From positions 1 through 57,193 of the forward strand of contig QHPD01000107.1 in the NCBI GenBank assembly GCA_003218975.1: a stretch of 57,193 bases of DNA. The letters run 5' to 3'. Under the pieces are notes generated by a model that was given only the letters and a program-made list of their open reading frames with translations, was not told the DNA's origin and did no database searches. Position numbers and translations under genes: made by a program. Each line of letters starts with the position of its first letter. Within the stretch, counting starts at the first letter, position 1. The DNA comes from Verrucomicrobiota bacterium (GTDB taxonomy: Bacteria > Verrucomicrobiota > Verrucomicrobiia > Chthoniobacterales > UBA10450). This document shows, in pieces, positions 1 to 57,193 of this stretch.

Positions 1-138
1 GTCTTGTTGCTGGAGCAACTCAGCATTTTTCGCGGCGGCGACGGCAAAGACGCTACCTATCAATTCACGGCCCGCTTTGACGAAAAAACCGGCAAGTTCC
101 AGATCATCTCGAAGAAGAAAGTTCCATCAAAGGAGTAG
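1..138 (+). CDS. C-terminal end of a small secreted-family protein (partial at window edge)
   Basis: Reading frame 1 is open from the first base to a TAG at 136-138, giving 45 residues ending in KKKVPSKE. The tail resembles the C-termini of the minus-strand proteins at 3443-4033 and 4041-4620 (pattern F-D-x-K-x-K-x-x-V/I followed by K-K) and the remnant at 8465-8665, with a shared I-F-R-G-G segment in the remnant. It therefore looks like a member of a local paralogous family of unknown function. The start lies outside the window. The next gene begins 7 bases after the stop, so the two are probably co-transcribed. Confidence 0.6.
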   Translation, partial: VLLLEQLSIFRGGDGKDATYQFTARFDEKTGKFQIISKKKVPSKE

Positions 139-145
139 GCCACGA

Positions 146-1414
146 ATGGGAAAAAATATCGCGGTTTTTCTCCTGTCAGTGTTGGAAGTGATCGCGCTCA
201 CGCGAAGCGCATCGGGTGGGGACTCAGTGGACGAGCAGGTCAAAATGTTAGCGGAGCGTTACCGTCAAGTCGAAGACCAACTGCCACGCTCGATTCGTTA
301 CACCAGCAAAGACGAGTCCGGCGGCGCGACAACAGTTAGACAGGAATGGTACAACGGTGCCGAGGACCTGATCAAGGCCGCAGTCGAACGCAACGATGCC
401 TCTGGACGCGAGCTCACGGAATACATCCCGCACGATTTGGATAGTGACTTTGGCTGGAGAGGGCTGTTCATGCTCACGCGCAAGGAAACGCCGTTGCCCG
501 ACGGCGGCACGCAAGTGGAGGAATCGCGAAAATATTTTGGCGAAACCGAGGAAGGTAACGGCCAGCTTATTCGTGAGTTGAGAAAGAGCGCCCGTTTCAA
601 GTCAGGCGAACCGACCGACACGGTCCATGTGCCGAATATGGTGGTCGATCTTTCGAAGCAGAACAAAGCCGAGGGGGGCGCCGAAGAATTTGGTTTAGGT
701 GAACCGCACGAACTTTCCCCCGCGCTGAGGAAAGTCGGGCCGCCGCAATTTTTCGACCCGTTCGCGAACGTTCAAGGCGACTCAGACAAGTATCGCGTCA
801 TTCATGGAAGCGTTTCGCCAGATGGCCGGTTTGCCATCGCGATGGGCTTACCGCCTGAGCAATCCAATTGGGACGCGCTGTATGAGGATGAGAACTACTT
901 CTACGAAAACGGCGCGCGCGATTACGACGTGCCGAATTACATCATTGATCTGGCTGAAAGAAAAATTCTTGGCAAAACAGGTTGCCATTACTTTGGGACG
1001 AAGCGCCGTTATAATCACCAACAATGTATCCTTAGGTGGTCACCGGACTCGCTTAAATTTGTGCAGCTCTGGGATGACAAATGGAGCTCCACCGAGTGCG
1101 TGGCGGGGAAGATCAGTCCAGGGCCGAAGCTTGCCGGCGCAGTGGATCTGGACAAAGCGATCGGAAAGAAAACTTACGCCTTTGTTAAAAAGCGTTTCGA
1201 TTCGGAGAATGGCGGCGCCGGCGAGCTTTCGCTCCAAATCAACAAAGTGAGCAACGATGGCACGATCGATCTGGAGGCGTCGGAGCAATGCCGCTTTGGC
1301 GACTGCAGGGGCGAAACAATCTTTAAGGTAAACGAACGTTTACGCCTGAGTGACGGCCCGAAGGGGCCACGTCTCGAAATACTGAAGATGCGCCGCTTGC
1401 CTAACGAGCAATGA
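146..1414 (+). CDS. Secreted protein of unknown function with propeller-like SPDGR/WSPDS motifs
   Basis: A 422-residue protein. I chose the ATG at 146 because it is followed by a typical signal peptide (MGKNIAVFLLSVLEVIAL) and preceded by AAAGGAG at a reasonable spacing; the frame is open further upstream but reads into the preceding gene. The central part (about residues 225-325) has SPDGRFAI and WSPDSLKF, motifs typical of WD40/PD40-like beta-propeller blades, and two cysteines near CHYFG and CIL. It lacks the LprI-like tail of its two downstream neighbours. The stop overlaps the next start (ATGA), indicating translational coupling. I do not recognise a specific function; export to periplasm or outer surface is inferred from the signal peptide. 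Confidence 0.7.
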   Translation: MGKNIAVFLLSVLEVIALTRSASGGDSVDEQVKMLAERYRQVEDQLPRSIRYTSKDESGGATTVRQEWYNGAEDLIKAAVERNDASGRELTEYIPHDLDSDFGWRGLFMLTRKETPLPDGGTQVEESRKYFGETEEGNGQLIRELRKSARFKSGEPTDTVHVPNMVVDLSKQNKAEGGAEEFGLGEPHELSPALRKVGPPQFFDPFANVQGDSDKYRVIHGSVSPDGRFAIAMGLPPEQSNWDALYEDENYFYENGARDYDVPNYIIDLAERKILGKTGCHYFGTKRRYNHQQCILRWSPDSLKFVQLWDDKWSSTECVAGKISPGPKLAGAVDLDKAIGKKTYAFVKKRFDSENGGAGELSLQINKVSNDGTIDLEASEQCRFGDCRGETIFKVNERLRLSDGPKGPRLEILKMRRLPNEQ

Positions 1415-2325
1415 AAGAGAATCTTTTTGGAGCTGGCTTGGCGTTGAACGTGTTGTTTCTCGTCACTTTTCCAGCAACAGGCAACGCCGAAGAACAGAAG
1501 GAAGTCCTTTACACGAGCCCGAGTGGCGGACTGCGCATCGAGCGGAACGGCGAGAAGGCCTGGGTCACTTCCACTAAAAATCCTGATCAGCGCGCTGAGT
1601 TGCCACCGCTGGAAGGAATTTCGCCTTTCGACGACGAGTTTCACGCTTCGCCTAACGAGGAATGGATCTTTGGCACGCGAAAAATGGCGCACGGTTTCTC
1701 GAACGGTGACCTATTTCATCGTGTCGATCCACAACACGTCGAAATCGCCCCGACACAAGAAGATCAATCGTTTAACGACCGGGTCTGGCCATATTGTGTG
1801 AAGCAAAGCGCGTTGAAAGCGAACTATTCCGCGGAAGAAGACGGCGCGGACACCGGTCTGACTGATTTCGTGGCGTGGAGTCTCGATTCGAACCGGCTCC
1901 TCGTGCAACTGCGCGGCGGCGACCGTCATAAAACGCTGCATGCCTGCTACGTCTATTTCAACACGCGCACGAGGACGTTCGAGATGACTGATTACTTGCG
2001 CAAATTGAACAAGACAAAGTCCAGCGGGTTGGCGTGCGCGGAGCCGACCGATCCTATCCCGAGCGAAGCCGATTTGAAGACGCGGCTCGACACATTAGAT
2101 CGACAATTGAACAAGAAATACGCGGACGTGATCGCGCAGAGCGAGAAAGACCGCGTCTCTCTTGTGCGCGAGGCTCAACGCAACTGGATCAAGCATCGCG
2201 ATGAGGGCGCGAGATTTTATGTTTCGCTTTTCCCGGAAGCGGAAAAGGAGCGCCGTCGTCTTCAACTTCTGGGGGATGTGACCGCGGCGCGGATCGAGGT
2301 GCCGCCGGAACAATGGGAACTTTAA
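1411..2325 (+). CDS. Secreted protein with C-terminal LprI-like domain
   Basis: 304 residues, starting at an ATG that overlaps the upstream stop (ATGA). A signal peptide (to about residue 24, ending near ATGNAEE) precedes a region with SPNEEW and WSLDSNRLLV, similar to the downstream paralogue. The C-terminal ~80 residues (LDTLDRQLNKKYADVI, then AQRNWIKHRDEG) match the pattern of the lysozyme-inhibitor LprI-like family: a short helical domain with a conserved A/V-Q-x-x-W-I/V-K-x-R-D core. Known LprI-like domains are periplasmic; a role in lysozyme resistance is not shown here. It probably forms an operon with the genes on both sides. Confidence 0.7.
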   Translation: MKENLFGAGLALNVLFLVTFPATGNAEEQKEVLYTSPSGGLRIERNGEKAWVTSTKNPDQRAELPPLEGISPFDDEFHASPNEEWIFGTRKMAHGFSNGDLFHRVDPQHVEIAPTQEDQSFNDRVWPYCVKQSALKANYSAEEDGADTGLTDFVAWSLDSNRLLVQLRGGDRHKTLHACYVYFNTRTRTFEMTDYLRKLNKTKSSGLACAEPTDPIPSEADLKTRLDTLDRQLNKKYADVIAQSEKDRVSLVREAQRNWIKHRDEGARFYVSLFPEAEKERRRLQLLGDVTAARIEVPPEQWEL

Positions 2326-2343
2326 CGACTACGCAAAAATCCT

Positions 2344-3303
2344 ATGAAGTTATTTAATTCAATCGTCCTGTCGTTGGGCTTAACCGGATTTCTTAGCTTA
2401 GCCGAGGTTTCAACTGCGGCGGAAGAAGCGAGTGCGATAGAGCAAACGAGCCCGAATGGCAATTATCAGATTCAATGGGTAGAAAATCAGGATTCGCGGT
2501 TCATCGTGTCTAGCAAGAATCCTGCTGAACGAGCACCTTTGCCAGGCTCCACCGGCGAGGTCGATCCCGCGGAATGTCAGGTCGGATTTTTTTACTCTCC
2601 TGATGAGAAGTGGATTTTTTATGCCGAGCATTGGCGACATCATGGGTTGCTCGCCCGCGAACTCTACCATCACGAAACGGGCGTCAAGTTTGCGCCTAGC
2701 AAAGGAAAAGGGTTCTTTACTAGGGAACTTCAAAGTTACGCAGCTAGGAACGGTTTTGAGAAAAGCGATTTTATCGATGAGCGCGAAAAAAACTACGATC
2801 ACCTGGGAACGGCGTTTCGGGCTTGGAGTTTAGATTCCAATCGGTTGCTCATCGGAATTTACGCCGAAGGAAGCGAGTACGGCCCGCTCTACGTTTACTT
2901 CAACACCCGAACAAAAGCGCTTGAGCAGACGCCGTATCTGCGGGAACTGAATAAGGCTGTGGCGAAGCAGACCGACAATTACGCGCACGACATTGTTTGC
3001 GCCGAACCAACCGCGCCTCTGCCGCCAGAATCCGAATTAAAAGCCAGGTTGGATGCGCTGAACGAGAAACTCAATAGAGCTTTCGCGGCGCGTGTCGAAC
3101 GCACGAAGGAGCAGGACGACGCCAACGATCTGCGCCAAGTGCAAGATAAATGGGTCAAGATGCGCGATGAGGGACTGAAGACCTATCTAGCCTTCGCCCG
3201 AAAGGGAGAAGAAGAACGCCGGCGTCTTCAATTTCTTAGCGATGTCACCGCCGCGAGAATCGACGAGATTAGCCAGTCCTCGATTGCGGCACTCACTCGT
3301 TAG
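2344..3303 (+). CDS. Secreted paralogue with C-terminal LprI-like domain
   Basis: 319 residues, starting 18 bases after the previous stop. It has the same architecture as the preceding protein: a signal peptide ending near VSTAAEE, then TSPNGNYQIQW, SPDEKWIFY and WSLDSNRLLIG, then an LprI-like tail (LDALNEKLNRAF, WVKMRDEGLKTY, RRRLQFLSDVTAARI). The last motif is nearly identical in the two proteins, so they arose by tandem duplication. The stop TAG at 3301-3303 overlaps the stop of a thrS 3'-end fragment on the other strand. Function unknown; co-expression with the two upstream genes is likely. Confidence 0.7.
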   Translation: MKLFNSIVLSLGLTGFLSLAEVSTAAEEASAIEQTSPNGNYQIQWVENQDSRFIVSSKNPAERAPLPGSTGEVDPAECQVGFFYSPDEKWIFYAEHWRHHGLLARELYHHETGVKFAPSKGKGFFTRELQSYAARNGFEKSDFIDEREKNYDHLGTAFRAWSLDSNRLLIGIYAEGSEYGPLYVYFNTRTKALEQTPYLRELNKAVAKQTDNYAHDIVCAEPTAPLPPESELKARLDALNEKLNRAFAARVERTKEQDDANDLRQVQDKWVKMRDEGLKTYLAFARKGEEERRRLQFLSDVTAARIDEISQSSIAALTR

Positions 3304-3413
3304 TCGTGGCGTTCTTTGATCGACAGTAAGATTTCCGCGATCGCTTCGGAGCGGGGTTTGGCGCCGAGATTGCCTTTGTCGTGGACGCGAACGGTGACGC
3401 CGGTCGGCGTCCT
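3300..3413 (-). pseudogene. Degenerate copy of the 3' end of thrS (older fragment)
   Basis: On the minus strand, codons ending at a TAA (3302-3300) translate to VRVHDKGNLGAKPRSEA and then IAEILLSIKERHD. This aligns with the last residues of the intact ThrRS encoded at 8667-10517 (VRIHGKGNLGAKPRNEA...). Upstream, the GACGCCGAC codons of the same motif are present but an extra base breaks the frame, and similarity then stops. Only about 37 codons remain. It has the same orientation as thrS and as the second fragment at 7623-7874. It is not a functional gene; it is best read as a displaced 3' end left by insertion or duplication. Confidence 0.75.
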
Positions 3414-3442
3414 TTTTGAGAAACAAACTCGGTCGTCTGATT

Positions 3443-4033
3443 TCAATATTCTTTTGGCTTTTTCCCGGTCACACGTTGCACCGACGCTTTGTGTTTAGCG
3501 TCAAATGCAATCGTGACAGTTTGAGTGCACCCTCGCAATTCTCCGTCCATGGTTTCCCATCCTTGGTCGTCAACAAGGACTAGTGCTCCAGACTTGAGCC
3601 ACTCTTTAGGCACAGCGTTGTATTCGATAAATTTAAGAACGCCCTTCGCCTTGAGTTCCTTTTTCTGGGCCGCGGTAGCGCAACCGCCCAGTTCCGGCAC
3701 AGGTGATTCGGTAAATCCGGAGTCGTTCCGGAAATACACCGTCGTTTCGCCGCCACGGTGAACGGCTTCGTAGAAAGCGACACGTTGCGAATCAGGTGCC
3801 CAGAGAAGTTTGCAATCTTTCGCATGCGGAGCCCCACTCTCAGCCAGATCGAGCACGACCTTGCGTGAACTGAGCTCGATCAGTTGGATCTTTACACCGC
3901 CTTCTTCCTCTGCCGTTAGTAGCATCCCAAACTTTCCATCCGGCGATGCATCTTTTATCTGATCATCTGCCCTTAGCGATGGGCAGAAACATGTGGCGAA
4001 GAAAAGCGAAGCGAGCAGCAAAAGTGTTTTCAT
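3443..4033 (-). CDS. Small secreted protein, SPDG family
   Basis: 196 residues from the ATG at 4033, chosen because it opens a clear signal peptide (MKTLLLLASLFFATCF, cleavage probably near RADD). Recognisable motifs are SPDGKFGML, WAPDSQRVAFYE and a C-terminal VTIAFDAKHKASVQ. The gene immediately upstream on the same strand (4041-4620) is a close paralogue sharing SPDG, GGxTxxYFRN and the same C-terminal motif, so this is a tandem pair only 7 bases apart. Export is likely. The function is not recognisable; the repeats suggest one or two beta-propeller-like blades rather than an enzyme. Confidence 0.65.
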   Translation of the reverse strand: MKTLLLLASLFFATCFCPSLRADDQIKDASPDGKFGMLLTAEEEGGVKIQLIELSSRKVVLDLAESGAPHAKDCKLLWAPDSQRVAFYEAVHRGGETTVYFRNDSGFTESPVPELGGCATAAQKKELKAKGVLKFIEYNAVPKEWLKSGALVLVDDQGWETMDGELRGCTQTVTIAFDAKHKASVQRVTGKKPKEY

Positions 4034-4040
4034 GTCGCTA

Positions 4041-4620
4041 TTAGTCCACCTTTTTATCAGTGACGCTTTGCACTGAAGCTTTGTGGTTCGCGTCGAATGC
4101 AATCGTCACAGTTTCAGAGCAATGGTGTTCGTTCCCGCCTTCGGTTAACCATGACTCATCGATGACGACCACGAGCGCCCTGGATTTTAACCACTGTTTG
4201 GGCGACGTTGTGGCTTCGGTGGTCTTCAGATATTTCTCGTCCCCTTCGGCCTTCGAATTGCCATCGCATTCCCCAAGCTCAGATTGAGGGAACTCTACCT
4301 GCTCAAATTTCGAGCCATTTCGAAAATAGATGCTCGTTGTGCCGCCACGTCGATCAGGCTCAAAATAAGCGACGAGCGTTGAATCTTTCGACCATAAGAG
4401 CCGCATGTCTGCGATGTAGTTGCCGTAAACTTCAAGGTCGGCTAATGGCTTCTTGGCTCGTAAATCCACAATTGCCGCTTCCCAGCCCTCCTCGCCTTTC
4501 CTGATGCGTAAAAGCGAATCGCCCGTCTGGCGACTTATCTTTTATCAGGTCTTTGCCTTCGAGCGACTGAGCCAGACCTATGAGAATTAGAATAGATATC
4601 GAGAGCAGCTTTGTTTTCAT
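4041..4620 (-). pseudogene. Small secreted paralogue split by a frameshift
   Basis: The ATG at 4620 opens a signal peptide (MKTKLLSISILILIGLAQSL) followed by KDLIKDKSPDGRFAF, matching the start of the neighbour at 3443-4033. That frame then runs into an unrelated short tail ending at 4432. The rest of the homology (EEGWEAAIVDLRAKK..., WSKDSTLVAYFE, YFRNGSKF, VTIAFDANHKASVQ) continues in another frame down to 4041. The switch lies near 4505-4520. Either a one-base indel has inactivated the gene or there is a sequencing error; the downstream frame has no further stops, which fits a recent or artefactual change. Annotated as one broken gene. Confidence 0.65.
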
Positions 4621-4778
4621 ATTTATTGCGTTGGGGCCTATTGGTCAGCAAAATGTTCACCGCGCTGGTGCTCCACATTTGAATCTATAAGGCATTAATG
4701 TTTGGCCAATCACCCATTGCCGCCACGCGCCGAAACCCTGTTCACGAGGGCGAGCGCAAACTAGCCGGCGAAAGAACT

Positions 4779-6443
4779 TCAGGTCGGACTGGACGAAGGA
4801 GTTGGCTGCGGCGATGCAGATTTGGTCTTGTTTTTTTGCCGAATTTCTGTGGCGCGCTGTCGGAGCGGATCGGCCTTTGCCTTGTCACCCATCGCTTCGT
4901 AAAGCTTGGCGAGGTCGTTGAGACAAGTGGCGGTCTCAGAATGTTCCGGGCCTCGAGCTTTTTCGGTAACCTCGACTGCGCGCAGGGCGTACGATTCGGC
5001 CTTCTTGTATTCGCCTTTTTCACGATAAAGGACACCGAGATTGTCGAGAGCCGCGCCAGTCTTGTAGTGATTGGGTCCGAGTTTATCCTCAAAAAGCTTT
5101 AATCCCTTCTGAAACATCGGTTCGGCTTTGTCGTATTTACCCATGCCTTCATAAATTGCGGCCAGGTTATTGTACGCGGTCGCCGTCATCTGGTGCGTCG
5201 GTCCAAATTTCTTTTCGGAAAGCTGCAAGGCACGTTGGGCCAAGGGTTCAGCCTTGGCGTAATCTTTTTCGAGCCGATACAGGTCTGCCAAACCACCAAT
5301 GCTCGAGACCAGGTCGGGATTGTTTGGTCCCAAAGCTTTTTCGCGAATCTTCAAGGCCCGCTGATAATATGGCTCGGCTTTTTTGTAGTCGCCCATCATT
5401 TGGTAGAGCACTCCCAGGTTGTTGAGCGAAGAAGCGGTATTTGGATGTTCGGGACCGGCAGCTTGTTCGGTGATCTTAAGGGAGCGCTGAAAGAATGGCT
5501 CGGCCTTGCTGTAGTCACCACCGTCCATATAAACCCAAGCCAGGTTGTTAATGCTTTCGCCGGTAGCCGGATTATTCGGGCCAAAAATTTTCTCGCGTGT
5601 CTCGAGTGCCTGTTTAAACAGCGACTCGGCCTTTACCAGGTCGCCTTGACTAAGGTAAATCGCGCCGAGATTGTTCTGGATATTCGCGGTGTGGGGATGT
5701 TCAGCGCCGAACGCCTTTTCGTAGATCTTCAATGCGCGCTCATACATCGGTTCAGCCTTCGCGAAGTTGCCTTGATGATAATAGAGTGTGGCCAGGTTGC
5801 TCAGGCTGTTGGCAACCTGAGGATTATCGGGGCCCAGGGTCTCCTCGCGCATTTTTAAGACGCGCACATATAACGGCTCCGCCTTAGCCGAATCTCCTTT
5901 ATCTTGGTAGAGGAGCGCGAGGTTGCTCATGCCTGATAGGGTGTTCGGATGCTTTGGCCCAAGTTTGGCCTCCCAAATCTTTATTGCGCGTTTGTAGAGC
6001 GGCTCTGCCTTGGCGAAGTCGCCGCTCTCCCGATAAGTCTCGGCAAGATTGTTAAGGCTGATCGCGGTATATGGATGGTCGGGTCCGAGCGCTTTTTCCC
6101 TAATCTTCAAGGCGCGTTGGTAAAGGGGCAAAGCTTTGGCTTGTTCACCCATCGAGCTGAACAAGAACGCGAGATCGTTCAAGCTATCCGCGGTTTCCGA
6201 ATGTTCCGGGCCATAATTCTTCTCGCAATACTTCAACACCTGCTCGGCGATTGGCACTGCTTCCTGAAATTTGCCCGCGCTTCTCAACTCCTCGATTTGA
6301 TGAGTCTTTTCACGAACGTCTTCGCTATCCTGCGCAGCGGCTGCACTAAGACACAACGCAGCCGCGCAGAAACAGGCGATGCGACGCAGCCGGCGATTAG
6401 TCAAGCGCTGGGACCCCGAAAGCTTGTCAGCCAGTTCTTTCAT
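4779..6443 (-). CDS. Exported TPR protein of kinesin-light-chain repeat type
   Basis: 554 residues from the ATG at 6443. The frame extends further upstream, but this start places a basic N-terminus and hydrophobic stretch (IACFCAAALCLSAAAA) as a signal peptide. The mature part is 11 consecutive 42-residue repeats of the TPR_10/TPR_12 kind, each with the pattern A-x-x-L-x-x-R-A-L-x-I-x-E-K-x-x-G-P-x-H-P followed by S-L-N-N-L-A-x-x-Y. The tail is rich in S, P and T. Such repeats form a superhelical protein-binding surface, so a periplasmic scaffold role is likely; the partner is unknown. The repeat periodicity also produces long spurious reading frames on the opposite strand, which I left out. 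Confidence 0.85.
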   Translation of the reverse strand: MKELADKLSGSQRLTNRRLRRIACFCAAALCLSAAAAQDSEDVREKTHQIEELRSAGKFQEAVPIAEQVLKYCEKNYGPEHSETADSLNDLAFLFSSMGEQAKALPLYQRALKIREKALGPDHPYTAISLNNLAETYRESGDFAKAEPLYKRAIKIWEAKLGPKHPNTLSGMSNLALLYQDKGDSAKAEPLYVRVLKMREETLGPDNPQVANSLSNLATLYYHQGNFAKAEPMYERALKIYEKAFGAEHPHTANIQNNLGAIYLSQGDLVKAESLFKQALETREKIFGPNNPATGESINNLAWVYMDGGDYSKAEPFFQRSLKITEQAAGPEHPNTASSLNNLGVLYQMMGDYKKAEPYYQRALKIREKALGPNNPDLVSSIGGLADLYRLEKDYAKAEPLAQRALQLSEKKFGPTHQMTATAYNNLAAIYEGMGKYDKAEPMFQKGLKLFEDKLGPNHYKTGAALDNLGVLYREKGEYKKAESYALRAVEVTEKARGPEHSETATCLNDLAKLYEAMGDKAKADPLRQRATEIRQKNKTKSASPQPTPSSSPT

Positions 6444-6573
6444 GATCCGAGAGTGGAGATAACAACATTCGATTGCAAGCAAACTCTGGTGGGAAATGTG
6501 GCAGCGCGTTACCGCATTTCCGCAGCGGAATTGCATTGTGCTGCCTTCTCGTACTGCCTATGATCAAGAAGCA

Positions 6574-7593
6574 ATGAAGCTGTGCGCTTACATCTTAGGG
6601 ATGGGCTGCATGCTAATTGCTGCGCGATTTGGCGGGAACAGACTCAATGCGGCCGAGCCCTCCGTGCAGCCTGAGCCGCGCTGGGTTGAGATAGGATCGG
6701 AGAAAGTTGTCATTGGCCGCGACTCTAAATCCGCGGATGGTCGCAACGCTCTGGCTTGGACGGTGGATAGTAGTGAGCCAATCGATTGGTCGCTGCTGGA
6801 AAAAGATGCCGATCATTTCTACGAACAGTACGACGTAAAAGAAATCTGGGTCGTTAACATTCCCGACAAAAAGAAAGTAGGCACGGTAGGCGACAAGGGA
6901 GGTTACGTGCGGCCGGGCAGTCATCGGACATTGAGCGTCGCCTGGAGTCCAGTCGAGAATGGAAGACGCTTTGCTCTGGCTGCCTACCAGTGGAAATGGG
7001 GCACCGATACGTTGCTTCTTCTGGACGTTGGCGCGGATGACTGTCGCTCGAATCAGATCGGGCCTGTCTTGGACAAAGCGATCGAGGCCCAGATTAAGCG
7101 CGGTAAACCGCGACTGACCGGACCGTTCGATTCTACATATCTACTTACCGGCTTGCCGGAACTTGGAAAGAAGACCGGCTTTTCTAGTCCGACCACCGTT
7201 GGTCTCCCATTTGTTACAAAGGATCGCGAACACGATGCTTCTATCATTGAGGGCATTCTCTCGCTTAAGCTCGCGCGCGCCGGCGAAGGTCCTACTGCCA
7301 GCGTCGTTAGGATTGCTCCCGGACCGTTGCCTAACGATCCCTTTGCCGAATCAGCGCGACTCGCCAAAGCCGATCGCGAATTGAACGCAATTTATTCCGC
7401 GCTGTTAAAGCGTCTCAGTCCGTCGTCGCAAAACACGCTTCGAGCCGAACAACGCGCGTGGCTCGAACAACGCGATCGGAAAGCCGACGAAACGGTGCGC
7501 AACAAGAGCGACTCCGAGAACGCGCGCATCGTTCGCGACCGCGTTCTGCGCCAGCTTACCGAGGAACGCTCCGCACAATTGCGAAAACGATAA
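6574..7593 (+). CDS. Secreted protein with C-terminal LprI-like domain
   Basis: 339 residues. The ATG at 6574 was chosen over upstream in-frame codons because it begins a signal peptide (MKLCAYILGMGCMLIAARFG, cleavage near NAAEP). The body contains AWSPVENGRRFALAAYQW, a blade-like motif. The C-terminus (LAKADRELNAIYSALLKRL, then AEQRAWLEQRD) is a good LprI-like match, as in the proteins ending at 2325 and 3303. It is divergent from the TPR gene, with about 130 bases between the two starts. It belongs to the same accessory block as the other secreted paralogues. Function unknown. Confidence 0.7.
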   Translation: MKLCAYILGMGCMLIAARFGGNRLNAAEPSVQPEPRWVEIGSEKVVIGRDSKSADGRNALAWTVDSSEPIDWSLLEKDADHFYEQYDVKEIWVVNIPDKKKVGTVGDKGGYVRPGSHRTLSVAWSPVENGRRFALAAYQWKWGTDTLLLLDVGADDCRSNQIGPVLDKAIEAQIKRGKPRLTGPFDSTYLLTGLPELGKKTGFSSPTTVGLPFVTKDREHDASIIEGILSLKLARAGEGPTASVVRIAPGPLPNDPFAESARLAKADRELNAIYSALLKRLSPSSQNTLRAEQRAWLEQRDRKADETVRNKSDSENARIVRDRVLRQLTEERSAQLRKR

Positions 7594-7622
7594 GCGCGAG
7601 CCACCTAACGAGTTTCACGTTT

Positions 7623-7874
7623 TCATGCGCGCCGTTCCTTCATCGACAACAGAATGTCGGCCATCGCTTCACTGCGCGACTTGGCGCCGAGATTGCCTTT
7701 GCCGTGAATGCGGACGCTCATGGCATCGGCGTCCATGTCCCGTCTTCCGATCACGAACATGGTGTGGACTTTCATTTGCTCGGCGCGCTGAATTTTGCCG
7801 TTGATCTTGTCGATGCTTTCATCGATTTCCGCGCGGACTTCGTGAACGCGCGGCTCGTTCAGAATCGATCGCGC
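7623..7874 (-). pseudogene. Displaced copy of the thrS 3' end (83 codons)
   Basis: The minus strand encodes 83 residues from ARSILNEPRVHEVRAEIDES to KERRA that align without gaps to the last 83 residues of ThrRS (ARSILHELRGHQVRAEIDES ... RERRG), including the AEQMKVHTMFVIG segment of the anticodon-binding domain. Upstream of this point the frame reads unrelated sequence. It ends at its own TGA. With only the end of the anticodon-binding domain it cannot charge tRNA. Same orientation as thrS, separated from it by about 0.8 kb. It is much better preserved than the copy at 3300-3413. Confidence 0.85.
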
Positions 7875-7954
7875 ATGCCGAGTATCATTCGTCTTTGCTT
7901 CCTTAGCTGGGGGTCCTGGCTCTTTGCCACGACGTAGCACCCAGCTCGCTTGGA

Positions 7955-8365
7955 TCAGTAATGAGCCTGGATGAATAGTGTCGGCCGTCCCGTGACCGTC
8001 TCGTACCAGGCATCTGCTCTGTGGTCGGTCCTTGTCCAGGCCGGTTTCTTGCCAGGTTTCTTTTTCCACTCCTTGCCGGCCGAGTTCCCGTCGAGAAAGA
8101 TCGACAATTCCTTCTCCGAAAATTTGGCGCGATCTTTTCGGCTATATGCTTCCGCTACACTGTAACCTTTTACGAATTGGACCAAGGCGATGTAGTAGCG
8201 GCTCTCATAGGTATTCGTCCTTACGCCATCACTGTCTGGCTTGCCGATTTCGGTCGGCTTGCCGAGAAGTGCGGCGACTTGTTCTTCGCTATTGCCAAGG
8301 CGCGCAAAAGCTTGGCCGCTCAGACCGGCGGCGAGGATGGCAACCAATATCAGGACTCGTTTCAT
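7955..8365 (-). CDS. Small secreted protein of unknown function
   Basis: 136 residues. Two ATGs lie two codons apart; I prefer the second (8365) because AAAGGA lies just upstream of it at correct spacing. A signal peptide (MKRVLILVAILAAGLSGQAFA) is followed by LGNSEEQVAALLGKPTE, a short motif that resembles the opening of SmpA/OmlA-like and other small periplasmic proteins, in which E-x-x-V/L-x-x-x-x-G-x-P recurs. The C-terminal half is rich in lysine and aromatics. The gene sits between the displaced thrS 3' fragment and intact thrS, so it is probably cargo of the event that displaced the fragment. Confidence 0.6.
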   Translation of the reverse strand: MKRVLILVAILAAGLSGQAFARLGNSEEQVAALLGKPTEIGKPDSDGVRTNTYESRYYIALVQFVKGYSVAEAYSRKDRAKFSEKELSIFLDGNSAGKEWKKKPGKKPAWTRTDHRADAWYETVTGRPTLFIQAHY

Positions 8366-8464
8366 AATCATCCTTTGAATTTGCTCGACTTTGAGTTTGC
8401 CGGTCGAATCTCACGAGCATTGCGCAACAATCGGGAGGCTTTGTCGATCTAAAAGCAACAGTGT

Positions 8465-8665
8465 GTGCCGACACTTCCCAACGCAATAATCAAACGGCTC
8501 GTCTTTTTCCGGTGGTTGAAACCCGGACGCTCTGTGCTCAAGCAATTCACAATCTTTCGCGGCGGTGCAGGTGATTCGACCATCCAATTCAGCGTTGGTT
8601 TTGATGACAACGGAAAATTTCACGTTATCAACAAAAAGAAGGTTGCCTTCATGGAAAAAGAATCG
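8465..8665 (+). pseudogene. Remnant of the small secreted-protein family next to thrS
   Basis: The plus strand reads RWLKPGRSVLKQFTIFRGG, then IQFSVGFDDNGKFHVINKKK, which matches the C-terminal half of the local family: the partial protein at 1-138 (LEQLSIFRGGDG..., FDEKTGKFQIISKKK) and, more distantly, the C-termini at 3443 and 4041 (EWLKSGALVLVDD, AFDAKHKASVQ). There is no signal peptide or matching N-terminus. The frame then continues into sequence antisense to the end of thrS. It is therefore a 5'-truncated copy abutting thrS. Confidence 0.6.
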
Positions 8666-8666
8666 G

Positions 8667-10517
8667 CTAACCGCGCCGCTCGCGAATTGATTGAACAATA
8701 TCACCGATTGCTTCGTTGCGTGGCTTGGCGCCAAGGTTGCCTTTTCCATGAATGCGGACGCTCACGGCATCGGCGTCCATGTCGCGCTTTCCAATCACGA
8801 ACATAGTGTGCACTTTCATTTGTTCGGCGCGCTGGATTTTGCCGTTGATCTTGTCGGGGCTTTCGTCGATTTCCGCGCGAACTTGATGGCCGCGCAGTTC
8901 GTGCAGAATAGATCGTGCGTAATCCATTAACTTGGGATCATCGCCGATCGTGAGAATGCGCACCTGTTCAGGAGATAACCAGAGCGGGAAATTGCCGGCG
9001 TAATGCTCGATCAAGAATCCGATGAAGCGCTCGTGCGTGCCAAGCGGCGCGCGATGAATGCAGATTGGGGTTTTGTCGATGTTGTCACGGTCTTTGTAAA
9101 CCAGATTCAACCGGCGCGGCTGGGCGAAATCGACCTGATTGGTCGCGATGGAGAATTCGCGTCCGATCACGCTCCAGGCTTGCACATCAATCTTCGGCCC
9201 GTAGAACGCTGCTTCGTTCGGCACTTCGACGTAATTAATGCCGGAGCTCTTTAGAACGTTTCGCGTCATCTCTTCGGTTTGTTTCCAAAGCTCGGGCTCA
9301 TCCACAAACTTTTCGCCGAGCTTGGATGGATCGTGCGTCGAGAAACGCATCAGGTATTTCTCGATGCCGAAGAGTTTGAAATAATTCAGGTACATTTCGT
9401 TCACGGCATTGAATTCCGCTTCGAACTGTTCCGGCGTCATGTAAATGTGCGCGTCGTTCATCTGCAGTGACCGCACCCGCATCAGTCCGAATAACTCGCC
9501 GCTCTTCTCGTACCGATAGCAGGTGCCGTACTCCGCGAAGCGTAACGGCAGATCGCGGTAGCTCCGGGGAACCGCCGCAAACAATTTGTGATGATGGGGA
9601 CAGTTCATTGCCTTGAGGTAGTACAAAGAAGCAGGCGTTCCGTGATCTCTCTCTCCAAGCCGCGCTTCCTCCAGCTCCATCGGCGGGAACATCGACTCGG
9701 CGTAATAGGGAAGGTGACCGCTTTTTTTGTACAAGCTCTCCCGCGCGATGTGCGGGGTGCGAACGCGTTGATAACCGGCGGCGAACTCCGTTTCCTTGGC
9801 GAGCTTTTCCAATTCTTCGGCGATGACCGCGCCGCGCGGGAGAAACATCGGCAAACCTGGACCGACATCATCATCGAAAACGAAAAGCTCCAGCTCCCGG
9901 CCAAGCTTGCGATGATCGCGTTTCTTCGCTTCCTCGAGCATTGCGAAATAATCATCGAGTTCCTTTTTCGTTTTGAAGGCGGTGCCGTAAACGCGCTGCA
10001 ACTGCGGATTCTTTTCGTCGCCTTTGTAGTACGCGCTCGCCACGCTCGTGACTTTGAAAGCTCCGATCTCTCCCGTGCATTTCACATGCGGGCCGGCGCA
10101 GAGATCGATGAAGTCGCCACTGCGATAGAGCGAGATTTTTTCATCGGGCGGAATGTTTTCGATAATGTCGAGCTTGAATTTACTGGGCTCGGATCGTTCG
10201 CTTAGCGCCGCGAGCCGGCCTTTCTTGCCGAGTTCGAGCGCTTCGTCCCTTGAAACCTCCATCCGCTCGAACGGACGGTTCGCTTTGATCTCCTCTTTCA
10301 TTTCAGCTTCGATCTTTTCGAAATCGTCGGGCGAGATCCGGTGTGGAAGATCGACATCATAATAAAAGCCGTTCTCCACCGGTGGCCCTGCGGCGAACTG
10401 CGCTTCCGGCCAAATTTTCAAAATCGCCGTCGCCAGTACGTGGGACGCCGAGTGGCGGAGCCGCTCGAGGTCCGTCATTTGCGTACGTGCTTCTAAATTT
10501 TTGCGTTCTTCCTTCAT
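8667..10517 (-). CDS. thrS: Threonyl-tRNA synthetase lacking the N-terminal TGS domain
   Basis: 616 residues from the ATG at 10517. The cytoplasmic class II synthetase charges tRNA-Thr. The N-terminal editing domain starts almost at once (HSASHVLA near residue 20 and CAGPHV near residue 140 give the HxxxH and C/H metal-site residues). It is followed by the class II core with AMNCPHHH (the catalytic zinc cysteine) and YRYEKSGELFG, the conserved DAHIY segment, and a C-terminal anticodon-binding domain. The usual ~60-residue TGS domain is absent and no alternative upstream start supplies it. The extra upstream frame is intergenic sequence containing a palindromic repeat. Two partial copies of its 3' end lie downstream. 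Confidence 0.95.
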   Translation of the reverse strand: MKEERKNLEARTQMTDLERLRHSASHVLATAILKIWPEAQFAAGPPVENGFYYDVDLPHRISPDDFEKIEAEMKEEIKANRPFERMEVSRDEALELGKKGRLAALSERSEPSKFKLDIIENIPPDEKISLYRSGDFIDLCAGPHVKCTGEIGAFKVTSVASAYYKGDEKNPQLQRVYGTAFKTKKELDDYFAMLEEAKKRDHRKLGRELELFVFDDDVGPGLPMFLPRGAVIAEELEKLAKETEFAAGYQRVRTPHIARESLYKKSGHLPYYAESMFPPMELEEARLGERDHGTPASLYYLKAMNCPHHHKLFAAVPRSYRDLPLRFAEYGTCYRYEKSGELFGLMRVRSLQMNDAHIYMTPEQFEAEFNAVNEMYLNYFKLFGIEKYLMRFSTHDPSKLGEKFVDEPELWKQTEEMTRNVLKSSGINYVEVPNEAAFYGPKIDVQAWSVIGREFSIATNQVDFAQPRRLNLVYKDRDNIDKTPICIHRAPLGTHERFIGFLIEHYAGNFPLWLSPEQVRILTIGDDPKLMDYARSILHELRGHQVRAEIDESPDKINGKIQRAEQMKVHTMFVIGKRDMDADAVSVRIHGKGNLGAKPRNEAIGDIVQSIRERRG

Positions 10518-10593
10518 CAACGGACGGTGAAAACTAACCACGAAGAGCGCGAGGGACACAAAGAATTTGCTGTAGAAATGCAGCTGCTTCGGC

Positions 10594-10622
10594 CTAGGGA
10601 CATCGCGGCACGCCGTCCCTAC
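10594..10622. repeat. Short GTAGGGAC-type inverted repeat
   Basis: TAGGGAC and GTCCCTA form a 7-base inverted repeat around a GC-rich loop, in the gap between the divergently oriented thrS and pcm. The same outer sequence (TAGGGAC/GTCCCTA) bounds the larger element at 12119-12170. It is a short member of the GTAG/CTAC palindromic family found throughout the window. Confidence 0.5.
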
Positions 10623-10660
10623 CTCTTTCAATAGACCTTGGTGCGATGTAATTTCCGAGA

Positions 10661-11374
10661 ATGCGACGAGTCTTGCAGTTTTTGATTCTTGCGGGGGTGG
10701 CCGCAGCCGGTTGTGGTCAGACGACAGCGCCAGCTTCCGATTTTGCGGCCGAGCGCCAGCGGATGGTGCAGCAGCAGTTGGAGGCGCGCGGCATCAACGA
10801 CGGACGTGTACTCGCTGCGATGGCGAAAGTGCCGCGGGAAGAATTCGTCCCGCCAGAGTCACGCGCCGCGAGTTATGCGGACGGGCCGCTGCCTATCGGG
10901 TACGGCCAGACGATTTCGCAGCCATACATCGTGGCTTTTATGACGGAGGAATTGCGGCTGAAACCGAGCGACCGCGTGCTGGAGATCGGCACAGGCTCTG
11001 GTTATCAAACCGCAATCTTAGCGGAGCTGGTGGCTGAGGTTTACACGATTGAAATCGTTGAGCCGCTTGCGAAAAACGCCGAGGCAACGTTGCAACGTCG
11101 AGGCTACAAAAACGTGCACGCAAAAGCCGGCGACGGTTACAAGGGCTGGCCGGAGGGCGCGCCGTTCGACGCGATCATTGTCACATGCGCGCCGGATCGC
11201 GTGCCGCAACCGCTTACCGACCAACTCAAAGATGGCGGACGCATGATCATTCCAGTCGGCGAGCGATTTGCTCAGGAGCTGTACCTGCTTGAGAAGAAAA
11301 ACGGCCACCTAAAGGAAAGTGCCGTCTTACCGGTTCGTTTTGTGCCGATGGCAGGCGAGGCGACGAAGAAATAA
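10661..11374 (+). CDS. pcm: Protein-L-isoaspartate O-methyltransferase, predicted lipoprotein
   Basis: 237 residues. It uses S-adenosylmethionine to methylate isoaspartyl residues in damaged proteins. Diagnostic motifs are LPIGYGQTISQPYIVA, the SAM-binding VLEIGTGSGYQTAILA and the later IIVTCAP and LKDGGRMIIPVG. Unusually for this mostly cytoplasmic enzyme, the N-terminus is a lipoprotein signal (LILAGVAAAGC, lipobox cysteine near residue 18), so this copy is probably exported and membrane-anchored; periplasmic Pcm variants are known. It stands alone, divergent from thrS. The stop is followed after two bases by a palindromic repeat. Confidence 0.92.
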   Translation: MRRVLQFLILAGVAAAGCGQTTAPASDFAAERQRMVQQQLEARGINDGRVLAAMAKVPREEFVPPESRAASYADGPLPIGYGQTISQPYIVAFMTEELRLKPSDRVLEIGTGSGYQTAILAELVAEVYTIEIVEPLAKNAEATLQRRGYKNVHAKAGDGYKGWPEGAPFDAIIVTCAPDRVPQPLTDQLKDGGRMIIPVGERFAQELYLLEKKNGHLKESAVLPVRFVPMAGEATKK

Positions 11375-11376
11375 TT

Positions 11377-11455
11377 TGTAGCGCCTTCCCTATGCGAAGC
11401 GCGATGCTTAGTTGTTTCTGGTGCAAAGTGTGCGGCCCGCAGGGCCGCGGCTACA
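11377..11455. repeat. GTAGC...GCTAC palindromic repeat (REPIN-like)
   Basis: The element starts TGTAGCGCC and ends GGCTACA, with inner self-complementary parts (GCGGCCCGCAGGGCCGC). It fills the gap between the convergent pcm and the gene ending at 11459. The GTAG terminus in inverted orientation is the hallmark of REP doublets. Confidence 0.5.
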
Positions 11456-11458
11456 GCG

Positions 11459-12019
11459 TCACTTAATCGCGGCGAGCTTTTTCAGATCGATGCGCTTTAT
11501 CCATTCCTGTAGTTCTTTCGGATCTTGGTTCTGCAACTCGATCTGAAGAAAATAGCGATTAGCGATCATTACCCAGAGCGCGGCATGCTTGCTTTCTCGT
11601 TCGAATGCCTCGAACCCGGGATTGCCATCGATCGTCACCGATTTGCCGTAGCCTTCGGTGCTCTCGCTATTGTTATTCCATGCAGCGGTGGTGGCGGTGA
11701 CGTAATCCGGATTGGCGGCGGAATCCAGTATGCTAATTGCCGCGCTCGGGGCTTTATCGCCTTCGCCTTTGTGATAATCGCGATGCACGTTGGTAATCCT
11801 GAATCCTCCGGCATCTTCGGTTGAGCCTTCCGGTTTATCGGCTGTCCAGCCCGGCGGCGCGTCTGGTAAAACAGGAAGCAATTTCTGATAATCGACTACG
11901 TCAGGTACGAGGATCGGCTCGTTTTGTGCACGCGCCACGCAAAGCGCACAACTGGTGAACAGGGCGAGCGCAAAGAATCCCGCACGTGCTAGAGAACAAA
12001 CGCGAGCCGGTGGTTTCAT
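11459..12019 (-). CDS. Secreted protein of unknown function
   Basis: 186 residues from the ATG at 12019. The frame stays open upstream through repeat DNA, but this start opens the signal peptide (LARAGFFALALFTSCALCVARA). The mature part contains LLPVLPDAPPGWTADKPEG, GFRITNVHRDYHKG, a DSAANPDYV motif and FLQIELQNQDPKELQEWIKRIDL. I recall similar exported proteins annotated only as hypothetical; no catalytic motif is visible. It converges on pcm and is divergent from the membrane glycosyltransferase, with a palindromic repeat in the shared upstream gap. Confidence 0.6.
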   Translation of the reverse strand: MKPPARVCSLARAGFFALALFTSCALCVARAQNEPILVPDVVDYQKLLPVLPDAPPGWTADKPEGSTEDAGGFRITNVHRDYHKGEGDKAPSAAISILDSAANPDYVTATTAAWNNNSESTEGYGKSVTIDGNPGFEAFERESKHAALWVMIANRYFLQIELQNQDPKELQEWIKRIDLKKLAAIK

Positions 12020-12094
12020 TGCGAGCGCGTTTCTGCGTAATTCGGGTTTCTCGTACTCGATTGACTTTACCTCCCCTGTCAAGACGCTTGCAGG

Positions 12095-13666
12095 ATGCGC
12101 ATACCAGCGCGTGTCTATGGTAGGGACAGCGCGCTGCGCTGTCCGGACGCCGCAGCGCGGCGTCCCTACCACGTTACCACGCTGATTATAGCCTTGTGGG
12201 TCTTAGCAGTGGCGGTGCGGCTGATTTTAATTAATCAGCCGTTCGTCGATCGCTGGAGTTGGCGACAAAGCGATGTCGCGGCGATTGCCCGAAACTTCTG
12301 CGAAAACGGTTTTCGTTTTGCTTATCCGCAGATCGATTGGGCAGGCAGCCCGCCCGGCTATGTCGGGACGGAATTTCCTATTTTGCCGTTTCTGGCAGCT
12401 ATTTGCTACAAATGTGTCGGCGCTCACGAGTGGATCGGACGCAGTGAGTCTGTAATTTTCTTCGCCGTGTCGCTGCCGTTTTTCTTTTTGCTCGTGCGCG
12501 AGACGTGGCCTGGCCTTCTAGGCCATGACCCATCGGCAGGATGCCGAAGCCACGTTGCGGCACTTTGGGCGACGTTTTTTTATGCTTTTGCGCCAGGGAA
12601 CGTTTTTGCCGGGCGCTCGTTCATGCCGGATGTTCCGTCGCTGAGCCTAGCGCTAATCGGTTTATATTTTTTCCTGCGTTGGATCAACGATGGCAAGTCG
12701 AGAGCGTTCTTTCTGGCTGCGATCACGATTTCTTTGTCGATTTTAACTAAGCCCACAAGCGTCGTTATCGCTGCGCCGCTTTTGTTCCTCGTCTGGCAAA
12801 AATGGCGCTGGAATTTTGCGAAACGTTGTGACCTTTGGCTTTTCGCCGCAATTATGGTTTTGCCTTCTGTTGCGTGGTATTGGCACGCGCATCAAATTGC
12901 CGAGAAATTTTATCCGCATCATTTCTTCGGCGAAGGCGGAATCCGGATCGAGAATTTTTCATGGTATTGGGGAATCGCGCGACGGACTACGACATCCGGC
13001 CTCACGCCGATTCTCTCGATGATGGCGCTCAGTGGTTTGTTTGTCGCTCCGCGATCGAGATATTTAAGCCTTTTCCATTGGTGGCTGGCTGGAATGATCC
13101 TCTTCGTCATCGTAGTCGGCTACGGGAATCGCCATCCTTGGTATCAACTTCCGCTTGTGCCGATCGCGGCAGGGTTTGCTGGCGCTGCCTGCGCATTTAT
13201 CAGATCGAAAATCTCCTCTTCGCGGGTTGCGATACTAACACTGTCGATCCTGCTTGCGGGTTCGTTCGCAGCTCTTGCCTGTCTTTATGTGCGGCCGCTT
13301 TACGAATCGTCCGCCGCTCAACTTCGCGACGCCGGCTTGGAGTTACACAAAATCACAGCGCACGATGCATTGATTGTTGCCGCAGACACTGGCGATCCGA
13401 CGATATTTTACTATGCGCAGCGAAAGGGTTGGCACTTCCTCGAGAGAGATGCGATTTACGACGGCAATCCAGGCGACAGTCAGCGGGCCATTGTCGATCT
13501 TGAGCAGCTGCGCAGCCGCGGGGCGACGCATCTTGTTTTCACGGCCAACACATTTTGGTGGTTAGACTATTATCCCGAGTTTGCGCAGCATCTGACGGAA
13601 ACCGCGGCACTGATGGAAATGAATCGCCAGTTCAGAATCTACAAGCTGAACCGTCCTAGGGAATGA
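12095..13666 (+). CDS. Multi-pass membrane glycosyltransferase, GT39/ArnT-like (PMT_2)
   Basis: 523 residues if the ATG at 12095 is used, though residues up to about 26 are encoded by a palindromic repeat and the first natural segment begins near TTLIIALWVLAVAV. About ten hydrophobic segments, an early D-R-W-S-W-R-Q-S-D loop (acidic residues between the first two membrane spans, typical of polyprenyl-phosphate sugar transferases) and GRSFMPDVPSLSLALIGLYFF support a GT39/PMT_2-like enzyme that moves sugar from a lipid carrier outside the membrane. The acceptor is unknown. A second repeat at 12504-12554 is inserted in frame. The stop overlaps the next start (ATGA). Confidence 0.75.
   Translation: MRIPARVYGRDSALRCPDAAARRPYHVTTLIIALWVLAVAVRLILINQPFVDRWSWRQSDVAAIARNFCENGFRFAYPQIDWAGSPPGYVGTEFPILPFLAAICYKCVGAHEWIGRSESVIFFAVSLPFFFLLVRETWPGLLGHDPSAGCRSHVAALWATFFYAFAPGNVFAGRSFMPDVPSLSLALIGLYFFLRWINDGKSRAFFLAAITISLSILTKPTSVVIAAPLLFLVWQKWRWNFAKRCDLWLFAAIMVLPSVAWYWHAHQIAEKFYPHHFFGEGGIRIENFSWYWGIARRTTTSGLTPILSMMALSGLFVAPRSRYLSLFHWWLAGMILFVIVVGYGNRHPWYQLPLVPIAAGFAGAACAFIRSKISSSRVAILTLSILLAGSFAALACLYVRPLYESSAAQLRDAGLELHKITAHDALIVAADTGDPTIFYYAQRKGWHFLERDAIYDGNPGDSQRAIVDLEQLRSRGATHLVFTANTFWWLDYYPEFAQHLTETAALMEMNRQFRIYKLNRPRE
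12119..12170. repeat. GGTAGGGAC...GTCCCTACC palindromic repeat at the start of a gene
   Basis: The ends GGTAGGGAC and GTCCCTACC are a 9-base perfect inverted repeat. Inside are two hairpins (ACAGCGCGCTGCGCTGT and GACGCCGCAGCGCGGCGTC). It lies within the open frame of the following glycosyltransferase, before its first membrane segment, so the true start of that gene is uncertain. Confidence 0.65.
12504..12554. repeat. Palindromic repeat inserted in frame in the glycosyltransferase gene
   Basis: 51 bases bounded by CGTGGC and GCCACG, containing a TGGCCTTCTAGGCCA hairpin and CGGCAGGATGCCG, which is shared with the element at 22960-23016. It encodes about 17 residues (WPGLLGHDPSAGC region) between two membrane-proximal segments and keeps the frame because its length is a multiple of three. 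Confidence 0.65.
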
Positions 13667-14988
13667 GAGAGACTCCAAGGCCTCGACGTCAGCTTGGTTT
13701 GTTTGACGCCATAATGATCGTCATGGGCGGTATCGTCGGGGCAGGGATTTTCGCCAATCCCTCGGAGGTAGCGCACCGGGTGCATACGCCGTTCCTGATC
13801 CTCGGCGTATGGGTGCTCGGTGGTTTGTTCGCGATGTGTGGCGCATTTATCTGGGCGGAGCTCGCCATGCGCTTGCCCGCGGCGGGTGGTCAATATCTTT
13901 ACTTGCGCGAGGCCTATCATCCTGCGGTCGCATTTGTGTATGGATGGGGACTACTTCTGATCACGCAGACCGGCGGCATGGCGGCAGTGGCGGTTATTTT
14001 CGCATCTTACTTTCGTGCGCTGACGGGAGCGGATTGGAACAGCAGCGCGATCGCAGTAATCGCGCTACTCACGTTGGCCGGGATCAATTGTTTGGGTGCG
14101 CGCACCGGCAGCAATGTGCAGAGCGCTCTCATGTTATTAAAGATTGGTGCGATCGCAGCACTCGTAATGATTGGGTTTACCGCTGGCCACGGTTCGCTGA
14201 GATTGGAACCCTTCCTTGGAGAGCCTGCGTCATTTGGTCTCTTGAAGAGCATTGGCGCTGCCATGGTTCCCATCGCTTTCGCTTACGGGGGATGGCAGAC
14301 AGCCACTTTCCTTGCGGGTGAAATGCGCGATGCGCGGCGCGATTTGTCACGGGGATTGCTCATAGGTGTGGCCGGAGTTGTGGCTCTCTATCTCGCAGTC
14401 AATCTTGCGTGTCTGCGCGTGCTCGGTCCCGTCGGTCTCGACGCAACAACAACGCCCGCCTCTAATGTAATGCGGATCGCACTGGGAGAGCGCGGCGCGC
14501 AATGGATTGCTGCCGGAATCGCAGTTTCGACTCTCGGATTTCTCAGCCAGAGCATGTTAACCGCTCCACGGGTTTATTACGCGATGGCGCGCGACGGGCT
14601 TTTCTTCAAGAGCGTCGGCAAACTGTTCGGAAAATCGGGAACGCCCGTGGTCGCGATTGTTCTTCAAGGTTTGGCGGCGATCATCATTGCTCTTTCGGGG
14701 ACATATGGAGAGATCCTCAATTTCGAGGTAACTGTTGATTTTATTTTTTTCGGAATGACTGCGGCATCCCTCTTTATTTTGCGCCGGCGCAGTATCGGAT
14801 CGGACGTTGTTACCTATCGCGTACCAGGGCACCCGTTCACGACCATACTGTTTGTTTTGTCATGCGCCGGAATTGTGATAAGCGCCGTCATCGCTTCGTC
14901 TCGCAATAGCGCGATCGCGTTATGCATCATGTTGGCTGCTCTCCCGGTTTATTATTTTTGGACCAGATTCAGGCGCACCCATTCATGA
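13663..14988 (+). CDS. APC-family amino acid permease
   Basis: 441 residues with about 12 hydrophobic segments. The first transmembrane segment contains IMIVMGGIVGAGIFANPSEV, the G-x-G-I-F signature of the amino acid/polyamine/organocation superfamily. The AGGQYLYLREAY segment and FAYGGWQTATFLAGEMRD are typical of LAT-like exchangers and related permeases. Substrate unknown; a neutral amino acid is the usual guess. The start overlaps the preceding stop and its own stop overlaps the next start (ATGA at 14985-14988), so glycosyltransferase, permease and aminotransferase are translationally coupled. That suggests the permease supplies or exports the aminotransferase substrate. Confidence 0.88.
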   Translation: MRETPRPRRQLGLFDAIMIVMGGIVGAGIFANPSEVAHRVHTPFLILGVWVLGGLFAMCGAFIWAELAMRLPAAGGQYLYLREAYHPAVAFVYGWGLLLITQTGGMAAVAVIFASYFRALTGADWNSSAIAVIALLTLAGINCLGARTGSNVQSALMLLKIGAIAALVMIGFTAGHGSLRLEPFLGEPASFGLLKSIGAAMVPIAFAYGGWQTATFLAGEMRDARRDLSRGLLIGVAGVVALYLAVNLACLRVLGPVGLDATTTPASNVMRIALGERGAQWIAAGIAVSTLGFLSQSMLTAPRVYYAMARDGLFFKSVGKLFGKSGTPVVAIVLQGLAAIIIALSGTYGEILNFEVTVDFIFFGMTAASLFILRRRSIGSDVVTYRVPGHPFTTILFVLSCAGIVISAVIASSRNSAIALCIMLAALPVYYFWTRFRRTHS

Positions 14989-16073
14989 GACACAAGCATT
15001 CTGACTACATGCATTGGTCGAAGACGCAGAGTCGCGCGCGATTCAATCTCGCAACGAGTGGCGTGGCGGCATTTCCCCCGTGCGAACTTCCAGTGGATCT
15101 GGCGAAACTCGAAATTAATGGGGAGAACAGTTACGGCTACGCGTCTTTGCAGGCCGCCATCGCTGAACACCACAGCGTTGATCCCGAATGCGTCGTAGAA
15201 TCTGCAGGCACTTCGATGGCAAACCATCTGGCCATGGCTGCCATCATTGAACCGGGCGATGAAGTTTTAATCGAGCATCCAGCTTACGGTCCAATTCTCG
15301 ATGTCGCTTATTATTTGGAAGCGAACGTGAAGCGCTTCCGGCGCGCTGAGGAAAAGGGATGGGTCGTCGATCCAGCGGAGGTTCGCCGGTGCACTACGCC
15401 GAAGACGCGGCTCATCGTGATCACGAATCTCCATAATCCCACGAGCGCGCTTACGCGGGATTCGGTTCTGCGTGAAATCGGCGATATCGCGCGAAGTGTT
15501 GGAGCGTTTGTGCTGGTCGATGAAGTTTATCTCGACGCGGTTTACGAGGACACACCGCGCACATCATTCCATCTCGGGCCCGAGTTTGTGGTGACCAGTA
15601 GTTTAACGAAGGTTTACGGCGTGAGCGGTCTACGCTGCGGATGGATTCTGGCGCGTCCTGATCTCGCGTGGAAGATGAAACGCCTGAACGATCTCTATGC
15701 CGCGACAGCAGTTTATCCGGGTGAACTTCTCAGTCTCGCCGCATTCCAGCATCTGAATTTGCTCCGTGAAAGAGCGCGGCGGATCGTGGAAGCAGATCGC
15801 AAATTGGTCGACGATTTTTTGGCGCGCGAGCGAGGTCTTTCTGCTGTGCCTACGCAATGGGGCACGACGTCATTTGCGCGCTTACGGAATGGGAACGTCG
15901 ACGCGTTCCTGGAGCGCCTGCGATCGGAGTTCGACACGTCGGCGGTCCCGGGCCGCTTTTTCGAAATGCCTGACCACTTTCGCATGGGGATGGGGGTGAA
16001 TACGGAAATGTTCGCCGAAGGCTTGAGTCGCATCGGCCGCGCATTGGCCAGCGAGACGACCGCAAAGCCATAA
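14985..16073 (+). CDS. PLP-dependent aminotransferase, class I/II
   Basis: 362 residues from the ATG at 14985, overlapping the permease stop. Fold-type I features are the glycine/serine phosphate loop (ESAGTSMANHLAM), the NLHNPTSAL motif with the asparagine that contacts PLP, the aspartate in VLVDEVYLDAV, the Schiff-base lysine in SSLTKVYGVSGLRCGW, and a late arginine (FRMGMG). It lacks anything that fixes the substrate; class I/II enzymes include aspartate, aromatic and alanine aminotransferases. Coupling with an amino acid permease supports amino acid catabolism or salvage. Confidence 0.85.
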   Translation: MRHKHSDYMHWSKTQSRARFNLATSGVAAFPPCELPVDLAKLEINGENSYGYASLQAAIAEHHSVDPECVVESAGTSMANHLAMAAIIEPGDEVLIEHPAYGPILDVAYYLEANVKRFRRAEEKGWVVDPAEVRRCTTPKTRLIVITNLHNPTSALTRDSVLREIGDIARSVGAFVLVDEVYLDAVYEDTPRTSFHLGPEFVVTSSLTKVYGVSGLRCGWILARPDLAWKMKRLNDLYAATAVYPGELLSLAAFQHLNLLRERARRIVEADRKLVDDFLARERGLSAVPTQWGTTSFARLRNGNVDAFLERLRSEFDTSAVPGRFFEMPDHFRMGMGVNTEMFAEGLSRIGRALASETTAKP

Positions 16074-16122
16074 CCCTGCTCGGAGTTGCTTACGCCCACG
16101 TGTCGTCGACAATCAGCGGGAA

Positions 16123-16632
16123 ATGAAAATTCAAACTGATTTCGCGATTCGTCCAGCGCGTGTGGAAGATGTGCCGATCATCCTTCAATTGATTCGCGAT
16201 CTGGCGACTTACGAACGCGCGCCAAACGAGGTCACCGCGACGGAAGAACAACTTGTCGATGTTCTGTTCGGCGAAAAACCCGTTGCAGAAGTATTGCTCG
16301 CCTTTGAAGGAAAGTCGCCGATTGGCTTCGCCGTTTTCTTTCACAACTTTTCGACATGGCTTGGGCGTCCGGGGCTTTATCTCGAAGATCTATTCGTGAA
16401 GCCGGAGAAGCGCGGCAAAGGTTATGGCCGCGCGTTGCTTGTCGATCTTGCGAAGATCGCGCGCGACCGCGGTTGCGGCCGGATGGAATGGGCCGTCCTC
16501 AATTGGAATGAACCGGCGATCAAGTTTTATCGGACGCTTGGCGCTATGCCGCTGGACGAATGGACCGTGTACCGATTGACGCGTGATGGGATCGCCAGGC
16601 TCGCGGAGACGGAGCAAGTCGAGCAAGAGTAA
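16123..16632 (+). CDS. GNAT N-acetyltransferase, diamine/SSAT-like
   Basis: 169 residues starting at ATG 16123. The acetyl-CoA binding motif A is clear (LYLEDLFVKPEKRGKGYGRALL), followed by AVLNWNEPAIKFYRTLGA, typical of the SAT1 (spermidine/spermine or thialysine acetyltransferase) branch. The full-length family is about 160-170 residues, so it is complete. Substrate is inferred only; polyamines or small amines are likely. The next gene starts 13 bases downstream with a strong ribosome binding site, suggesting co-transcription. Confidence 0.85.
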   Translation: MKIQTDFAIRPARVEDVPIILQLIRDLATYERAPNEVTATEEQLVDVLFGEKPVAEVLLAFEGKSPIGFAVFFHNFSTWLGRPGLYLEDLFVKPEKRGKGYGRALLVDLAKIARDRGCGRMEWAVLNWNEPAIKFYRTLGAMPLDEWTVYRLTRDGIARLAETEQVEQE

Positions 16633-16645
16633 GAGGAGGAATCAG

Positions 16646-18448
16646 GTGGCGCAGGAAAAAACAAAGATCGAGGACTACGCGTTTCTCAGCGATACCCAAA
16701 CCGGCGCGCTGGTGAGCCGAGACGGATGCGTCGATTGGCTTTGCTTTCCGCGGTTCGATTCGCCGGCGTGCTTTGCCTCGCTCCTGGGCGATACGAAAAA
16801 CGGACACTGGCGGTTTTTCCCCGAGGAAAAGATTGAAGAGACGCGTCGCCGGTACCGTGGAGACTCGCTGATCCTCGAAACGGAAATTGAAACAAAGAGC
16901 GGCGCCGTGCGCTTGATCGATTTCATGCCGCCGCGCGGTGAGAATCCCGACATCATTCGGATCGTCGAAGGGCTGCGCGGCAAAGTGTCGATGCACATGG
17001 AACTGATCATCCGTTTCGATTACGGGCAGATCGTGCCCTGGGTGCGAAAACGTCACGACGGGCTCGAGGCGATTGCGGGACCTGACGGTTTGATCTTGCG
17101 GACTCCGATTGAAACCTACGGCAAAGATTTAACCACGGTCGCGGAGTTTACCGTGACGAAAGGGGATCGGGTGCCATTTGTGCTCACGTGGTTCTTGTCG
17201 CACAAGGATCCGCCGAGAAAAGTCAATGCTGAACACGCGTTGCGTGACACCGAGAAATACTGGCGAGAATGGTCGAGTCAATTTCAAAGCAAAGGCGAAT
17301 GGCGCGACGCGGTGATGCGCTCGCTGATCGTGCTTAAAGGACTAACCTATGCGCCGACAGGCGGGTTGGTCGCCGCAGCGACAACGTCGCTGCCTGAACA
17401 AATAGGAGGCCCGCGCAACTGGGACTATCGCTACTGCTGGCTGCGAGATGCCACTTTCGCTTTGCTCTCGCTGTTGCGTTCCGGTTATCGCGAGGAAGCC
17501 AAATCCTGGCGGGAATGGCTTTTGCGGGCCATCGCTGGTAGCCCCGCGCAAATGCAGATCATGTACGGCGTTCGCGGCGAACGCCGGCTCGACGAGGTCG
17601 AAATTCCGTGGCTCTCAGGCTATGAAAAGTCCGCGCCGGTCCGCATCGGCAATGCCGCGTCGAACCAATTTCAAGTCGATGTTTATGGAGAGGTGCTGGC
17701 GGCGATGTGGCAGGCGGATCGCTTGGGAATCAAATTGGAAGCACCGGATTGGGCCCTGATGGTCGAGCTAATGAAATTCCTGGAATCAAATTGGCAGAAA
17801 CCAGACGAAGGAATTTGGGAAGTGCGCGGCGGACGAAAAAATTTCACGCACTCGAAAGTGATGGCGTGGCTGGCATTCGATCGCGCGGTGAAGCTTGTTG
17901 AGGACTGCGGATGCGCAGCCGGCGAGCATTTTAGCCGGTGGCAAAAAGTTCGAGACCAGATTCACGCGGAAGTCTGCGAGTGTGGGTACAACGCGCGGAG
18001 GAAGGCCTTTACGCAGGTTTACGGCTCCGATGCCTTGGACGCGAGCCTACTTACCATACCGCTCGTCAGCTTTTTACCTGTGAGTGACGAACGTGTCCGC
18101 AACACGATCGAGGCTATCGAACGGGAGTTGATGCAGGATGGTTTCGTTCTGCGCTACCGGCCGGAGGAATGCAGCGTGGACGGATTACCGGGCCGGGAAG
18201 GGGTTTTTATTCCTTGCTCTTTCTGGCTGGCCGATTGCTGGCATCTCCTTGGCCGAAAGAAAGAGGCGCGCGAATTGTTTGAGCGCTTGCTCGACCTGCG
18301 AAACGACCTGGGACTTCTTTCCGAGGAATACGATCCACGCGAGAAACGGCAGCTTGGAAATTTCCCGCAGGCATTTTCGCACGTCGCGCTCATTCGTGCC
18401 GCGCGAATCCTCCGCGACGAAGACGTGTTGCTCCGTTCAGAAGATTAA
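16646..18448 (+). CDS. Glycoside hydrolase family 15 (glucoamylase/trehalase-like)
   Basis: 600 residues starting at a GTG (16646) directly after AGAGGAGGA, which decides the start; the upstream ATG in the same frame lies inside the previous gene. The N-terminal beta-sandwich (IEDYAFLSDTQTGALVSRDG) and the catalytic (alpha/alpha)6 domain with GGPRNWDYRYCWLRDATFAL are hallmarks of bacterial GH15. The catalytic acids are expected in the NWDYRYCWLRD region and in the C-terminal region (LLSEEYDP). Substrates in this family include maltooligosaccharides, trehalose and dextrin. No signal peptide, so it is probably cytoplasmic and acts on glycogen-derived or trehalose-type storage sugars. Confidence 0.9.
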   Translation: MAQEKTKIEDYAFLSDTQTGALVSRDGCVDWLCFPRFDSPACFASLLGDTKNGHWRFFPEEKIEETRRRYRGDSLILETEIETKSGAVRLIDFMPPRGENPDIIRIVEGLRGKVSMHMELIIRFDYGQIVPWVRKRHDGLEAIAGPDGLILRTPIETYGKDLTTVAEFTVTKGDRVPFVLTWFLSHKDPPRKVNAEHALRDTEKYWREWSSQFQSKGEWRDAVMRSLIVLKGLTYAPTGGLVAAATTSLPEQIGGPRNWDYRYCWLRDATFALLSLLRSGYREEAKSWREWLLRAIAGSPAQMQIMYGVRGERRLDEVEIPWLSGYEKSAPVRIGNAASNQFQVDVYGEVLAAMWQADRLGIKLEAPDWALMVELMKFLESNWQKPDEGIWEVRGGRKNFTHSKVMAWLAFDRAVKLVEDCGCAAGEHFSRWQKVRDQIHAEVCECGYNARRKAFTQVYGSDALDASLLTIPLVSFLPVSDERVRNTIEAIERELMQDGFVLRYRPEECSVDGLPGREGVFIPCSFWLADCWHLLGRKKEARELFERLLDLRNDLGLLSEEYDPREKRQLGNFPQAFSHVALIRAARILRDEDVLLRSED

Positions 18449-19407
18449 ACTCGCACCTCGCTGGAAGAAACGAGCCGCCGGATCAAATCCTCCAAGGTAA
18501 CAATTCCGGACAAGTTCTTCTTCGCGTCCCGGACTGCAGCCAAGCCAAGACGAGCAGCGCGTAATTGCTGCGCGATTCGATGGGCCGGCTCCTCTTCGGT
18601 TGTCGTTACGATACGCCGGAAATAACTGCTGAGCGGCTTCTCTCCATTTTGTTCGAGCAAAATATCGAGCACGTTGACCAACCCAGTTGCTTGACCGCCG
18701 GGCGTTATCACCGGCAGACGATCGATGCCGGATGAAGCGCTGAGTTCAGTCGCTTCCCGAACCGACGCGTTTGGTCGCAAGGCAACCACTTTCGACAACG
18801 GCGTCATTACATCGCGCACTTTAACGTTCCAGAAATCCACAACGTTATGAATCATCGCGCGCTCGATGGCTGTGAGAGAACCTTCGCGCTCACTTTGTGC
18901 TGCGATCTGCTTGAGTTCCTCCCGGGCGGCAAATAGTCGAGGATGTTTTGCTCCGCGCCGCGGCAGAAGCAATTTGCCCATCCAACCCCCGAATTCCCAC
19001 ACTGGCAGAAGAAGAATGGAAACGAATTCCAGCGCACCGGCAAGATGTGCCAGGGCGCGGAATGGAAATCGGCGAAAAATCGATTTCGGGAGGACCGAAA
19101 GCAGAAAGAGATAAACCGGAAATGCCATTAACAGCGCAAAGAGAAATCCGATGTAGCCGAAAGCGCGGACGAGCTGCCGTGTCAACAAGAGCAGGCCCAG
19201 GATGTCCGCTGCGTTGGTAAAGAACAAAACCGTCATGAACAGGCGCTCCCGATGTTTGAGCAAGCGGTTCAATCGCAAGGCTGCCGGCACGCGACGTTTC
19301 ACGTTTTGGCGCAACCGCACCGGATCGATCGACAGCAGGCCGCTTTCGATTCCGTTAAAGAAGAACGAAACGATCCAGCAACAGAAAATGATGAACCCAA
19401 CTGTCAT
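18445..19407 (-). CDS. CNNM/CorC-type membrane protein with CBS pair (short form)
   Basis: 320 residues. The first ~130 residues form hydrophobic segments of a DUF21 (CNNM) domain, starting with FIIFCCWIVSFFFNGIESGLLSI. Then come a linker (LTAIERAMIHNVVDFWNVKVRDVMTPLSKVVAL) and two CBS domains ending LSGIVTLEDLIRRLV. It lacks the C-terminal CorC_HlyC transporter-associated domain that its upstream neighbour has. Its start overlaps that gene's stop (ATGA), so the two are co-translated and may form a heteromeric complex. CNNM/CorC proteins are linked to magnesium or cobalt efflux; the old name hemolysin is misleading. It converges with the GH15 gene with a 4-base overlap. Confidence 0.85.
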   Translation of the reverse strand: MTVGFIIFCCWIVSFFFNGIESGLLSIDPVRLRQNVKRRVPAALRLNRLLKHRERLFMTVLFFTNAADILGLLLLTRQLVRAFGYIGFLFALLMAFPVYLFLLSVLPKSIFRRFPFRALAHLAGALEFVSILLLPVWEFGGWMGKLLLPRRGAKHPRLFAAREELKQIAAQSEREGSLTAIERAMIHNVVDFWNVKVRDVMTPLSKVVALRPNASVREATELSASSGIDRLPVITPGGQATGLVNVLDILLEQNGEKPLSSYFRRIVTTTEEEPAHRIAQQLRAARLGLAAVRDAKKNLSGIVTLEDLIRRLVSSSEVRV

Positions 19408-20696
19408 GCTGCAGCTCTGGTTTGGTCCGATGTTTTCTGAACGTCCCGGTCCGCCGTTTTTTCGAGCAAGACTTCCTGAATTCTTTTCCGCCCCGCTTGG
19501 CGCACGGTGATGCTGAGACCCGGAATCTCGAGTTTCGTACCCGCGGACGGCAGATACCCCAGCCGTGTGAATACAAATCCGCCAATCGTGTCTATTCCTT
19601 CCGCATCGATTCGAAAACCAAGATATTCGCTTAAATCGTCCAGGCGCGCGTTGCCGCTCACCAGAAATTTGCCGTTTTCGACCGGTTCGATGTAAAGGTC
19701 GACATCGCTTCGGGGAAGCGCGTCGCTCAGAATGTCCTCTACGATATCCCCTGTGGTGATGATCCCTTCGGTCCCGCCATATTCATCCACCACGATTGCC
19801 ATTCCCTGTGGATGCGTCAGAAAAAGCTTGAGCAACTCCAGCGCCCGCATCGTCTCGGGCACAAACGACGGAGCGATCAATTTTTCGGTGTAATGCTCCG
19901 ATGGTTCGAGCAAAAACAATTTTACATCGATGATCCCAAGGACTTGATCCGGCGTGTCGGCATAAACCGGGACGCGGCGATGACGTTTTTCCTTTAAACG
20001 CGCAATCGCTTCCTCGTTGGTTAAGTCATCCGGGAGCGCAAAAGTATCGACGCGCGGCGTCATGCAATCTTTAGCCGTTTTATCACCGAGCTTGATGATC
20101 TCCTGAATCATCTCGGCTTCTTCTTCATGCAACGCGCCTTCTTCCTCGCTGATCTCAAGCAGTGTGCTTAGCTCCTCGTCACTCAAGCGTTGCCGGATAC
20201 CCAGATGCGACGGAGTCAGAAGATCGACGACAAGAGCGCTAACACGCTCGAGCACGCGGCCGAGACGATTGAGGAGCGGCATCGCTATCTGCAGCGTGAA
20301 CGCCCCAAGGGCTGAAAGTCGATAGGGCGCAGAGAGCGCGAGAAGCTTTGGAATCAGATCGCATACCAACACGACAATGGCGAAAATGACGGCTGCCGTC
20401 AGCCACTGCGGAATGTGAGAGACCAGAGGACCTTCCCAAAGAAAAAAGAGACACAAAATAATCAGCGGAACTTTCACTAACCCGTCGCCGAGAAGCAGCA
20501 CATTTAAGGCGCCGCGTGGATTCTCGCGGAATGACCGAATCAAATTGGCGAGCCCGGTATGATGCGTTTGCAATCGGCGAAGTTGATGCGGCCTCAGCGA
20601 GAAGAGCGCTGTCTCCAATCCCGAAAAAAGCGCCGAGCAAAAAATCAGGATGGAGATAACGACCAGCAGAATGGCCAAGGCCGCGCCTGTGATCAT
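19404..20696 (-). CDS. CorC/HlyC-type protein: DUF21, CBS pair, CorC domain
   Basis: 430 residues. In order: DUF21 membrane domain (residues about 1-185, with FCSALFSGLETALFSL), a helical linker with LLEISEEEGALHEEEAEMI, two CBS domains (VRDV-type CMTPRVDTFAL and GMAIVVDEYGGTEGIITTGD), then the C-terminal CorC_HlyC domain (FLVSGNARLDDLSEYLG and FVFTRLGYLPSAG). This is the complete architecture for the family, which is implicated in divalent cation (Mg/Co) homeostasis at the inner membrane. Translationally coupled to the shorter paralogue. Confidence 0.9.
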   Translation of the reverse strand: MITGAALAILLVVISILIFCSALFSGLETALFSLRPHQLRRLQTHHTGLANLIRSFRENPRGALNVLLLGDGLVKVPLIILCLFFLWEGPLVSHIPQWLTAAVIFAIVVLVCDLIPKLLALSAPYRLSALGAFTLQIAMPLLNRLGRVLERVSALVVDLLTPSHLGIRQRLSDEELSTLLEISEEEGALHEEEAEMIQEIIKLGDKTAKDCMTPRVDTFALPDDLTNEEAIARLKEKRHRRVPVYADTPDQVLGIIDVKLFLLEPSEHYTEKLIAPSFVPETMRALELLKLFLTHPQGMAIVVDEYGGTEGIITTGDIVEDILSDALPRSDVDLYIEPVENGKFLVSGNARLDDLSEYLGFRIDAEGIDTIGGFVFTRLGYLPSAGTKLEIPGLSITVRQAGRKRIQEVLLEKTADRDVQKTSDQTRAAA

Positions 20697-20822
20697 CTAT
20701 CGCAGTACAGCCACGCGGACCGTTGTGGAATCACAACTCGACCGCTCGTGGCGTCTCTCCTCGAAAAGCTTCTTTGCGGGTCGTTTGCCCATTGTGTGAG
20801 CTGCAAGCAAATTAAGCCGTTC

Positions 20823-21299
20823 ATGAGCAAAGGCGAGAGGATTTCGCGGTTCGTGGCCGAGTTGACCAGCGGAGAGGTGGACCCGCGCCGGACCGATGTG
20901 GCACAGCATCCATTTTATCAGGCGTTTTTCCGTTGCTGGAACGAACAGCGCTATTACGAGGCTCACGATGTCCTCGAGCAGCTTTGGCTGAAAACTGATT
21001 CGAGCGACGCAGATTTCTTCAAGGGATTGATCCAGGCCGCCGGAGCCTTTGTGCATTTGCAAAAGCGACTTGAACATCCGTCCCACCCGAAACATAGCCG
21101 GCGCTTACAGCCAGCCGTTCGTTTGTTTCTACTCGCGGAGAGAAATCTATCAATGTTCAGCCCGCGACGTCACGGCTTGGACGTCGCGGCGCTTTGCCAG
21201 CTTCTGCACGCGTACGCCGACAAAATCGTTGCATCCGATTACAAAACCAACCCCTGGTCTCCCAAGACCGCGCCAAGGCTCGAGATTGGCATCAGGTAG
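20823..21299 (+). CDS. DUF309 family protein
   Basis: 158 residues from ATG 20823; longer upstream frames overlap the divergent gene and have no homology. The central motif, FYQAFFRCWNEQRYYEAHDVLEQLWL followed by FFKGLIQAAGAFVHLQ, is the DUF309 signature (H-D-V-L-E-x-x-W). The family is helical and of unknown function. The stop codon TAG (21297-21299) is contributed by the GGTAG end of a palindromic repeat, so the natural C-terminus may have been changed by that insertion. Confidence 0.85.
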   Translation: MSKGERISRFVAELTSGEVDPRRTDVAQHPFYQAFFRCWNEQRYYEAHDVLEQLWLKTDSSDADFFKGLIQAAGAFVHLQKRLEHPSHPKHSRRLQPAVRLFLLAERNLSMFSPRRHGLDVAALCQLLHAYADKIVASDYKTNPWSPKTAPRLEIGIR

Positions 21300-21347
21300 C
21301 GGCGGTTCACCCGAACCGCCCGGGCGATTGAGTCAATCGCCCTTACC
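21295..21347. repeat. GGTAG...CTTACC repeat supplying both flanking stop codons
   Basis: The element carries two tandem hairpins (GGCGGTTCACCCGAACCGCC and GGGCGATTGAGTCAATCGCCC) between GGTAG and CTTACC. The TAG ends the DUF309 gene and, read on the other strand, the TAA in CTTACC ends the convergent TSUP gene. It is likely to act also as a bidirectional terminator, as REP elements between convergent genes often do. Confidence 0.65.
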
Positions 21348-22080
21348 TCGTAAAAATTAATTTTGCACCTGCAATGGTTAAAACGATCGCCAGCAGGATC
21401 GAAATCGTGCGTGTCGGAAAATGGCGGCTCCCCAGACGCGAGCCGACGAAACCACCAACGATTGCAGCGGCTCCGAGCACAATGCCGAGCGTGGGCACGG
21501 AATGGACCGCAGTGAAATAGCCGATCAAGCCGGCAATGGAATTCACCCAAATGAATAGCGCAGAAACGGCGGCAGCTTGTCGAATGTGCGCCCATCGGCA
21601 AAACAACAGAAGCGGAGTGAGAAATATGCCGCCCCCGGTTCCAGTTAGCCCTGCAAGAAATCCCAGGCCTGCACCGACGCTCACCGCCATCGGTCGCGAC
21701 GGAACCGCCGTTTGCGATGGATCACTTCGGCGAAACACAAGCCGCGCCGCGGAGAAAAGAAGCACGATCCCGATCAAAATCCTCAGAATAGAAGCAGACG
21801 GCTGCAAATAGCCGCCGAGATAGGCAGCGGGAATCGAAAGCAGCGCAAATGGCCAGAATAGTTTCCATGAGAAGTGACCCGCACGCCAGAATTGGAATGC
21901 GCCAATGGACGCGACGAGGATGTTAAGGACGAGCGCAGTCGGTCGAATAATCGTCGGGGCAACCCCGAACAATGTCATGGTGGCGATGTAACCCGATGCA
22001 CCGGCATGGCCGACCGACGAATAAAGAAAGGCAACCAGTCCGATGGCGAGAAAAAGGAAGATGAAATGCGCGGCGTCCAT
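21343..22080 (-). CDS. TSUP-family (TauE/SafE-like) membrane transporter
   Basis: 245 residues with about eight hydrophobic segments in two repeats. The first is typical ([20 protein letters not shown]), and the second half contains [24 protein letters not shown], the repeated G-x-x-x-G-x-x-G-G motif of the TauE/SafE/YfcA family. These proteins export or import sulfur-containing or organic anions; the substrate here cannot be told. It converges with DUF309 and shares a repeat that provides its TAA. Confidence 0.88.
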
Positions 22081-22087
22081 GTTTTGT

Positions 22088-22164
22088 CATGTCGAGCGGA
22101 GTTGAGACATCTCTCAGTGTCTTTTAGGATGGGCAAGAGATTCCTCGACTTCGCTCGGAATGAC
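22088..22164. repeat. Intergenic repeat ending CTTCGCTCGGAATGAC
   Basis: The stretch from CATGTCGAGCGGAG to TCGACTTCGCTCGGAATGAC has partly complementary ends (GTCGAGCGGAG versus CTTCGCTCGGA). The same terminal sequence GACTTCGCTCGGAATGAC recurs at 25911-25926, upstream of secA, so this is a dispersed intergenic repeat family distinct from the GTAG type. It lies just upstream of the DUF255 gene. Confidence 0.55.
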
Positions 22165-22206
22165 AAGAATGGTGGTCTAAACTTGTACTCCGTCGCGAGT
22201 CATCCC

Positions 22207-24483
22207 ATGACAAGGCGCTTCCGCTTTGGAATTATTGCGCTAACGTGGTTAGTGACATCAACTCATAGCCTTGCTGACCCGACACCCGTGCCCCTCGAAC
22301 ACACGAACCGGCTGGCGCATGAGAAGTCCCCTTATCTTCTTCAGCACGCGCATAACCCGGTCGATTGGTATCCGTGGGGCGAGGACGCGTTCGCCAAGGC
22401 GCGTCGGGAAAATAAACCGATCTTTCTCTCAGTTGGGTATTCTACGTGTCACTGGTGCCATGTCATGGCACATGAATCGTTCGAAAATGAAGACGTGGCC
22501 GCGATCATGAATCGCGAGTTCGTCAACATCAAGGTGGACCGGGAAGAGCGTCCCGATGTTGACCGCGTTTACATGACCTTTGTGCAAGCGACGACTGGCG
22601 GGGGCGGCTGGCCAATGAGCGTGTGGTTGACGCCAGATCTGAAGCCGTTTGTCGGCGGGACCTATTTTCCGCCGGAAGATCGATATGGCCAGCCAGGCTT
22701 CAAAAAAGTCTTGGAACGAATCGCAACCGCCTGGAAGGAAAATCACGACAAGATCGTCGAGCAAGGTGGAAAGATCGTTGCGGCGTTACGCGAATCTCAA
22801 TCGACGGCGGCTGAAGGCCAAATCGACGTGGGGATTTTAGACGCCGCCTACCAACAGATTGAGCGCAGTTACGATCCGAAAGAGGGCGGCTTCGGTAGTG
22901 CGCCAAAATTTCCCCGGCCAGTAACGCTTAATTTCCTGACGCGATTTTACGCGCGAAGTCGTGGCATTGGCTTCCAGCCAATCTCCGGAAAGGATCGGCA
23001 GGATGCCGATGCCGCGGCCGTGGGCATACATGCTCTTGAAATGACTCTGTTCACTCTGCGCAAGATGGCCTCCGGTGGAATGCACGATCATATCGGCGGC
23101 GGCTTTCATCGTTACTCGGTCGATCGTTATTGGCACGTGGCGCACTTCGAGAAAATGCTCTATGATCAGGCGCAGCTTGCGGTCGCCTATCTCGACGCAT
23201 TCCAGATCACAAGAGATCGGCAATACGCAGCAGTCGCGCGCGACATTCTCGATTACGTCGCTCGTGACATGACCGCCAAGGAAGGCGGCTTTTTTTCGGC
23301 CGAAGATGCCGACAGTCCCGTTGTAGCCGCGGGTGCTGACCGCGGCCACGTCGAGACGAAGGAAGGCGCGTTCTATATTTGGACAAAAAAGGAGATCGAT
23401 ACCGCGATCGGTGATGACGCTGAGATTTTCGATTTCCATTACGGCGTGCAAGCGCACGGGAATGCGCCGGAAGGAAGCGATCCGCAGGATGAATTCCGCG
23501 GCAAAAATATTTTAATCGAACGTCACACGATTCCGGAAACCGCGCAGCGTTTTAAGAAAAGCGAGGAGGACATTGCTAAATCGCTTGAGCAGAGTCGCGA
23601 AAAGCTGTTTGCCATTCGTGCCCAACGGCCGCGGCCGCATCTTGACGATAAGGTCATCGCCGCTTGGAACGGCCTGATGATCTCTGCTTATGCTCGCGCT
23701 GCGCAAGTACTGGACGACCGACGCTACGTGGAAATTGCGCTTCGCGCTGCGAATTTCCTGCGGGCAAACTTGTGCGATTCATCGCGCGACATTTTGTATC
23801 GCAATTATCGAGAGGGTCGGAGCGATATTGAAGGTTTCGCCGATGATTGTGCATTTGTTATCCAAGGCCTCCTCGATCTTTATGAAGCCTCGTTCGACGT
23901 GGAATGGCTCAAGCTTGCGACCCAGTTGCAGGAAACGCAGGATCGCTTGTTTTTCGACGAGAAGAACGGCGGCTATTTCAGCACCAGCGGAAAAGATCAA
24001 AGCGTCTTTCTCCGCATGAAGGACGACAATGACGGCGCGGAACCGGCTGCCAGTTCGGTCGCGGCGCTGAATCTTTTGCGGTTATCCCAGTTTCACGACG
24101 ATAAACAGATGGCAGAGCGCGCGCGAAAGACGATCGATGCATTTGCAACTACCCTGTCGCATTTTCCCAGCGCCATGCCACAAATGCTGGTCGCGCTCGA
24201 TTATTCCTTAAGCAAGCCGCGGCAAATCGTGATCGCCGGGAAGAAAGATGCGCCGGAAACGAAAGCGCTGCTTGAAGAGGTGCGTCGTCATTTCCTGCCA
24301 AAAACCGTCCTGCTTCTGGCCGATGGCGGTGAAGGCCAGAAATTTCTCGGCGAGAGAAATGAAGCGGTCCGTGCTATGTCGCTGATTGACGGCAAACCAG
24401 CCGCGTACGTTTGCGAAAATTTCACCTGCAAAGCGCCGGCGACGGATCCAAAGCACTTGGCTGAATTACTCTCGAATAATTAG
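22207..24483 (+). CDS. Exported DUF255 / YyaL (SSP411-like) thioredoxin-domain protein
   Basis: 758 residues from ATG 22207, which opens a signal peptide ([17 protein letters not shown]). The N-terminal thioredoxin-like DUF255 domain is diagnostic: [21 protein letters not shown] and [18 protein letters not shown], with the C-H-W-C active-site motif. The rest is the six-hairpin glycosidase-like domain ([38 protein letters not shown]). The exact reaction is unknown; related proteins are annotated as thioredoxin domain-containing or N-acylglucosamine epimerase-like. Most homologues I remember are cytoplasmic, so export is notable. A palindromic repeat is inserted in frame near residues 252-270. 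Confidence 0.9.
22960..23016. repeat. Palindromic repeat inserted in frame in the DUF255 gene
   Basis: 57 bases with near-perfect ends (CGTGGCAT and ATGCCGCG, one mismatch), an inner hairpin (TTGGCTTCCAGCCAA) and CGGCAGGATGCCG as in 12504-12554. It adds 19 codons ([16 protein letters not shown] region) between [10 protein letters not shown] and the ALEM...[13 protein letters not shown] segment, where family members usually have only a few residues. Confidence 0.7.
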
Positions 24484-24500
24484 TTTCACAGAACGCATTC

Positions 24501-24578
24501 CGTAGGCACGGCCCTGAGGGCTGTCTCTGAACGTGTTGCGGTGATCGCTGGTGGACCGGTCACAGGCCGGTGCCTACA
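24501..24578. repeat. GTAGGCAC...GTGCCTAC palindromic repeat
   Basis: Ends CCGTAGGCACGGCC and GGCCGGTGCCTACAG are inverted repeats. It occupies nearly the whole gap between the DUF255 gene and the convergent pyrE, so it may serve as a terminator. Confidence 0.6.
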
Positions 24579-24589
24579 GCTCACTTAGC

Positions 24590-25156
24590 CTATTTACTAC
24601 CTGGCTTAACGGCAGGGATTCTTACTAGATCGGGCGGGAGATTGTCTGCGGGAAAGGTTTCGACATCCATTTCGATTAAGCTGACGAACGGACAGCTAAA
24701 ATCTGGCTTTGCTTCGCCGCTTCGATCGACGATCACACCTACGGCGGAAACGATACCGCCCCGTGCACGGACGATGTCGATTGTTTCCTGCACGCGGCCA
24801 CCGCGAGTAACAACGTCTTCGACGACGATGAAGTCTTCGTTAGGTGGAATTTGAAAACCGCGGCGCAAGACGAGTTTGCCGTTTTCTTTCTCAACAAAAA
24901 TGTGCCGTTTGCCTAACGACCGCCCGACTTCCTGGCCGACGATAATTCCGCCGAGAGCAGGGGAGATGACCGCGTCGCAATCAAATTCGCGCAATTTGTC
25001 GGCGAGCCGTCCACAAACTTTTGCGGCAATGTCGGTATGCTGAAGAAGTAGGGCGCATTGGAAATATTGCCGGCTGTGCAGCCCGGATCGCAGAACGAAG
25101 TGGCCATCCAGCAGCGCGCCAGTTTTGCGGAAAAGCGCTAGGAGATCTTCGCTCAT
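24590..25156 (-). CDS. pyrE: Orotate phosphoribosyltransferase
   Basis: 188 residues. It converts orotate and PRPP to orotidine monophosphate in pyrimidine synthesis, in the cytoplasm. The PRPP-binding loop is visible as FIVVEDVVTRGGRVQETIDIVRARGG, and the orotate-binding N-terminus as GHFVLRSGLHSRQYFQCALLL. VISPALGGIIVGQEVGRSLGKRHIFVEKE is also characteristic. The length is normal for the short bacterial PyrE. It is convergent with the DUF255 gene and followed upstream by a composite palindromic repeat. Confidence 0.93.
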   Translation of the reverse strand: MSEDLLALFRKTGALLDGHFVLRSGLHSRQYFQCALLLQHTDIAAKVCGRLADKLREFDCDAVISPALGGIIVGQEVGRSLGKRHIFVEKENGKLVLRRGFQIPPNEDFIVVEDVVTRGGRVQETIDIVRARGGIVSAVGVIVDRSGEAKPDFSCPFVSLIEMDVETFPADNLPPDLVRIPAVKPGSK

Positions 25157-25158
25157 CT

Positions 25159-25302
25159 GGGGAGTGCACGCGCCTCGCGTGCTGGCGATGGCGCCTCCGC
25201 CATCGCGAACTTTTTTGGGTTATGCACGTCTTTTCGTGTGGTTGCGCTTAAGGCGTTTCGACGAGGCGTCGAAACATGCACGCGAGGGCGCGTGCGCTCC
25301 CC
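25159..25302. repeat. Composite palindromic repeat, GGGGAGTGCACGCG ends
   Basis: The ends (GGGAGTGCACGCGCC and GGCGCGTGCGCTCCC) are inverted, and two inner hairpins are visible (GATGGCGCCTCCGCCATC and GGCGTTTCGACGAGGCGTCG region). It fills most of the ~260-base gap between the same-strand genes pyrE and ridA. A half element (CGGCGGTCACAGACCGCCGCTACAG) follows near 25384-25408. No gene is visible in this gap. Confidence 0.55.
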
Positions 25303-25414
25303 GGAAACGATTTCGCCAGACGAGCATTCGTCATCTTCTCCTCTGCCGTACCGGAACTCCGTGGGTGTCGCATGAAGCCTATTCGGCGGTCACAGACCGC
25401 CGCTACAGGAATTC

Positions 25415-25828
25415 TCAGCCTGAAGTGTCATAAGCCGCTCGCTCGGCCTCCTCGGAGGCGGCAATAACTTCGATTTCCACATTCGCTCCTTTAGGTAGCG
25501 CCGGGACCTGGACGGTGGAACGAGCCGGGGGCTCGTGCTTGAAATATGAGCCATAAATGTCGTTAACCTCGTGGAAGTCGCCAAGATTGGTGAGAAAAAT
25601 GGTTGTCTTAACGACGTTGTCGAAAGTGAGTCCTTCAGCCTTCAAAACCGCCGCGATGTTGTCCAGCACTCGACGGGTCTGCGCGGCGATATCGCCGGAA
25701 ACGATTTCTCCTGACTTAGGGTCGAGCGGGATTTGGCCGCTGCAAAACAGAAACCTTCCGCTGCGCACCGCTTGCGAATAAGGCCCAATCGCAGCCGGGG
25801 CTTCATTAGTGGAAACAGTTTTCTTCAT
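25415..25828 (-). CDS. ridA: RidA family enamine/imine deaminase
   Basis: 137 residues. The family deaminates reactive enamine/imine intermediates released by PLP enzymes. Signature stretches are APAAIGPYSQAV at the start, FCSGQIPLDPKSGE, and the C-terminal RSTVQVPALPKGANVEIEVIA, which contains the catalytic-site arginine and the terminal glutamate. The normal RidA length is about 125-130 residues; the last eight here (RAAYDTSG) extend beyond it. It lies between pyrE and secA on the strand opposite secA and is probably monocistronic. Confidence 0.93.
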   Translation of the reverse strand: MKKTVSTNEAPAAIGPYSQAVRSGRFLFCSGQIPLDPKSGEIVSGDIAAQTRRVLDNIAAVLKAEGLTFDNVVKTTIFLTNLGDFHEVNDIYGSYFKHEPPARSTVQVPALPKGANVEIEVIAASEEAERAAYDTSG

Positions 25829-25861
25829 GCGGCCGATTGTAGCTGCAAAGCGGAATCCAAC

Positions 25862-25930
25862 AATGAGAGATTCCTCCAGCCCCTCGCATAAAGCTACGGC
25901 TTGGCAGGCGACTTCGCTCGGAATGACAAA
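25862..25930. repeat. Second copy of the CTTCGCTCGGAATGAC repeat, upstream of secA
   Basis: GAGAGATTCCTC begins and GACTTCGCTCGGAATGACAAAGG ends the stretch, matching the corresponding parts of 22088-22164 while the middle differs. It lies in the divergent gap between ridA and secA and reads in frame with secA upstream of its preferred start. Confidence 0.5.
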
Positions 25931-25981
25931 GGTGGCGAGGCAAATGACAAGTCACCTAATGTAGTCGATATTACACCCGAA

Positions 25982-28981
25982 ATGGTTGGTTGGATTTTAA
26001 AGAAAATTTTAGGCTCGAAAAATCAGCGCGAGCTGAGGCGCCTGATGCCGATCGTACACCGCATCAACGAGCTGGACGAGCAGTTCAAGAGTTTGTCCGA
26101 TGACGAGTTGCGCGCAAAAACCGCCGCGTGGAAGGAAGAAGTATCCAAAATTCCGGAACTGGAAGAGCAATGGAAGAAGCTGGATGAAATTTTGCCGGAA
26201 GCGTTCGCCGTGGTGAAAAACGCAGCGCGCCGGCTGAAAGAGCGACGACACACATTCACGGTATGCGATCAGCCCATGGTGTGGGACATGGTGCATTTCG
26301 ACGTGCAGTTGCTTGGCGGAATCGTCTTGCATCGGGGCCGGATCGCGGAAATGGCGACCGGCGAAGGCAAGACGCTGGTTGCGACTTTACCGCTTTACTT
26401 GAACGCGCTTACTGGCCGGGGCGCACATCTTGTGACCGTGAACGATTACCTGGCGCGACGCGATGCGGAGTGGATGGGGCAAATCTACAACTTTCTCGGG
26501 CTCACTGTTGGCTGCATTCAACACGATCAGGAGCCGGATGTGCGTCGCGAGCAATACGCGATGGACATCACCTACGGAACGAACAGCGAGTTTGGGTTCG
26601 ATTATCTGCGCGACAACGGCATGGCCACGACGCGCGAGCAACAAGTCCAGCGCGGCTACCACTACGCCATAGTCGATGAGGTCGATTCCATTTTAATCGA
26701 TGAAGCCCGCACTCCGCTCATCATCAGTGGTCCAGCGACAATTTCCACACACCAATATGACAAATGGAAACCGCTGATCGAGCAGCTGGTGCGGAAGCAA
26801 AACATGCTTTGTAACCGGCTGGCCAGCGAAGCAATCGGGAAGTTTGAGCAGGGCGGTGTGGAGACGGGCGGACGGCTCATGTTCAAGGTCAAACTCGGTC
26901 AACCGCGCAACAAACAGCTTCTGCGAATGATGGAAGATCCGGACAAACGCCGCGCCATCGATAAAGCCGAGCTTTCATTTTACCAGGACACGCGCAAGGA
27001 AGAGCTGTTCGCGCTGAAGGAAGAACTTTTCTTCACCATCGACGAAAAATCGAACGAAGCAGATCTCTCCGAGCAGGGCCGCATCTTTCTAAATCCGGAT
27101 GATCCGAACGCGTTTGTGCTGCCGGATTTGATTAACGAATTCACCGAGATCGATCTCGATCAGACGCTCTCGCCGGAGGAGAAGGACAAGAAAAAAGCGG
27201 AACGGCAACAGCATTGCGATGCACAGGCGGAGCGCATTCACAATATCTCACAACTCCTTCGCGCTTACTGCTTGTTCGAGAAAGACGTTCAGTACGTCAT
27301 AGAAGACAATAAGGTAGTGATCGTCGACGAGTTCACCGGCCGCAAAATGCCGGGCCGGCGGTGGAGCGACGGTCTGCATCAGGCAGTGGAAGCCAAAGAA
27401 GGCGTTCAGATTGATCGCGAAACGCAGACGCTGGCGACCATCACCATTCAAAATTATTTCCGGCTTTATCAAAAACTGGCTGGAATGACCGGTACGGCGG
27501 AAACCGAGGCGGCCGAGTTTCACGATATTTACAAACTCGACGTCAACATGATTCCGACTAATCGACCGGTCGCACGCATGGATTACAACGATCGCATCTA
27601 CAAGACGCGACGCGAAAAGTACCACGCGGTCATCAAGGAGATCAAAGAATGCCACGCGAAAACTCAGCCGGTGCTGGTCGGCACCGTGAGCGTCGAAGCC
27701 TCCGAACTGCTCAGTCGCATGCTGAAGCGCGAGAAAATTCCGCACAACGTTTTGAACGCGAAATTTCACATGCAGGAAGCCGAGATCGTGGCGCGCGCCG
27801 GTCAACCGGGCACGCTGACGATTTCAACGAACATGGCTGGGCGCGGCACCGATATTAAGTTGGGCCCGGGCGTCACAGAACTGGGCGGACTTATGGTGAT
27901 TGGGACGGAGCGTCACGAGGCGCGCAGGATCGATCGACAATTACGCGGACGCTGTGCGCGTCAGGGCGACCCGGGCGCATCGCGGTTCTATGTTAGTTTC
28001 GAAGACGATCTGATGCGCAATTTCGGCGCGGCCGATCGAATGACGAAAATCATGGAGCGCTTCGGTCTTGAGGAGGGCCAGGAACTCGAACATCGGTGGC
28101 TTAATAAATCGGTCGAGACTGCGCAGAAGCGTGTGGAGCAACGCAATTACCTCATCCGAAAACGTACGCTCGATTTCGATGACGTGATGAACATGCAACG
28201 TGAGGTCGTTTACACCTATCGCAATGAAGTGATCGATTCCGAAGATCCGCGCACGCTCATTTACGAAGTGATTGATGAAGCGGTGCCGGCGAAAGTGAAG
28301 GAGTATCTCGAGGTCGATGAGCCGCATTACAACAGCCTCATCCATTGGGTGAACACGACTTTCCCGCTCGGTCTGACCAAAGAGAAAGCGCAATTTGAAA
28401 CGCGGAGTGTCGAAGAAAACGCGCAGTTCCTGGTTGAAAAGATCAAGAACGCTTACGAGCGCAAATCAGCCTACGAAGAGCCCACGTCGGTCAAAAGCCT
28501 GGAGCGCTACATCATCCTCAACGCGATCGACCGGCTCTGGCAGGAGCATCTCTATGCGATGGACGCATTGCGGGAGGGCGTTTATCTCCGCGGCTACGCG
28601 CAAAAGGATCCGCTCATCGAGTACAAGACCGAGGCGTACGACATGTTTGTCGAATTAATGGCGAACATTAAGAATGAAGTGCTGAATAATCTCTTCCGCA
28701 GCACTTCCAATTTGCAGGCGTTCGAGAATTTCCTGGCCACCTTGCCCCAATTTTTGCTGCGCGAGCACGCGCCGACAGCGCCCACAGCTGGCGCTCCGTC
28801 GCGTGCACGTCAGCCTCAACCGGTCGGCGCGATGGCCGGAGTTGCCGGAGACGGCGACGGCGCGGGCGAAGTTTCAATCGATCTACCCATTCGTCGTTCA
28901 ATACCGAAAGTCGGCCGCAACGAACCGTGTCCCTGCGGCAGTGGCAAGAAATATAAGAACTGCTGCGGCAGAGTCGCTTAA
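25982..28981 (+). CDS. secA: Preprotein translocase ATPase SecA
   Basis: 999 residues from ATG 25982 ([14 protein letters not shown]...). The frame is open upstream through repeat DNA without homology, so this start is preferred although its ribosome binding site is weak. Motor domain motifs: Walker [48 protein letters not shown] and the NMAGRGTDI and [20 protein letters not shown] segments. The C-terminal tail [17 protein letters not shown] is the zinc-binding SecB-interaction motif (three cysteines plus the CC pair). A ~130-residue insertion relative to E. coli, between the first ATPase motifs and the [24 protein letters not shown] motif, matches the long SecA type seen in Planctomycetes and Verrucomicrobia. 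It drives protein export through SecYEG. Confidence 0.97.
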
Positions 28982-29043
28982 AAATTGTAGCGGCCGCTGT
29001 CCTCAGCGGCGTATTCGAATTCGCAGATACTGATTCTCGCGCA

Positions 29044-29093
29044 TTGTAGGGCAACCACATCGGCTCCCGGCAAGCGGAGCGCTTGCCCTACAA
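29044..29093. repeat. TTGTAGGGCAA...TTGCCCTACAA palindromic repeat
   Basis: Eleven-base perfect inverted ends enclose GCTCCCGGCAAGCGGAGCGC. A half element of another subtype (TTGTAGCGGCCGCTGTCC, about 28984-29010) precedes it directly after the secA stop. Together they fill the gap between secA and the convergent Nudix gene. Confidence 0.6.
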
Positions 29094-29128
29094 AATCGAC
29101 ATCGAAAGCATGGCGCAGCGGAGCCGCT

Positions 29129-29149
29129 GGCTGAGCGGCCTGGTTAAGC
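29129..29149 (-). other. attC-like R''/L'' half site at the end of the Nudix gene
   Basis: On the minus strand the sequence GCTTAACCAGGCCGCTCAGCC matches the R''-spacer-L'' end of the three full attC-like sites in this window (GYCTAACCARKCGMTGSAGCY). The Nudix stop codon TAA is embedded in it, as is common in integron cassettes. No matching R' end could be found further on. Confidence 0.45.
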
Positions 29150-29590
29150 GTCTGCCTGGCTACAAAAATGAGCGACCAGAGACTCTGCACTATTGAACAC
29201 ACGAACTATCCCGCGGTGACCGTCAAAAGCATCGTCAATCCGCACACGCGTATTGAACGCGAGAGTGCGTGGTAACCCGCTTCTTGTGAAGAACGAAACT
29301 TCGGAAATCTCAGGGAGACAGGGTTGAGGAGTGCCGCGAATTAGTGCGGCAGCAAATGAAAGGACGAGATCGTCTCGATATGGTTTGGCATAGACGCCAA
29401 TGAGATGCTCGATGCGCACGTCACACGCGATTTCTTCAAGTGTTTCGTGTTCGAGCGCGACAAGGAGAGACTCGCCGGCGTCGACACGTCCACCGGGCGT
29501 AGTCCACTGCCGCGATCCGTAGGCCTGGCGCACAAGAAGAATGCGGCTTGTCTCGTCGAAAATAGAAGCAAAAACACCGAGCGTGTACAT
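29144..29590 (-). CDS. Nudix hydrolase in a cassette-like context
   Basis: 148 residues. The Nudix box is GGRVDAGESLLVALEHETLEEI, fitting G-x5-E-x7-R-E-U-x-E-E-x-G-U except that the first arginine is histidine. The hydrophobic N-terminal strand (TLGVFASIFDETSRILLVRQA) and TTPGG are typical. The family hydrolyses nucleoside diphosphate derivatives; the substrate is not evident. The gene is bracketed by an attC R'-type box (CTCGTTAGGC) about 8 bases before the ATG and an R''/L''-type half site over its stop, so it looks like a mobile cassette on the minus strand. Confidence 0.85.
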   Translation of the reverse strand: MYTLGVFASIFDETSRILLVRQAYGSRQWTTPGGRVDAGESLLVALEHETLEEIACDVRIEHLIGVYAKPYRDDLVLSFAAALIRGTPQPCLPEISEVSFFTRSGLPRTLAFNTRVRIDDAFDGHRGIVRVFNSAESLVAHFCSQADA

Positions 29591-29597
29591 CGGTCGC

Positions 29598-29604
29598 GCC
29601 TAAC
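29598..29604 (-). other. attC R'-like box before the Nudix start
   Basis: On the minus strand, TTCTCGTTAGGCGC contains GTTAGGC, matching GTTRRRY, with the same CTCG lead as in the full sites at 31266, 31939 and 56764. It lies 8 bases before the ATG of the Nudix gene. The corresponding left half is not recognisable; a hairpin (GCGCGTTTAAAGACGCGC) sits in the gap after the upstream VOC gene. Confidence 0.4.
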
Positions 29605-29645
29605 GAGAACTAGATCCAATTAGCGCGTCTTTAAACGCGCATCTT

Positions 29646-30038
29646 CTACGTTTGCTGTTCCAATTCATAGGTTGTAATCTCGAGCTGGTGGCCGTCGGGA
29701 TCGCGGAAATAGATCGAGTGCGAAATCTCGTGATCGGAGAATTCGAATTTGATTCCGCGCTTTTCCAGTTCGCGTTGCGCCGCGAGAAAATTTTCCCGGT
29801 CCGCGCGAAACGCGAGGTGAAGCATCCGGATCTCGCCGCGAGTTGACGGCGTCGATGTCGCGTCCGGGCTCCCAGGGAACAAAGCAATCCCGGTATTTCC
29901 TCTGCCAATAAAAGTCGGCACGCCATTCCACGCCCCCTCATGAAATCGCTCGAACCCGAGGACTTCGATATACCATTTCGCTGATCGCTCGACGTCGCGC
30001 ACGCCGAGAGCTACGTGATCAATGCCTTCGAGTTGCAT
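29646..30038 (-). CDS. VOC superfamily protein (glyoxalase/dioxygenase-like)
   Basis: 130 residues from the ATG at 30038. The frame extends upstream, but MQLEGIDHVALGVRDVERS is the canonical VOC opening with the first metal-ligand histidine. Others are the histidine in MLHLAF and the glutamate in DGHQLEITTYE at the end. Two beta-alpha-beta-beta-beta modules are expected in this length. Members include glyoxalase I, fosfomycin resistance proteins and extradiol dioxygenases; this one cannot be assigned further. It lies among the cassette-like genes but without a clear R' box directly before it. Confidence 0.85.
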   Translation of the reverse strand: MQLEGIDHVALGVRDVERSAKWYIEVLGFERFHEGAWNGVPTFIGRGNTGIALFPGSPDATSTPSTRGEIRMLHLAFRADRENFLAAQRELEKRGIKFEFSDHEISHSIYFRDPDGHQLEITTYELEQQT

Positions 30039-30116
30039 GAGAATTGAAACAGAATTTAGAGCGTATTTTATGAAATAGGAAACGCCATGCTTGGTAGGGC
30101 GCGACCGCCGGGCGCC

Positions 30117-30139
30117 GCTCAACCCCGAAAACATTCGGG
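30117..30139. terminator. Stem-loop after the frameshifted secreted gene
   Basis: CCCCGAAAACATTCGGGG forms a 7-base-pair GC-rich stem just after the TGA of the minus-strand gene. There is no long T-run, so it may be a weak or Rho-assisted terminator or part of a repeat that starts GGTAGGGCGCG at about 30092. Confidence 0.35.
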
Positions 30140-30140
30140 G

Positions 30141-30601
30141 TCAATGCGAATAATCCAAACGGTCGTCCAACTTCCCGCTTCGCAACGCGTCGACAAATGC
30201 TGCGTAATCTTTGAGCGGACCTCCAACGGCGCGCCACACTGCGTTCGGTTTCGTGTCATTCTTCGTGAGTTTGGCAACTAAAATATGAAAAGTGTGAGCG
30301 ATCCCACCGCGCTCGTAATGGACGACGTAATACTCGCCTCCTGCTGCTGCCCAAATGAGACGTTTGCCTGGAAGATTTGGATCCGTGACGACATCACTCG
30401 CATTCCAGTTCTGGCCTGGTTCTGCGAGCCTGCCGTCCTCCGCACAAAGAGCGATAACGGTGGGTGGCAGGTCGTTCGTGGAATGGACTTCGTGGAAGCG
30501 CGATGAATCCTGCAACACCTTGCGATCTTCCGCCGGAAGTTTGGTGATATCTGCGTAGCACAAGCGACGGCGAAGAGTAAGCAAAGACCGATCTGTTTCA
30601 T
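30141..30601 (-). pseudogene. Small secreted protein split by a frameshift in its signal peptide
   Basis: The ATG at 30601 begins MKQIGLCLLFAVACA, a classic signal peptide, but this frame soon loses coding character. The mature-looking protein (YADITKLPAEDRKVLQDSS, then PTVIALCAEDGRLAEPGQNW, YYVVHYERGGIAHTFHILVAKL and a C-terminus ending LDYSH at 30141) is in another frame that has no good start of its own. The switch must be near 30550-30565. Together they would make about 150 residues. An attC R'-like box lies 16 bases upstream of the ATG. Unknown function; a single-base error or a real mutation are both possible. Confidence 0.6.
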
Positions 30602-30616
30602 GGCCGTAGGGTGCTG

Positions 30617-30623
30617 GTCTAAC
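30617..30623 (-). other. attC R'-like box before the frameshifted secreted gene
   Basis: On the minus strand AACGTTAGACC contains GTTAGAC, fitting GTTRRRY, 16 bases before the ATG at 30601. It lacks the CTCG lead of the better sites, and no L' or left half is seen. Listed because its placement before a start repeats that of the other boxes. Confidence 0.3.
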
Positions 30624-30654
30624 GTTTCTTTGCTTTAGATTAGCGCGTTGATTC

Positions 30655-30762
30655 GCCTCTCCTTTTCCAAGGGAGAGGGTAGGGTGAGGGTTTGCGACTG
30701 ACTTCTTTACTGTTTCGGAACCCTCACCTCAATCCTCTCCCCTTCAGCAAGGGGAGAGGTGA
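30655..30762. repeat. Inverted repeat built on CTCTCCC/GGGAGAG and CCCTCACC
   Basis: Two arms face each other: CTCTCCTTTTCCAAGGGAGAG with GGTGAGGGT, then ACCCTCACC with CTCTCCCCTTCAGCAAGGGGAGAG. Each arm is itself a hairpin and the arms are complementary. This is a dispersed intergenic type that I recall from many environmental genomes. It fills most of the 280-base gap between two small cassette genes; nothing else is visible there. Confidence 0.6.
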
Positions 30763-30827
30763 CCAGAAATCGGCATTTTCTTTCGGAGCTTTTGTACATG
30801 AAGCGACTAGTGACGCACTACGCCAGG

Positions 30828-30860
30828 ATCTAACGAGACCAAGCTCACGAACGGCTCCGC
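30828..30860 (-). other. attC L'-R' half site after a small secreted gene
   Basis: The minus strand reads GTGAGCTTGGTCTCGTTAGATC, closely matching the L'-R' end of the complete sites (GGCTGAGCTTTGTCTCGTTAGGC in the 56.8 kb site). The left half that should follow the stop at 30882 is not recognisable, so the site is degenerate or partly deleted. Confidence 0.5.
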
Positions 30861-30881
30861 CACGCGCAAACATTACTGAAT

Positions 30882-31262
30882 TTATCGTTCTTCATCGACG
30901 TGTTCGAGGCCAATGCGCGTCAGACGATACACGCCGCCGTAAACGATCTCAGTGCGTGTGAGCTTTTGAATCGGGTAGCGCTCTTCTTTCCAAGGCGGCG
31001 GTAGCTCGCCTCCCAAATACGTGGTGCTTATCACAAGCGTATGATTCTCGATTCTCCACCGGCCGTGCGTCACGCGTGGCTCGGGTCCGTTCGGATCAGG
31101 TTTGCCCATCCACCAGGTTCCGTCTGCAAGATAAAGATAATCATGGCGTGGCGAGCGCCACGCCCCAACCATCAAACGCGACAGCTCGCGATCGCTTTGT
31201 TCGCCACCACGAACTGAGGCTGCGACCGTCAGTGCTGCTAGAAGAACCGCAACAGCGCGCAT
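30882..31262 (-). CDS. Small secreted cassette protein of unknown function
   Basis: 126 residues from the ATG at 31262. An in-frame ATG six codons upstream lies inside an attC-like site and is rejected. The signal peptide is MRAVAVLLAALTVAASVRG. The mature protein includes LMVGAWRSPRHDYLYLADGTWWMG and HGRWRIENHTLVIST, a pattern (G-x-W-x-x...D-G-T...G-x-W-x-I-x-x-x-x-L) typical of lipocalin-like or META-type barrel proteins that sense or bind small molecules. That reading is tentative. The gene sits between attC-like sites on the minus strand, as a cassette would. Confidence 0.65.
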   Translation of the reverse strand: MRAVAVLLAALTVAASVRGGEQSDRELSRLMVGAWRSPRHDYLYLADGTWWMGKPDPNGPEPRVTHGRWRIENHTLVISTTYLGGELPPPWKEERYPIQKLTRTEIVYGGVYRLTRIGLEHVDEER

Positions 31263-31265
31263 ATT

Positions 31266-31388
31266 ACCTAACGAGAACAAGATGAGCTGCCGCGAGCGAG
31301 GGCGCGCGTCGCCGATGGCTGAAGGGTTGAACTCATGTAAAGATGGGTATAACGGCTGCTCGCGGTGAGCTCCATCGACTGGTTAGAC
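31266..31388 (-). other. attC-like integron recombination site
   Basis: On the minus strand the site runs from R'' GTCTAAC (CAGTCGATGGAGCTCACCGCGAGC follows as the L'' arm) to the complementary GCTCGCGGCAGCTC arm and CTCGTTAGGT (R'). The outer boxes fit RYYYAAC and GTTRRRY, and the arms pair over about 15 bases with a bulge. It starts one base after the TGA of the upstream cassette gene and ends three bases before the ATG of the next, exactly as in an integron array. Confidence 0.75.
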
Positions 31389-31389
31389 C

Positions 31390-31932
31390 TCACGGATGAT
31401 TCGGAGTAGTGACGTTGTCCGAGATAAACAAGTAGGAAGTGACGAGTTCTCGAAAGGCCTTCTCAGAAGATTTCAAATCGTCCTTCTTCTCTGCGCTGGC
31501 GACGAAAACTGTGATCGTCTTCGACTGTTCAGCGTATGCGACCCGCTCAAAGTAACCGCCTCCTGAGAAGGAATAGATGGGGATTTCTTTTCCGTCAGAG
31601 AGACGTGCCGAGCCAACCTTCTTTGATTCTGCATTTGGATGGTGTTCCTGTATGCCGCGCAGGTCGAATTTGTTTAGCTCTTCGATGTTGTTGACATGCA
31701 GCTGAGCTTTGTCCGCGGAGCGGACATACATTATGACGGGTGTGCTCTCGAACGTCTTGTCCGCCGGATAAAACGCCGCTTGCAGCTGACGCGTGGAAGT
31801 CATGTGCCAACCATCCGGCGCGCGAATCGAGAACGAGTAATTCGGGCCGTCGAGTATCGCGGCATCATCGGCGGCGCGCGCAAATGATCAAAGCGCGATA
31901 AGAACAATGGCGAACGTAAGAGGAAGCGTCAT
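31390..31932 (-). pseudogene. Small secreted cassette protein with an in-frame TGA in its signal peptide
   Basis: The ATG at 31932, seven bases after an attC-like R' box, opens MTLPLTFAIVLIAL, a signal peptide, then a TGA (31890-31888), then continues in the same frame as SFARAADDAAILDGPNYSFS and a full protein ending ISDNVTTPNHP at 31390. The mature part includes APDGWHM, VIMYVRSADKAQLHV, and FSGGGYFERVAYAEQSKTITVFVASA. A later ATG (31803) could start a cytoplasmic version, but the N-terminal part is clearly coding. Nonsense mutation, sequencing error or, less likely, readthrough. About 180 residues without the stop. Function unknown. Confidence 0.65.
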
Positions 31933-32439
31933 GAGGTGGCCTAACGAGAGAAAGCTCAGCCGCTGCGCCTGACAGCGAGCGGGATTTGAAATGAAAAAGG
32001 TTCTCGCGAACTCGAAGCGAAACAAAGCGCCGGGAAGCGGTCGGCTGCAGCGCCTGGTTAGACCCGTCATGGCTTCAAGTGAAGCAGTGCTTTTACCAAG
32101 TCCGTTAGCGCCGGGCTGAAAATTGCCGAGAAGATAGCCGCCGATCAGCAAACCAACTTTCTTAAGTCGGCCCAAGAACGACTGGCGTCGCTCCTCAGAC
32201 TTGAGTTGCTGCAGGAAGAGGCGACATTTGAGCGTGATTTCAGTCACGGTCACGCCCGTTGTCATGCCGCCCTTAGCTGCATCCCGAAATGGCACGCCTC
32301 GCAGATAGCCGGCATCGATGAGTTCCGAATAGAGCGCGGAATCTCGGTCTTCCGGTGCCGCTGATTCTTGTATTCCAGCGCGCTCGGAAAGCAGTCGGAT
32401 GTATGCGCGTCGAGCGGTTTCGGGCCTTTTCCATCTCAT
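31888..32439 (-). CDS. Hypothetical cassette protein, possibly winged-helix, reading through an attC site
   Basis: The frame opens at ATG 32439 (MRWKRPETARRAYIRLLSE). Residues about 35-80 (SALYSELIDAGYLRGVPFRD, GVTVTEITLKCRLFLQQLKSEERR) resemble the winged-helix-like fold of YjcQ/DUF2513-type proteins: a helix, then a strand with an I-T-x-K-G/C-x-x-F-L turn. After about residue 125 the frame passes straight through the attC-like site at 31939-32063 and ends only at the TGA inside the next gene's signal peptide, so the C-terminal ~55 residues are probably not native. A one-base shift would give a stop right at the attC edge. DNA binding is speculative. Confidence 0.45.
   Translation of the reverse strand: MRWKRPETARRAYIRLLSERAGIQESAAPEDRDSALYSELIDAGYLRGVPFRDAAKGGMTTGVTVTEITLKCRLFLQQLKSEERRQSFLGRLKKVGLLIGGYLLGNFQPGANGLGKSTASLEAMTGLTRRCSRPLPGALFRFEFARTFFISNPARCQAQRLSFLSLGHLMTLPLTFAIVLIAL
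31939..32063 (-). other. attC-like integron recombination site
   Basis: On the minus strand the site starts GTCTAACCAGGCGCTGCAGCC (R'' and L'') and ends GCGGCTGAGCTTTCTCTCGTTAGGC (L' and R'). The outer boxes fit RYYYAAC/GTTRRRY and the arms pair (GCTGCAGCCGACCGCTTCC region against AGCGGCTGAGC). It shares long identical stretches with the site at 56764-56869, showing one site family. It lies seven bases before the ATG of the next cassette gene. Confidence 0.78.
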
Positions 32440-32509
32440 GTACGATCACCCGCTCCTAACCGGCTTCGCGCTCGGGCTTCTCACTCGCGTCTTCCTGCAC
32501 ATGCATTGA

Positions 32510-32516
32510 GTCTAAC
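32510..32516 (-). other. attC R'-like box upstream of the hypothetical cassette gene
   Basis: The minus strand reads TTCTCGTTAGACTC, with GTTAGAC fitting GTTRRRY and the same TCTCG lead as the complete sites. It is followed by a 16-codon minimal frame and then the gene starting at 32439. No left half is seen between it and the cyclase stop at 32576. It would mark the upstream border of the cassette region. Confidence 0.4.
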
Positions 32517-32575
32517 GAGAAGTAGGCGAATATTCGTAAAAGATCACGAAGATTTCTTCACCTAACTCGGATCAA

Positions 32576-33418
32576 CTATATGGCGGCTTGCTTCCATGCA
32601 GCGGCATGGGCGCGGACTGGGTAACCGAAGCCTTTGAGGACAACTTCGCCAAGGTCTTCGAATTGGAGTCCTTTGCCGAGGCATAGCTCGGCAATTGCGT
32701 TCGTCACCAGGATTTGTTCCGGCTGCGCGTGGGCGCAGAGCCGGGCAGCCAGTTGAACGGTCGATCCAAAAAGATCGTTATGTTGTTCGACCGGTTCTCC
32801 TGCTGCGGCGCCGACTCGGACCTTGAGCGGGCGCTGAGGATTCGCTTGCGCATGTTTGGCCAATTCGCGTTGAATCTGGATTGCACTGCGAACGGCGCCC
32901 GCTGCCGATACGAACGAGGCCATGATGCCGTCGCCAGTGTGCTTGACTTCGCGGCCACCCAAATCGGCCAGCGCGTTTCGCACGACAGTGTTGTGCAAGT
33001 CGAGCAATTCCATGGCCGCCTCATCACCCAGCGATTGAGTCAATGTAGTAGATTCCACGATGTCCGTGAAGAGAACGGTCCGGATCCCAGGGTCGCGCGC
33101 ATCGGTTTCGCCGCCAGGCAAGATGGCTGCTCCCGCCGCATTCGTTTGGACATCGCCGAGAAATCCATCTGCGAGCTCGGGCTGTATCTCGATAATCTTT
33201 CGAGCGACGAGACCGTGCGCTTCACGGTGGCAGGAGTGTGCCGCTTCGGCATTCGGTGCCTCGACCAGACAGAAGACTTTCCCGCAATTCTCGTTAACCC
33301 AATATTTCAGGTAGTTGACACCGTACTTCTCTTGCGCTTCGAGATCCGCCAGGTGGGCTTTTGCGACGTCTTCGGCGGAAACTTCCCCCAGCTCGTGAAT
33401 GTCCATGTATAATGGCAT
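32576..33418 (-). CDS. DUF4242 domain fused to a class III adenylate/guanylate cyclase domain
   Basis: 280 residues. Residues 1-85 are a DUF4242 (SCO4226-like, ferredoxin-fold metal-binding) domain starting MPLYMDIHELGEVSAEDV and containing YWVNENCGKVFCLVEAP. Residues about 110-275 are a class III cyclase catalytic domain: TVLFTDIVESTTLTQSLGD supplies the first metal aspartate, and KHTGDGIMASF the second; RVGAAAGEPVEQHNDLFG and VQLAARLC follow. It has no membrane segment or receptor domain, so the DUF4242 part is probably the sensor or partner-binding module. cAMP is the likelier product but this cannot be fixed by eye. It is 11 bases downstream of osmC-like gene 33430-33942 on the same strand, probably co-transcribed. 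Confidence 0.88.
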   Translation of the reverse strand: MPLYMDIHELGEVSAEDVAKAHLADLEAQEKYGVNYLKYWVNENCGKVFCLVEAPNAEAAHSCHREAHGLVARKIIEIQPELADGFLGDVQTNAAGAAILPGGETDARDPGIRTVLFTDIVESTTLTQSLGDEAAMELLDLHNTVVRNALADLGGREVKHTGDGIMASFVSAAGAVRSAIQIQRELAKHAQANPQRPLKVRVGAAAGEPVEQHNDLFGSTVQLAARLCAHAQPEQILVTNAIAELCLGKGLQFEDLGEVVLKGFGYPVRAHAAAWKQAAI

Positions 33419-33429
33419 AGTAACTGAAT

Positions 33430-33942
33430 TTACCGCGATACGACATGATGCAAGACGCTAATCGCGGCAGGGTGACTGAGCGTCTGGTAAACAACGCAGT
33501 ATCGCTCGGTCAGACGAAGCAATGTGGCGAGTTGCTCTTCGCTGGCGTCGGTGTCCAGGTCGAAATGCAATCGAATCTGCTTGAAACCAATCGGCACATC
33601 TTTGGAAACGCCTAACGTCCCGCGAAAATCGAGATCGCCCTCAGTGCGAATCATCGCGCCACGTAATGGAATGCCGAGGGCGGTGGCGACCGCGCGCAGC
33701 GTGACGCCCGCGCATCCCACCAGCGCCTCGAGTAACATATCGGCTGAGCATGCGCTGAGCCCATCGCCTCCGGTCGCAGGATGAAGCCCTGCTTCGACAC
33801 GCGCCAGGCCGGTTTCTATTTTGCAGGTGATGTTCTCGCCGACCCGCCCTTCAGCCCGAAGAGTGATTAACGCGGTCTCAGGACGCTCTCGATACTGCGC
33901 TTTAAGAGGCGCTTGCAATGCCCTCAGTTCGTCAGCGTTCAT
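33430..33942 (-). CDS. OsmC-family peroxiredoxin-like protein
   Basis: 170 residues from ATG 33942 (MNADELRALQAPLKAQYRE); the upstream frame reads repeat DNA. The OsmC/Ohr fold reduces organic hydroperoxides using two cysteines. They are visible here as GCAGVTLRAVA and ERYCVVYQTL, the usual spacing for this family. GLHPATGGDGLSACSADMLLEAL is the typical loop before the first cysteine. Members with this pattern are often annotated simply as OsmC family. The gene is followed by the DUF4242-cyclase and preceded by a repeat and the FAD oxidase. Confidence 0.88.
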   Translation of the reverse strand: MNADELRALQAPLKAQYRERPETALITLRAEGRVGENITCKIETGLARVEAGLHPATGGDGLSACSADMLLEALVGCAGVTLRAVATALGIPLRGAMIRTEGDLDFRGTLGVSKDVPIGFKQIRLHFDLDTDASEEQLATLLRLTERYCVVYQTLSHPAAISVLHHVVSR

Positions 33943-33985
33943 CGATTCGCGGGCTGCATTCTGAAGTCGTGGCGTCTCATTTCTC

Positions 33986-34051
33986 TGTAGAGGCGTTTGT
34001 GCCAAACGCCTGTCTTTTCAAGTTCGGTCGCTTGGCAAAAGCGCTTCTACA
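33986..34051. repeat. TGTAGAGGCG...GCTTCTACA repeat supplying the stop of the FAD oxidase gene
   Basis: Ends TGTAGAGGCG and GCGCTTCTACA are inverted with one mismatch; the first half contains GGCGTTTGTGCCAAACGCC. The minus-strand TAG stop of the oxidase gene (34049-34047) lies in the TTGTAG end. The TGTAGAGGCG end is identical to that of the element inserted in mnmA. Confidence 0.65.
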
Positions 34052-35432
34052 ACTTGGTCGGTTTGAGGTTTTGATTCACGCGGAAAAAATTATCAGGATC
34101 GTATTTGCTTTTAATCGCGACCAGCCGCTCGTAATTACCGCCGTAAGTTTTTTTCACGCGTTCTTCTCCTTCATCTCCCATCAAGAAGTTTACGTATGCG
34201 CCACCAGCTGAGTACGGATGCAGCGCATCGTAATAATTTTTGGTCCACGAAATCGTCTTTTCGTTATTTGCCGGATCGGGATCAACGCCGACCATGACTT
34301 GCGCCCAGGTAGCGTCACGATAATTCCAGGCGGTGTCATTTTTGCCTATGCGTGATGCCGCGCCATTAATCGGATACATATGCATGGTGGAATGCATCGA
34401 CGGCAGCGCCTTACCAAAGTGAATGTGTTGAGCAATCGCTTCATCGCTCAGTTCATTCACAAAATCGGCGCGCCAATACCATTGCAGGCCCGGAGGATAC
34501 AGCGCGTCGAACATGCTTTGTAACGCCGGCTGCGGCAGTGGACCTACAAAATCCAGCGCAGGCTTCTTAAAAGCGCGAATCGGCTTGAATGTTTCTTCCG
34601 CTTTCGTCTGCGGACCAGCGTATGCCCAAACGACGCCGCACATTTTTTTCATGTGCAGATGTTCGGGGAAAGGCGGTGCAGGTGGCACGGTGAGAAATGC
34701 AAAGAAGCCACTCAAATCGTCCGGCGCCGTGGGAATCAGTTCGCGATACCATTTCATCACGTCTGCCGTTTCGCTCAATTCGTAGAGCATCGGGCCGCCG
34801 TAGATCATATCGATCGGGTGCAGCTTAAACGTAAACGATGTTACCACCCCGAAATTTCCGCCACCGCCGCGAATGGCCCAGAACAAATCGGAATTCTCGT
34901 CAGGGTTTGCTTTTACAAATTTGCCGTTCGCCAACACGACATCGGCTGAGAGCAGATTATCGATTGTCAGTCCGCACTTGCGGGTTAGATGGCCGACTCC
35001 TCCGCCCAGGGTCAGTCCACCGACTCCGGTAGTAGAAATAATTCCACTGGGAGTAGCGAGACCGAACACATGAGTGGCATGATCGACATCGCCCCATGTG
35101 CATCCGCCGCCCACGGTAACGGTGCGAGCTGAGGGATCAACACGGGTGTATTTTATCGGTGCGAGGTCGATGACCAGGCCGTTATCACAAATTCCCAAGC
35201 CTCCCGCATTATGACCGCCGCTGCGGATAGCCAGCAGCAGATCATTCTCTCTCGCAAAATTGACTGAACGGATCACGTCTGCCACATCCGCGCAACGTGC
35301 TATCAAGCGCGGCTTTTTGTGGATCATCCCGTTGTAAACCTTCCGGGCTTCGTCATAGTCTTTATCGCCCGGCTCAATCAACCGTCCACGCAGGTTCGCC
35401 TTGAAATTGGCGATAGAGTTTTCGTTAAGCAT
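34047..35432 (-). CDS. FAD-linked oxidase with berberine-bridge (BBE) tail
   Basis: 461 residues. The PCMH-type FAD-binding domain shows LLAIRSGGHNAGGLGICDNG, whose histidine is the usual 8-alpha-linked FAD site, and TVGGGCTWGDVDHATHVFGLATPSG, STTGVGGLTLGGGVGHLTRK. The C-terminus YVNFLMGDEGEERVKKTYGGNYERLVAIKSKYDP is the BBE domain, ending FFRVNQNL. Such enzymes oxidise sugars, oligosaccharides or plant alkaloid-like substrates; the substrate is unknown. In the usual second attachment position a cysteine in the GGGCTWG motif may make a bicovalent link, but I cannot prove it. No signal peptide. The stop codon comes from a palindromic repeat. Confidence 0.88.
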   Translation of the reverse strand: MLNENSIANFKANLRGRLIEPGDKDYDEARKVYNGMIHKKPRLIARCADVADVIRSVNFARENDLLLAIRSGGHNAGGLGICDNGLVIDLAPIKYTRVDPSARTVTVGGGCTWGDVDHATHVFGLATPSGIISTTGVGGLTLGGGVGHLTRKCGLTIDNLLSADVVLANGKFVKANPDENSDLFWAIRGGGGNFGVVTSFTFKLHPIDMIYGGPMLYELSETADVMKWYRELIPTAPDDLSGFFAFLTVPPAPPFPEHLHMKKMCGVVWAYAGPQTKAEETFKPIRAFKKPALDFVGPLPQPALQSMFDALYPPGLQWYWRADFVNELSDEAIAQHIHFGKALPSMHSTMHMYPINGAASRIGKNDTAWNYRDATWAQVMVGVDPDPANNEKTISWTKNYYDALHPYSAGGAYVNFLMGDEGEERVKKTYGGNYERLVAIKSKYDPDNFFRVNQNLKPTKL

Positions 35433-35541
35433 GACGAAGTGTCACTAAAACAATCTCGCGGTCAAGATGTCGAGTCGCGGCATTTTCATTGAGCTAATAG
35501 GCGGCACACCGGTAAGATGCTCCCGGTACGGAAGTAAAGCG

Positions 35542-37170
35542 ATGTTGCATCTTGATAGATTCTGGACGCGGCGCGATTTCTTGAAACTCGCTGGCCAGGC
35601 CGGATTGGTCAGCGCGTTCCCTACGCTGGCAAGTGCGGCTGCTGCGCTCGAGCCTGATACGATCTGCATCTCCATCCTGCATACGACGGATTTGCACGGA
35701 CACATTTTGCCCACCTCCGATTACGATGGAAATGCCGATCGCGGTGGCATGGCGCGTTGCGTCACGCAAATCCGGCGCTGGCGGCGAGAGAATCCAAACT
35801 CGATTTTGATCGACGTCGGCGACGTCTATCAGGGCACCGAGGTCAGCCTGCATAGCAAAGGTGAGTTGATGATCGATCTGTTTAATCATCTCGGATACGA
35901 CGCGTGGGTCGTTGGCAATCACGAATTCGATTGGGGAGTCGAGCCATTTCACCAAGCTCTGCAAAGATCGAGAATGCCGGTGCTGGCTGTGAACACGATG
36001 TTGGAGGGGAAGACGGCGGGCGAATTTCCCGATGCGAAACATCCATACGCAAAAATTCAGCCGTCCATTTTGAAGGAAATCGCGGGGATCAAACTGGCGA
36101 TCATAGGGATCACGACACCCGGGATGTCGTTTTGGCTTCCGCGGGAATTTACCCGGGGAATCGATTTTCAGCAGCCGGTCGAGCCTGTCCGTCGCGCGAT
36201 TGTGCGAGCAAAGAGTGAAGGCGCACATGCGGTTGTGCTAACGGGTCACATGGGACTTAAGCCGCGGACCGGCGGCGATGATTTTGCAAACAGTGTGATG
36301 GCATTAACCTCCGAATTTCCGGATGTCGCTGCCTTTATCGCCGGTCACACTCATCAAACAATTCCAAGTCGCCTCTCGAACGGCGTGCTTTTCACGCAGG
36401 CGGATCACTTCGGCATTCACGTGGGTCGAGTCGATCTTTTGTTTGATCGGAATTCGAAAAAGTTGCTCGATCGTGAAGCGATCTCCGAACGGATGGACAA
36501 CCGTATCCATCTCGATCGCGTAGTTATTTCGCGGGCAAAATCGCAGCTTGCGGAATCGGGTGCCGCGCTCGCAGAGCCGATCGGCGAGTTAGCAGAGACC
36601 TTGCACGCCCGTAGCCGACCCGGCCGGCCGAGCGACATCGAGAGGCTGATCGGCGCAGCGATCATGGAAGCGTTACGGGAACGAAACATCCCGGTCGATG
36701 GCGTCATGCACGGCGTGTTCGATGAAAACGCCAACTTGGTCGCCGGCGCGAAAAGGGTAAACGAAATTTGGAATATGGTTCCTTACGAAAACTACATTGT
36801 GACGGCTGCGCTTTCGCCCGATGAAATAAAAACCGTCATGGAAGAAGTGTATGCCAGCCACGAACGGCGAAATTTGTTAGGCATCGAGGTGGAGACAGAA
36901 GGCCGTGGTTCTGATCGCAGAATCACATCAATGAAGTTGCCAGGCGGACGCTCGCTCGAGCGCGGCAAAAAGTACATGGTCGCTTTTAACAGTTTCGACT
37001 CACGCAGTGCCGGCCATCACTTCATGAAACTGCGCGCCTTGCTCGAGACGCCATCAGTGAACTACGTCATGCATCCGGTGCAAACGCGCGACGCGCTCAT
37101 TGATTATTTCCGGCGTCACAAAATCGTGCACAAAATTGCCGCTGCCGGAGAGTTAGCTGCAGCTGCTTAA
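35542..37170 (+). CDS. Tat-exported 5'-nucleotidase / 2',3'-cyclic phosphodiesterase family protein
   Basis: 542 residues from ATG 35542. The N-terminus has a twin-arginine signal (WTRRDFLKLAGQAGLVSAF). The metallophosphatase domain follows: ISILHTTDLHGHILP (first metal ligands D-x-H), DVGDVYQGTEVS, VVGNHEFDWG (G-N-H-E), VVLTGHMGLK and IAGHTHQTIP (G-H-T-H). The C-terminal 5'-nucleotidase substrate domain has NMVPYENYIVTAALSPDEIK. Likely role: hydrolysis of extracytoplasmic nucleotides for phosphate and nucleoside scavenging. The next gene follows after about 55 bases and may be in the same unit. Confidence 0.92.
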   Translation: MLHLDRFWTRRDFLKLAGQAGLVSAFPTLASAAAALEPDTICISILHTTDLHGHILPTSDYDGNADRGGMARCVTQIRRWRRENPNSILIDVGDVYQGTEVSLHSKGELMIDLFNHLGYDAWVVGNHEFDWGVEPFHQALQRSRMPVLAVNTMLEGKTAGEFPDAKHPYAKIQPSILKEIAGIKLAIIGITTPGMSFWLPREFTRGIDFQQPVEPVRRAIVRAKSEGAHAVVLTGHMGLKPRTGGDDFANSVMALTSEFPDVAAFIAGHTHQTIPSRLSNGVLFTQADHFGIHVGRVDLLFDRNSKKLLDREAISERMDNRIHLDRVVISRAKSQLAESGAALAEPIGELAETLHARSRPGRPSDIERLIGAAIMEALRERNIPVDGVMHGVFDENANLVAGAKRVNEIWNMVPYENYIVTAALSPDEIKTVMEEVYASHERRNLLGIEVETEGRGSDRRITSMKLPGGRSLERGKKYMVAFNSFDSRSAGHHFMKLRALLETPSVNYVMHPVQTRDALIDYFRRHKIVHKIAAAGELAAAA

Positions 37171-37224
37171 TTCGATGCCACATTGCGCTTGAAAAAGCAG
37201 CGTGCTCCGCTTGCGTATTTGCCC

Positions 37225-37986
37225 ATGCGCGCGTTCGCATTTTCCCTGATCGCTTTGTTGTCAATTGTCGATCTTGTCTGGTCGCAGGAAAGCGCCACGC
37301 CGTCGGCACAGGCGGCTGAGCTGCCGATGTTTCGTCCGGCGCTGCTCGGGCAGGGTCCTAATGCGTTGATCAATCGCATCGACGAGCAGGGCTTGATCAG
37401 GAACGGCCAGAAAGATGCCCTGATCATGTTCATGTGCGCGGTGAGAAAAACCGGCGAGCTGGAGTGGAGCGCGACGTATCGTGGCACGCCGGATTCGGAT
37501 TTTCTCAAGCAGGAGTTGCAGAAGAGGATCTCACCTGCATCTGATCTAAGGTTTATCCCAGCCATCTATGATCATCAGCCGGTGGACGCGATTTACTACG
37601 GCACGGTTACGTTCCGAGTCGTCAATGGGAAACCGCGGCTGCGCATTTTTTCCAATCAGGAAGCCGTCGAACTCGAGAAGGAACACGACTTTATCGGGCC
37701 ACAATCTTTTTTCGGGAGTGACTCGGGGTTTACGGGATTCCATTATCCGCCGACGGAAACAGCGCGGGTTCAGGTGGATGGCATGGTCGAGCTCAAGATG
37801 AAGATCGATGCTACCGGTAAGCTGCAGGAGATAAACGTCGTTTCAGAGGAACCGCCTTTTCTCGGTTTTGGCGATGCCGCTGTGGCCGATTTTAAGAACG
37901 CGAAATTTATTCCCGCGTTTCGTGACGGCAAACCGGTGGCATGCGAAGTGACATTACCAGTCTTTTACAAAGCGGCAGGTTTCTAA
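37225..37986 (+). CDS. Secreted protein with TonB-C-like end
   Basis: 253 residues. ATG 37225 opens a signal peptide (MRAFAFSLIALLSIVDLVWSQ). The C-terminal ~80 residues (ETARVQVDGMVELKMKIDATGKLQEINVVSEEPPF, then FKNAKFIPAFRDGKPVACEVTLPVFY) have the TonB C-terminal pattern in which V-x-D-x-x-G-x-V precedes A-x-x-x-W/F-x-P and R-x-G-x-P-V. The central region is unique and there is no TM anchor apart from the signal peptide. It is therefore more likely a TonB-fold periplasmic protein than an energy transducer. Function unknown. Confidence 0.7.
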   Translation: MRAFAFSLIALLSIVDLVWSQESATPSAQAAELPMFRPALLGQGPNALINRIDEQGLIRNGQKDALIMFMCAVRKTGELEWSATYRGTPDSDFLKQELQKRISPASDLRFIPAIYDHQPVDAIYYGTVTFRVVNGKPRLRIFSNQEAVELEKEHDFIGPQSFFGSDSGFTGFHYPPTETARVQVDGMVELKMKIDATGKLQEINVVSEEPPFLGFGDAAVADFKNAKFIPAFRDGKPVACEVTLPVFYKAAGF

Positions 37987-38053
37987 GGCCGATAATGCCT
38001 GGCGCGCTCGCCGTTTGTGAAGGCTCCGCCTGCGTTAATCAAAAACAACTTGT

Positions 38054-38112
38054 TCGCCCATTTTGTCAGCGTGATCCGCCAACATGTGCGCGCACTTCGT
38101 GCGCTTGGTGTT
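38054..38112 (+). pseudogene. Possible remnant of the mpg 5' end
   Basis: About 35 bases (TTTTGTCAGCGTGATCCGCC and on) match the beginning of the intact mpg gene at 39293-39327, where FFQRDPLTCAR is encoded; here it reads FCQRDPPTCAR, 9 of 11 residues the same. Similarity fades after that. The hydrolase gene at 38136-39245 lies between this remnant and intact mpg. The stretch 37987-38135 has nothing else recognisable. Confidence 0.4.
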
Positions 38113-38135
38113 TCGTGAGATAGCAGCGGTCAAGC

Positions 38136-39245
38136 ATGAAGCTTTTCGTCCAAACCTTCATCTGCGCGTTGACGCGAACGCCGATGGCCGCGTTCCCGGC
38201 GCGCGTGGAGGCTTCGCCGAACGCTCACGCGATCCTTCGTGAATTCAACAAAGTCGTTTCCTCCAACGGAATCGACGAGGCCAAGGCCATCGAGATCGGC
38301 GGCATTCGCCAGTGGATCACTGTACGCGGGCGCGACCGACGCAATCCAATCCTTCTCGTGGTGCATGGCGGCCCGGCAGCGCCAGATCTGCCCAACCGTT
38401 ACCTCTTTGAAAGGCCGTGGAACGACTATTTCACTGTGGTGGAGTGGGGTCAGCGGGGTGCTGGCAAGACCTACGAGCTGAACGATCCAGAAAAGGTGGC
38501 GCCGACGATGCGCGTGGCGCGGATGGTGCAGGATGCCGAGGAGCTGGTCACCTATCTGCGCACGACTTACGGCAAGAAGAAGATCTTCGCACTGGGCCAC
38601 TCATGGGGCACGATACTTGGCCTTTATCTAGCGCAGCGGCGACCTGACTGGCTGTATGCCTACATTGGCGTCGGACAGATCATCAATATGCGTGAGGCTG
38701 AGCAGATCGCTTACGATTGGGTGCTGAGCACAGCGCGCAAGGCTGGCGATGCAGACGCGGAGAAGGAACTCGAAGCCATCGCGCCTTACCCCGAATCCAA
38801 CGGTGCGCTGCCGCTCGAGAAGATGAACGTAGAACGAAAGTGGTCGGTACACTACGGCGCGCTGACGTTCGGACGCCAGAGTTACAACTTTTGGGAAAAC
38901 GCTGAAAAAATTTCGCCAGACTACTCCGAGACAGACTTCAAGGCGATCGACGCAGGGAGTGCGTTCTCGTTGCCCAAGCTGTTGCTGGACATGGCGTCCA
39001 CCGATTTCACGAAACTAACGCGCCTCGACTGTCCACTCCTCATCTTCGCCGGCCGCTATGATTACACCACGCCGTCTCAACCGGTACAGCGCTGGTTCGA
39101 ACGGGTAGAAGCTCCGAGTAAACGATGGATTTGGTTCGAAAATTCGGCACACATGATTTACGCAGAGGAGCCCGGGCGCGTGTTGGTGCACCTGGTGCAA
39201 GATGCGCTGCCGCTCGCTGCCGCAGCGGGCGACGTAGCACCATGA
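38136..39245 (+). CDS. Alpha/beta hydrolase, proline-iminopeptidase-like (S33)
   Basis: 369 residues. The fold is shown by ILLVVHGGPAAPD (oxyanion H-G-G-P), VVEWGQRGAGKTY, nucleophile serine in FALGHSWGTILGLYLA, acid in LLIFAGRYDYTTP and catalytic histidine in FENSAHMIYAEEPG. H-G-G-P with G-H-S-W-G is the prolyl iminopeptidase/S33 subgroup, which removes N-terminal proline or cleaves other small substrates. A short N-terminal hydrophobic stretch may be a signal peptide. Its TGA overlaps the ATG of mpg (ATGA), and an mpg-like remnant lies upstream, so the gene may have been inserted at mpg. Confidence 0.88.
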   Translation: MKLFVQTFICALTRTPMAAFPARVEASPNAHAILREFNKVVSSNGIDEAKAIEIGGIRQWITVRGRDRRNPILLVVHGGPAAPDLPNRYLFERPWNDYFTVVEWGQRGAGKTYELNDPEKVAPTMRVARMVQDAEELVTYLRTTYGKKKIFALGHSWGTILGLYLAQRRPDWLYAYIGVGQIINMREAEQIAYDWVLSTARKAGDADAEKELEAIAPYPESNGALPLEKMNVERKWSVHYGALTFGRQSYNFWENAEKISPDYSETDFKAIDAGSAFSLPKLLLDMASTDFTKLTRLDCPLLIFAGRYDYTTPSQPVQRWFERVEAPSKRWIWFENSAHMIYAEEPGRVLVHLVQDALPLAAAAGDVAP

Positions 39246-39841
39246 AAGTGACACGCGCAGCGACCCGCATCACGATGTTGCCACGGGAATTTTTTCAGCG
39301 CGATCCGCTTACGTGCGCGCGCGAACTCATCGGCACGGAGCTGGTCTGGGGCGATTGCTCCGGGATCGTTGTCGAGGCCGAAGCGTACGCGGCAATCGAT
39401 GACGAAGCCGCGCACACCTTTACGCGGCCGAGCGCGCGCAGATTTATCGAGCGAAACAAAGCCGGTGCGGCCTACGTCTATTTCAACTACGGCGTGCACT
39501 GGATGTTGAATGTGCTCGTGAAAGGGGACGCGAACGGCTTCGTTTTGATCCGCGCGCTTGAACCACGGCGTGGTGCCGAGTTGATGCAGAGACGCCGCCG
39601 CGTTGACGATCTCCACCAACTCTGCTCTGGACCGGGGAAACTCACGCAAGCGCTCGGCATCACCGATCGGCACCATGAAATGGATTTATGCGCGGATCCG
39701 CGCCATTGCTTTGTGTCGAACGCGCAGGCAACTTTCGACGTTGTGGCGGACAAACGCATCGGTATCAGTCGCTCTGCGCATTTGCCGTGGCGATTCACCT
39801 TGCGCGGGAGCCCGTTCCTAAGTCGAGCGGTGAAACAGTAG
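39242..39841 (+). CDS. mpg: 3-methyladenine DNA glycosylase (AAG/MPG family)
   Basis: 199 residues from ATG 39242, overlapping the hydrolase stop. The monofunctional base-excision glycosylase removes alkylated purines. Family motifs: FFQRDPLTCARELIGTELVW, IVVEAEAYAAIDDEAAHTF (catalytic E and the D-A/E-A-x-H sequence), AGAAYVYFNYGVHWMLNVL with the intercalating tyrosine region, VLIRALEP, and LCSGPGKLTQALGI. Full length. No cofactor. Translational coupling to a peptidase-like gene is unusual and may be a recent arrangement. Confidence 0.93.
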   Translation: MKVTRAATRITMLPREFFQRDPLTCARELIGTELVWGDCSGIVVEAEAYAAIDDEAAHTFTRPSARRFIERNKAGAAYVYFNYGVHWMLNVLVKGDANGFVLIRALEPRRGAELMQRRRRVDDLHQLCSGPGKLTQALGITDRHHEMDLCADPRHCFVSNAQATFDVVADKRIGISRSAHLPWRFTLRGSPFLSRAVKQ

Positions 39842-39858
39842 GTGCGCAGTTTGGTTCT

Positions 39859-39936
39859 GGGAGCGCAGGCAGCTTGCCGACGACACTTCTTTTCGGCAGG
39901 CTGCCGAAAAGCACTGGCTGGCAGACTGTGCTCCCC
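39859..39936. repeat. GGGAGCGCAG...CTGTGCTCCC palindromic repeat
   Basis: The inverted ends enclose a further hairpin (TTTTCGGCAGGCTGCCGAAAA). The outer GGGAGCGCA relates it to the composite element upstream of ridA. It fills the mpg-mnmA gap. Confidence 0.55.
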
Positions 39937-39981
39937 TGAAACGTTGACTCACGCGCCGCTTGATCGAAATTCTTCGCTCAC

Positions 39982-41145
39982 ATGAATCGAAAGAAACAGC
40001 GAGTCTTGCTTGGCATGAGCGGTGGAGTGGACTCCAGCGTCGCAGCCTATTTGTTGCGGGAACAGGGCTATGACGTCATCGGCGTGACCATGAAGGTCTG
40101 GCCGCAGGATTGCATCTCGCGCGCAGAAGACAAATGTTGCGGGCCGCAAGCGGTGGCCGATGCGCGCAGTGTCGCTCATTCGCTAGGCATTCCGCACTAC
40201 GTGGTTGATGAAGCCGATCAGTTCGAGCGCCTGGTGATTGATTATTTCTCCAGCGAATACCAGGCTGGCCGGACGCCGAACCCGTGCGTGATGTGCAATG
40301 AAAAACTCAAGTTCGGTAATCTCTGGAGCAAGGCGAAGGCGCTCCGCTGTGATTATATCGCGACCGGCCATTACGCAATCATCGAGCATCACGCCGAAGG
40401 CGCAGTGCTTCGCAAGGGCATCGATCTGCGCAAAGATCAATCGTATTTCTTATTTAGCCTGCGCCAGCCGCAGTTGCGTCGCGCGCTTACGCCGCTGGGC
40501 AGAATGATGAAGCCACAAATCCGCGAAATCGCGCGGTCGTTAGGCTTGAAAGTGGCCGATAAGATCGACAGTCAGGAAATTTGTTTTGTTCCCGGCAACG
40601 ATTACAAAACTTTCCTGCGCTCGCATCTTGGCGACTCGGAATTTCATCGCGGCGAGATTTACGATGTCGATGGCAATTTCGTCGGCGAACATGACGGCAT
40701 TGAGCTTTTCACAATCGGTCAGCGCAAAGGTCTTCCCGGCGGTTCGCCGCGGCCGCGTTACGTTATCGACCTCGATCCGCAAACAAATCGCGTCATCGTC
40801 GGCGATGCCGACGATTTGACCGTGGACGAATTTGAAATCGAGCGCGTGAATTGGATCTCAGATGTAGAGGCGGCTGTCCCCAGCCGCAAGGAGGATCGGC
40901 ATGCGCGTGAGGACATGCGCCTCTACACCAATCTTACAGTGAAGATCCGCTACAATCATCCCGGCACGCCCGCTAGCGTCACGCTGCTGGAGGGTAATCG
41001 TGCTCGCGTTCATTTGCACGAGCCACAGCGCGCGGTGACGCCCGGACAAGCGGCGGTAATCTACGATGGCGACGTCGTCCTCGGTGGCGGCTGGATTTGC
41101 CGGGCCGAGCCGGCCAGGCGGTATGAGGCTGCCGTGCTGGCGTGA
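39982..41145 (+). CDS. mnmA: tRNA-specific 2-thiouridylase MnmA with a repeat-encoded insertion
   Basis: 387 residues. It thiolates U34 of tRNA-Lys, -Glu and -Gln using a persulfide sulfur donor and ATP. Motifs: PP-loop GMSGGVDSSVAAYLL, catalytic cysteine in NPCVMCNEKLKFG, the second in SQEICFVPGNDYKTF, YIATGHYA, DQSYFLF and FTIGQRKGLPGG. Near residues 294-315, after VNWIS, a stretch of about 21 residues (DVEAAVPSRKEDRHAREDM) encoded by a palindromic repeat replaces a short loop of the beta-barrel domain before KIRYNH. The catalytic parts are intact, so activity is probably kept. The next gene (cutA) begins 3 bases after the stop. Confidence 0.93.
   Translation: MNRKKQRVLLGMSGGVDSSVAAYLLREQGYDVIGVTMKVWPQDCISRAEDKCCGPQAVADARSVAHSLGIPHYVVDEADQFERLVIDYFSSEYQAGRTPNPCVMCNEKLKFGNLWSKAKALRCDYIATGHYAIIEHHAEGAVLRKGIDLRKDQSYFLFSLRQPQLRRALTPLGRMMKPQIREIARSLGLKVADKIDSQEICFVPGNDYKTFLRSHLGDSEFHRGEIYDVDGNFVGEHDGIELFTIGQRKGLPGGSPRPRYVIDLDPQTNRVIVGDADDLTVDEFEIERVNWISDVEAAVPSRKEDRHAREDMRLYTNLTVKIRYNHPGTPASVTLLEGNRARVHLHEPQRAVTPGQAAVIYDGDVVLGGGWICRAEPARRYEAAVLA
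40863..40927. repeat. Palindromic repeat inserted in frame in mnmA
   Basis: Ends TGTAGAGGCG and CGCCTCTACA are a 10-base perfect inverted repeat; an inner hairpin is GCGGCTGTCCCCAGCCGC. From GTAG to CTAC it is 63 bases, a multiple of three. The end sequence is identical to the intergenic element at 33986-34051, showing a shared family. Confidence 0.75.
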
Positions 41146-41148
41146 CGC

Positions 41149-41472
41149 ATGGCCGACAAAATCCTACTCGCACTCAGCACGTTCCCGGATGCCGAAACTG
41201 CGCGGCGGATTTCCAATCAACTAGTCACAGAAAGGTTCGTTGCCTGCGCGAACATTTTGCCCGGCGTGGAGTCGATCTATCGCTGGAACGAGAGAATCGA
41301 GATCGGCAACGAGACTCTCGTTTTTTTTAAACTGAGCGAAGATCGACAAGCAGCATTTCAGGAAAAATTGCGGTCGCTTCATCCGTACGAGGTTCCGGAG
41401 ATCGTTTGCTTTAAGATCGAGAAAGGATTTTCTGAGTATTTGAATTGGGTTGCTCAAAGCTGCGCTAGCTAA
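41149..41472 (+). CDS. cutA: Divalent-cation tolerance protein CutA
   Basis: 107 residues, the normal CutA1 length. LLALSTFPDAETARRISNQLVTERFVACANILPGVESIYRWNERI and HPYEVPEIVCFKIEKG are highly characteristic (the V-A-C-A-N-I-x-P-G, Y-x-W-x-x-x-I and H-P-Y-E-V-P-E motifs). The trimeric protein is linked to copper and divalent cation tolerance in bacteria, mechanism unclear. Three bases after mnmA, so co-transcribed; convergent with the APC permease with an 8-base overlap. Confidence 0.95.
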   Translation: MADKILLALSTFPDAETARRISNQLVTERFVACANILPGVESIYRWNERIEIGNETLVFFKLSEDRQAAFQEKLRSLHPYEVPEIVCFKIEKGFSEYLNWVAQSCAS

Positions 41473-42892
41473 GTGCAGCGCGTCGTCGTTTCCCCCCGAG
41501 GCAGAAGATCGCCGCGCCAATGGCATTGGCAGTGATCGTGACGGCAATGATTTTTGCGCCGAAAGTTAATGGGCTCGGCACCTCGATGATCGGATAGACG
41601 GTGAAAAAGATGGCCAGCAGCGATACGCCAAAGCCACAGAGCGCTGCGATTCGCAGCCACATGCGCGCGCTGGAGCGTACCGCGGTCGCGCCCACGATCG
41701 GGATGGCAAACATCATAGCATAGACAATTCCGTAAAAGACGTTGGCAGCGTTATCGACGAGTTGAAATGCTTCCTGCAGGCCGGCGCCGATCTGGCTGGA
41801 GATAGCAATTACCAGCGTAATGGCGCCGACGAACACGATTGAATTGATAGGCGTTTTGTAACGGGCGTGCAGGCGCGAGAACCACGCCGGCAACCGGTGG
41901 TCCCATCCGGCCACCATGGGCAGGCGCGAGCTGCCGGTGTAATGAATGCTCACCGAGGAAATCGAGCGCACCGTCATCAGCAGAATACCGACTGAGGCGA
42001 TTGCGCCGGCGATTCGGAATGAATGCAGGCCGAGTCGCAGTGTTTGCGGCACTGGACCGATCAAATCGATTGCATTGTCTCCAATGAAAGCGAGGACCGA
42101 GCTTGTTCCGAGAATGAACATCAGCGCGATGATGGGAGCGGCGATGATGACCGACCGACCGATGTTACGCGCCGGGGAATGAGTTTCACCGGCCAGAATG
42201 CCAACGTATTCGAAACCACTCAATGCGCCGACTGCCAGCTTGGTGAAGATGTTGAAGCAATAGAAGATCGACATCGTCGGCGCGGCGATTTGTAGCGGGC
42301 GATATGCGCTTAGATCGCCGCGGGCGAGGTTAACGAAGGGCAAAACAATCAGGGCGGCGTAAGCCAGCAGCATGGCGAACCCGCCGATGTTGTGGAGCCA
42401 TTTGCCTAACGATAATCCGCGCACGCCGGTCCAGCCAAGGCCGCCTACCAGCGCGCAACTGATGAGCGAGACGCACCACGGAGTATTTCGCATCCACGCG
42501 CCCGCGTCGCCTATGGCATAGGAGAGATTCGTGGTGACGAACATGCCGCCTAGGGCGATCACCATGATCGACAGGAGCCAGAGGTTCCATGCCACGATAA
42601 AGCCGGCGAACTCGTTGAACGCGAACTTTGCCCATTGGTAGATCCCGCCTTCGAGCGGCATGAGCCGGTTCAGGTAAATGACGACGGCGGCTTGCGGAAT
42701 GTAGAAAAGCAAAATCGCCAGCAGCCAGAAAAAGAGATGCGCACGCCCAAGCTTTGCAGCGGTGCCGACCCAGCTCGAACCAACGATAAAGACTATCTGC
42801 GTCAGAACGAGGTCGCGCAGACCGAGCGGTTTCTTCAGCGCGACGCTGCGTTCTTTGATATCGCGTTCTGCGCGATCGAGCTTAGTAGGCAC
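41465..42892 (-). CDS. APC-family amino acid permease
   Basis: 475 residues from a GTG at 42892. A TTG six codons upstream is within a palindromic repeat, so the GTG is preferred. About 12 membrane segments; the first contains FIVGSSWVGTAAKLGRAHL rather than the usual G-x-G-I-F. LNRLMPLEGGIYQWAKFAFNEFAGF and SGFEYVGILAGETHSPARNIG are family hallmarks of glutamate/amine-type APC exchangers. The changed first-helix motif sets it apart from the permease at 13663-14988. Substrate unknown. Upstream and on the same strand are a small membrane protein and a VanX-type dipeptidase; the D-alanine released by the latter could be a substrate, which is only inference. Confidence 0.85.
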   Translation of the reverse strand: MPTKLDRAERDIKERSVALKKPLGLRDLVLTQIVFIVGSSWVGTAAKLGRAHLFFWLLAILLFYIPQAAVVIYLNRLMPLEGGIYQWAKFAFNEFAGFIVAWNLWLLSIMVIALGGMFVTTNLSYAIGDAGAWMRNTPWCVSLISCALVGGLGWTGVRGLSLGKWLHNIGGFAMLLAYAALIVLPFVNLARGDLSAYRPLQIAAPTMSIFYCFNIFTKLAVGALSGFEYVGILAGETHSPARNIGRSVIIAAPIIALMFILGTSSVLAFIGDNAIDLIGPVPQTLRLGLHSFRIAGAIASVGILLMTVRSISSVSIHYTGSSRLPMVAGWDHRLPAWFSRLHARYKTPINSIVFVGAITLVIAISSQIGAGLQEAFQLVDNAANVFYGIVYAMMFAIPIVGATAVRSSARMWLRIAALCGFGVSLLAIFFTVYPIIEVPSPLTFGAKIIAVTITANAIGAAIFCLGGKRRRAALS

Positions 42893-42898
42893 GAGAAA

Positions 42899-42965
42899 AT
42901 TGTAGGGCAAGCGCGCCGCTTGCCTAACCGGAAATTTTTGGCAGGCGAAGCGCCTGCCCTACAAT
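42899..42965. repeat. ATTGTAGGGCA...TGCCCTACAAT palindromic repeat
   Basis: Eleven-base perfect inverted ends with inner arms GCAAGCGCGCCGCTTGC and GGCAGGCGAAGCGCCTGCC. It is related to the element after secA (29044-29093). It lies directly upstream of the permease start and may carry or disturb its promoter. Confidence 0.65.
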
Positions 42966-42982
42966 CGGTTTTCGGTATCGAT

Positions 42983-43489
42983 CTAGTGTTCGTGCTCTGG
43001 TCTCTTGGGAGGCACCGGTTCGTTGCGAAATTCGCGGTGCCGAATTCTGCCGCCGGCGTACGCGATGTACCCACCGGTTCCCAACGTCACACCGCCAAGC
43101 AAAATCACCGCGATTACGAGCGGTAAGGAAGATCTTGGCCATTTCATTGGCGCCGCGATTGCAATCGCACTCAAAGCTGCAAGGGCGTAGAAAATCCAGA
43201 TGAGATCCTCGGCGCGATCCCTGTGCTCATCGAGCCAGGCGTGTCCATCTTCATCCGCCATCGACAGGACGCGATCATACGCTTGCTGGCCAAATTCATA
43301 GACCGGCCACGCAGAGATGGAGCTGATGAGGACGAGCACTAATGTTGCCAGCTGAGCGCGACGATTTTTGAAAAAAAAGGCGACGATCAAGCCGATCCAA
43401 GCGATAAGTAATCCGTAAACTGGCAACGGATTGAGCAACACGTGGATGTATTCTGGCTGACGCAAATCCCGTAAAACGGTGTCGATCAT
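42983..43489 (-). CDS. Small membrane protein of unknown function (DUF2231-like topology)
   Basis: 168 residues with four predicted membrane segments: PVYGLLIAWIGLIVAFFF, ATLVLVLISSISAWPVY, LIWIFYALAALSAIAIA and LPLVIAVILLGGVTLGTGGYIAYAGG. A histidine in HVLLNPLPVYGLL, followed by GQQAYDRV and AGGRIRH, gives the impression of a DUF2231-type four-helix membrane protein (H-x-x-x-x-x-x-P at start, G-G-x-x-x-x at end). The C-terminus is charged and ends in PKRPEHEH, possibly metal-binding. Function unknown. Confidence 0.65.
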   Translation of the reverse strand: MIDTVLRDLRQPEYIHVLLNPLPVYGLLIAWIGLIVAFFFKNRRAQLATLVLVLISSISAWPVYEFGQQAYDRVLSMADEDGHAWLDEHRDRAEDLIWIFYALAALSAIAIAAPMKWPRSSLPLVIAVILLGGVTLGTGGYIAYAGGRIRHREFRNEPVPPKRPEHEH

Positions 43490-43522
43490 TGTTTGGCGGT
43501 TCCGCGCAACGCACGGAATGGA

Positions 43523-44224
43523 TCATAACTTGCCGCTGGGCTCTGTCTTCGACGCTTGTTCTGTCATCTGTGTCTCGCGCGAGTGAACATAATTTTTCCA
43601 ATCATGACTGATGAAATGCCACCATTCCGTGTGCAGACCATAGAACCTGTTGCGCCCCATGGCGGTTTGCAAAAGCCTCAAGTGCGATCTGACCTGGGCA
43701 TCCATTCCGTGGTAATGAAGCATTGCCGCCGGTGTGAACTCGTCGAAATCGGTAGGCATCGATATCGATCGGCCCCAGCGGTCCGCCAGTGTTGCGTCGA
43801 CAGCCACGCCCCATGTGTGCAGCGACCCGACTCCATCATCAGGATTGGTGACGTACGACTCGTCATGCGCGAACTGCCAGAGTTGGCGCTGCACGGATTC
43901 CGGCCGATACGCATCCCAAATTTTCAAGCCGAACTTGTAAGGACGCAGGAAATTTTGCGCACCGACTAACTGTTTTGCGACGCTCGGCTGGACGAGCGCC
44001 CGCATGGAAGGCGGATACAACCGACGATGCAGCCGATTGTGCGTTCCGGCGTACCGGAGCTCGACGACGATTGAAGGATCAACCGATTTGATATCGACAA
44101 GATTGGATTTCGCGTCCTCTGCTGCGTGCGATTGCGCAGTAAGAAACACCGCGAGGAGAAAAAACATGCCGCCTGCGCAACAGCGGCCCAGACGAAGCTC
44201 GAAGTGTCGGAAGAAAATTGACAT
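43523..44224 (-). CDS. D-Ala-D-Ala dipeptidase, VanX/DdpX family
   Basis: 233 residues with a signal peptide (FFLLAVFLTAQSHAA; a start at a later methionine is possible). The zinc peptidase M15D motifs are complete: SLHTWGVAVDATL (S-x-H-x-x-G-x-A-x-D) and HTEWWHF (E-x-x-x-H), with IWDAYRPESVQRQLW. These enzymes cleave D-Ala-D-Ala dipeptide, either for peptidoglycan recycling (DdpX) or, in the van cluster, for vancomycin resistance. No vanH or vanA partner is near, so cell-wall turnover is the more likely role here. It lies 33 bases upstream of the small membrane protein on the same strand. Confidence 0.92.
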   Translation of the reverse strand: MSIFFRHFELRLGRCCAGGMFFLLAVFLTAQSHAAEDAKSNLVDIKSVDPSIVVELRYAGTHNRLHRRLYPPSMRALVQPSVAKQLVGAQNFLRPYKFGLKIWDAYRPESVQRQLWQFAHDESYVTNPDDGVGSLHTWGVAVDATLADRWGRSISMPTDFDEFTPAAMLHYHGMDAQVRSHLRLLQTAMGRNRFYGLHTEWWHFISHDWKNYVHSRETQMTEQASKTEPSGKL

Positions 44225-44263
44225 TTTGCTTTTATATTTCGTTCAACGGCAAGGATGAGGCGA

Positions 44264-45995
44264 TCAATGTGCTGTTAGCGCGGCGCCTGCATCGGTTTTC
44301 GCGATGCGTTCGAGAAGGAGTCGAGCGCTGTTCTCGGGGAGGGTGAAACGCAGCTCCAGGTTCGAGTCGCCTTGTCTCTGAATTTCCGGGGGTTGGGAGT
44401 AAAGAAGCAATTCGGAATCGGCTAATCGCAGCCAGCGTTGCGGCTGATCGTGCAAATTACGGGCGAGTTCTGCCGCATTTTTCGATGAATTCATTTTCAG
44501 GAGCAATCTGGCTTTTACTGGATTTTGCAGGGCCACGGCAAGACCAAGTAATTGTGAGGCGTCCAGCAATTCACGGGAGAAGATCGGATGAAAAACGCGC
44601 GAGAGATCGGGCGGATTCCGGGAGATCAACCGGAGGGCACTCTCGCGATCGAGCGCCTGAAACCGGTTGAAAAGTTGATCGGTGATCTTCAGGTCCGGTT
44701 TCATCCCCAGCCGGACGAGAACGAGCTCGTCCACTTCCCCTGGAGCGCCGATGGCGAGGGTTGCCGGTCCCACGCGGGCAACAGCAGAACTCCCGAGGCG
44801 TTTCCGGCTCGTCAGTGCTGACCGCGCGAGTGATGTGCACTGCGTCACGAGGCAGGGTTAACCCGGGTGTTAAAGCGGCAGCGCCAACCAATCCGAGCCA
44901 GACTTTTGGCCATATTTCTGGTTGGTCTTTGCGCCAGCGTTTTGGGATATCAGCGCGCTCGAGTTGTTCGATATTGATCGACAAAATCATATCCGTCTCT
45001 TGGGGCAGCCACTCGCGCTTGCGCGGAGATTTGACGGCAACAGGCAAAATAATCGCCAACAGTGCCAGAATTGAGACAACGCTGAAGTAGAACTTTCGCA
45101 GCTCCTGCATGTCGATTTGGTTGGAGAGCGTGGTCAGCTCTGCCCGATGTTGCAAAAGTTGATCCACAGTGCCGCGGTGACGGTGCGCGTCGGTGAGGAG
45201 GTGTGGCGCGTTGGGAGGCGCGATTCCCTGGGCGGAAAGGTGTCGGCCGATGTTCAAATAAGCGGGGGTCTTGCGTTCCTCGACCTTGTGATGACGCGCG
45301 CGCGCTTCTCGCACTGCCTCCTGTTGGACGCGGATGTTCTCGTTCAATTTTCGATCGCGCGCTTCAAATTCACTCCGTACCCGCTCGATTTTCTTTTCCA
45401 CGACGGCAAGTTCCGATTCTGCTGCCAGTAATTTCTCCTTAGCCAGACTTGCGGCGTCGGCACTGCCCAAGCGTGCCCGCATAAGTTCAGCGCGCTCTTC
45501 CGGAAGACGGGCACGGCGCGCGTTGATAGTGGCGGCCAGCGCTTCGAAATCCGCCGGGGCGGGATCGAGTGCGTGAAGGTCGGAGAGTTGTTTGAGCAGA
45601 TTACGGTCGGCGGTTTCATTCTCCCGAATGCGCCGCTCCACGGCCGCTAGTTCACGCTCGCAAACATCGGCAGTGGTCTTAGCTTGATTACGCTGCTGAA
45701 GTAGCGGTTTTTTCTCCGCTTCTAGTTTGGCGATGGCCGCATTTTGGTCCTCGGTGTTTTGTTGCCGTTCTGCTTCGATTCTTTTGATTCCCTCCTCGAG
45801 TTGCGCAATGCGAAGCGCGAGCTCCTTTTGTTCTTGCTCCAGCTTTTTAAGAGCGACGATTTCGTTGCGTAGTTCGGGGAAATTTGCCGCTTGCGCAGTG
45901 CCTTCCCGGCCCAGATTGATCTCACTTCTCTGGAGAAGGCGTCGCTGGTGACGCAAAGCCATGCGCGTCCGCTGGCGTTTAATCTTCAACGCCAT
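44264..45995 (-). pseudogene. Coiled-coil, single-pass membrane protein interrupted by a frameshift
   Basis: From ATG 45995 the protein has a long coiled-coil region (about residues 30-250, rich in E, K, Q, A, L), a membrane segment (KFYFSVVSILALLAIILPVAV) and then WLPQETDMILSINIEQLE. Near 44785 (DEPETPR) the coding pattern switches frame and continues as SSAVARVGPATLAIGAPGE, LVLVRLGMKPDLKITDQLF and so on to 44264. In the first frame the remaining residues are low-complexity R/P/S until a stop at 44571. The combined product would be near 575 residues. One indel, real or from sequencing. Unknown family; the C-terminal part may be an extracytoplasmic domain. Confidence 0.65.
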
Positions 45996-46084
45996 CTCGC
46001 GAAAACCTGTGCGGATAAAACTCACCCGGTAACGCTTATACAAACGCAGCTTTTAACAAAGCAATTTCGGCGGCGACCTGGGAC

Positions 46085-46158
46085 TTCTAACGACGAACGC
46101 CGGCCACAAGGACGGTGAGCTGAAGAACCGTTGACCATGGGGAAGCCGGTTGTTAGGT
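46085..46158 (-). other. Possible attC-like site after DUF3175
   Basis: On the minus strand the site reads ACCTAACAACCGGCTTCC at one end and GGCCGGCGTTCGTCGTTAGAA at the other. The R'' box fits RYYYAAC, the R' box GTTAGAA misses the final pyrimidine, and AACAACCGGC pairs with GCCGGCGTTCGTCGTT with a bulge. It follows the DUF3175 stop. The sequence differs from the clear sites elsewhere, so this is a weak call. Confidence 0.35.
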
Positions 46159-46221
46159 CGGCATCGTGGAATGTCGCAAACCAAGTTAAAAGAAAGTCGA
46201 TCATTTGAAGAGCGCCAGTGG

Positions 46222-46506
46222 CTACTTTCGTCCAAACACGTTTCGCAATTCGTCTTTTGCCCGTTCCAGGACGCGCTTTTGTCTTTGCGGAAGGTTTTTG
46301 CCGGCGCGGTTGATGTAGAAATTCAACATCGACATCGCCGATTGGTATGGCGTGCCTTTGCGCCGTTTGCTCTGCTCAGCCGAGCGTTTTAGGGACAGCG
46401 CGATCGTGCGTGGGTCTTTTGATTTGAAGACATCTGGCTCAAGATCGAGCGCGTCACTGTGCTGCGTCACCTTGGCTGACCATCGTTTCTTCCCCGTCCT
46501 AGCCAT
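46222..46506 (-). CDS. DUF3175 family protein
   Basis: 94 residues, the usual length. The sequence RWSAKVTQHSDALDLEPDVFKSKDPRTIALSLKRSAEQSKRRKGTP and AMSMLNFYINRAGKNLPQRQKRVLERAKDELR is diagnostic of DUF3175, a small basic family of unknown function. In my memory it often occurs near stress-related genes such as Ku, catalases and general stress proteins, which would fit the neighbourhood here. About 210 bases upstream, up to 46716, contain only a GC-rich inverted repeat (GGAGGGACGCCGCC) and no gene. Confidence 0.85.
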   Translation of the reverse strand: MARTGKKRWSAKVTQHSDALDLEPDVFKSKDPRTIALSLKRSAEQSKRRKGTPYQSAMSMLNFYINRAGKNLPQRQKRVLERAKDELRNVFGRK

Positions 46507-46716
46507 CGCTTCTTATCCAATGTTTCGCTCGAATGGGAATGAATGGCCGGAATTTTTCGTCTTCAGTCGCCACCATGTTTTGCCCTGGTCGCCAGTCGGG
46601 ATTCGCAAACCTCCCAGGCGGCGTCCCTCCGAAAGCTGGCGGAGCTGCAGGGGCGACGCTTCAGAGGGTAGCGCGGTGGGTGTGCTGAGGTTTCCCTGTT
46701 CAAAACGTTGGTCTCG

Positions 46717-47604
46717 CTAGCTCGCTGCCTGCGGCAATCCGAGCGATTGAAGCGTCGCCGCCGTGAGTGTCCCTGTGACGCTCAAGTCGTGGTCTTCTTG
46801 ATAACGCGCGAGAGCCGCCTGGGTTTCGTCTCCAACAACTCCGTCGATCGCGCCGCGATAGTAACCAAGCTTTGCAAGCTCTGATTGAACTGCGCTTACG
46901 GTCGCATTATTTCCGTACTGATCCAAACCAACATAGGTCGACTGGTCATCGTCGTAGTATGGGTAGTAGTCGGAGTCGGAATAATCGTAGGGGTAACCGT
47001 AATAATCGTAGCCGTAATATGGCAGGTAATCCCATGGGTAGAATCCGTACCAAAAACCGTTGATAAAGACAAAGACGTGACCGTGGTCAAAATGTGCACG
47101 CCGCTTGTCCCAGTTGCCGTGCCAATTTGCATCATGGCGCGCAAACGCGTGATTCGTGTTGAATGATCCTCGATTTGCCGCTCTTGAGATCCTCGGATCT
47201 GAAACTCTGGTGCGCGCTGCTACCGAGCCGGCGCGGTCTTGTTGACGGGTTATGGTTGCCCTGCTTCCGGCCGGTGAGCCAATTGATCGGCTCGTTGGCG
47301 CGGTCAATGCATGCGACCTGACGCCAGACATGCGGGCGCCGCCGTAGTAGAACCGCGGTGCGCCGCTTAATCCGCCGGTACTTCTCCCGGTATAGTATGC
47401 GCCGCGACCAGAGAAAACTGGTGCTGCGCGAAAACCACCAGCGGCAAAGCCACCGAAATTACCGCGGCTAGAGCCGCCGCCGCCAAAGTGGCCACCGCCG
47501 AAGCCGCCACCAAATCCTCCACCGCCGTGAGGGCCTGCCCACGTCGGCTGACTGAGGCTAACAAGAGCCATGGTTACTAAACTAAATAATTTAATCGTTT
47601 TCAT
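46717..47604 (-). CDS. Secreted glycine-rich protein with C-terminal peptidoglycan-binding domain
   Basis: 295 residues. A signal peptide (IKLFSLVTMALVSLSQPTWA) precedes a Gly-rich stretch (HGGGGFGGGFGGGHFGGGG), a low-complexity R/S/A region, a Tyr/Asp-rich segment (YYGYDYYGYPYDYSDSDYYPYYDDD) and a PG_binding_1 domain at the end (AVQSELAKLGYYRGAIDGVVGDETQAALARYQ, then VTGTLTAATLQSLGL). It probably sits in the cell envelope and binds peptidoglycan. The upstream region is one of three copies of a shared leader, so it is likely co-regulated with the response-regulator and SDR units. Confidence 0.82.
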   Translation of the reverse strand: MKTIKLFSLVTMALVSLSQPTWAGPHGGGGFGGGFGGGHFGGGGSSRGNFGGFAAGGFRAAPVFSGRGAYYTGRSTGGLSGAPRFYYGGARMSGVRSHALTAPTSRSIGSPAGSRATITRQQDRAGSVAARTRVSDPRISRAANRGSFNTNHAFARHDANWHGNWDKRRAHFDHGHVFVFINGFWYGFYPWDYLPYYGYDYYGYPYDYSDSDYYPYYDDDQSTYVGLDQYGNNATVSAVQSELAKLGYYRGAIDGVVGDETQAALARYQEDHDLSVTGTLTAATLQSLGLPQAAS

Positions 47605-47704
47605 GCCACAACCTCGTAAGCGGCATGCTGGTTGCCATTGCGCGTCCGTAGGATTTTACGGTGTCACCTAAGAGTTGATGCTCGCTCTCTCTTTAGGGAT
47701 AGCG
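47605..47704 (-). promoter_or_regulatory. Shared leader/promoter copy 1 (upstream of the peptidoglycan-binding gene)
   Basis: On the minus strand the sequence runs CTAAAGAGAGAGCGAGCATC, AACTCTTAGG, then TAAAATCCTACGGACGCGCAATGG and on to ATGAAAACGATTAA. It aligns with copies at 48401-48505 and 49529-49640 at similar distance from the start codon. It may hold the promoter (perhaps for an alternative sigma factor) or a conserved 5' leader. The element types could not be assigned by eye. Confidence 0.6.
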
Positions 47705-47712
47705 GCACTACG

Positions 47713-48189
47713 CTAAACCGCCACACGCGCGGTCAGATGTTCTTCAATAGCGTTGATCAACTCAGGAATGCCGATGGGCTTGGCGAGAAAAGAATGTCCC
47801 TGGATGCGAAGGCCGGATTTTGCCTCAGCTTTCGTGACGAGCGCCGTGAGAAAGATGATCGGCGTTCTGTGCAATTCAGCGTCGGCTTGGATTTGCGCTG
47901 CTACTTCGCCTCCGTCTCTTTCTGGCATCACGATATCAAGCAAGATAAGATCTGGCCGAAAATTCCGGGCGCTTTGATGAGCCTTGGTAGCGTCGTTTTC
48001 TTCGAGCACCAGATAGTGGCCGGTCCTTTCGAGAAGAACTTTCACCAGGTGAGTGGTGTCCCGGTCGTTATCGACAATCAGGATGCGCCGCTTTTCGTTG
48101 ACTCCGAAGGCCCTCAGGGCTGAACCTGGCCAGGAGAAATTAACGTCGGTTCCCCGGGGAAGGAAGTCTGCTTCGATTATATTGTTCAT
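47713..48189 (-). CDS. Single-domain response regulator (CheY-like)
   Basis: 158 residues. The receiver domain covers residues about 35-150: acidic pair in ILIVDNDRDT, phospho-acceptor aspartate in DLILLDIVMPERDG, threonine in IIFLTALVTKAEA and lysine in GHSFLAKPIG. The 30 residues before it are not part of the fold. There is no output domain, so it acts through a partner protein. It starts 31 bases downstream of a 59-residue membrane protein gene on the same strand, making a two-gene unit behind leader copy 2. Confidence 0.9.
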   Translation of the reverse strand: MNNIIEADFLPRGTDVNFSWPGSALRAFGVNEKRRILIVDNDRDTTHLVKVLLERTGHYLVLEENDATKAHQSARNFRPDLILLDIVMPERDGGEVAAQIQADAELHRTPIIFLTALVTKAEAKSGLRIQGHSFLAKPIGIPELINAIEEHLTARVAV

Positions 48190-48220
48190 ATTTTCCCGGT
48201 AATGAATGTTGCGGGCATTC

Positions 48221-48400
48221 TTAGCTTGTCAGGCACGTGACAAACCAGGCGCCGAGAAATCCGAGTACTAATCCGATTAATGGACTGGAAACGGCGAACC
48301 AGAATGGAATCACTTCGCTTAATGGGAGTGAATCGCGCCTTCGCGGACGGCGCACGTTTGCAATTGGAAGAAATCTCGAGTGAGTCTTAATCGTTTTCAT
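48221..48400 (-). CDS. 59-residue single-pass membrane miniprotein upstream of the response regulator
   Basis: From ATG 48400 to TAA 48223-48221. The translation starts MKTIKTHSRFLPIANVRRPR, has a very basic N-terminal half and then one hydrophobic segment (SPLIGLVLGFLGAWFVTC) ending CLTS, so a cytoplasmic basic tail and one membrane helix are expected. Support for being real: a shared leader with two other genes, the same MKT(I)K start as the peptidoglycan-binding protein, clean frame, and placement 31 bases before the response regulator. It falls just under common length cut-offs. Function unknown; it may regulate or localise the neighbouring receiver protein. Confidence 0.6.
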   Translation of the reverse strand: MKTIKTHSRFLPIANVRRPRRRDSLPLSEVIPFWFAVSSPLIGLVLGFLGAWFVTCLTS

Positions 48401-48505
48401 GCGCTTACGTTATCGGTGACGGTCGTATCGTGACCATTGCGCGTGTGTGGGATTTTCTAATACCGCGTTAGAGTTGATCCTCGCTCCCTCTTTGGGGTGA
48501 GAACC
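48401..48505 (-). promoter_or_regulatory. Shared leader/promoter copy 2 (upstream of the miniprotein and response regulator)
   Basis: The minus strand has CCCCAAAGAGGGAGCGAGGATC, AACTCTAACG, GTATTAGAAAATCC, ACACGCGCAATGG and then ATGAAAACGATTAAG at the start. It matches copy 1 base for base over several blocks (GCGAG-A-TCAACTCT, AAAATCC, ACGCGCAATGG), with gaps in between. Confidence 0.6.
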
Positions 48506-48533
48506 GCTTAGGAAGTTGTTTTGGGCCTTTTAG

Positions 48534-49289
48534 TCAACGAAGGCCGCCCGCGACGCGCAATGTTTCACCCGTGATCCACGCGGAATCGGACGAAGCGAGA
48601 AACACCGCGACGGGAGCAACGTCCTCGGGTTGGCCGATGCGGCCCAGCGGTGTCTGCGCTTCAACGCTTTTGCGAAGATCGCCTTGATCGAAGCCGGCTG
48701 CACGCACTCCCTCCGTTTCCACCATGCCGGGATTGATGGCATTGACTCGAATTTTGCGCGGGCCGAGTTCCTTGGCCAGCGTTCTGGTGATGGCATCGAC
48801 CGCGCCCTTTGTGCCGGTGTAAACCGACGAACTCGGCGGTGTCAACGACGTGACGGTCGAGCTAATGTTTATAATGTTGCCGCCATTGGAACCGAATTGC
48901 TTGACCGCTTCCTGGGTGGCGAGGAGCAGGCCGAGAACATTCACGTCAAAGTGTTTGTGGAATTGTTCCTCGGTGATCTCTTCAAGTGGCGACCAATCGT
49001 AAACGCCGGCGTTGTTGACCAGAATGTCGAGCGTGCCGAATGCCTTCTTCGTTGCGGAAAAGAGCCGTTCGACTTCCGCCTTCCTGGCGACGTTGGCCTG
49101 GACGGCGATAGCTTTGCCGCCGCGTTTTGCAATTTCGTCCACGATGCGGTCTGCGCCCTGTTTTGAGGAGGCATAATTGACGACCACAGCTGCGCCTTCG
49201 GCAGCGAATTGTTTGGCGATCGCGGCGCCGATTCCCTTCGACGCTCCCGTCACGATCGCCACTTTACCATCAAGTTTTTTAGTATTCAT
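48534..49289 (-). CDS. Short-chain dehydrogenase/reductase (SDR)
   Basis: 251 residues from ATG 49289; another ATG two codons upstream is possible and the frame runs farther up through the neighbouring gene. Rossmann motif VAIVTGASKGIGAAIAKQ (T-G-x-x-x-G-x-G), ILVNNAGVYDW (N-N-A-G), catalytic serine in NIINISSTV, Y-x-x-x-K in VYTGTKGAVDAI and INPGMVETEG. This pattern fits 3-oxoacyl-ACP-reductase/glucose-dehydrogenase-like SDRs often called general stress oxidoreductases. NADPH is likely because the basic residue region (NYASSKQGAD) follows strand two. It lies 35 bases downstream of the CxxC miniprotein gene, same strand. Confidence 0.9.
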   Translation of the reverse strand: MNTKKLDGKVAIVTGASKGIGAAIAKQFAAEGAAVVVNYASSKQGADRIVDEIAKRGGKAIAVQANVARKAEVERLFSATKKAFGTLDILVNNAGVYDWSPLEEITEEQFHKHFDVNVLGLLLATQEAVKQFGSNGGNIINISSTVTSLTPPSSSVYTGTKGAVDAITRTLAKELGPRKIRVNAINPGMVETEGVRAAGFDQGDLRKSVEAQTPLGRIGQPEDVAPVAVFLASSDSAWITGETLRVAGGLR

Positions 49290-49324
49290 ATACATAAGGT
49301 TGTGTTGCTCTGTTGGCAGGTTAA

Positions 49325-49528
49325 TTAGGCAGCCGAGCGATGTTCGCTCGGCGAAGAAAGACGAAGCAGTTCTGCGAGCCGCGATTCGTACGACTCGCAG
49401 GTAGGACAATCGCCGTTAGACTCGATCCATTCTGGATGCTGCACGCGCAAAGCGTCGTGAATCTGTTGCTGAAGTTGAACGTAAGAGCCGGTTTCGTCAG
49501 GCGTTCGTGGAACAGTGTTCGTTTTCAT
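49325..49528 (-). CDS. Small acidic CxxC protein
   Basis: 67 residues from ATG 49528; an earlier in-frame ATG four codons up is possible but this start gives MKTNTVP, like the neighbouring MKT starts, and matches the shared leader spacing. One CxxC motif (NGDCPTCESYESRLAELL) suggests a metal or redox site. LQQQIHDALRVQHPEWIESNG is a helix with the pattern of small proteins annotated as hypothetical in soil bacteria. Function unknown. It heads a unit with the SDR gene and is preceded by leader copy 3. Confidence 0.6.
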   Translation of the reverse strand: MKTNTVPRTPDETGSYVQLQQQIHDALRVQHPEWIESNGDCPTCESYESRLAELLRLSSPSEHRSAA

Positions 49529-49640
49529 CACGCGAAACATCGGCGCTGATCGGACTGTCGCTATTTCGCGTACGCAGGATTTTCCGGTGCCACTCGCGAG
49601 GTGATCCGTACTCCCTCGTTCGAGGGAGAAGGGAAGCGTT
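49529..49640 (-). promoter_or_regulatory. Shared leader/promoter copy 3 (upstream of the CxxC protein and SDR)
   Basis: The minus strand has CTCGAACGAGGGAGTACGGATC, ACCTCGCG, GGCACCGGAAAATCCTGCGTACGCGAAATAG, CGAC and ATGAAAACGAACACTG. It is the most diverged of the three copies, but the GATC, GGAAAATCC, ACGCG-AAT-G and ATGAAAACGA blocks keep order and spacing. Confidence 0.5.
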
Positions 49641-49642
49641 AA

Positions 49643-49906
49643 TCAATATTCCGCAAAGGCATCGTCCGGGTAGCAATAGAGCCAGCGCTCACCGGCCTGA
49701 GCCGACGCAATTACCGGATGCCCGCTCTGGTGCGCGTGCTTGCTGGCGTGGCGGTTCGGTGAACTGTCGCAACACAAGGTGACGCCGCACGTCTGACAGG
49801 TCCGCAGATGAACCCAGTATGCGCCGATCTTCACGCACTCTTCGCATTCGCGGCGCTGCGGACGTTTTACCGACCCAACCGTTTTGAGATGGGAGCAGGC
49901 TGCCAT
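49643..49906 (-). CDS. UBP-type zinc finger protein
   Basis: 87 residues, essentially one zf-UBP domain: C-S-H near the start, ECEECVKIGAYWVHLRTCQTCGVTLCCDSSPNRHASKHAHQSGHPVI, with the full set of cysteine and histidine ligands for two or more zinc ions. In eukaryotes the domain binds ubiquitin C-termini; bacterial versions have unknown targets. The gene starts 9 bases after the thioredoxin-reductase-like gene, same strand. Such UBP proteins are, from memory, commonly next to or fused with this kind of reductase, supporting a shared function. Confidence 0.88.
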   Translation of the reverse strand: MAACSHLKTVGSVKRPQRRECEECVKIGAYWVHLRTCQTCGVTLCCDSSPNRHASKHAHQSGHPVIASAQAGERWLYCYPDDAFAEY

Positions 49907-49915
49907 GGCGATGTG

Positions 49916-51619
49916 TTAAGTCCGATTAGCTGAGGCGGCGAGGGCCTCTTGCACGCCCGCGACAGCCATGCCGCCTTCACCGACAGCGGCTGCACAACGT
50001 TTAACCGAACCAGACCGGACATCGCCGGCAGCAAAAATGTTGGGAAGACTGGTCTCGAGCGGGCCCGGTTGGCGTTTGTTCTCTTTCCACGCCGGCGCGC
50101 TCGCCACAAGCAATCCGGTTTTGATGAATCCTTTGTCGTCGCGCTCGATTTCGAGTGGCAGCCATTCGGTGCATGGAACGGCGCCGATCATGGAAAAAAC
50201 GGCCGGCGTTTGAACGACTCGGCGTTCGCGTGCCTTGGAATTTTCCAGTTCGATTTGTTCCAGCTTTTTCCCGCCGGACATTTTGCGGATCTCGGTGTTG
50301 CAGAGAATCTCGATGTTTTCGTGCGCTTGCACCCGACGGGAAAGATAGTCCGACATCTTCACATTATTTCCCCTGACGACGAGCAAGACTTTGGCCGCGC
50401 CCTCGGAAAGGAACATGGCCGCCTGGCCGGCTGAGTTGCCGCTGCCTGCGACGATGACGGTTTCCCCGCGACAAATCTGACCTTCCAGCGCAGTCGCAGC
50501 ATAGTAAACGCCTATATTCTCAAATTGTTCCCGCCCCTCCGCATCCAGCCGGCGGTAATCCGCTCCGGTCGCGATCAAGACACATTTTGCGTGAAGCACC
50601 GCGGAGCAACCTTCCGTCTCGAGACAGGCGCGGTACTCGCCATCAGTGTTGTATTGCAGGGAGAGGGCCGAGGCTGGTGTGGAAAATTTCGCGCCGAATC
50701 TGTAAGCCTGAAGCTGAGCGAGCCAGGTCAATTCGCCACCACCAATGCCGGTCGGGAATCCAAAGAAGTTTTCGATGAGTGACGAAGAACCGGCTTGTCC
50801 GCCTGGAGCATAACTTTCTAAAACGACCGTCTTCAATCCCTCGGACGCGGCATAGACCGCTGCGGCCAGTCCGGCTGGTCCAGCGCCAACGATGGCCAGG
50901 TCGCAGAAAACTTCCGTTTCATTTTCTTCCGCGAGCGAGCGCAGCAAACCGGCTTCCCTCGCGACCTCGCGCAACGAAGGCTGGCGCAGGCGCGCACCTG
51001 CGGGAGTAATCAGGACCGGCAAATCGCGACTCGTTAGGTGAAAACGTTCGCTCAGCGCCTTGCCCTGTTCGCTTTCAAATTCGACCAGCCGATGCGGGAT
51101 GCGATTCTTGTCGAGGAAATCATCAAGCTGATGTCCATCGCGCGCATCGCGGTTAGCCAGAACACGCATGCCCGCGAATATGCGATCGCGGCGAAGCCGT
51201 CGCCGTCGCATGATCAAGGCATCGACGATTGTCTTGCTGACGGCGGGAATTTCCGCCAGCGTGCGCCGAAGTGCGGCGGCCGGAATGTGGAGGATCTCGG
51301 CCTCGTCCGATTTCACTCTGCTCGAACCGAGGATCGATGTGCCTTGGAGCATCGATACGTCGCCCATGAAATCGCGCTCACGCGCGGTGGCGAGGTTGTA
51401 TTCGGTGCCATCGCGCGTCTCGAAGGCTTCGAGTTCACCGCGCAAAACAATCGCTAATCCGAGATCGCGCTGCCCGGCTTTAAAGAGCACGTCACCGCGT
51501 TTCATCACACGGCGTTCGGCCAAAGGCTCAAGGAGCGAAAGCTGATGATCGTTCAGTTTTGGAAACGCGATGCTTTCGGTGTCGCGATAAAACTGTTCGT
51601 CCTGTTGCTCGTCAGTCAC
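49916..51619 (-). CDS. Cyclic-nucleotide-binding domain fused to a thioredoxin-reductase-like flavoprotein
   Basis: 567 residues, starting at a GTG (51619). Residues about 20-140 form a cNMP-binding domain (AERRVMKRGDVLFKAGQRDLGLAIVLRGELEAF, then RDFMGDVSML). Residues 150-235 look like a degraded thioredoxin/glutaredoxin-like module (DDFLDKNRIPHRLVEFE, LPVLITPAGARLRQPS). The rest is a TrxB-type flavoprotein: DLAIVGAGPAGLAAAVYAASEG, APGGQAGSSSLIENFFGFP, VIVAGSGNSAGQAAMFLS, SLPNIFAAGDVRSGSVKRCAAAVGEG. The C-x-x-C redox pair expected after GVYYAATALEG is absent. It may transfer electrons to a partner such as the adjacent zinc-finger protein. The binding domain could sense cAMP made by the cyclase fusion; that is speculative. 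Confidence 0.9.
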   Translation of the reverse strand: MTDEQQDEQFYRDTESIAFPKLNDHQLSLLEPLAERRVMKRGDVLFKAGQRDLGLAIVLRGELEAFETRDGTEYNLATARERDFMGDVSMLQGTSILGSSRVKSDEAEILHIPAAALRRTLAEIPAVSKTIVDALIMRRRRLRRDRIFAGMRVLANRDARDGHQLDDFLDKNRIPHRLVEFESEQGKALSERFHLTSRDLPVLITPAGARLRQPSLREVAREAGLLRSLAEENETEVFCDLAIVGAGPAGLAAAVYAASEGLKTVVLESYAPGGQAGSSSLIENFFGFPTGIGGGELTWLAQLQAYRFGAKFSTPASALSLQYNTDGEYRACLETEGCSAVLHAKCVLIATGADYRRLDAEGREQFENIGVYYAATALEGQICRGETVIVAGSGNSAGQAAMFLSEGAAKVLLVVRGNNVKMSDYLSRRVQAHENIEILCNTEIRKMSGGKKLEQIELENSKARERRVVQTPAVFSMIGAVPCTEWLPLEIERDDKGFIKTGLLVASAPAWKENKRQPGPLETSLPNIFAAGDVRSGSVKRCAAAVGEGGMAVAGVQEALAASANRT

Positions 51620-51767
51620 GTACGCACTCTACGCGTGCATCTGGACAATCCAAATCTGAGTCGTGCTTGATGGCTGTTACCTGAACAGTAAAGAGAACCG
51701 ATAAGCGTCGAGCAAAAATTATCATTCGTTTTGCGTGTTTTCAGGCACACATTGACAAGTTTTATTT

Positions 51768-52682
51768 ATGCCGGGCCGCACTTACGAATTCATTCAGCTT
51801 GACGTGTTCACGCAGACGCCTCTCGCGGGTAATCCACTGGCTATCTTCGCGGACGCTCGAGGATTAAACGATGGTGAGATGCAAGCTTTGGCGCGGGAGA
51901 TGAATCTTTCGGAGACGACTTTCATTCTGCCGCGTGATTCCGCCACTGAAGCGCGAGAAGGAAAGAAGGTCCGCATCTTCACGGTCGAGGAGGAGTTGCC
52001 CTTCGCCGGCCATCCGACACTCGGGACAGCGCTGCAGTTGTATGCCGACGATTCAAATCGGTGTGCCGAGATCACACTTGATTTGAAAGCCGGCAAAATT
52101 CCCGTGCGCTTCCAGCCGCATTCGGAGAATGCTGCTAATCGAGTGGACGGTCAGGTGTTCGGTGAAATGCGTCAACGCGATCCGGAATTTGGAACTCCGC
52201 TTTCGCGAGAAGAAGTCGCTCGCGTCATTGGAATTGCTGTTGACGAGATTGCTTCGGAATGGCCCATACAACCAGTCTCGACAGGGTTGACCTTTACGAT
52301 TGTGCCGTTCCGCAATCAACAGACACTCTCGGATCTGAGGTTTAGTTATGCACAGGCAGCGGAATTTCTCAAGCATACCGGTGCCAACTTTTTTTACTTT
52401 CTGTGTCCTGAACGGCGCGAGGGCCGGCTCGAAGCTCGAGCTCGGATGTTCTTTTACGGCGGCGAAGACCCTGCCACAGGATCAGCGGCCGGATGCGCCG
52501 CCTCTTGGTTGGTCAAACATGGAATCGCAAATAGCGACGAGCAGGTGCTGATTCGCCAGGGCGCCGAGTGCCGCCGTCCGAGTGAGATGTATGTCCGAGC
52601 AACGCGGGAAGGCGAGCGCGTTACCAACGTCCGCGTGGGCGGCTATGCCGTGGAAATACTGCGTGGAACTATGGTGCTGTGA
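51768..52682 (+). CDS. PhzF family isomerase/epimerase-like protein
   Basis: 304 residues. PhzF-fold hallmarks: FIQLDVFTQTPLAGNPLAIFADARGL at the start, the catalytic glutamate region MNLSETTFIL, VEEELPFAGHPTLGTALQL (F-A-G-H-P), and FFYGGEDPATGSAAGCAASWLVKHG near the end. Members include phenazine PhzF, diaminopimelate-epimerase-like and other isomerases; the family substrate here is unknown. Convergent with the nitroreductase with only 7 bases between stops. TTGACA lies 16 bases before the ATG, too close to be a normal -35 element. Confidence 0.92.
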   Translation: MPGRTYEFIQLDVFTQTPLAGNPLAIFADARGLNDGEMQALAREMNLSETTFILPRDSATEAREGKKVRIFTVEEELPFAGHPTLGTALQLYADDSNRCAEITLDLKAGKIPVRFQPHSENAANRVDGQVFGEMRQRDPEFGTPLSREEVARVIGIAVDEIASEWPIQPVSTGLTFTIVPFRNQQTLSDLRFSYAQAAEFLKHTGANFFYFLCPERREGRLEARARMFFYGGEDPATGSAAGCAASWLVKHGIANSDEQVLIRQGAECRRPSEMYVRATREGERVTNVRVGGYAVEILRGTMVL

Positions 52683-52689
52683 GCAATGG

Positions 52690-53274
52690 TCATTTGAATG
52701 GCCCTTCGAAAATGCTTTCGGAAAGTTTCCGCCGATTATTCGGACTTTCGCGTGCCTGCAACTTTTCGGGCAGCGATTCTCTAGGTCCTGGTTTGCCGAC
52801 TGCGGCCATCGCTTCGACTTGGAATTCGTCAGGTATTCGAAGTTCTTTGCGCGCTCGCTCGTAATCGAATCCTTCCATCCCATGCACCACCAGACCCTGG
52901 TGGAAGCCTTGCAGAGCGAAGTTCTCCCACGCGGCTCCAGCGTCATATGAATGCGTCACTGACAGTTCGTCATTGTAGTCGAACAATTTTCGCGAAATGA
53001 ACACGACCAGAACGCCGGCATTTTTTGCCCAGGCCTTGTTCGCGTCGACGAGCAGATCGAAGAACGTCTGCCAATGTTCCGTGCCGCGACGCGCGTAAAG
53101 CGCGCGCCACTGTTGGGCGTTGAACGAAGATGGAGCCCAGCGCGCCGCTTCGAAAAGTCGCATCAATTCTTCTTGTGAAATTTCCTCGCCCGACATGGCG
53201 CGCGGCGACCAGCGATCAATCAGAAACGGTTCGATCTGATGGTCTGCTTTTCGAACTTCGCTGCCCTTGATCAT
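52690..53274 (-). CDS. Nitroreductase family protein
   Basis: 194 residues from ATG 53274; the frame is open upstream but only this start gives the family N-terminus (FLIDRWSPRAMSGEEISQEEL). FMN-binding motifs: RWSPRAM, AARWAPSSFNAQQWRALYARRG and the C-terminal AVGKPG followed by lysine/arginine residues. The family reduces nitro- or quinone-like compounds with NAD(P)H and usually forms dimers. The last segment (ESPNNRRKLSESIFEGPF) is typical for this subgroup. Between this gene and the antiporter upstream about 100 bases show no feature. Confidence 0.88.
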   Translation of the reverse strand: MIKGSEVRKADHQIEPFLIDRWSPRAMSGEEISQEELMRLFEAARWAPSSFNAQQWRALYARRGTEHWQTFFDLLVDANKAWAKNAGVLVVFISRKLFDYNDELSVTHSYDAGAAWENFALQGFHQGLVVHGMEGFDYERARKELRIPDEFQVEAMAAVGKPGPRESLPEKLQARESPNNRRKLSESIFEGPFK

Positions 53275-53371
53275 TTGTCGCGAGATGATAGCCGACGATT
53301 CAACCTGTGAGCAAGGCGCGGAGACTTGCTGAAACAAATCATCGAACCGGTGTGCATAAAGGACAAAGGGT

Positions 53372-54946
53372 CTATCGGCTAAGCCGGGCTTCAGCCAGAT
53401 CGATATCACGTTGGATTCGGCGCAAGGCCTGGTCGTTGATGGCCTCTTCGTTGCGCAGTTCGATCACGGTGTCGCGTTCTGTTTGTAACACTTCGCGCGC
53501 CAATTCTTCGAAGTCTTCCGAGAACAATCTGCTGACGCTTTCTTCAGGCGGGGCTTCACTGCGAAGTTGTCGGATACGGTCTTCGTATTCTGAACGAAGA
53601 CGTTCTACGGTCTTGGGCCTAGCCCGATTCGACGATTCGATTGCCTCGAGACGAGCCAAGGCTGCTTCGTTGGCCTTCAAGCGCGCCAGTCTCTCTTCTT
53701 TTTCCGTAACGCGATCGTCCACAACGTTCAGCCAACGGACCAGAGGCGTAAGAATGAGTCCTTGGAGAACGAGCGTTGCGAAAATGACACAGAACGTCAG
53801 CAAGAGGATGAGGTCGCGTCCCGGGAATGGTTCGCCATTAGCCAGGACAAACGGGATGGCCAGCGCACCGGCAAGCGAATCCGCCCCGCGCATTCCGGTC
53901 CATGCGATCAACGCAGTCTGTTGCCAGGGAGCGCGGTTTTTACGGTGGAACGTTCGGTTCAGCAGCCGCGGCAAATAGGTGGCCCCGAACATCCAGACAA
54001 AACGAACCAGCACGATCACGGCAACAAACATGATCGCCAGCTGGGCTACGCGAGTCACCGTGCCCGGAGCGAGCGCGCGGATAACCTGCGGCAGTTGAAG
54101 CCCGATGAGCATGAAAAGGATTCCGTTCAAAATGAACGTGACCATTTCCCAAACAGGCAGCGCTTGCAGTCGCATGCGCCCGCTCAGGATCCGCGGGGCG
54201 CGCCACCCATAATAAATGCCGGCAATCACGACTGCTAGGATTCCGGAGACATTTAGCCTTTCACCACTGAAGTAGGCGACGTACGGCGTAAGCAGGGAGA
54301 ACATTGTTTGAACTGGTGGATCGTCCAAACGCTTTTGCAATTGCGTTGCCAGCCAGCCCACGGCCAGACCAACACAGATGCCGCCCGCGGCGACAAAAAG
54401 GAATCGCAAGCTCGCTTGCCCCAGCGAAAAGAAGCCGGTCATCACGGCGGCCACTGCGAAACGGAACGAGATAAAAGAAGTAGCGTCGTTTATCAGACTC
54501 TCGCCTTCGAGGATGACAATAATCTTGCGGGGCACCCGCAAAGTTTGAGCCACCGCCAGCGCTGCCACGGCGTCGGGCGGCGAGATGATTGCGCCGAACA
54601 CAAAACCCACCGCCAAAGGTAATCCGACCAGGCCGTGGAACAGATAAGCGGTCGCCGTCATCGTCAAAAGGACCAAAACGATTGCCAGAGGGAGAATGGA
54701 GCGAAGGTTCGCTCGGAAATCTCTCCAGGAGGTGTAGACGGCCGCGGGATAGAGCAGGGGCGGAAGAAACAGATTAAAGACCAGTTGCGGATCGAGATGG
54801 ATCGCAGGAAGGCCGGGGACCAGAGCGAGGACCACACCACCGATGGTCAGCAGAATTGGATATGGGATTCGGATTTTCCGGGCGACGATCGCCAGCAGAG
54901 CGACCGCAACGAGACAAATCAGGATTAATTCGGTTTTGTCTACCAT
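53372..54946 (-). CDS. Na+/H+ antiporter, CPA1 family, with long cytoplasmic tail
   Basis: 524 residues with about 12 membrane segments. The acidic ion-binding motif is in FGAIISPPDAVAALAV (P-D) and ILEGESLINDATSFISFRFAV (E-x-x-x-x-N-D), characteristic of NhaP/NHE-like antiporters. LVRWLNVVDDRVTEKEERLARL marks the transition to a ~110-residue helical tail (ALARLEAIESSNRAR, REVLQTERDTVIELRNEEAINDQALRRIQRDIDLAE). It exchanges Na+ or K+ for H+ at the inner membrane for pH and salt homeostasis. Monocistronic, as far as can be seen. Confidence 0.92.
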   Translation of the reverse strand: MVDKTELILICLVAVALLAIVARKIRIPYPILLTIGGVVLALVPGLPAIHLDPQLVFNLFLPPLLYPAAVYTSWRDFRANLRSILPLAIVLVLLTMTATAYLFHGLVGLPLAVGFVFGAIISPPDAVAALAVAQTLRVPRKIIVILEGESLINDATSFISFRFAVAAVMTGFFSLGQASLRFLFVAAGGICVGLAVGWLATQLQKRLDDPPVQTMFSLLTPYVAYFSGERLNVSGILAVVIAGIYYGWRAPRILSGRMRLQALPVWEMVTFILNGILFMLIGLQLPQVIRALAPGTVTRVAQLAIMFVAVIVLVRFVWMFGATYLPRLLNRTFHRKNRAPWQQTALIAWTGMRGADSLAGALAIPFVLANGEPFPGRDLILLLTFCVIFATLVLQGLILTPLVRWLNVVDDRVTEKEERLARLKANEAALARLEAIESSNRARPKTVERLRSEYEDRIRQLRSEAPPEESVSRLFSEDFEELAREVLQTERDTVIELRNEEAINDQALRRIQRDIDLAEARLSR

Positions 54947-54995
54947 AGGTCCGATTGCGTCCGAGCCTCGCCGGAATTAGATCAGGCGTCCAGTT

Positions 54996-55322
54996 ATGGC
55001 CAGACAATTTAAACCGGTGCGTTTTTTTGTGGTGATGGGAGCGGCGACGTTCGTCGTGAGTGGCGTGACGGCCTTCTACACTCATCGCGCCGCTCATGGC
55101 CGAACGGCAGAAGAGCGGGCGGCTTATGCAATCGGCGAGAAGGCGGGAGAGGAGGCGCCGGCGGGAGCAAAGTTGCCGACGGACGCTGACTTGAACATGA
55201 TGGCTCAGGGGTATTTCAAGCAGCAGGGGTCCGGCGAACTGCAGAGTCGGGACCTGGCCTTCGAGAACGGTTACACGGACGGGTTCAAGAAGACGCATCA
55301 CCGGCAGGGACCCGCTCAATGA
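54996..55322 (+). CDS. Small membrane-anchored protein of unknown function
   Basis: 108 residues. The N-terminus (PVRFFVVMGAATFVVSGVTAFY) is an anchor or uncleaved signal, followed by a charged, soluble part with YAIGEKAGEEAPAGAKLP, MMAQGYFKQQG and LAFENGYTDGFKKTH. The last motif (F-x-x-G-Y-x-x-G-F) is an aromatic repeat seen in several small exported proteins; no family comes to mind. Divergent from the antiporter. No clear neighbours in operon. Confidence 0.55.
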   Translation: MARQFKPVRFFVVMGAATFVVSGVTAFYTHRAAHGRTAEERAAYAIGEKAGEEAPAGAKLPTDADLNMMAQGYFKQQGSGELQSRDLAFENGYTDGFKKTHHRQGPAQ

Positions 55323-55431
55323 AATTTTGTTAGGCCACGGGTTAGCACAGGTTCGCACGGAGACGACTGGCTACTGAAGCTTGTAACTGTATTCTGTGTC
55401 CATCTGTGGATAAAGATCTGAGCTGGCTGCC

Positions 55432-55773
55432 ATGATGAATCCGCCACCTTTACCCGTTCAGAAACGCTTCCCCTGGATTCTCTATTGGATCGTTCTCGTC
55501 CTCATCGTCCTCGTGACGTTTGCGCCGGTGGGATCTGTGGTGGCGTGTGGTTTAATCGCTAACGCACACGGATGCCGCGTGGATGAAGGCTCGGTGCATC
55601 CATGCGTGATCAACGGAAAAGATTATGGGCAGCTGCTTTATACTCTTGGTGTGATGGGCTGGCTTATGCTCGTCACGCTGCCAGCCGGAGCATTCGCATT
55701 CGTTCTTTGGCTGATCGTTCTTCTTCTTCATCGAGCGAATTGGCGATGGCGCACCACGCCTAATCTCCAGTAG
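55432..55773 (+). CDS. Small two-span membrane protein of unknown function
   Basis: 113 residues (a second ATG follows the first directly). Two hydrophobic segments flank a loop with two cysteines: IVLVLIVLVTFAPVGSVVA, then CRVDEGSVHPCVINGKDYGQLLY, then VMGWLMLVTLPAGAFAFVLWLIVLLLH. The loop between the helices (C-x9-C) probably faces the periplasm, perhaps disulfide-bonded. The arrangement resembles small hypothetical inner-membrane proteins widely found in Proteobacteria. The 110 bases before it contain only low-information sequence resembling dispersed repeats (CACGGAGA, GTCCATCTGTGG). Confidence 0.65.
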   Translation: MMNPPPLPVQKRFPWILYWIVLVLIVLVTFAPVGSVVACGLIANAHGCRVDEGSVHPCVINGKDYGQLLYTLGVMGWLMLVTLPAGAFAFVLWLIVLLLHRANWRWRTTPNLQ

Positions 55774-55869
55774 CGTGCCGGCAGTCGCGGGTATCGGAAG
55801 ATAAAATGCCGAACTGCAAACCGCCGCTATCGATAAAGTGACGCGCGGTCGATACTCCGTCGTTTTTCA

Positions 55870-56418
55870 TTAAATCTTGTTCGCATATTCATTTGCGAAC
55901 AACGCTGGCTGACCACCTGTGTGCAAGAACAGCACCGTCTCGTCCTTCTTGAAAAATCCTTTTCGGATCAAATCAATCATCCCCGCTGCTGCTCGTCCCG
56001 TATAGACTGGGTCCAACAAAAGCCCTTCGTAATTTGCAAATAGATGGATTGCTTCGCGTTCCTGTTCGGTTAACACAGCGTAGCCTGCTGCACAATAATC
56101 GACGTTTGCCAACACCTCAGCCGGAGTGAACTCAAACCGCTGCCCCAGCTTTTCACTGGCTGACGATGCCAGCTCTGAGACGTGGTTCTTCAGCCACTCT
56201 TCCGATTCATCAACACTAATTCCCAACACTTTGCCTTTATATCCAAACACACGGTGACCCAACACAAGTCCCGCATGTGTCCCAGCTGAGGATGTGGCAA
56301 ACACGATCCAGTCTGCATGGATGTTTTGCTTCATAAATTCTTTCATAGCGAACGCATATCCCAACGCATCGGTTGGACTCGATCCACCGTAGGGAACGAG
56401 ATAAGGTTTGATTCCATC
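55870..56418 (-). pseudogene. C-terminal fragment of a PLP-dependent D-cysteine desulfhydrase/ACC-deaminase-like enzyme
   Basis: The coding starts abruptly near 56418 with GIKPYLVPYGGSSPTDALGY, continues through WIVFATSSAGTHAGLVLG (a Ser/Thr/Gly PLP-phosphate loop) and ends LFLHTGGQPALFANEYANKI. This matches the second half of the DcyD/AcdS family. About 160 N-terminal residues, including the PLP lysine, are missing, and what precedes is the body of another gene (56419-56750) in a different frame. No functional enzyme is possible. Both fragments run on the minus strand downstream of an attC-like site. Confidence 0.75.
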
Positions 56419-56750
56419 GAACGAACCAAGCTGAAACCAGCAGCGGCGGCAAGCAGATAACCGAGACGACCCCAGAAATAGAAATGCGCACCGAGGATGG
56501 TCAGTAGACTATGATGGCCGGTGACGCGCGCGACAAAAACGAGCGCGGCGAAGAAGGGAAACGTCTCAAGAAAATTGGTCGTAGCTTGGCCGACGCGGTT
56601 CGCGACACCGCGCAATGGCGGAGCGTCTCCTTCGCGACTACCCGCTGTCCAGCGATAGGCGCGTTGCCAACTGATCAGATGTGAACTAGCGATTAAATGG
56701 ACCAGACCAAGAACGACGCTAGCAACGAGAAACCGTAACTCCGTGGTCAT
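56419..56750 (-). pseudogene. 5' part of a MAPEG-family membrane protein
   Basis: From ATG 56750: LRFLVASVVLGLVHLIASSHL, GSREGDAPPLRGVANRVGQATTNFLETFPFFAALVFVARVTG and FYFWGRLGYLLAAAAG match the MAPEG family (R-x-x-x-N-F-x-E-x-x-P, then R-x-x-Y). The homology ends after about 110 residues where the last helix should be, and the frame then runs briefly through the fused PLP-enzyme sequence to 56343. The full family length is about 130 residues, so the last segment is lost. The start lies 14 bases after an attC R' box, as in a cassette. Confidence 0.75.
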
Positions 56751-56763
56751 GCACGCGGATTAC

Positions 56764-56869
56764 GCCTAACGAGACAAAGCTCAGCCACCCAGCACCTTGA
56801 AGTCAAGAGGGTGCATAAAATCGATGGGCATCAACAAGGTGCTGGGTTGGCTGCAGCGCTTGGTTAGGC
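56764..56869 (-). other. attC-like integron recombination site with a perfect stem
   Basis: On the minus strand: CGCCTAACCAAGCGCTGCAGCC, an arm CCCAGCACCTTG paired perfectly with CAAGGTGCTGGG, then GGCTGAGCTTTGTCTCGTTAGGCG. R'' (GCCTAAC) and R' (GTTAGGC) are perfect complements; L'' and L' (GCTGCAGCC/GGCTGAGC) pair with a bulge. It lies between the hydrolase stop at 56916 and the MAPEG start at 56750, as expected for consecutive cassettes on the minus strand. The best example of the attC-like family in this window. Confidence 0.82.
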
Positions 56870-56915
56870 GACAGGTGTCATCATGGGCGAGATCACCGAA
56901 TGAAAACGTCAAATA

Positions 56916-57193
56916 CTAGGAACCGGCTTTTTTGCTCACTCCTTTAGAGGCGTCCTCAATCAGTTTTGCAACGACGGTGGGCTGCGACACATAGATCGCG
57001 TGACTACCCGCAACCTCGACGACTGTCGAACCCGCGCGCTTGGCCATGAAATGCTGCGCCGGTGGCGGAATCATCTTGTCCTCGGTCACGATCAAATACC
57101 AACTCGGCTTGGTCCTCCATGCCGCCTGACTGATCGTGCCACTGAGTGCATTGACACCCCACGGGACTTGGGAGTCAGCCATGAACGCTGCCT
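56916..57193 (-). CDS. Alpha/beta fold hydrolase, C-terminal part (partial at window edge)
   Basis: The frame is open to the window end; the ATG at 57182 is internal. The product contains ADSQVPWGVNALSGTISQAAW, KPSWYLIVTEDKMIPPPAQHFMAKR and VVEVAGSHAIYVSQP. The catalytic acid would be in TEDKMIPP and the histidine in GSHAIYVSQP. It resembles the large group of small alpha/beta hydrolases related to EstC/haloperoxidase-like enzymes. It is followed by an attC-like site, which suggests cassette cargo. Substrate unknown. Confidence 0.8.
   Translation of the reverse strand, partial: AAFMADSQVPWGVNALSGTISQAAWRTKPSWYLIVTEDKMIPPPAQHFMAKRAGSTVVEVAGSHAIYVSQPTVVAKLIEDASKGVSKKAGS

Follow-up and report, generated by a model that had tools for sequence, protein, structure and literature searches.

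The palindrome within mnmA

The window, the whole stretch of DNA analysed here, is 57,193 nucleotides from a soil member of the Chthoniobacterales/Spartobacteria (Verrucomicrobiota; contig QHPD01000107.1). Between positions 39982 and 41145, on the forward strand, it carries mnmA, encoding the tRNA 2-thiouridine(34) synthase MnmA of 387 amino acids (425 bits against an NCBIfam cut-off of 284). Within this gene, at 40863-40927, there is a 65 nt GTAG-type palindromic element, TGTAGAGGCGGCTGTCCCCAGCCGCAAGGAGGATCGGCATGCGCGTGAGGACATGCGCCTCTACA, and the reading frame is open across it. The element, designated type A (TGTAGAGGCG...CGCCTCTACA), consists of two inverted REP hairpins. The left REP (40864-40887, forward strand) has a GTAG and the hairpin GCGGCTG/CAGCCGC, the right REP (GCGCGTGAGGACATGCG..CTCTAC; 40903-40926) is in the inverted orientation on the reverse strand, and the spacer that separates them (40888-40902) varies in sequence from copy to copy. 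The arms of the palindrome, at 40863-40888 and 40902-40927, are 26 nt each and 81% complementary. The predicted fold of 40863-40927 has an energy of -35.5 kcal/mol, against -23.1 for shuffled sequences (z -3.96, matched in 1 of 200 shuffles). The element has features by which a REPIN is recognised, an inverted REP pair, a variable spacer and GTAG at the base of the stem-loop. Together, the arms, the fold and the repeat family described below confirm the original prediction that a GTAG-type, REPIN-like palindrome is present in frame within mnmA.

From GTAG to CTAC (40864-40926) the element is 63 nt, or 21 codons, in phase 0 and free of stops, corresponding to V295-Y315 of MnmA. It had been proposed that about 21 residues were added to the protein; this is the coding length of the GTAG..CTAC segment, and the net gain relative to empty-site relatives is 15 codons. 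The expectation that the frame and the catalytic-type cysteines are kept was borne out, there being no stop and C102 and C201 showing no variation across 32 aligned relatives. In an AlphaFold2 model, the inserted residues are placed between the strands at 281-291 and 314-321, with pLDDT block means of 61 and 51 across residues 291-310 and values below 50 for residues 306-311. The proposed loop is supported, and lies between two strands of the C-terminal domain. The element is probably translated, since the frame is kept even in decayed copies. If translated, the element would give MnmA peptides spanning NWISDVEAAVPSR or LYTNLTVK.

The repeat family in the host genome

The host genome is approximately 3.06 Mb in 165 contigs, of which 1.27 Mb was sampled in stretches. 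The sample includes contigs picked because they carry the element, so copy numbers given here are those of the sample and are not to be extrapolated genome-wide. A profile of the mnmA element identified four more full copies of 63 to 68 nt in the 1.27 Mb, all of them intergenic (L187 7472-7535, L181 3370-3433, L181 18978-19045 and L188 4929-4991). Besides these, the profile picked up about ten half copies and, at L182 10822-10886, a more diverged copy that lies within a pyruvate dehydrogenase-like gene. The arms of the type-A copies are similar and their spacers dissimilar. The left REP has 11 matches in the genome with 2 or fewer mismatches, counting both strands.

GTAG hairpins as a class are over-represented, with 155 in the sample where permuted tetramers would predict approximately 34; per GTAG word the rate is 0.037, compared with about 0.008 for most permuted tetramers. 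There are 24 inverted GTAG..CTAC pairs, where 1.7 are expected, and GTAG and the overlapping TGTA rank at the top of the 256 tetramers. Across 117 genomes of the order, type A and the type-B element described below are mostly confined to the window's own family, with a few exceptions.

An intergenic GTAG REPIN is present in the window at 33986-34051, and had been described as having the same ends as the mnmA element. The ends are indeed alike over about 10 nt; beyond this the REP stems differ and the two are not the same element. Given these unlike stems, and its absence from the hits of the family profile, this repeat is a sister subfamily. Its right GTAG appears to provide the TAG stop codon (34047-34049, minus strand) of the gene called at 34047-35432. 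Other-subfamily GTAG..CTAC pairs (GTAGGGACA, GTAGGCACG, GTAGGGCAA) are found in the window at 12120-12169, where the pair overlaps the predicted N-terminus of an ORF, and at 24502-24577, 29046-29091 and 42902-42962.

A separate over-represented sequence in the own-genome sample is the 11-mer AAGATCGACA[AT], whose 12-mers were seen 58 to 63 times against 2 to 3 expected under an order-5 model. It is mainly intragenic and on both strands (119 opposite; 67 in frame as Lys-Ile-Asp), for example in L163-L242. This excess may reflect either a codon-context bias or a DNA motif.

The Y1_Tnp domain (PF01797) has seven matches in the host's own genome (G000). Some copies in relatives are flanked by GTAG REPs, one of these being type-B-like. 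Type-A REPs were not found flanking any RAYT, and the two strongest Y1_Tnp copies of the host have no clear GTAG REP beside the gene.

The name REP refers to extragenic repeats; unlike REPs as named, about a third of the complete GTAG pairs in the own-genome sample sit within genes. Besides mnmA, complete pairs lie in dnaE (L171), rarA (L215), uvrB (L223), argS (L225), a gene for an FAD-oxidase-like protein (L207) and, near the N-terminus, a kinase gene (L219). A single REP is present in uvrA (L208) and further single REPs are in other genes. The GTAG is in phase 0 in 8 of 8 complete pairs within named genes, a count that is biased in part, because a gene would be called shorter where an element lies in a stopped frame. 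The length from GTAG to CTAC is divisible by three in 6 of 8 pairs in genes and 5 of 19 outside (Fisher one-sided p = 0.027, on small numbers), so that the length pattern suggested as a check of the original prediction is seen in this sample. The uvrB and argS pairs are not multiples of three in length, yet the frame of these genes is kept, which requires a compensating change close by. In ten cases, a gene that reads into a REP takes its stop codon from it (10/155, compared with 108/4176 when every GTAG word is counted).

Filled and empty sites among relatives

Relatives lacking the insertion in MnmA exist, as the original prediction required. In the close relatives L027, L028 and L031-L034, the loop between the DEF and KIR anchors is 27 codons and contains no palindrome, compared with 42 codons in the window. 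About six of the loop codons of the host are missing relative to these empty sites. The insertion was thus not clean, with the codons either deleted on insertion or trimmed from the loop afterwards.

Species differ in what occupies this loop: across approximately 100 mnmA loci, no fewer than three palindrome families, unrelated to one another, are found in it. Type A is found in the window and at locus L053. Type B (GTAGCCGGGATC..GATCCCGGC), read as VAGIxDPG, is present in many species. Type C (GGAGGGCGGAGCTCC..GGAGCTCGCCCCTCC) is found at L025, L046, L095, L099 and L101, and the L046 element comes after an apparent type-B remnant. The palindrome class that sits in frame in this loop at the type-C loci (GGAGGGCGGAGCTCCTGCGA..) is without GTAG ends. 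In addition, a second mnmA loop, after ATGHYAIIEH, contains full type-B REPINs in three genomes (G001, G007, G013) and a diverged one in G023. Decayed copies, in which the palindrome is lost and the frame retained, also occur in relatives.

Orthologous sites are therefore both filled and empty, as is the mark of a mobile element. In a MnmA tree made with the loops cut out, the starred branches force at least three changes for each of types B and C; four forced changes for each are seen in a quick MnmA tree.

The pattern is not limited to mnmA. The loops of rarA in relatives are 26 to 27 codons when empty and 39 to 53 when filled. DnaE loops are 14 to 16 codons in distant relatives and 27 to 41 within the genus, and UvrB loops hold different palindromes among relatives, the longest being 92 codons (L259). 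This 92-codon loop (G012:C24) apparently has about three distinct palindromes in tandem, in frame.

Origin of the element and known systems

The mnmA element is most readily explained as a GTAG-type REPIN, presumably moved by a RAYT, that has inserted into the gene and forms part of the translated enzyme (probability about 0.87). Short non-autonomous REPINs would be inserted widely by a RAYT transposase (Y1 HUH) that is blind to genes, and selection would then determine which copies survive, these being intergenic, at the ends of genes, or in permissive surface loops. In phase 2, GTAG yields a TAG stop, which can be tolerated nowhere but at the end of a gene. In phase 0, the word is read as Val (GTA GAG GCG.. 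or GTA GCC GGG..) and the element can be stop-free, so that with a net length that is a multiple of three, and in a surface loop, the protein may survive with an extra peptide that is probably neutral. The loop in the C-terminal domain of MnmA is one such place, where unrelated elements have landed repeatedly, later to decay or be overlaid.

The strong stem of the element is like that of elements that are cut out of the RNA or bypassed during translation, in which case MnmA would be made without the extra residues. This is very improbable, for neither the open frame nor phase 0 in all eight pairs nor the multiple of three in six of them would be needed by an element that is removed, and the decayed copies in relatives keep the frame where there is no longer a palindrome. 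That one loop has been filled repeatedly could instead reflect a benefit from the hairpin or the peptide, such as slower translation of mnmA or a binding surface, maintained by selection. The sequence and length of the loop are, however, highly variable among species, the site is empty in many of them and the palindromes decay; the inserted segment is also among the low-confidence parts of the model, with the block means of 61 and 51. A benefit is therefore unlikely, if less so than removal from the RNA. Least probable of all is a chance palindrome in ordinary coding DNA or an artefact of assembly, for which there is nothing in favour except the low complexity of GC-rich loops. It is refuted by the family copies in the genome, the relatives with empty sites and the similar filling in many genomes independently assembled in different studies.

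A further question is whether the window and L053 inherited type A from a single insertion in a common ancestor or each received it separately at the same nucleotide. The two share the left junction and the phase, and a single clade is not rejected by the AU test (p = 0.26). Against this, the REP arms are identical at 38 of 41 positions between the two, compared with 235 of 300 in the flanking gene DNA and 6 of 15 in the spacer. Arms that are closer than the flanks, joined by unlike spacers, are the pattern of two copies from the family with different spacers. Both trees also separate the two genomes, placing them among different loop types. A single insertion is a serious option, with odds somewhat below even.

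The element is like the REPINs presented by Bertels and Rainey 2011 (PMC3116915), which are two inverted REPs with a variable spacer in many copies per genome. The original prediction that GTAG REPs in coding sequence were undescribed in such organisms was wrong. The main text of Di Nocera et al. 2013 (PMC3733652) describes GTAG REPs within genes and gives the highest GTAG count for Opitutus terrae, itself a verrucomicrobium, where the genes affected include uvrA, DNA ligase and RNA helicases. According to the same text, the intragenic GTAG palindromes in conserved genes are often inverted dimers, with dimers or groups encoding 20 to 30 residues, and the TAG stop of flanking ORFs often comes from GTAG termini. 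It also reports CGTC-type REPs in uvrB and dnaE of Rickettsia conorii, and different REPs at about one site in recB of two Xanthomonas species. Neither mnmA nor the Chthoniobacterales appear in this main text. Relative to what is described there, several unrelated families here fill the same loops, in several genes and in many related species. A paper-library search on palindromes in Udaeobacter found nothing. New here are mnmA as a carrier gene, the Chthoniobacterales as hosts and a dense comparative data set showing the same loops occupied by unrelated REP families.

The parallel that had been drawn with the Rickettsia palindromic elements (RPEs) is supported in that both are inserted in frame into conserved protein genes. 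The RPEs of Ogata and Claverie, reviewed in PMC2229807, are palindromic repeats fused in frame into such genes and tolerated there, and the RPE in gmk was shown to be translated in an active enzyme with altered substrate affinity. Some RPEs are assigned to the CGTC superfamily in the main text of PMC3733652. RPEs are 105 to 146 bp (PMC2229807), whereas the mnmA element is 65 nt, below this range, of GTAG type and in another phylum. By analogy, then, it appears to work like an RPE, and it is not one.

It is possible, though doubtful, that in these soil Chthoniobacterales a few loops of housekeeping proteins (MnmA, UvrB, DnaE and RarA) are standing landing sites for REPINs, where unrelated families insert, decay and are overlaid, perhaps reflecting a target preference of the transposase and providing a steady source of new loops. 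The repeated in-frame REPs in genes for repair, replication and tRNA modification, with empty, fresh and decayed alleles, form a natural series. Such a series could be used to measure how often and where proteins accept random insertions of 15 to 25 residues, and how the peptides evolve. Where marker genes of these bacteria differ by indels, the cause may likewise be mobile DNA instead of a signature passed down by descent.

Follow-up and report, generated by a model that had tools for sequence, protein, structure and literature searches.

A contig-end attC site and the scattered, mostly integrase-less cassette arrays of a Chthoniobacterales family

Introduction

Integrons are usually described as one cassette array adjoining one integrase. 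The window, that is the whole stretch of 57,193 nucleotides analysed here, is the entire contig C36 of an assembly of 3.06 Mb in 165 contigs, and it raises the question of whether this picture fits a member of the Chthoniobacterales. The first-pass annotation had called the hairpin at 56764-56869 a textbook attC-like site and had read its distance to the other sites of the window as a sign of cassettes scattered over the chromosome through the action of an integrase in many different positions. We asked whether the hairpin is an attC, what its position says about the array to which it belongs, and how cassettes, attI sites and integrase genes (intI) are arranged in this genome and its relatives.

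Results

The R boxes of the hairpin, GCCTAAC (56764-56770) and GTTAGGC (56863-56869), had been described as perfect complements, and they pair with 0 mismatches; they also have the attC box forms RYYYAAC (R'') and GTTRRRY (R'). The perfect stem, given before as 12 bp, is an inner stem of 13 bp (ACCCAGCACCTTG/CAAGGTGCTGGGT), followed by outer stems of 5 bp (CAGCC/GGCTG) and 3 bp (GCT/AGC). The bulges expected in the L arms were seen as single extrahelical bases at 56848 and 56854 that split these stems. When the + strand was folded, as the annotation had proposed for the bottom strand, both bases, T and C, stood on the 3' arm, so that the cassette strand is the - strand and the folded "bottom" strand the + strand. 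DNA folding of the surrounding 117 nt gave z scores of -5.74 (+ strand) and -5.80 (- strand), and none of 200 dinucleotide shuffles folded as well on either strand. Within the window, arms like these (up to 3 mismatches) were found only here and at 31939-32063, with a chance expectation of 0.00 and 0.01 in 100 shuffles.

A first covariance model, made from seven sites of this genome, scored the site at 117.3 bits on the - strand and at 16 on the + strand. Because the site itself is in the training set of that model, a second model (R2) was built from 56 sites in contiguous genomes of genera g15-g17 of the same family, none from this genome; the first model, applied with an E limit of 1, had supplied these sites, weak matches included, and they are independent in sequence but not in selection. 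The R2 model gave 81.7 bits (E 8.9e-17), which upholds the attC identity for which a covariance search had been suggested. A terminator, the alternative named at the time, and a known RNA family were considered for the hairpin and rejected: Rfam gave no match at E<=1 around the site and none at the gathering score in the whole window, and no intrinsic terminator (GC stem, short loop, T run) was found in 56400-57193. The stretch 56764-56869 is a genuine, intact-looking attC. By itself it is ordinary, another member of the known integron sites.

Its surroundings are those of a cassette array (Table 1). On the - strand the order is the end of an alpha/beta hydrolase gene, 46 nt, the attC, 13 nt and a MAPEG gene; the site is located 3' of a cassette gene, with the hydrolase stop codon 46 nt ahead of R''. 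A complete homologue of the hydrolase gene precedes an attC on contig C130 (82% identity over 252 bp), and a complete MAPEG gene stands between attC-like sites of 20.7 and 18.4 bits in G016, a genome of the same genus (L150). In the window the MAPEG gene is fused to the 3' half of a PALP gene at about 56418-56432. The PALP gene is longer in G006 (320 aa) and, judged by DNA, in G017, with no attC matches beside these two longer genes; a search of this genome for the missing 5' half returned only a distant paralogue, 33% identical, on C115. The downstream border of the array is a MAPEG/PALP joint inside both genes and not an attG-like G^TT; barring a chimaeric assembly at this point, the joint that closes the array is the product of a deletion. 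The neighbouring genes are conserved in relatives, and no empty counterpart of the array could be defined among them because they have PALP on other contigs. In the same part of the window, the Na+/H+ exchanger gene at 53372-54946 has a second copy, 87% identical, at C134:1599-3215.

The upstream start of the array lies beyond the contig end, outside the assembly. The next attC is 24.7 kb off, close to the roughly 25 kb claimed before, but the contig end, only 324 bp from the site on its other side, had been left out of that account. With the contig end so near, the array is truncated and not demonstrably solitary, and its isolation says little; with cassette genes on both sides of the attC, the distance cannot serve as the sign of a scattered single cassette for which it had been taken. 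The end of C36 showed no overlap with the 12 other contig ends tested. A junction of C36 with the integrase contig C76 or with other array contigs was rejected for lack of shared 15-mers, and among the 13 contig ends compared in this way only those of C86 and C30 overlap, by 163 bp of one cassette.

Table 1: Features of the window and of two further contigs (positions are those of the window unless a contig is named)
Feature	Position	Strand	Remarks
attC	56764..56869	-	R'' 56869-56863, R' 56770-56764; 13+5+3 bp stem, two extrahelical bases
Alpha/beta hydrolase gene (PF12697), C-terminal part	56916..57191	-	cassette upstream of the attC, truncated by the contig end
MAPEG family gene, 3' end missing	56343..56750	-	next cassette gene after attC 56764
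PALP (PLP-dependent) enzyme gene, 3' half	55870..56418	-	fused to MAPEG
attI-like site without integrase	32510..32567	-	opens the array at 29-32.5 kb; has a TAGGT box, an inverted repeat and the core CCTAC-TTCTC-GTTAGAC
First ORF after this attI-like site	31888..32439	-	no Pfam match; 3' part overlaps the second attC
Second attC	31939..32063	-	arms as at 56764; 72.1 bits with the R2 model
Cassette gene	31390..31803	-	followed by the third attC (31388-31266)
Third attC	31266..31388	-	80.8 bits with the R2 model
Cassette gene	30882..31280	-	homologue 85% identical at the same locus in G020
Second attI-like core	29598..29613	-	TCTAG-TTCTC-GTTAGGC, without canonical upstream box
NUDIX cassette gene	29144..29590	-	then left-half attC remnant at about 29147-29110
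IS110-family element in attC left arm	L018 (C127) 8750-9850
IS110-family element in attC left arm	L117 (C130) about 4200-5360

The array at 29-32.5 kb carries two full attC sites and has no intI match, and so fits the definition of a CALIN, two or more attC sites with no integrase next to them. Its attI-like site comes directly after a cyclase gene (32576-33418) and has inverted L and R boxes ahead of the first cassette, as is the case beside real intI genes. No integrase was found by tblastn within 3 kb upstream of it, nor in any of the 21 stretches of this locus compared below. The second attI-like core follows a glyoxalase gene and lies ahead of the NUDIX cassette. An intergenic stretch inside the array (30613-30830) is a dispersed repeat, with matches at numerous unrelated positions in genomes of the genus.

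This genome has 13 covariance-model matches at 9 places on 7 contigs. Since several of these places are at contig ends, assembly breakage alone could mislead here; three lie clear of any contig end (C36 31 kb, C30 59 kb and C54 4.4 kb). At E<=0.01 all 35 genomes of the genus that were searched, this one included, gave attC matches, from 2 to 48 each, and in a sample of the order matches were present in 25 of 57 genomes, including 7/7 of the family. Of the 24 matches in the same-family genome G049, in 20 contigs, 22 are listed; they are spread over 13 places on 9 contigs, and one contig of 846 kb holds three of these places. In G053 (10 contigs), 10 of the 12 matches are listed and make up 6 places. 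The contiguous genomes of the family thus have attC sites at many places, some of them hundreds of kb apart on one contig, and they settle that the scattering is real. The claim of scattered cassettes on the chromosome stands, on this evidence and not on the 25 kb.

Several attC remnants and variants were observed along the way. Isolated halves lie inside long contigs, a right half in L019 (C53, 3396-3439) and a left half in L021 (C165, 3102-3124), and are probably remnants of further cassettes. The attC of L017 (C63, 3583-3686) has a left arm like that of the 56764 site and a right arm like that of the C30 site at 59423, and looks as if arms had been exchanged. On two contigs, C127 and C130, the left arm of an attC contains a transposase gene of the IS110 family (PF02371 in the C127 copy, the one tested); the two elements have nearly identical end sequences adjoining the attC remnant, and each looks like an attC-targeting insertion sequence.

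The first cassette of an array is often preceded by YCTAN-TTCTC-G^TTAGRY with an inverted repeat upstream. The exact core, CNANTTCTCGTTAG, was matched 72 times across 9 genomes, and the reversed control pattern 6 times; the exact pattern misses variants, and not all 72 are attI, several lying within genes by their flanks (L283, L309 and L363). Of these matches, 68 have 75 nt upstream and were used for further tests: 34 in attC loci, among them the window core at 29613, the weak locus L345 and the second L350 core, which is an attC arm, and 34 in other loci. A TAGRY box accompanied 25 of the 34 sites in attC loci, always at -41, -39, -47 or -18, where shuffles gave a mean of 5.6 and a maximum of 13. 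The box was also present at 15 of the 34 other sites, where shuffling gave 5.65 on average and no more than 12; in part these are true attI sites near the end of a contig, for example that of C76, which are counted in this group. The six bases after the box were complementary to the six before the core at 4.36 of 6 positions, compared with 2.85 of 6 for swapped arms (0/2000 permutations), in a sample that keeps near-identical and related sites. A strict palindrome score was first tried on 67 attI-like sites; only 11 of them scored 8 or 9 out of 9 positions and the short forms were missed, and the box and swapped-arm test took its place.

The same anatomy was found beside the integrases of C76, G053 C2, Udaeobacter L023, palsa_1379 L024, and also L031, with a variant core at L025, and the attI core is also present beside the C30 integrase. 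It was not found at L028, one of two palsa_1379 integrases. Altogether, 12 named integrase loci were checked: 4 show attI anatomy, 3 had <=221 nt, 4 are from other phyla, and the last is L028. Because like anatomy stands beside real integrases, the sites at array starts are, by their anatomy, attI. The listed attC places with an exact core no more than 3 kb away number 6/6 in G053, 5/13 in G049 and 2/9 in this genome (G000); contig ends and variants explain some of the places without an exact core, not surely all. At L280 (G079 C8) an attI-like core is placed about 55 bp past the 3' end of an intact integrase, in the same direction, the reverse of the usual intI/attI arrangement.

This genome encodes an intact integrase. 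The intI gene on C76 has an open frame, Pfam and TIGR02249 matches and 465.6 bits against a family cut-off of 265, and an intI above that cut-off in the genome is one of the marks of a chromosomal integron. Contig C76 ends 122 bp past the attI core. The gene on C30 (L016, 3799-4740) is open for 299 codons, lacks its N-terminal end and is fused directly to its attI, which cassettes still follow; a third integrase is truncated by the start of contig C38. The closest integrases in named genomes come from Verrucomicrobia (89% identity), Candidatus Udaeobacter (77%) and Spartobacteria (71%); the relevant named genomes are metagenome assemblies, and the remaining comparison genomes are mostly in many contigs. 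An integrase above the cut-off occurs in 10 of the 35 genomes of the genus. One such gene is present in each of G053, G071 and G079, and two in G062; the G053 gene has an open frame and that of G071 an internal stop. None above the cut-off was found in G049 or G085.

To see how many arrays adjoin an integrase, intI was sought at 37 array-start sites, in whatever sequence was available up to 3 kb before and 2.5 kb after the site (for L297 and L303 the upstream part is just 119 and 67 nt; C76, that is L015, and L280 were excluded). No match at all was obtained at 29 sites. The eight others comprise three long genes (C30, G053 C2 and G062 C18), two sites sharing one fragment (G062 C4) and three remnants, at array starts in G053, G071 and G085. 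These remnants retain the 5' end (residues 2-38 with a scrap of 300-320, 1-52 and 1-28) in the normal position and orientation of intI. Two other 5' stubs, marginal at E 0.064 and 0.34, were left out of this count; control matches reached 0.073. Hence at least some array starts without a full intI belong to integrons that have lost the gene, and because the 5' remnants persist at three of them, some arrays are relics of complete integrons and not landings elsewhere. The suggestion that an integrase acted at many places therefore fares unevenly: many arrays do start at attI-like sites, but three of the integrase-less ones keep 5' remnants of an intI of their own.

The SecA-glyoxalase-cyclase locus allowed one such site to be followed through relatives, in the window and 20 stretches of the same genus. 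In 7 of the 21 the cyclase-glyoxalase gap has neither cassettes nor attI; two of these (G013 and G010) have inserts on the SecA side instead. A related attI-like element stands after the cyclase gene in another 7 (window, G040, G020, G021, G006, G047 and G017), and in G040, G020 and G021 its core or spacer is altered. A different attI type, with a decayed R box, is present in G022; three stretches have inserts without a complete attI, and three do not include the cyclase gene. The intI-less attI after the cyclase gene is common to seven species, and different genes adjoin it. In G040 the conserved neighbour gene follows the attI directly, and G047 gave no clear first gene; elsewhere the first genes after G^TT are the ORF without Pfam match, an L-PSP endoribonuclease family member, a glyoxalase, a MauE-like protein and, below the curated cut-off, a DUF3052-like protein. 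No blastp match joins the first ORFs at these attI sites, while later cassettes are common to some genomes. In a tree of flank proteins the attI-bearing loci come together, with a support of 0.046 for the key split. The simplest reading is that of one old attI, inherited and reused. Alternatively, the cassettes could have been gained while an integrase was present, and intI lost later in each lineage separately. In G039, which has no cassettes at this locus, the glyoxalase-SecA gap resembles the second window attI up to TCTAATTC, without an R box, and may be either an empty or a decayed attI site.

Discussion

We consider it probable that genomes of this group carry several chromosomal integrons each, most of them without intI, and that their cassettes are exchanged in trans. 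At the site from which we started, the attC closes the alpha/beta hydrolase cassette and adjoins the MAPEG cassette on the - strand, in an array whose leading part lies past the contig end. By analogy with known attC sites, the + strand would be the one that folds for the integron integrase; the enzyme would bind it by way of the two extrahelical bases and make its cut in R' at G^TT. This array is one of several scattered over the chromosome and presumably starts at its own attI, as many arrays of the family do, with a TAGRY box, an inverted repeat and a YCTAN-TTCTC-G^TTAGRY core. Most of these attI sites lack an adjacent intI, probably through its loss, and a few keep 5' remnants. Cassettes at such sites would probably still be gained and lost, an intact IntI, in this genome that of C76, serving in trans. 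A wider reading, in which the whole family has a distributed integron of one or two intact integrases, or none, and of several to a dozen attI arrays that load and unload in trans, is more tentative, and we put it somewhat below an even chance.

It is plausible, from the sequences compared here, that an integrase still serves the arrays in trans, and those of some species may be inert relics, because G049 and G085 carry arrays but no integrase above the cut-off. If this held throughout, the small arrays would all be fossils of integrons without integrase, immobile now, and the differences between species would be old. The 5' intI remnants at array starts of G053, G071 and G085, the C30 gene without its N-terminal end, the internal stop in the G071 gene, the absence of an integrase above the cut-off from G049 and G085, and the half attC sites in the window, C53 and C165 all agree with such a history. 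We nevertheless regard it as unlikely in this general form, since the attC at 56764 is intact, this genome has an intact integrase, and seven species have the same intI-less attI with no match between their first ORFs.

The scatter could also arise if single cassettes were put at attG-type sites all over the chromosome. Such insertion is reported for other integrases (PMC12901181), cassettes do occur here at many chromosomal places, and no exact attI core is found within 3 kb at 8 of the 13 listed places in G049. Against this, many array starts have a specific attI anatomy that amounts to more than G^TT, the empty relatives at the cyclase locus lack both the element and the cassettes, and the visible, downstream border of the 56764 array is the MAPEG/PALP joint. 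Random insertion of the attG type is not supported, and we hold it to be highly improbable. Hardly credible at all is an artefact of assembly, in which one ordinary array was broken into pieces that landed on contig ends. The attC at 56764, 324 bp from such an end, and several other arrays placed likewise would invite this explanation, as would the cassette sequence common to the C86 and C30 ends; however, C36, C30 and C54 of this genome each have a place clear of contig ends, and contiguous relatives, with contigs up to 846 kb, are equally scattered.

Several known systems resemble parts of this arrangement. Sedentary chromosomal integrons have in common with it the family-specific attC with two extrahelical bases, an intact intI with attI beside it and co-oriented cassettes; they differ in that here there are many small arrays per chromosome, most starts are without intI, and the attI has an inverted repeat of varying sequence. 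CALINs are likewise attC clusters with no integrase in reach, as in the window at 29-32.5 kb, whereas many of the clusters here begin at a recognisable attI, some with intI remnants. CALINs occur commonly and are open to mobilisation in trans (PMC9668308, PMC12444791), and in Xanthomonas they are reported at seven loci besides the integron (PMC12444791). Insertion sites of the attG kind, described by Loot et al. (2024, as cited in PMC12901181), similarly bring cassettes to chromosomal places away from the integrase, but the array-start sites here have a defined attI anatomy. Sites resembling attI are said to be frequent across genomes (PMC10127599).

The elements in the attC left arms of C127 and C130 belong to the IS110 family and would share that position with what we take to be the IS1111-attC group of insertion sequences. 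A literature search whose scope left out most subscription papers turned up no description that we recognised of arrays with an intI-less attI in Verrucomicrobia. The distributed, mostly integrase-less arrays and attI sites of this Chthoniobacterales family are a new variant of integron organisation.

If attI outlives intI and stays usable in trans, a genome would have many insertion points. Cassettes would then be expressed from many contexts, and arrays without an integrase would not necessarily be dead. The intI-less attI after the cyclase gene, present in seven species with different first genes, makes use in trans directly testable.
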